This document shows positions 1-11,288 of a stretch of 11,288 bases of DNA, piece by piece. The notes under the pieces were generated by a model that did not search any database, was not told where the DNA came from, and saw nothing but the letters and a program-made list of their open reading frames with translations. The translations under genes were made by a program, and so were the position numbers. Source of the stretch: a bacterium (lineage in GTDB: Bacteria; Zixibacteria; MSB-5A5; GN15; FEB-12); the NCBI GenBank assembly GCA_030668045.1, contig DAOUUR010000033.1, positions 1 to 11,288 of the forward strand. The letters run 5' to 3'. Position 1 is the stretch's first letter; each line of letters begins with the position of its first letter.

Positions 1-608
1 AGATCGATCTCAGAATCTGCCTCCACGATTTCCCCGTCGATCCGTAGCCGGATAAAACCCTCCCGCACCGCTTCATCGATGATCTCGCGATGCTCCCCCT
101 TTTTGCCACGAACAAGCGGCGCCAGCACCATCAGGCGCGTACCCTCTTCGAAACCGAGAACCGAATCAACGATCTGCTCTACTGTCTGCTGAGTGATCGG
201 CTGACCACACTTGATACAGTGCGGTACACCGATCCGGGCAAAAAGCAGACGCAGATAGTCGTAAATTTCAGTAATCGTTCCCACTGTCGAGCGCGGGTTT
301 TTTGGCGTCCCTTTCTGCTCAATTGAAATTGCGGGCGATAAGCCTTCGATAAAATCAACATCCGGTTTTTCCATCAGCCCCAGAAACTGGCGAGCATAGG
401 ACGAAAGTGATTCGACATACCGGCGCTGACCTTCGGCATAGATGGTGTCAAAGGCGAGCGAACTTTTCCCCGAACCCGATAATCCGGTAATGACGGTCAG
501 GGTGTTGCGGGGAATACGCACGTCGATATTCCGCAAGTTATGCTCGCGGGCACCCTTAACAAATAGGGTCTGTTGATTTCTACGGTTTCTCTTTGCGTTA
601 TCTGCCAT
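1..608 (-). CDS. uvrA: UvrA, excinuclease ABC subunit A (N-terminal part, runs off window)
   Basis: UvrA is the ATP-dependent damage-recognition subunit of UvrABC nucleotide excision repair and acts on DNA in the cytoplasm. Reading leftward from 608, the first 202 residues are visible. They contain the first Walker A motif GLSGSGKSS (about residues 42-50), then [40 protein letters not shown] and [20 protein letters not shown], all hallmark UvrA sequence. A CIKCG pair (residues 131-134) matches the start of a zinc-binding module. The full family length is about 940 residues, so roughly a fifth is present and the rest lies left of base 1. The ATG at 608 is chosen because the homology begins shortly after it and a GGAG lies 8-10 nt upstream. 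The gene is divergent from the methyltransferase at 750. No frameshift is seen. Confidence 0.97.
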
Positions 609-633
609 CTTTTCTCCAGAAAGGCCAATCGGC

Positions 634-662
634 AATATAGCATCTGTTCTATCCATTTCGAA
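634..662 (-). promoter_or_regulatory. Candidate uvrA promoter
   Basis: On the minus strand a TATATT box (639-634) has TTCGAA 17 bp upstream (662-657). Transcription would begin near 627, giving a leader of roughly 20 nt that carries the GGAG ribosome binding site of uvrA. The -35 box matches the sigma-70 consensus at only three of six positions, so the call rests mainly on the -10 box and spacing. No LexA-type palindrome was recognised. Confidence 0.35.
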
Positions 663-712
663 GAGGAATCTGCTTCTCGGGGGTCACATTTTTCTCAGAC
701 CCGCGAAACTCC

Positions 713-740
713 TTGACACCACATCAGTCCGGGCTAAATT
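713..740 (+). promoter_or_regulatory. Sigma-70-type promoter of the methyltransferase operon
   Basis: TTGACA (713-718) is followed after 16 bp by TAAATT (735-740). The predicted transcription start, about 7 nt past the -10 box, falls at about 747, while the methyltransferase ATG is at 750. There is no Shine-Dalgarno sequence between the box and the ATG, so the transcript is probably leaderless or nearly so. Confidence 0.6.
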
Positions 741-749
741 TCTCATGTT

Positions 750-1352
750 ATGCGCGATCGACATCAGGGATTTTTTGACCGGCTCGCCTCGGAGTGGGAC
801 CTTGCCTTTACTGCCGAGGATCTGGAGCGCCTTTCCCGTATTGTGGACCGCATTGAGGTTCTAGAGGGATACCATATTCTTGATCTGGGCTGCGGCACCG
901 GCGTTCTTTTTGATCTGCTGCGCCGCAAAGTAGGCGAGAGTGGGTTGGTGACCGGAGTTGATTTTTCAATTGAGATGGCCAGAAAAGCCCACCACAATTT
1001 CCCCATGTCTAACATCAACGTTGTCGAAGCTGATGCCATGAATCTGCCATTTCACGATGAAACCTTTGATATGGTGGTCGCTTTTGCTTCGTTCCCGCAT
1101 TTTGCCGATCAACAAGCTGCGATCAACGAGATTCATCGCGTGCTAAAAAACGGCGGCAAGTTCTACATCATGCATCTGGAATCATCAAATCATATTTCAG
1201 AACAGCACCATCGTATCGGCGGTGCTGTGGCGCATGACGAGGTGCCTACCGAAGATCACCTTCGCAGCATGTTTGATACCAGCCACTTCACGGAAGTAAC
1301 CATAGAGGACCACCCTGGACTGTACCTTGCGGTTGCAGTCAATTCCAGGTAA
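750..1352 (+). CDS. Class I SAM-dependent methyltransferase (UbiE/methyltransferase-11 type)
   Basis: This 200-residue protein has a class I (Rossmann-fold) methyltransferase core. Motif I is ILDLGCGTG (residues 43-51), which binds S-adenosylmethionine. An acidic residue ends strand 2 (GVDFS, D71), EADAMNLPF (93-101) is the adenine-contacting motif, and FDMVVAFASFPHF (106-118) is motif IV. The N-terminal FFDRLASEWD and a C-terminal histidine-rich stretch (residues 147-162) are outside the core. The acceptor substrate cannot be read from sequence. The gene starts the operon: an ECF-transporter S-component begins 5 nt after its stop, hinting that both handle the same vitamin-like compound (inference). 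The ATG at 750 follows a sigma-70-like promoter so closely that the mRNA may be leaderless. Confidence 0.88.
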   Translation: MRDRHQGFFDRLASEWDLAFTAEDLERLSRIVDRIEVLEGYHILDLGCGTGVLFDLLRRKVGESGLVTGVDFSIEMARKAHHNFPMSNINVVEADAMNLPFHDETFDMVVAFASFPHFADQQAAINEIHRVLKNGGKFYIMHLESSNHISEQHHRIGGAVAHDEVPTEDHLRSMFDTSHFTEVTIEDHPGLYLAVAVNSR

Positions 1353-1357
1353 ATCAA

Positions 1358-1888
1358 ATGCTGACTATTTCTGATAAGACACATTTTATGACACACACGG
1401 CGCTATATCTGGCGCTGGCTGTTCTCCTGCCGATCGGTTTTCACACCTTTGGTATGGCGGGGCGTATTTTTCTGCCGATGCATCTTCCGGTTCTTCTGGC
1501 TGGATTTCTGGTTGGCCCGGTTAGTGGCCTGCTCGTAGGTTTGATAGCACCAGCGCTTTCTTACCTGTTGACTGGTATGCCGCCAACGTATGCCGTCCCT
1601 CTGATGACACTGGAACTGCCAATCTACGGATTGATTGCCGGGCTTTGCTACCAGCGCCTGCGGATGAATATCTATGTGACGCTGTTGCTGGCGATGATAG
1701 TCGGTCGCCTCATGTTTGCCCTGGGTCTTCTGGTCCTCGGCATGTTCATGGATCTGCCGTATACGGCTACCGTGTTTTTCTCAGCTAGCGGTGCAATCGC
1801 AACCGGCCTGCCGGGAATAGCAGCGCAAATTGTCCTGGTTCCGCTAATTGTGGCAGCGGTGCGCCGTGAAACAGCCAACAAACGCTAA
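1358..1888 (+). CDS. ECF transporter S-component (substrate-binding membrane protein)
   Basis: This is a 176-residue, strongly hydrophobic protein with about five or six membrane segments and an arginine-rich cytoplasmic tail (AAVRRETANKR). The block GRIFLPMHLPVLLAGFLVGP followed by a glycine-rich helix and LTGMPP (residues about 36-76) is characteristic of one ECF S-component family (COG4684-like by memory). S-components bind a vitamin or other micronutrient in the membrane and team with a shared EcfA/A'/T energising module, none of which is encoded here, so it would use a module encoded elsewhere (group II arrangement). The substrate is not predictable from sequence. It starts 5 nt after the methyltransferase, with a weak AGG upstream; an internal ATG at 1388 is a possible alternative start. 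Confidence 0.82.
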   Translation: MLTISDKTHFMTHTALYLALAVLLPIGFHTFGMAGRIFLPMHLPVLLAGFLVGPVSGLLVGLIAPALSYLLTGMPPTYAVPLMTLELPIYGLIAGLCYQRLRMNIYVTLLLAMIVGRLMFALGLLVLGMFMDLPYTATVFFSASGAIATGLPGIAAQIVLVPLIVAAVRRETANKR

Positions 1889-1908
1889 AGATCGGAACTC
1901 GGTTCACT

Positions 1909-2487
1909 ATGCTCACTCTCGGTAAGTTTGTCCTGATTACGACGATTCTCGCGGTGACTCTCAAAGCCTCCGAGATGCAGGAGACCGCGACCGATTCATG
2001 CGACACTATAGCCCAACAGCAGGCAAATCTTCCGAATGTGGAAAGGCTCCAGTTTCATTTTGATGCGAAGCAATGGAAAGTTGGCTACAGTGTCGAAAAC
2101 GAAAAGGAGATTCTGATTGAATACGTCCCTGCCGACAAGACCGACGAGACCCGGGCGGAGTTGGTAACAACGCGGTTCTTTAAGGGAGCGCATCGAACTT
2201 CTACCGTGCCGGACGCCTACCAGTTTTTGGAAAAAGCAGCGCGAGACGCCTGTGCCAGAGCGCAATGGCTGACTCTCATCTCCGGCACCGAGAGTATCGT
2301 TTATGTGTGGAACAACGAAAAGTGCAAAAAGAAGGGGGAAGCTGAGTATGAAATCGCGCGGCTATTTCTCAGCGATGCCGGGATTCACCGAATCTCCTAT
2401 GCTTGCCGTAACAAAGAGGAATTCGAAACTGTCAAAGACTTCTGGCTTGAGACCTTTCTCAACACTATTCCCCGTCAGGATAAATAG
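1909..2487 (+). CDS. Exported protein of unknown function with four cysteines
   Basis: I do not recognise this 192-residue protein. Residues 1-20 form a short basic-hydrophobic stretch (GKFVLITTILAVTLKA) that looks like a signal peptide, so the mature protein is probably periplasmic. The mature part is mixed alpha/beta in appearance and has four cysteines (31, 115, 139, 166) that could form two disulphides, plus several tryptophans (56, 120, 134, 179). It follows the ECF S-component by 20 nt and is likely in the same transcript, though only a weak GGA precedes the ATG. It ends convergently with the lipoprotein gene; the 94 bp between them hold only a weak GCCCG/CGGGC hairpin (2497-2519). The gene is real by length, export signal and operon position; its function is unknown. 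Confidence 0.7.
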   Translation: MLTLGKFVLITTILAVTLKASEMQETATDSCDTIAQQQANLPNVERLQFHFDAKQWKVGYSVENEKEILIEYVPADKTDETRAELVTTRFFKGAHRTSTVPDAYQFLEKAARDACARAQWLTLISGTESIVYVWNNEKCKKKGEAEYEIARLFLSDAGIHRISYACRNKEEFETVKDFWLETFLNTIPRQDK

Positions 2488-2581
2488 CCGTTCCAAGCCC
2501 GCTCCGCCCACGGTCGGGCCATGACTTCACTATAAGTCCATTATGAAACACCGTCTCCAATCTTTTGATTCCCCGACAAGA

Positions 2582-3070
2582 TTACCGTTGCGTGGTTGAA
2601 AACAGTGGTTCGGTAAGGTGAGCATCCCCCTTTGTTATCTTGATACTTGAGGGGGTGATTGATAGTCGATGCGAATCAACTACTGAATCGTACAAGAACA
2701 ATAAAGTGTAGTTCCCGTCAGGAATATACAGAACCGTCTGTGAATTGGCGCGCTGCGGTGAATCGTCACATTCGTGTGGCGTGTAAACCCCCAGCAGTTC
2801 AACTCTGATAGTGTCACGTACAATCTTCACTTTTGAAAGGATTTTACATCTGTGGCAGGGGTACACCTTCTCTGTGGAGAGGCAGAGATAGAAATCCGGA
2901 TCGTTTGCCTCGCGCCACTGTTCGCCGAAGTCCTTGAGCGAAAACAATACTTTGCTTTCCAGCGGTCGTACATCACCGTCGCGTGAGTCAAATATACCGC
3001 ACCCGACAAACATAACCACCACTGCTACCGATAGTAATAGCCCGATTATTCTTTGCAATTTTACATTCAC
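2582..3070 (-). CDS. Putative lipoprotein of unknown function
   Basis: This 162-residue protein starts with a basic N-terminus (NVKLQR) and a hydrophobic run ending in the lipobox-like VGC (C24), so it is probably processed by signal peptidase II and lipid-anchored. The mature part contains a CHRC motif (C72, C75) and further cysteines at 63 and 101, which could bind metal or form disulphides. The rest is beta-rich in appearance and unrecognised. The start is GTG at 3070, supported by an AAGGAG about 11 nt upstream. It lies 96 bp downstream of the DsrE-like gene on the same strand. A TATATT box in that gap (3103-3108, minus strand) lacks a good -35, so it may be read from upstream or from its own weak promoter. 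Confidence 0.7.
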   Translation of the reverse strand: MNVKLQRIIGLLLSVAVVVMFVGCGIFDSRDGDVRPLESKVLFSLKDFGEQWREANDPDFYLCLSTEKVYPCHRCKILSKVKIVRDTIRVELLGVYTPHECDDSPQRANSQTVLYIPDGNYTLLFLYDSVVDSHRLSITPSSIKITKGDAHLTEPLFSTTQR

Positions 3071-3166
3071 CCTGCTATCTCTCCTTCCTGCGTCCCTGTT
3101 GCGCTAATATAACGACGCTCTGCGACTGCTTTTCGTTTAAAACACTGTTGCGTGCCTCATACTTGG

Positions 3167-3502
3167 TCAGACCGTCACCACGCTTCCTGCAGTCGTGAGA
3201 ACTTCAGCGATCTCCTGCATGTCGCTAATCCGTCCGACTCCCAGACGATCTTTCAACTGGAAATGAACCAGGCAAGTGCCGCACGCGATCAAATCAACAC
3301 CGTCGCCGAACAGACCGTTAAGAGCATCAAGAGAGGCTGAACCTTCGGCCAACAGTTTCACACCTGAATTGTAGAAAACTATCGCATCCGGCTTGGACTC
3401 CTGCGCCCAGAGCTTGCGAAGGAAATTGCCCATCAACTTCTCGCCGAGGGAATCATCACCGGAACCGAAATATTGATTGTTTATTAGAATGACTTTATTC
3501 AT
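3167..3502 (-). CDS. DsrE-family protein, YedF C-terminal-domain-like
   Basis: This 111-residue protein resembles the C-terminal DsrE-like domain of YedF, a sulfurtransferase-like protein linked to selenium metabolism. The diagnostic pieces are NNQYFGSGDDSLGEKLMGNF (residues 8-27) and ACGTCL (73-78), whose Cys74 and Cys77 form the conserved CGTC site. Full YedF proteins are about 190-200 residues with an N-terminal TusA domain that carries a sulfur-handling cysteine; here that domain is absent and the gene begins directly at the DsrE fold. No selD, selA or tusA is visible in the window, so a selenium role is only suggested by family. The ATG at 3502 has AAGGCGAG about 6 nt upstream. It lies 62 nt downstream of the tautomerase gene on the same strand. 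Confidence 0.83.
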   Translation of the reverse strand: MNKVILINNQYFGSGDDSLGEKLMGNFLRKLWAQESKPDAIVFYNSGVKLLAEGSASLDALNGLFGDGVDLIACGTCLVHFQLKDRLGVGRISDMQEIAEVLTTAGSVVTV

Positions 3503-3564
3503 AGTTACTCGCCTTGTGTGTCCATGGTGTTACCGATATGATTCAGACAATTGAAACAGATGTC

Positions 3565-3987
3565 TCATTCGTCGGTCATTTCGTAATAGAATTTTCGATT
3601 GGCACATTCATCATACGCGTCCGAGAGAATTTTTCCCCCAACCCCAACATTGTCATAAGGATGCTCGGCGATGTGAATGACCGGTTTCCACTCAGGCTTA
3701 CCAACACCCTCGGTATAGGCGGCGGTTAATGCTTCGACCACCTGAGCCTTGACCTCTTTTCGCAACCGCGGACAGTAGAGCAAAAAGTGCAGGTATGGTC
3801 GACCATCTCCACCATCCCACAACTCACCGGCTGAAGATGCCTTCCCCGGTTCGTACTCAAGAAAGCGAACCCCAAATATCTCAGCACCAAAACCGGTGGT
3901 CGAGACGAACGCATCAGTCAAGCTGCGTGCGAGGTGCCTCCGAGTTTCTTTATCAACCGTTGGAATTGAAATTTCCAGACAAGGCAT
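3565..3987 (-). CDS. Tautomerase superfamily protein, fused double 4-OT-like repeat
   Basis: This 140-residue protein begins MPCLEISIPTVDKETRRHLA, the typical start of 4-oxalocrotonate tautomerase-like proteins, in which Met removal exposes a catalytic N-terminal proline. A second copy of the beta-alpha unit starts at RPYLHFLLY (Pro64), followed by a helix KAQVVEALTAAYTEGVGKPE, like the first helix HLARSLTDAFVSTTGFG. The length fits the fused (about 130-150 residue) branch such as cis-CaaD-like proteins, which form trimers rather than hexamers. A conserved tail IHIAEHPYDNVGVGGK (104-119) is notable. The substrate is unknown. An AAGGAGG overlapping the birA stop codon precedes the ATG, so the gene is probably translationally coupled to birA. 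Confidence 0.85.
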   Translation of the reverse strand: MPCLEISIPTVDKETRRHLARSLTDAFVSTTGFGAEIFGVRFLEYEPGKASSAGELWDGGDGRPYLHFLLYCPRLRKEVKAQVVEALTAAYTEGVGKPEWKPVIHIAEHPYDNVGVGGKILSDAYDECANRKFYYEMTDE

Positions 3988-4005
3988 GTTGCGATCCTTT
4001 CCTCC

Positions 4006-5022
4006 TTAGTCGGAGGCTCTTGGTTTTGCAGAACTGACTGTTACCTCACCGCTGGCGATGGAGGCCTTTCCTTCTTTCGTCCTGAGAACAAGGCGCCCCT
4101 CTCTGTCGATATCAACCGCATGGCCGGTGATCGTGTCGGTTCCCGAGACCAGAGTTACATCGTGACCCAATAGCGATGAGTAAGCTTTCAGACGCGTCCG
4201 AGACCTGGCCAGCCCGTCTTTCTCATATTTTGAATACTCTTTTTCAAATCGCGCCAAGAATCTTTGCAGCAGCAGGACGCGCTGTTCGTTTCGACCGGAG
4301 GCCCGTCGTATCGATGTTGCGTGATCGCGAATGTCGGCAGGGAAATCACCAGCGCGATGATTCACATTGATCCCCACACCGACAATCAGTTGATTTATGG
4401 TTGGACCATCTGCTGAGAGTTCGGTGAGGATGCCAGCCACTTTTTTCCCCTCGATCAAAACATCGTTGGGCCATTTTACCTGAACTTTCCCAAGCATGTA
4501 TTCATTCAGCGTTTCAGAAAGGGCTAGTGCTGTCATGATTGAAATACCGGGGGCCAGTTCGGCGCGGAATTTGGGGCGGAGGATGATTGATACGTAGATA
4601 CCGGCCCCGGGAGGCGAATACCAGCTTCTTCCCAACCTGCCCCGTCCATGAGTTTGTTCTTCGGCGGTGACAACGGTTCCGTCATAGACACCTGCCTCAG
4701 CCAGTTGCGCTGCCATCTCATTGGTCGAGGTTACTTTTCCGAATGCGAAGAAACGTCGGCCAATCAATTTTGTTTTTAGTCCATACGTCATTTCGGTTGC
4801 TGTCAGAAGATCAGGTGCCGACCGAAAACTTATCTCACCTTTCCGTGTCGTATGAATCTTGTAACCCCATTCCTCCAGACGCAACAATGCCTGGATGATG
4901 TCTTCGGGGGGACGGCTGAGTTTACGAGCCAGACCGAAAGTCGTATATGATTTCTCCGGACGTTTACGCAGCACCAACAACAGGTCGTCGGGCAGTTTGT
5001 CTGATGGTGGTTGTTGCGGCAT
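4006..5022 (-). CDS. birA: Bifunctional biotin--[acetyl-CoA-carboxylase] ligase / biotin operon repressor
   Basis: BirA makes biotinyl-5'-AMP and transfers biotin to the lysine of biotin carboxyl carrier proteins; members with an N-terminal winged helix also repress biotin genes. Residues 1-65 fit that winged-helix domain (DIIQALLRLEEWGYKI, then a TTRKGEISF wing). The catalytic domain shows STNEMA, GRGRLGRSWYSPPGAGIYVS (126-145, biotinyl-AMP loop), KWPNDVLIEGKKVAGILTE (183-201) and VGVGINVN (214-221). The C-terminal SH3-like domain occupies about 285-332. The length of 338 residues is normal for class II enzymes. It starts 1 nt after the nadC stop, with no strong ribosome binding site, implying coupling to nadC. 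No BirA operator-like palindrome was recognised in the window. Confidence 0.96.
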   Translation of the reverse strand: MPQQPPSDKLPDDLLLVLRKRPEKSYTTFGLARKLSRPPEDIIQALLRLEEWGYKIHTTRKGEISFRSAPDLLTATEMTYGLKTKLIGRRFFAFGKVTSTNEMAAQLAEAGVYDGTVVTAEEQTHGRGRLGRSWYSPPGAGIYVSIILRPKFRAELAPGISIMTALALSETLNEYMLGKVQVKWPNDVLIEGKKVAGILTELSADGPTINQLIVGVGINVNHRAGDFPADIRDHATSIRRASGRNEQRVLLLQRFLARFEKEYSKYEKDGLARSRTRLKAYSSLLGHDVTLVSGTDTITGHAVDIDREGRLVLRTKEGKASIASGEVTVSSAKPRASD

Positions 5023-5023
5023 T

Positions 5024-5902
5024 CTACTTTGTTACCCTCAGTGAAAAATCGGAGGCGGGGGCTGAATGGGTCAGTGCTCCGCTGGAAATAAAGTCAACAC
5101 CGGTGGCGGCGATTTCGGCCACATTGTCAAGAGTGATATTCCCCGAAGCTTCCAGCTTAACGTTGGGGTTGAGCTTTCTGGCCCGCGCCACTAATTTGCA
5201 TAGAGATTCAACAGATTGATTGTCCAGCAACAGACGATTCGCTCCGGCTGAGATAGCATCGGTGAGTTCAACTTCGTTGGTGACTTCAACCTCAATCTCA
5301 ATCTCTTCGGGTCGGACCTGAAACTGCAACCTGAAATCGTATGAATGAAGAAAGCTTTTAGTTCGCTCAACAGCGGCTCGGACCGAACCGCTGGCGGCGA
5401 TATGGTTATCTTTGATCAGGACCATGTCGTAGAGTCCGATGCGATGGTTCTCCCCGCCGCCGTGCACGACCGCTGCTTTTTCCAGCAACCGCCAGCCTGG
5501 AGTTGTCTTTCGTGTGTCGATAATTCGCGTGTCGTTGCTAATCTTCTGGACAAACCGGTGAGTCAGGGAAGCAATACCGCTGAGATGGGCCAGAAAATTC
5601 AGGGCGGTTCGTTCGGCCACTAAGATTGACTGATTATACCCCACCAACTCGGCAATCGTATCGCCGGGTGAGAAGCGGTCACCTTCTTCTTTGGATAAGC
5701 GCAGTTCGATGGCCGAATCAACAGTCCGAAATGTCATCACAGCGGGGATTAGTCCCGATACGACACCATCTGACTTGGCTACAATCACCGCCTCGATCTT
5801 CTCCGGCTCAAGACAAGCCAGCGAAGTCAGGTCGCCGCGGCCAACATCTTCATCCAATGCGGCCTTGACCAGTTTCCGGGATATTTCAATCAACTCCTGC
5901 AC
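5024..5902 (-). CDS. nadC: Nicotinate-nucleotide pyrophosphorylase (quinolinate phosphoribosyltransferase)
   Basis: NadC converts quinolinate and PRPP to nicotinate mononucleotide, CO2 and pyrophosphate in de novo NAD synthesis. The 292-residue protein has DEDVGRGDLTS (17-27), AERTALNFLAHLSGIAS (96-112), DTRKTTPGWRLLEKAAVVHG (129-148) leading to GGENHR and VLIKDNH (161-167), LLLDN (224-228), EASGNI (251-256) and ISSGALTHSAPASDFSL (272-288): all expected substrate-binding elements are intact. There is a modest insertion around 183-200 before the EIEVEV strand. The start is a GTG at 5902 with no Shine-Dalgarno sequence; a TTGACT lies at a -35-like distance but the -10 (TCTCTT) is poor. nadA and nadB are not in the window. 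It is the first gene of the minus-strand run with birA directly behind it. Confidence 0.96.
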   Translation of the reverse strand: MQELIEISRKLVKAALDEDVGRGDLTSLACLEPEKIEAVIVAKSDGVVSGLIPAVMTFRTVDSAIELRLSKEEGDRFSPGDTIAELVGYNQSILVAERTALNFLAHLSGIASLTHRFVQKISNDTRIIDTRKTTPGWRLLEKAAVVHGGGENHRIGLYDMVLIKDNHIAASGSVRAAVERTKSFLHSYDFRLQFQVRPEEIEIEVEVTNEVELTDAISAGANRLLLDNQSVESLCKLVARARKLNPNVKLEASGNITLDNVAEIAATGVDFISSGALTHSAPASDFSLRVTK

Positions 5903-5923
5903 AAAAGGAAGAGAACAGGACGG

Positions 5924-5952
5924 TTGGAAAAAGTCAAATACGAAATTATATT
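5924..5952 (+). promoter_or_regulatory. Promoter of the IlvC-like gene
   Basis: TTGGAA (5924-5929) is separated by 17 bp from TATATT (5947-5952). The predicted transcription start (about 5959-5960) coincides with the ATG at 5960, so the mRNA is probably leaderless. This placement also argues against the upstream in-frame TTG at 5924, which would be part of the -35 box. Confidence 0.5.
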
Positions 5953-5959
5953 AACTACC

Positions 5960-6904
5960 ATGAAGCGTACTCGGAAAAAGCCAAAAACGGTCGGTGTCAT
6001 AGGTTATGGTTCGCAGGGACGCGCCGTTGCCCTCAACCTGCGGGACTCCGGATATGACGTGATAGTCGGACTCCGCCCGCGTTCCCGGTCAAAACGAGCT
6101 GCCATCAAAGACGGGTTTTCGGTCGAGAGTATCCCATCAACGGTAAACAATAGCAACATCGTCGCCTTTGCTTTCCCCGACCATTGCCACAGGCAGGCTT
6201 ACCGGGAATATATCCGGGAAAATCTTTCGAGAGGAAGCTTGCTGCTGTTCCTGCACGGACTGTCGATTCATTTTGGTCTGGTTGTGCCGCCCGCCGATTG
6301 TGACGTAGTCATGATCGCACCCCACGGGCCCGGCAATGCCGTGCGGGAGAAATTTCTGACTGATCGCACTCTCTCGGCATTCCTGGCCGTCCATCAGGAC
6401 ACTACCGGCCACGCCGAGAAGATTGGCCTGCAGTTGGCTCGTGGTATTGGAATTGCAAAAAAGCGTCTGGTTACGACGACTTTCGAGCACGAAGCAATAG
6501 GCGATCTCTTTGGCGAACAGGCCGTTCTCTGCGGTGGGCTGGCGGCATTGATCAAGAACGGGTTTGAGGTCTTGGTCGATAAAGGTATTCCCCCTGAAAA
6601 CGCCTATCTTGAGGTTGTCTATCAGCTCGATTTGATTATCGACCTGATCAAACAGCATGGGATCGAAGGGATGTTCAACCGGATCTCGGTCGCCGCTCAA
6701 TACGGTTCGGTCAAGAGTGGGCCGACAATCATTGATAAATCGACTCGCAAGAAGATGGAGAAAGTAGCTGACCGTATTGTCTCCGGCAAGTTTGTCCGAG
6801 AACTTGACAGCCTGACCCCAGCCGACATCCGGGAGCTCGGTAAATCGGTCCGGAAATTGACCAACCCTAAGCTTGAAAAAGCTGCCCGCAAGTTTACAGA
6901 GTGA
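5960..6904 (+). CDS. Divergent ketol-acid reductoisomerase (IlvC) homologue with altered active site
   Basis: The 314-residue protein matches class I ketol-acid reductoisomerase over most of its length: VGVIGYGSQGRAVALNLRDS (11-30, NADP-binding Rossmann fold), GLRPRSRSK (37-45, basic/serine phosphate-binding loop suggesting NADPH), LHGLSIHFG (98-106), VMIAPHGPG (117-125), GDLFGEQAVLCGG (181-193) and SGPTII (253-258). True IlvC isomerises and reduces acetolactate for Val/Leu/Ile synthesis. Two normally invariant positions differ: the catalytic lysine of APKGPG is His122, and the second metal-binding glutamate of the HELK motif is Gln222 (YQLDL). Asp182, Glu186, Glu218 and Ser243 are kept. The C-terminal tail is also unlike IlvC. 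No ilvB, ilvN or leu genes are near. It is likely a paralogue with another substrate or chemistry. ATG 5960 is preferred over TTG 5924 (36 nt upstream). Confidence 0.82.
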   Translation: MKRTRKKPKTVGVIGYGSQGRAVALNLRDSGYDVIVGLRPRSRSKRAAIKDGFSVESIPSTVNNSNIVAFAFPDHCHRQAYREYIRENLSRGSLLLFLHGLSIHFGLVVPPADCDVVMIAPHGPGNAVREKFLTDRTLSAFLAVHQDTTGHAEKIGLQLARGIGIAKKRLVTTTFEHEAIGDLFGEQAVLCGGLAALIKNGFEVLVDKGIPPENAYLEVVYQLDLIIDLIKQHGIEGMFNRISVAAQYGSVKSGPTIIDKSTRKKMEKVADRIVSGKFVRELDSLTPADIRELGKSVRKLTNPKLEKAARKFTE

Positions 6905-7115
6905 GCGGGCTTGTCCGCTTTAGGGCACTGATCCGACTGTTTGACCTCGGGAGGCTCGAGAATGAGACAATTGGCGGATTACTCATAGAATACTATGTCG
7001 TTGGGCCACTATAGTTTAACGGCAAACATGCGTTGTTTTATGATCTAGGACTGTTCGTTCTGGTTTTCGATACCACGATCCAGTAAAAAGGAACTCGCGC
7101 CCGCCCGTTTGTTTG
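6905..7115. other. Intergenic region between the IlvC-like and HEAT/cyclophilin genes
   Basis: No convincing gene is present. A 5-bp hairpin AGCGG/CCGCT (6904-6919) starts at the last base of the IlvC-like stop codon; it has only a TTT after it and is at best a weak terminator. A GGGAGG (6948-6953) precedes an ATG at 6962 that opens only eight codons, and a CCTC just before it could pair with the GAGG. A stretch at 7003-7085 has a faint D-arm-like sequence but does not fold as a tRNA. Confidence 0.4.
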
Positions 7116-7144
7116 TTGACGATAATTGTAGTCGGCCCTAAGTT
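7116..7144 (+). promoter_or_regulatory. Promoter of the HEAT/cyclophilin operon
   Basis: TTGACG (7116-7121) is followed after 17 bp by TAAGTT (7139-7144). The ATG of the HEAT/cyclophilin gene is at 7151, exactly where transcription would be expected to start, and only TTTCCCG-like sequence lies between. A leaderless transcript is therefore likely. Confidence 0.55.
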
Positions 7145-7150
7145 TTCCCG

Positions 7151-9142
7151 ATGGATAAATTTTCCCAAAGACTTACCGCTGTGGTTATCTTGGTGCTGTT
7201 TGCCCTGATTGCCTATTTCCTGTGGGATCATTTCCGTGACAGGAGTATCGAGGAGCAGCTTTCCGAGATCATTCTCGATGAAGACCGTCGCGAACTAACC
7301 GAACGTCTCGAAAAATACTTGCAGGCCGAGGACCCCGATGTACGAGGGCGGGCTGCTCTAGCAGTTGGTAGAATTGGCGCGCGCGGGAGCGGTGCGTTGC
7401 TGATTGATATGATCTATGATGCGAACCTTGATGTAGCGGCTACCGCAGCATTTGCATTGGGTCTTACCGATGAAAAAGGGTATGCTTCCCACTTGGTCGA
7501 TTTGGCCAACGACCTTCCCTCGGCGGTCGCATTCCGGGCGGTTGAAGCGGTCGGACGATTGGCCGACAGCGCGATGTATGATGTTGCCCGGCAACTGGTT
7601 GAAATGTTGCTGCATCCATCGCCAGAGGTACGCGAAGCGGCCTGCATGGCAATCTATCGAGCCGGAGCGAAATCAAAGGCGCCAGCACTACTGGCGTTTG
7701 TCGCTGGCGAAGAAGACCGACCGGTGCGAAAAGCCGTGCTGTACACCCTGGCCCAGTTTGGTTACGAAGAGGCCGCACCGCTGTTTGAAGAATACCTCGC
7801 CGATTCCGACCCGTTCGCACGCGCTACCGCCGTGCGAGGCCTGGGTAAGTCCAAAGCCGCCAGCGCTGAACACTATCTGGCCATAGCCATGAACGATTCT
7901 GACCACGGTGTTGTTGCCGGTGCCATAGCCCAACTGGGTGGATTTGAAACTGTCGCCGCCAAGCAACAATTGGCCGAACGATTAGAACGCGAAACCGACG
8001 AAAAACTGATAATTGCTCTAATGCAGGCGATTCAACGCCAGAACAGCGCTATCGGCGCGGCGGAAGTTCGCAGCAAACTAACCAACTACACATCACCGGG
8101 AATTGTGGCCGCCGGTCTCAAATGCCTTGGAGCGGTAACCAAAGATCGAGCCGTTATCAATATCGATTCATTGACCACGCGTGAGATTCCATACATTCGT
8201 GCCGCTTGTGCTGAGGCATACGGCTTGATCGGGATGGAGAATATCATTTCTCGACTCGCTGTTCTTTCCAGCGATGAAGACGGCATGGTGCGCACCGCCG
8301 CTCTGATTAGCCTGATCAAACTTGATACCGCCAACACAGATTTCCATTTCAACAAAGCGCTGACCGATCAGGATTTTGTAGTCGTCGTTACCGCCGTGGA
8401 GCACATCAGAGACCATCTGCTGACCGAGTATCTGCCGGTGTTGAATACGATCATGTCGCGCGGCCCGGCAATTGATGTTGACATCCGGCGCACCATTGTG
8501 GAAACTGCCGGAGCATTCCTTGAAGAGAACATCAACGACACCACGGCGCATGACATCCTTGTGCAGGGAGTTTTTGATCAGGACTATGTTATTCGTCGAA
8601 CCGCCGCTGAGATTTATCGCGATGTTCTCCAGCAGGATCGATTCAATCTGGTTCCTCCGGCTGCAACATGGTTTGGAATCGGGGCGATCGAAGATGCGCT
8701 GCACAAATACAAGATCAATCCTTATGCCGCCATTGTCACCGAGAAGGGTACCGTTGAGATGGAACTCTTTTTCGATGTTGCTCCCTTGACCGTGCTCAAT
8801 TTTATTCGACTGGTCGAAGAAGAATTTTACAATGGACTGATTTTCCATCGTGTCGTACCCGGATTTGTTGTTCAAGGTGGTGATCCGCGCGGCGATGGTT
8901 GGGGCGGGCAGGGACGCTATATGAGGTGCGAGTATTCAATCGAACCGTACATCCGGGGAACGGTTGGTGTCGCCACCTCGGGCAAAGATACCGGCGGCTC
9001 TCAGTTTTTTGTTACGTTAGCTCCACAACCGCATCTGGAAGGCCGCTACACAGTCATGGGACAGGTGATCGCCGGCATGGAAGTTGTCGATCAACTGGTC
9101 TATGGCGATCAAATCCTGAAGATAGAAATCAGGGAGAAATGA
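7151..9142 (+). CDS. Membrane-anchored HEAT-repeat protein with C-terminal cyclophilin-type peptidyl-prolyl isomerase
   Basis: A 663-residue protein in three parts. Residues 9-25 form one hydrophobic helix (LTAVVILVLFALIAYFLW), an uncleaved anchor probably placing the rest in the periplasm. Residues about 45-500 are alpha-solenoid HEAT repeats of roughly 30-35 residues, with recurring DPDVRGRAALAVGRIG-, SPEVREAACMAIYRAG- and DPFARATAVRGLGK-type units. Residues about 525-660 are a cyclophilin domain that isomerises prolyl bonds: FHRVVPGF (565-572), VVQGGDP, GGSQFFVT (615-622) and LEGRYTVMG (629-637). The catalytic Arg567, Gln575 and Phe619 equivalents are present; the position of the usual His126 (human CypA numbering) is Tyr633, as in many bacterial members. 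It is the first gene of a three-gene operon and lacks a Shine-Dalgarno sequence. It is likely an envelope protein-folding or assembly factor; clients are unknown. Confidence 0.93.
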   Translation: MDKFSQRLTAVVILVLFALIAYFLWDHFRDRSIEEQLSEIILDEDRRELTERLEKYLQAEDPDVRGRAALAVGRIGARGSGALLIDMIYDANLDVAATAAFALGLTDEKGYASHLVDLANDLPSAVAFRAVEAVGRLADSAMYDVARQLVEMLLHPSPEVREAACMAIYRAGAKSKAPALLAFVAGEEDRPVRKAVLYTLAQFGYEEAAPLFEEYLADSDPFARATAVRGLGKSKAASAEHYLAIAMNDSDHGVVAGAIAQLGGFETVAAKQQLAERLERETDEKLIIALMQAIQRQNSAIGAAEVRSKLTNYTSPGIVAAGLKCLGAVTKDRAVINIDSLTTREIPYIRAACAEAYGLIGMENIISRLAVLSSDEDGMVRTAALISLIKLDTANTDFHFNKALTDQDFVVVVTAVEHIRDHLLTEYLPVLNTIMSRGPAIDVDIRRTIVETAGAFLEENINDTTAHDILVQGVFDQDYVIRRTAAEIYRDVLQQDRFNLVPPAATWFGIGAIEDALHKYKINPYAAIVTEKGTVEMELFFDVAPLTVLNFIRLVEEEFYNGLIFHRVVPGFVVQGGDPRGDGWGGQGRYMRCEYSIEPYIRGTVGVATSGKDTGGSQFFVTLAPQPHLEGRYTVMGQVIAGMEVVDQLVYGDQILKIEIREK

Positions 9143-9143
9143 G

Positions 9144-9944
9144 ATGAAGAATAGAATCATCCTATACTCGTTTATCCTACTTGTCATGCTAACTGCATCG
9201 GTCGCAGGTAACAACACCGACGCCATCGACCCGTCGGCTCTGATCGAACGAATTCTGACCGTTGATTCGGAGCAGAGATCTAAGATCAATGACATCGTTT
9301 TCGATGCTGAGTTTATCGAGAAGAACAAAGACGGTACGGTCAAGGCCCGCTTTACCAAAAAGATATATCTGAAATACCTGCCCGACACGGTACTCTACCA
9401 CGAGCAGTATCTTGAGTACTACAAAGACGATAAATTGCAGAGCGACAAAGACTGCGATGGTCAGGCGAAAGAACGCAAGGAAAAAGCGACCAAGCGTAAG
9501 GCCAAGAATATCTCGCATTCGATGTTCACGCCGTTTCTTGCAGAGAATGCCGACAAGTACGAAATCACCTACGAGGGTGTGGTCACCGAAGAGGTAACTG
9601 GTTTTGTCTGCCACCATTTCAAGGTGCAGGCGGTTGAAGAGTCAGCCGAATACATCAACGGCGATTACTACTTCGAGGCCGAGTCGTTCCATTTGGTGCA
9701 GGTTGATTTCTCTCCGGCCAAGCTGGTTCGAAAAACGATGTTTAAGTTATACGAGCTAAACATCTCCGTGACGTATGGCGCGACCGCCGAAGGTTACTGG
9801 CTTCCACAGCAGGCCGATATTTCTGGTCGTGGGAAGGCGATGTTTATCATTGGTGTCAATTTCGCCAGTACCGAGTACTACCGCAACCCGGTCATAAATG
9901 GCGGGGTGGACGATGATATATTTTCAGGAGAGAATAATGAGTGA
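9144..9944 (+). CDS. Secreted protein, possibly LolA/LolB-like outer-membrane lipoprotein-sorting fold
   Basis: A 266-residue protein with a clear signal peptide (KNRIILYSFILLVMLTASVAG, cleavage near residue 22). The mature part, with many alternating strands (for example TVKARFTKKIYLKYLPDTVL, FVCHHFKVQAV, YYFEAESFHLVQVDF), is suggestive of the half-barrel LolA/LolB fold in which strands report on cofactor- or lipid-binding, but no family motif is decisive. A highly charged lysine-rich stretch (about residues 100-122) breaks the strands. It starts 1 nt after the HEAT/cyclophilin stop, with AGGGAG just upstream, and its last 8 nt overlap the next gene, so all three are translated from one mRNA. 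Working next to a periplasmic prolyl isomerase suggests an envelope role (inference). Confidence 0.68.
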   Translation: MKNRIILYSFILLVMLTASVAGNNTDAIDPSALIERILTVDSEQRSKINDIVFDAEFIEKNKDGTVKARFTKKIYLKYLPDTVLYHEQYLEYYKDDKLQSDKDCDGQAKERKEKATKRKAKNISHSMFTPFLAENADKYEITYEGVVTEEVTGFVCHHFKVQAVEESAEYINGDYYFEAESFHLVQVDFSPAKLVRKTMFKLYELNISVTYGATAEGYWLPQQADISGRGKAMFIIGVNFASTEYYRNPVINGGVDDDIFSGENNE

Positions 9945-10434
9945 CGAAATACGCAAGATGAAGGTTGTGCCGGTTGATATTCCCGAGGGCGTCAATATCA
10001 TTTTTGGACAGTCGCATTTTATCAAAACCGTCGAGGATCTATACGAAACGCTGGTGACCTCATCAATGAGTCTCAAATTTGGAATTGCGTTCTGCGAAGC
10101 TTCCCAGCAGAAGTTAGTGCGTTCCGATGGCAACGATGAGGCGATGATCAAGATGGCCGAGCAGGCGGCGTTCGATGTTGCCTGCGGGCATACGTTTTTT
10201 ATCTGCATGAAAGATGGCTTCCCCATAAGCGTCCTCAACCAGGTCAAACAGGTCAGCGAAGTTTGCCGTATCTTCTGTGCCACCGCCAACCCTCTGGAGG
10301 TGTTGGTGGCGGAGACCAAACTTGGACGCGGCGTGATGGGAGTGGTCGATGGTGAGATGCCGGTTGGCATCGAAACTGCCGATGACAAGGCCGACCGCAA
10401 AGCCTTCCTACGCACAATCGGCTACAAACGGTAA
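9937..10434 (+). CDS. Adenosine-specific kinase family protein (DUF355/COG1839)
   Basis: This 165-residue protein closely fits the small family annotated as adenosine-specific kinase, named from an archaeal structure; its physiological role is poorly known. Recognisable blocks are VDIPEGVNIIFGQSHFIKTV, SSMSLKFGIAFCEASQQKLV followed by RSDGNDE, CGHTFFICMKDGFPISVLNQ, VCRIFCATANPLEVLVAET and GRGVMGVVDGEMPVGIE, then a short tail ending TIGYKR. The ATG at 9937 is chosen over the in-frame ATG at 9898 because GGAG lies 6-9 nt upstream and homology begins here; the start overlaps the previous stop as ATGAGTGA. It is the last gene of the operon; the hairpin array beginning 5 nt after its stop may end transcription. 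Confidence 0.88.
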   Translation: MSDEIRKMKVVPVDIPEGVNIIFGQSHFIKTVEDLYETLVTSSMSLKFGIAFCEASQQKLVRSDGNDEAMIKMAEQAAFDVACGHTFFICMKDGFPISVLNQVKQVSEVCRIFCATANPLEVLVAETKLGRGVMGVVDGEMPVGIETADDKADRKAFLRTIGYKR

Positions 10435-10438
10435 CAAG

Positions 10439-10510
10439 GCAGCTAGCTGCTATTAATGCAGCAAGCTGCTTTTATGGCAGCAAGCTACTCTTAGGTGGCA
10501 CGCTGCTTTT
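10439..10510. repeat. Tandem array of four short hairpin units (about 19-21 bp each)
   Basis: Four imperfect copies of a unit G-C-A-G, 4-nt loop, C-T-(G/A)-C, then a T/A-rich tail start at 10439, 10458, 10477 and 10498. Unit 1 is the perfect palindrome GCAGCTAGCTGC. Unit 2 is GCAGCAAGCTGC followed by TTTTA. Unit 3 is GCAGCAAGCTAC followed by TCTTAGGTGGC. Unit 4 is a shortened GCACGCTGC followed by TTTTA. Stem plus T-rich tail gives a weak terminator look on the plus strand, directly after the adenosine-kinase-family stop. There are no unique spacers, so it is not a CRISPR. Confidence 0.75.
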
Positions 10511-10520
10511 AAGAAGCAAG

Positions 10521-10534
10521 GCAGGCTTGCCTGC
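10521..10534. repeat. Perfect hairpin GCAGG-CTTG-CCTGC
   Basis: A 5-bp GC-rich stem with a CTTG loop sits between the tandem array and the longer dispersed repeat. It has no T-run on either side. It appears to belong to the same family of intergenic small hairpins. Confidence 0.6.
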
Positions 10535-10538
10535 GTCA

Positions 10539-10580
10539 CCTTGAGCGTAGTCGAAAGGTAGCAAGCTACTTTCAGGTGGC
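10539..10580 (+). repeat. Dispersed intergenic repeat, copy A
   Basis: This 42-bp element begins CCTTGAGCGTAGTCGAAAGG, continues with the hairpin GTAG-CAAG-CTAC and ends TTTCAGGTGGC. It matches copy B at 11116-11157 at 35 of 42 positions in the same orientation. Its second half also resembles unit 3 of the nearby tandem array. The two copies flank the NifU-like gene. Confidence 0.8.
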
Positions 10581-10595
10581 AAGTAACATGGCAAT

Positions 10596-10961
10596 CTATA
10601 ACTGGCTGCGCCAGTTTTCGATGGCGGCGCGGATGGCGTCGGGGGCCAGGTTGGAGCAGTCTATTTTGTGATCGGGTAAACCATCCAGCATTTCGGCCAC
10701 ATCGGCGCGGGTAAGAGCTGCGGCTTCTTCAATCGTCTTGCCGGTTACGATTTCCGATGCCGCCGAGCTGCATGCAATCGCGGCGGCACAACCGAACGTC
10801 TTGTGTTTCACTTCGACCAGTCGACCGTCGGTAACTTTGATATACATCTTCATCACGTCCCCACACTCGGGGTTGCCGACCGAGCCGACCCCATCGGCGT
10901 TTTCTATCTCGCCGGTGTTGCGGGGGTTCTTAAAATGATCCATGACCGTCTGGTTATACAT
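10596..10961 (-). CDS. NifU/IscU-type iron-sulfur cluster scaffold protein
   Basis: A 121-residue scaffold on which Fe-S clusters are built from sulfur supplied by a cysteine desulfurase. The start MYNQTVMDHFKNPRN is canonical for the family, so ATG 10961 is used although the frame stays open to 11222. The three cluster-ligand cysteines are present: Cys33 (GNPECGD), Cys58 (KTFGCAAAIACSS) and Cys102 (IDCSNLA); the conserved aspartate of CGD is also present. The residue before Cys102 is Asp where IscU has His. The protein is one IscU-like domain without the ferredoxin or C-terminal NFU domains of full NifU. No nifS/iscS lies beside it here. It has no Shine-Dalgarno sequence and a TAAATT box 8 nt before the ATG. 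It is convergent with the adenosine-kinase operon. Confidence 0.93.
   Translation of the reverse strand: MYNQTVMDHFKNPRNTGEIENADGVGSVGNPECGDVMKMYIKVTDGRLVEVKHKTFGCAAAIACSSAASEIVTGKTIEEAAALTRADVAEMLDGLPDHKIDCSNLAPDAIRAAIENWRSQL
10600..10616 (-). terminator. Hairpin at the 3' end of the NifU-like gene
   Basis: A perfect 6-bp stem AACTGG/CCAGTT with a 5-nt loop lies within the last codons of the NifU-like gene. Little T-run follows on the minus strand (ATAGATTGCC), so intrinsic termination is uncertain; it could protect the 3' end of the mRNA or be chance. Confidence 0.3.
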
Positions 10962-10969
10962 AGGCAAAC

Positions 10970-10997
10970 AATTTACGCATCCATCCGCAAAAGGCAA
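10970..10997 (-). promoter_or_regulatory. Candidate promoter of the NifU-like gene
   Basis: On the minus strand TTGCCT (10997-10992) lies 16 bp before TAAATT (10975-10970), and the ATG follows 8 nt later. The -10 box and its distance to the start codon match the promoter of the methyltransferase at 735-740. This again predicts a leaderless or nearly leaderless mRNA. Confidence 0.45.
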
Positions 10998-11215
10998 CGG
11001 CAATGTTGTGGGAGATGATGTCAGACAGACTGAATCCAGCCAATCCGTGGTTGCCTGCGGTATCGACACAGATAGGCCCGGCTTCAAGAGCGGGCGCCAT
11101 TCCCGCTGATCGTCGCCTTGAGCGGAGTCGAAAGGCAGCATACTGCTTTTAGGTGACGTGGCAACGCGACTCTGCCGTACCGGATAGGATGGCCGCGCAT
11201 AACACAACTCTGGTA
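10998..11215. other. Non-coding region upstream of the NifU-like gene
   Basis: No gene is supported in this stretch. It holds a GCCCG/CGGGC hairpin with a 10-nt loop (11076-11095) and dispersed repeat copy B. The minus-strand frame is open but its translation runs through the repeat and has no family look, so I treat it as untranslated. Confidence 0.6.
11116..11157 (+). repeat. Dispersed intergenic repeat, copy B
   Basis: CCTTGAGCGGAGTCGAAAGG followed by the hairpin GCAG-CATA-CTGC and TTTTAGGTGAC. Compared with copy A the stem has changed one T-A pair to C-G on both sides, which keeps the pairing. Confidence 0.8.
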
Positions 11216-11244
11216 TTGACAACGTTGTCTATATTCGTTATATT
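11216..11244 (+). promoter_or_regulatory. Strong sigma-70-type promoter reading out of the window
   Basis: A perfect TTGACA (11216-11221) is 17 bp from TATATT (11239-11244), close to consensus. Transcription would start near 11251 and run right. The target is outside the window; an ATG at 11281 lies about 30 nt downstream but has no Shine-Dalgarno sequence and only three visible codons' worth of sequence, so it cannot be confirmed as the gene start. Confidence 0.65.
11218..11229. promoter_or_regulatory. Palindromic operator candidate
   Basis: GACAACGTTGTC is a perfect 12-bp palindrome overlapping the -35 box and the spacer of the promoter at 11216-11244, the right position for a repressor site. 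A central CG flanked by AA/TT half-sites resembles LacI-family operators, which is an inference from motif shape only. Confidence 0.45.
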
Positions 11245-11288
11245 GATTAACGCTGATGTCTGAGTAATGCTCTTTAAACTATGGAGTA

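Follow-up and report, generated by a model that had tools for sequence, protein, structure and literature searches.

A ketol-acid reductoisomerase variant found in most examined Zixibacteria genomes and predicted to serve as ketopantoate reductase

The window, by which the whole stretch of 11,288 nucleotides analysed here is meant, corresponds to contig 495 of a 3.03 Mb Zixibacteria assembly (genome G000; 93.9% complete, 4.8% contamination). It carries a gene for a protein related to ketol-acid reductoisomerase (KARI, IlvC), next to which nadC and birA are located in the opposite orientation (Table 1). An in-frame TTG at position 5924 is a possible alternative start of the KARI-like reading frame. 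The statement of a first-pass annotation of this DNA, that no branched-chain amino acid genes lie nearby, agrees with Pfam and NCBIfam searches, which recognised none among the window proteins scanned. Several other reading frames of the window could be assigned. The one at 7151-9142 encodes a HEAT-repeat domain fused to a cyclophilin-type peptidyl-prolyl isomerase (Pfam). Members of its cluster are located close to the KARI-like gene in 18 loci of family f1 and seven loci of family f4, often together with a second protein (9144-9944 in the window) that has no Pfam match. A YedF-like selenium-metabolism protein (3167-3502) covers model positions 85-193 of 194, its N-terminal half being missing, and in a protein of 140 aa (3565-3987) the tautomerase match is confined to the C-terminal part (Pfam, residues 64-123; NCBIfam DmpI, residues 71-123), no family being assigned to the first half. 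The reading frame at 10596-11222 encodes a NifU/IscU-type Fe-S scaffold (TIGR03419, 176 bits, under the cut-off) with about 88 extra N-terminal residues, and its true start is probably internal.

The surroundings of the KARI-like gene differ between families. The divergent pair of nadC and birA is found upstream of it in f1, f2 and f3, a gene for orotate phosphoribosyltransferase (recognised by eye) in f5 and f10, and pdxJ (one member named by family search) in f9, while endonuclease III (by eye) is located downstream in f2. A conserved operon therefore fails as a clue to the substrate, and as only few neighbours were checked against the family library such a clue may have been missed.

Table 1. 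Positions within the window of the KARI-like gene, its cofactor-binding and active-site residues and its neighbours
Feature	Position	Strand	Basis or remark
KARI-like (IlvC-type) reductase, 314 aa, predicted ketopantoate reductase	5960..6904	+	ORF (start ATG at 5960, stop ends at 6904), Pfam, NCBIfam, AlphaFold2 model, fold matches
Rossmann NADPH-binding motif, residues 9-22, KTVGVIGYGSQGRA	5984..6025	+	Gly15, Gly17, Gln19 and Gly20 invariant in 40-row alignment
Cofactor-phosphate loop RPRSRS, residues 39-44 (Arg39, Ser42, Ser44)	6074..6091	+	alignment
His122 codon, position of E. coli Lys155	6323..6325	+	His, Leu, Met or Ala in members read, never Lys
Glu178 codon, position of E. coli Glu213, kept	6491..6493	+	115/115 readable genomes
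Asp182 codon, bridging metal ligand, E. coli Asp217, kept	6503..6505	+	115/115 readable genomes
Glu186 codon, metal-I ligand, E. coli Glu221, kept	6515..6517	+	115/115 readable genomes
Glu218 codon, metal-II ligand, E. coli Glu389, kept	6611..6613	+	114/114 readable genomes
Gln222 codon, substitutes metal-II ligand E. coli Glu393	6623..6625	+	Gln in 114/114 readable genomes
Ser243 codon, position of E. coli Ser414, kept	6686..6688	+	113/113 readable genomes
nadC (quinolinate phosphoribosyltransferase), divergent neighbour	5024..5902	-	TIGR00078 over cut-off
birA (biotin-protein ligase), adjoins nadC	4006..5022	-	TIGR00121 over cut-off

The protein is a class I KARI (IlvC) homologue; its relationship to KARI had already been recognised in the first-pass annotation. 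It contains both KARI domains (Pfam KARI_N, 8e-53; KARI_C, 9e-39) and passes the curated ilvC cut-offs of NCBIfam (NF004017: 344.6 with a cut-off of 336; TIGR00465: 302.6 with a cut-off of 226.15). A confident AlphaFold2 model (mean pLDDT 93.7) shares the KARI fold: the best 50 PDB matches listed by Foldseek were all KARIs (query-normalised TM 0.82-0.93, identity 37-45%), three of them being labelled AHIR or acetohydroxy acid isomeroreductase, a synonym of KARI. The domains of the PanE/ApbA family were not found in the protein, with the N-terminal ApbA match staying below the Pfam cut-off (20.1 bits, cut-off 22.2) and ApbA_C being absent in Pfam. The different C-terminal tail that had been claimed was confirmed partly: the TIGR00465 alignment stops at residue 283, but those of NF004017 and Pfam KARI_C reach residue 311. 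Where homologues have a public name, it is mostly 'ketol-acid reductoisomerase'.

Alignment to the IlvC of E. coli places His122 at Lys155, Asp182 at Asp217 and Glu186 at Glu221, and alignment to class I KARIs places Glu218, Gln222 and Ser243 at the Glu, Glu and Ser of this class, which correspond to Glu389, Glu393 and Ser414 of the E. coli enzyme. The exchanges of the catalytic Lys155 for His122 and of Glu393 for Gln222, on which the first-pass annotation was built, were thereby confirmed, and so was the retention of Asp182, Glu186, Glu218 and Ser243, with the same residues occurring in the best 120 homologues listed. Two active-site features of a KARI are hence lacking, namely the catalytic lysine (no Lys in 115 readable genomes) and a full two-metal site (Asp, Glu, Glu, Glu), of which three ligands are kept and the fourth is Gln222. 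Lys155 and Glu393 form the pair that is usually tied to alkyl migration in KARI. In a study of the E. coli KARI by Tyagi and co-workers (FEBS J, 2005) several active-site mutants reportedly lost the isomerase and retained the reductase activity. No ketopantoate-specific feature was identified in the active site of the window protein.

For the class I KARI of Sulfolobus, passages of PMC5940873 describe one Mg2+ on the bridging Asp191 and Glu195 and a second Mg2+ on Asp191, Glu227 and Glu231. In the KARI of Methanothermococcus the second ion is, according to passages of PMC8615647, bound by Asp191 and Glu231, with Glu227 being distant. As Gln222 stands at the site equivalent to Glu231, metal I should stay intact and metal II should be weakened. 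Acidic residues in the cofactor-phosphate loop are named in a passage of PMC5940873 as the mark of NADH users, and from its residues we infer that the RPRSRS loop is of the NADPH type. The earlier proposal that binding of NADPH and probably of metal is retained is consistent with the kept NADPH fold and with most of the metal ligands being kept.

Neither exchange is peculiar to the window protein, and their recurrence goes far beyond chance. The phylum set consisted of 132 Zixibacteria genomes, of which 117 contained a KARI-like match and 116 could be scored. Position 122 was His in 89 of these, Leu in 25, Ala in one and unreadable in one, Lys being absent; position 222 was Gln in 114 and unreadable in two, with no Glu. 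Asp182, Glu186, Glu218, Glu178 and Ser243 were constant in all readable genomes across 18 families, and position 99 (His132 in E. coli) was relaxed (His 100, Cys 6, Ala 4, Ser 3 in 113 readable genomes). Protein searches gave a similar picture. Among the best 120 homologues listed in one search, all had His122 and Gln222, and a second list of the best 120 contained 119 His and one Ala at position 122 and Gln at position 222 throughout. Of 328 proteins, a set formed by the overlapping best-120 lists from three protein searches, 306 combined a non-Lys residue (His, Leu, Met or Ala) with Gln and 21 combined Lys with Glu; the one unreadable case (P0280) is a fragment of 223 aa with no alignment at the second site. 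The pair of Lys155 and Glu393 thus appears, as far as can be read from the sequences, to have been exchanged as one unit for non-Lys and Gln across the phylum. A universal general acid at position 122 is ruled out, because Leu, Met and Ala occur there. Two further signatures of the clade, neither of them fully fixed, are E[AT][VIL]GD, which replaces ETETD before the bridging Asp, and Tyr-Gln-Leu-Asp, which replaces His-Glu-Leu-Lys.

A scan of a collection of genome contigs returned, among the best 80 loci listed, 79 with Lys and Glu, and the sole exception was another member of the Zixibacteria. Nearly all named proteins of the non-Lys/Gln type among the matches listed come from this phylum as well. 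The exceptions by name among these matches are metagenome bins assigned to Deferrimicrobium (P0082), Terriglobales (P0164), Limisphaerales (P0243) and Verrucomicrobiae (P0250). The family may extend beyond the Zixibacteria. The name of P0250 may be a misassignment.

A separate clade, as had been suspected, was indeed recovered: in a quick tree, a single branch (SH-aLRT 100) divides 91 Zixibacteria proteins from 79 canonical ones, with many inner branches being weak and the root serving only for drawing. Leu at position 122 requires at least three changes on this tree. The natural reading would be a single functional change early in the history of the phylum, after which position 122 drifted and position 222 did not. 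What we describe is a real, phylum-wide KARI variant, and the clade very probably performs a chemistry different from that of canonical KARI.

The term paralogue, which the first-pass annotation had used, did not stand. In its genome (93.9% complete) the search for a canonical ilvC yielded no KARI homologue besides the window protein, and a paralogue beside a normal ilvC is thus ruled out. A single KARI-like match was present in 104 of the 117 matching genomes, and the extra matches in the other 13 were partial or weak. One of these, a partial match to positions 233-315 in the single-contig genome G022 (C1:688979-689227), occurs in addition to the full gene and is perhaps a decayed or rearranged copy.

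The pathway to which a KARI would belong could not be recognised in the phylum. The gene ilvD was found in none of the 132 genomes by a search that was positive in 14 of 14 control genomes, and ilvB over the cut-off was likewise found in none of the 132 and in all 14 controls; the KARI-like protein does therefore not stand between a recognised acetolactate synthase and a dihydroxy-acid dehydratase. Weaker relatives of acetolactate synthase below the ilvB cut-off were present in 123 of the 132 genomes, in 45 of them with more than 250 bits, the strongest being that of G117 (505 bits with a cut-off of 538). The window genome itself encodes such an acetolactate-synthase-like protein (contig C410, 304 bits, under the ilvB cut-off) and has no ilvD. 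A changed function would be contradicted if this were the sole ilvC of an organism able to grow with no branched-chain amino acids supplied; this case seems not to apply here, because ilvD and ilvB over the cut-off are both missing from the 132 genomes.

The genes of pantothenate synthesis are widespread. panB was found in 118 of the 132 genomes (113 over the cut-off; controls 11/14) and panC in 122 (114 over the cut-off; controls 9/14). The reductase of the step between them is mostly not recognised: panE passed the cut-off in 16 of 132 genomes (170-244 bits), and below the cut-off there was one N-terminal partial match of 66.5 bits (G024), all others reaching at most 38.8 bits. The panE search has its limits: at E <= 0.001 its matches, mainly weak ones, extend to 92 of 132 genomes, and of 14 well-known control genomes 13 give a match but only eight pass the cut-off. 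A check for ApbA_C in 12 chosen genomes found this domain in G020 and G022 and not in the other ten, G000 included (controls 8/14). The KARI-like gene is present in 117 of 132 genomes and occurs together with panB and panC in 103 of them; 91 of these 103, again including G000, lack panE over the cut-off. Both panB and panC are found in 103 of the 117 genomes with the KARI-like gene and in nine of the 15 others (Fisher p = 0.012, confounded by completeness). In G000, panB and panC are over the cut-off, panE gives only a 20-bit partial match and ApbA_C is absent, which leaves the reductase step open as judged by PanE and ApbA_C. PanG of Francisella is another type of ketopantoate reductase. The KARI-like gene forms no operon with panB or panC, which in G000 are located on contigs 162 and 604.

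Genus g8 contains both arrangements: in G021 (70% complete) the KARI-like gene is present without a panE over the cut-off, and G020, from which the KARI-like gene is missing, gives the best PanE match of the phylum (244 bits). Relatives of this PanE with solved structures carry the name ketopantoate reductase or 2-dehydropantoate 2-reductase. Genomes without either reductase also occur and speak against a ketopantoate reductase role of the KARI-like protein: G018 (100% complete, about 40 contigs) and six further genomes (71-83% complete) contain panB and panC and neither the KARI-like gene nor PanE. G083 lacks the KARI-like gene, panC and PanE. The PanE-like proteins of the 16 genomes are of two types, with 15 sharing one family (50-64% identical to the G022 member) and that of G020 being distinct (20-24% identical to the other 15).

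The presence of panB and panC together with the lack of ilvD, ilvB and panE over their cut-offs suggests, on grounds of genome content, ketopantoate as the substrate, which the first-pass annotation had left unnamed. In this pathway the pantoate step appears open, next to a single 2-keto acid reductase from a family weakly able to perform it. The KARI-like gene is therefore predicted to encode a reductase-only KARI, which probably serves as the ketopantoate (2-dehydropantoate) 2-reductase of pantothenate and coenzyme A synthesis; that the protein plays no isomerase role is very likely. In the proposed reaction, Mg2+ on Asp182 and Glu186 would chelate the 2-keto acid, hydride would be transferred from NADPH to C2 and the proton would come from a metal-bound water or from Glu178. 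Alkyl migration, which should require an intact two-metal site and the Lys/Glu pair, would be lost, and it would be dispensable because ketopantoate already is a 2-keto acid. The product of KARI and D-pantoate are both 2R, so attack on the same face would be expected. The 2-ketoisovalerate needed by PanB could be derived from imported valine via an aminotransferase; class IV aminotransferases, the group that includes the branched-chain aminotransferase, were found in all eight chosen genomes, G000 among them.

Reduction of ketopantoate by an IlvC is not without precedent. According to passages of PMC4306246, IlvC of Salmonella and E. coli shows a limited ketopantoate reductase activity, and growth of an E. 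coli ilvC panE mutant is restored by the ilvC of Buchnera, that of E. coli allowing very limited growth. The IlvC of Corynebacterium glutamicum is described in passages of PMC4353338 as making up for absent panE; the C. glutamicum control genome of this study does match ApbA_C. The two activities of KARI, isomerase and reductase, can be assayed separately according to the same source (PMC4353338), and the reductase is said to accept various 2-keto acids (passages of PMC5940873). A search of the open-access literature found no paper on KARI in Zixibacteria.

The strongest rival to the prediction of a ketopantoate reductase is that the protein is likewise a reductase-only KARI and acts on another 2-keto acid (2-ketoisovalerate, hydroxypyruvate or an unknown metabolite) and not chiefly on ketopantoate. 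We consider this unlikely, and it has several observations in its favour. Eleven genomes carry the KARI-like gene and no panB match, among them G125 (100% complete) and G059 (96%). In addition, 14 of the 117 genomes with the KARI-like gene also encode a PanE-like protein, in which Asn98, Lys176, Ser244 and Glu256, catalytic residues of E. coli PanE, are kept, and reduction of ketopantoate would be doubled there. The neighbours nadC, birA, pdxJ, pyrE and nth (the last two recognised by eye) belong to no single pathway, and the KARI reductase is, in the passages cited above, broad for 2-keto acids (PMC5940873). Another substrate would, however, leave the pantoate step without an enzyme recognised by the panE search in the 91 genomes that have the KARI-like gene, panB and panC and no panE over the cut-off.

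Far less probable is a working branched-chain KARI with unusual active-site residues. The protein passes the curated ilvC cut-offs and is the sole KARI found in its genome, and the acetolactate-synthase-like proteins of more than 250 bits in 45 of 132 genomes, including the one of 304 bits in G000, might supply the preceding step. Yet the searches for ilvD and ilvB mean that the next enzyme is missing and the preceding one at best doubtful, and the lysine position drifts to Leu, Met and Ala, and one metal-II ligand is Gln in every member read. The loss of two residues named as catalytic or metal-binding could also point to a non-catalytic regulatory or structural protein, but this is the least probable reading of all, as the constancy of Asp182, Glu186, Glu218, Glu178 and Ser243 across 18 families is hard to explain without catalysis.

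Compared with class I KARI (IlvC, EC 1.1.1.86), the Zixibacteria proteins thus agree in their domains, fold, NADPH motif, Asp/Glu/Glu metal ligands and Ser, but differ in having His, Leu, Met or Ala for Lys155 and Gln for Glu393, in E[AT][VIL]GD instead of the usual ETETD, in a variable position of E. coli His132 and in the lack of ilvD in 132 genomes. With the dual-role IlvC of C. glutamicum and Buchnera they would share, if the predicted role is correct, the use of a KARI fold for the ketopantoate step without panE (passages of PMC4353338 and PMC4306246). In these passages the dual-role proteins are described as branched-chain enzymes with a second substrate, whereas in the Zixibacteria that pathway was not found and two residues are exchanged relative to E. 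coli IlvC. PanE/ApbA (EC 1.1.1.169) catalyses the reaction predicted here, and KARI and PanE/ApbA are both families of the 6-phosphogluconate dehydrogenase superfamily (PMC4353338), but the C-terminal domain of PanE differs and the window protein has no ApbA_C.

Returning to the ketopantoate reductase, we regard it as rather likely that the phylum lost branched-chain synthesis, kept its KARI, shed the isomerase function when two active-site residues were exchanged in an all-or-none manner and reused the reductase for ketopantoate and coenzyme A; a bifunctional enzyme would thereby have been split in nature. The protein would act in the manner of known moonlighting IlvC enzymes and, as it lacks two active-site features and the pathway context that characterise KARI, should not be called a ketol-acid reductoisomerase short of an assay. 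Since it passes the ilvC cut-offs and public names are mostly those of KARI, automatic models would credit a branched-chain step to a phylum without detected ilvD. If the prediction is true, the open pantoate step would be filled in 91 of the 132 genomes examined. The family would then also be a natural source of sequences with the reductase half freed from the isomerase half, and two-residue swaps would allow a test of how labour is divided within the KARI active site.
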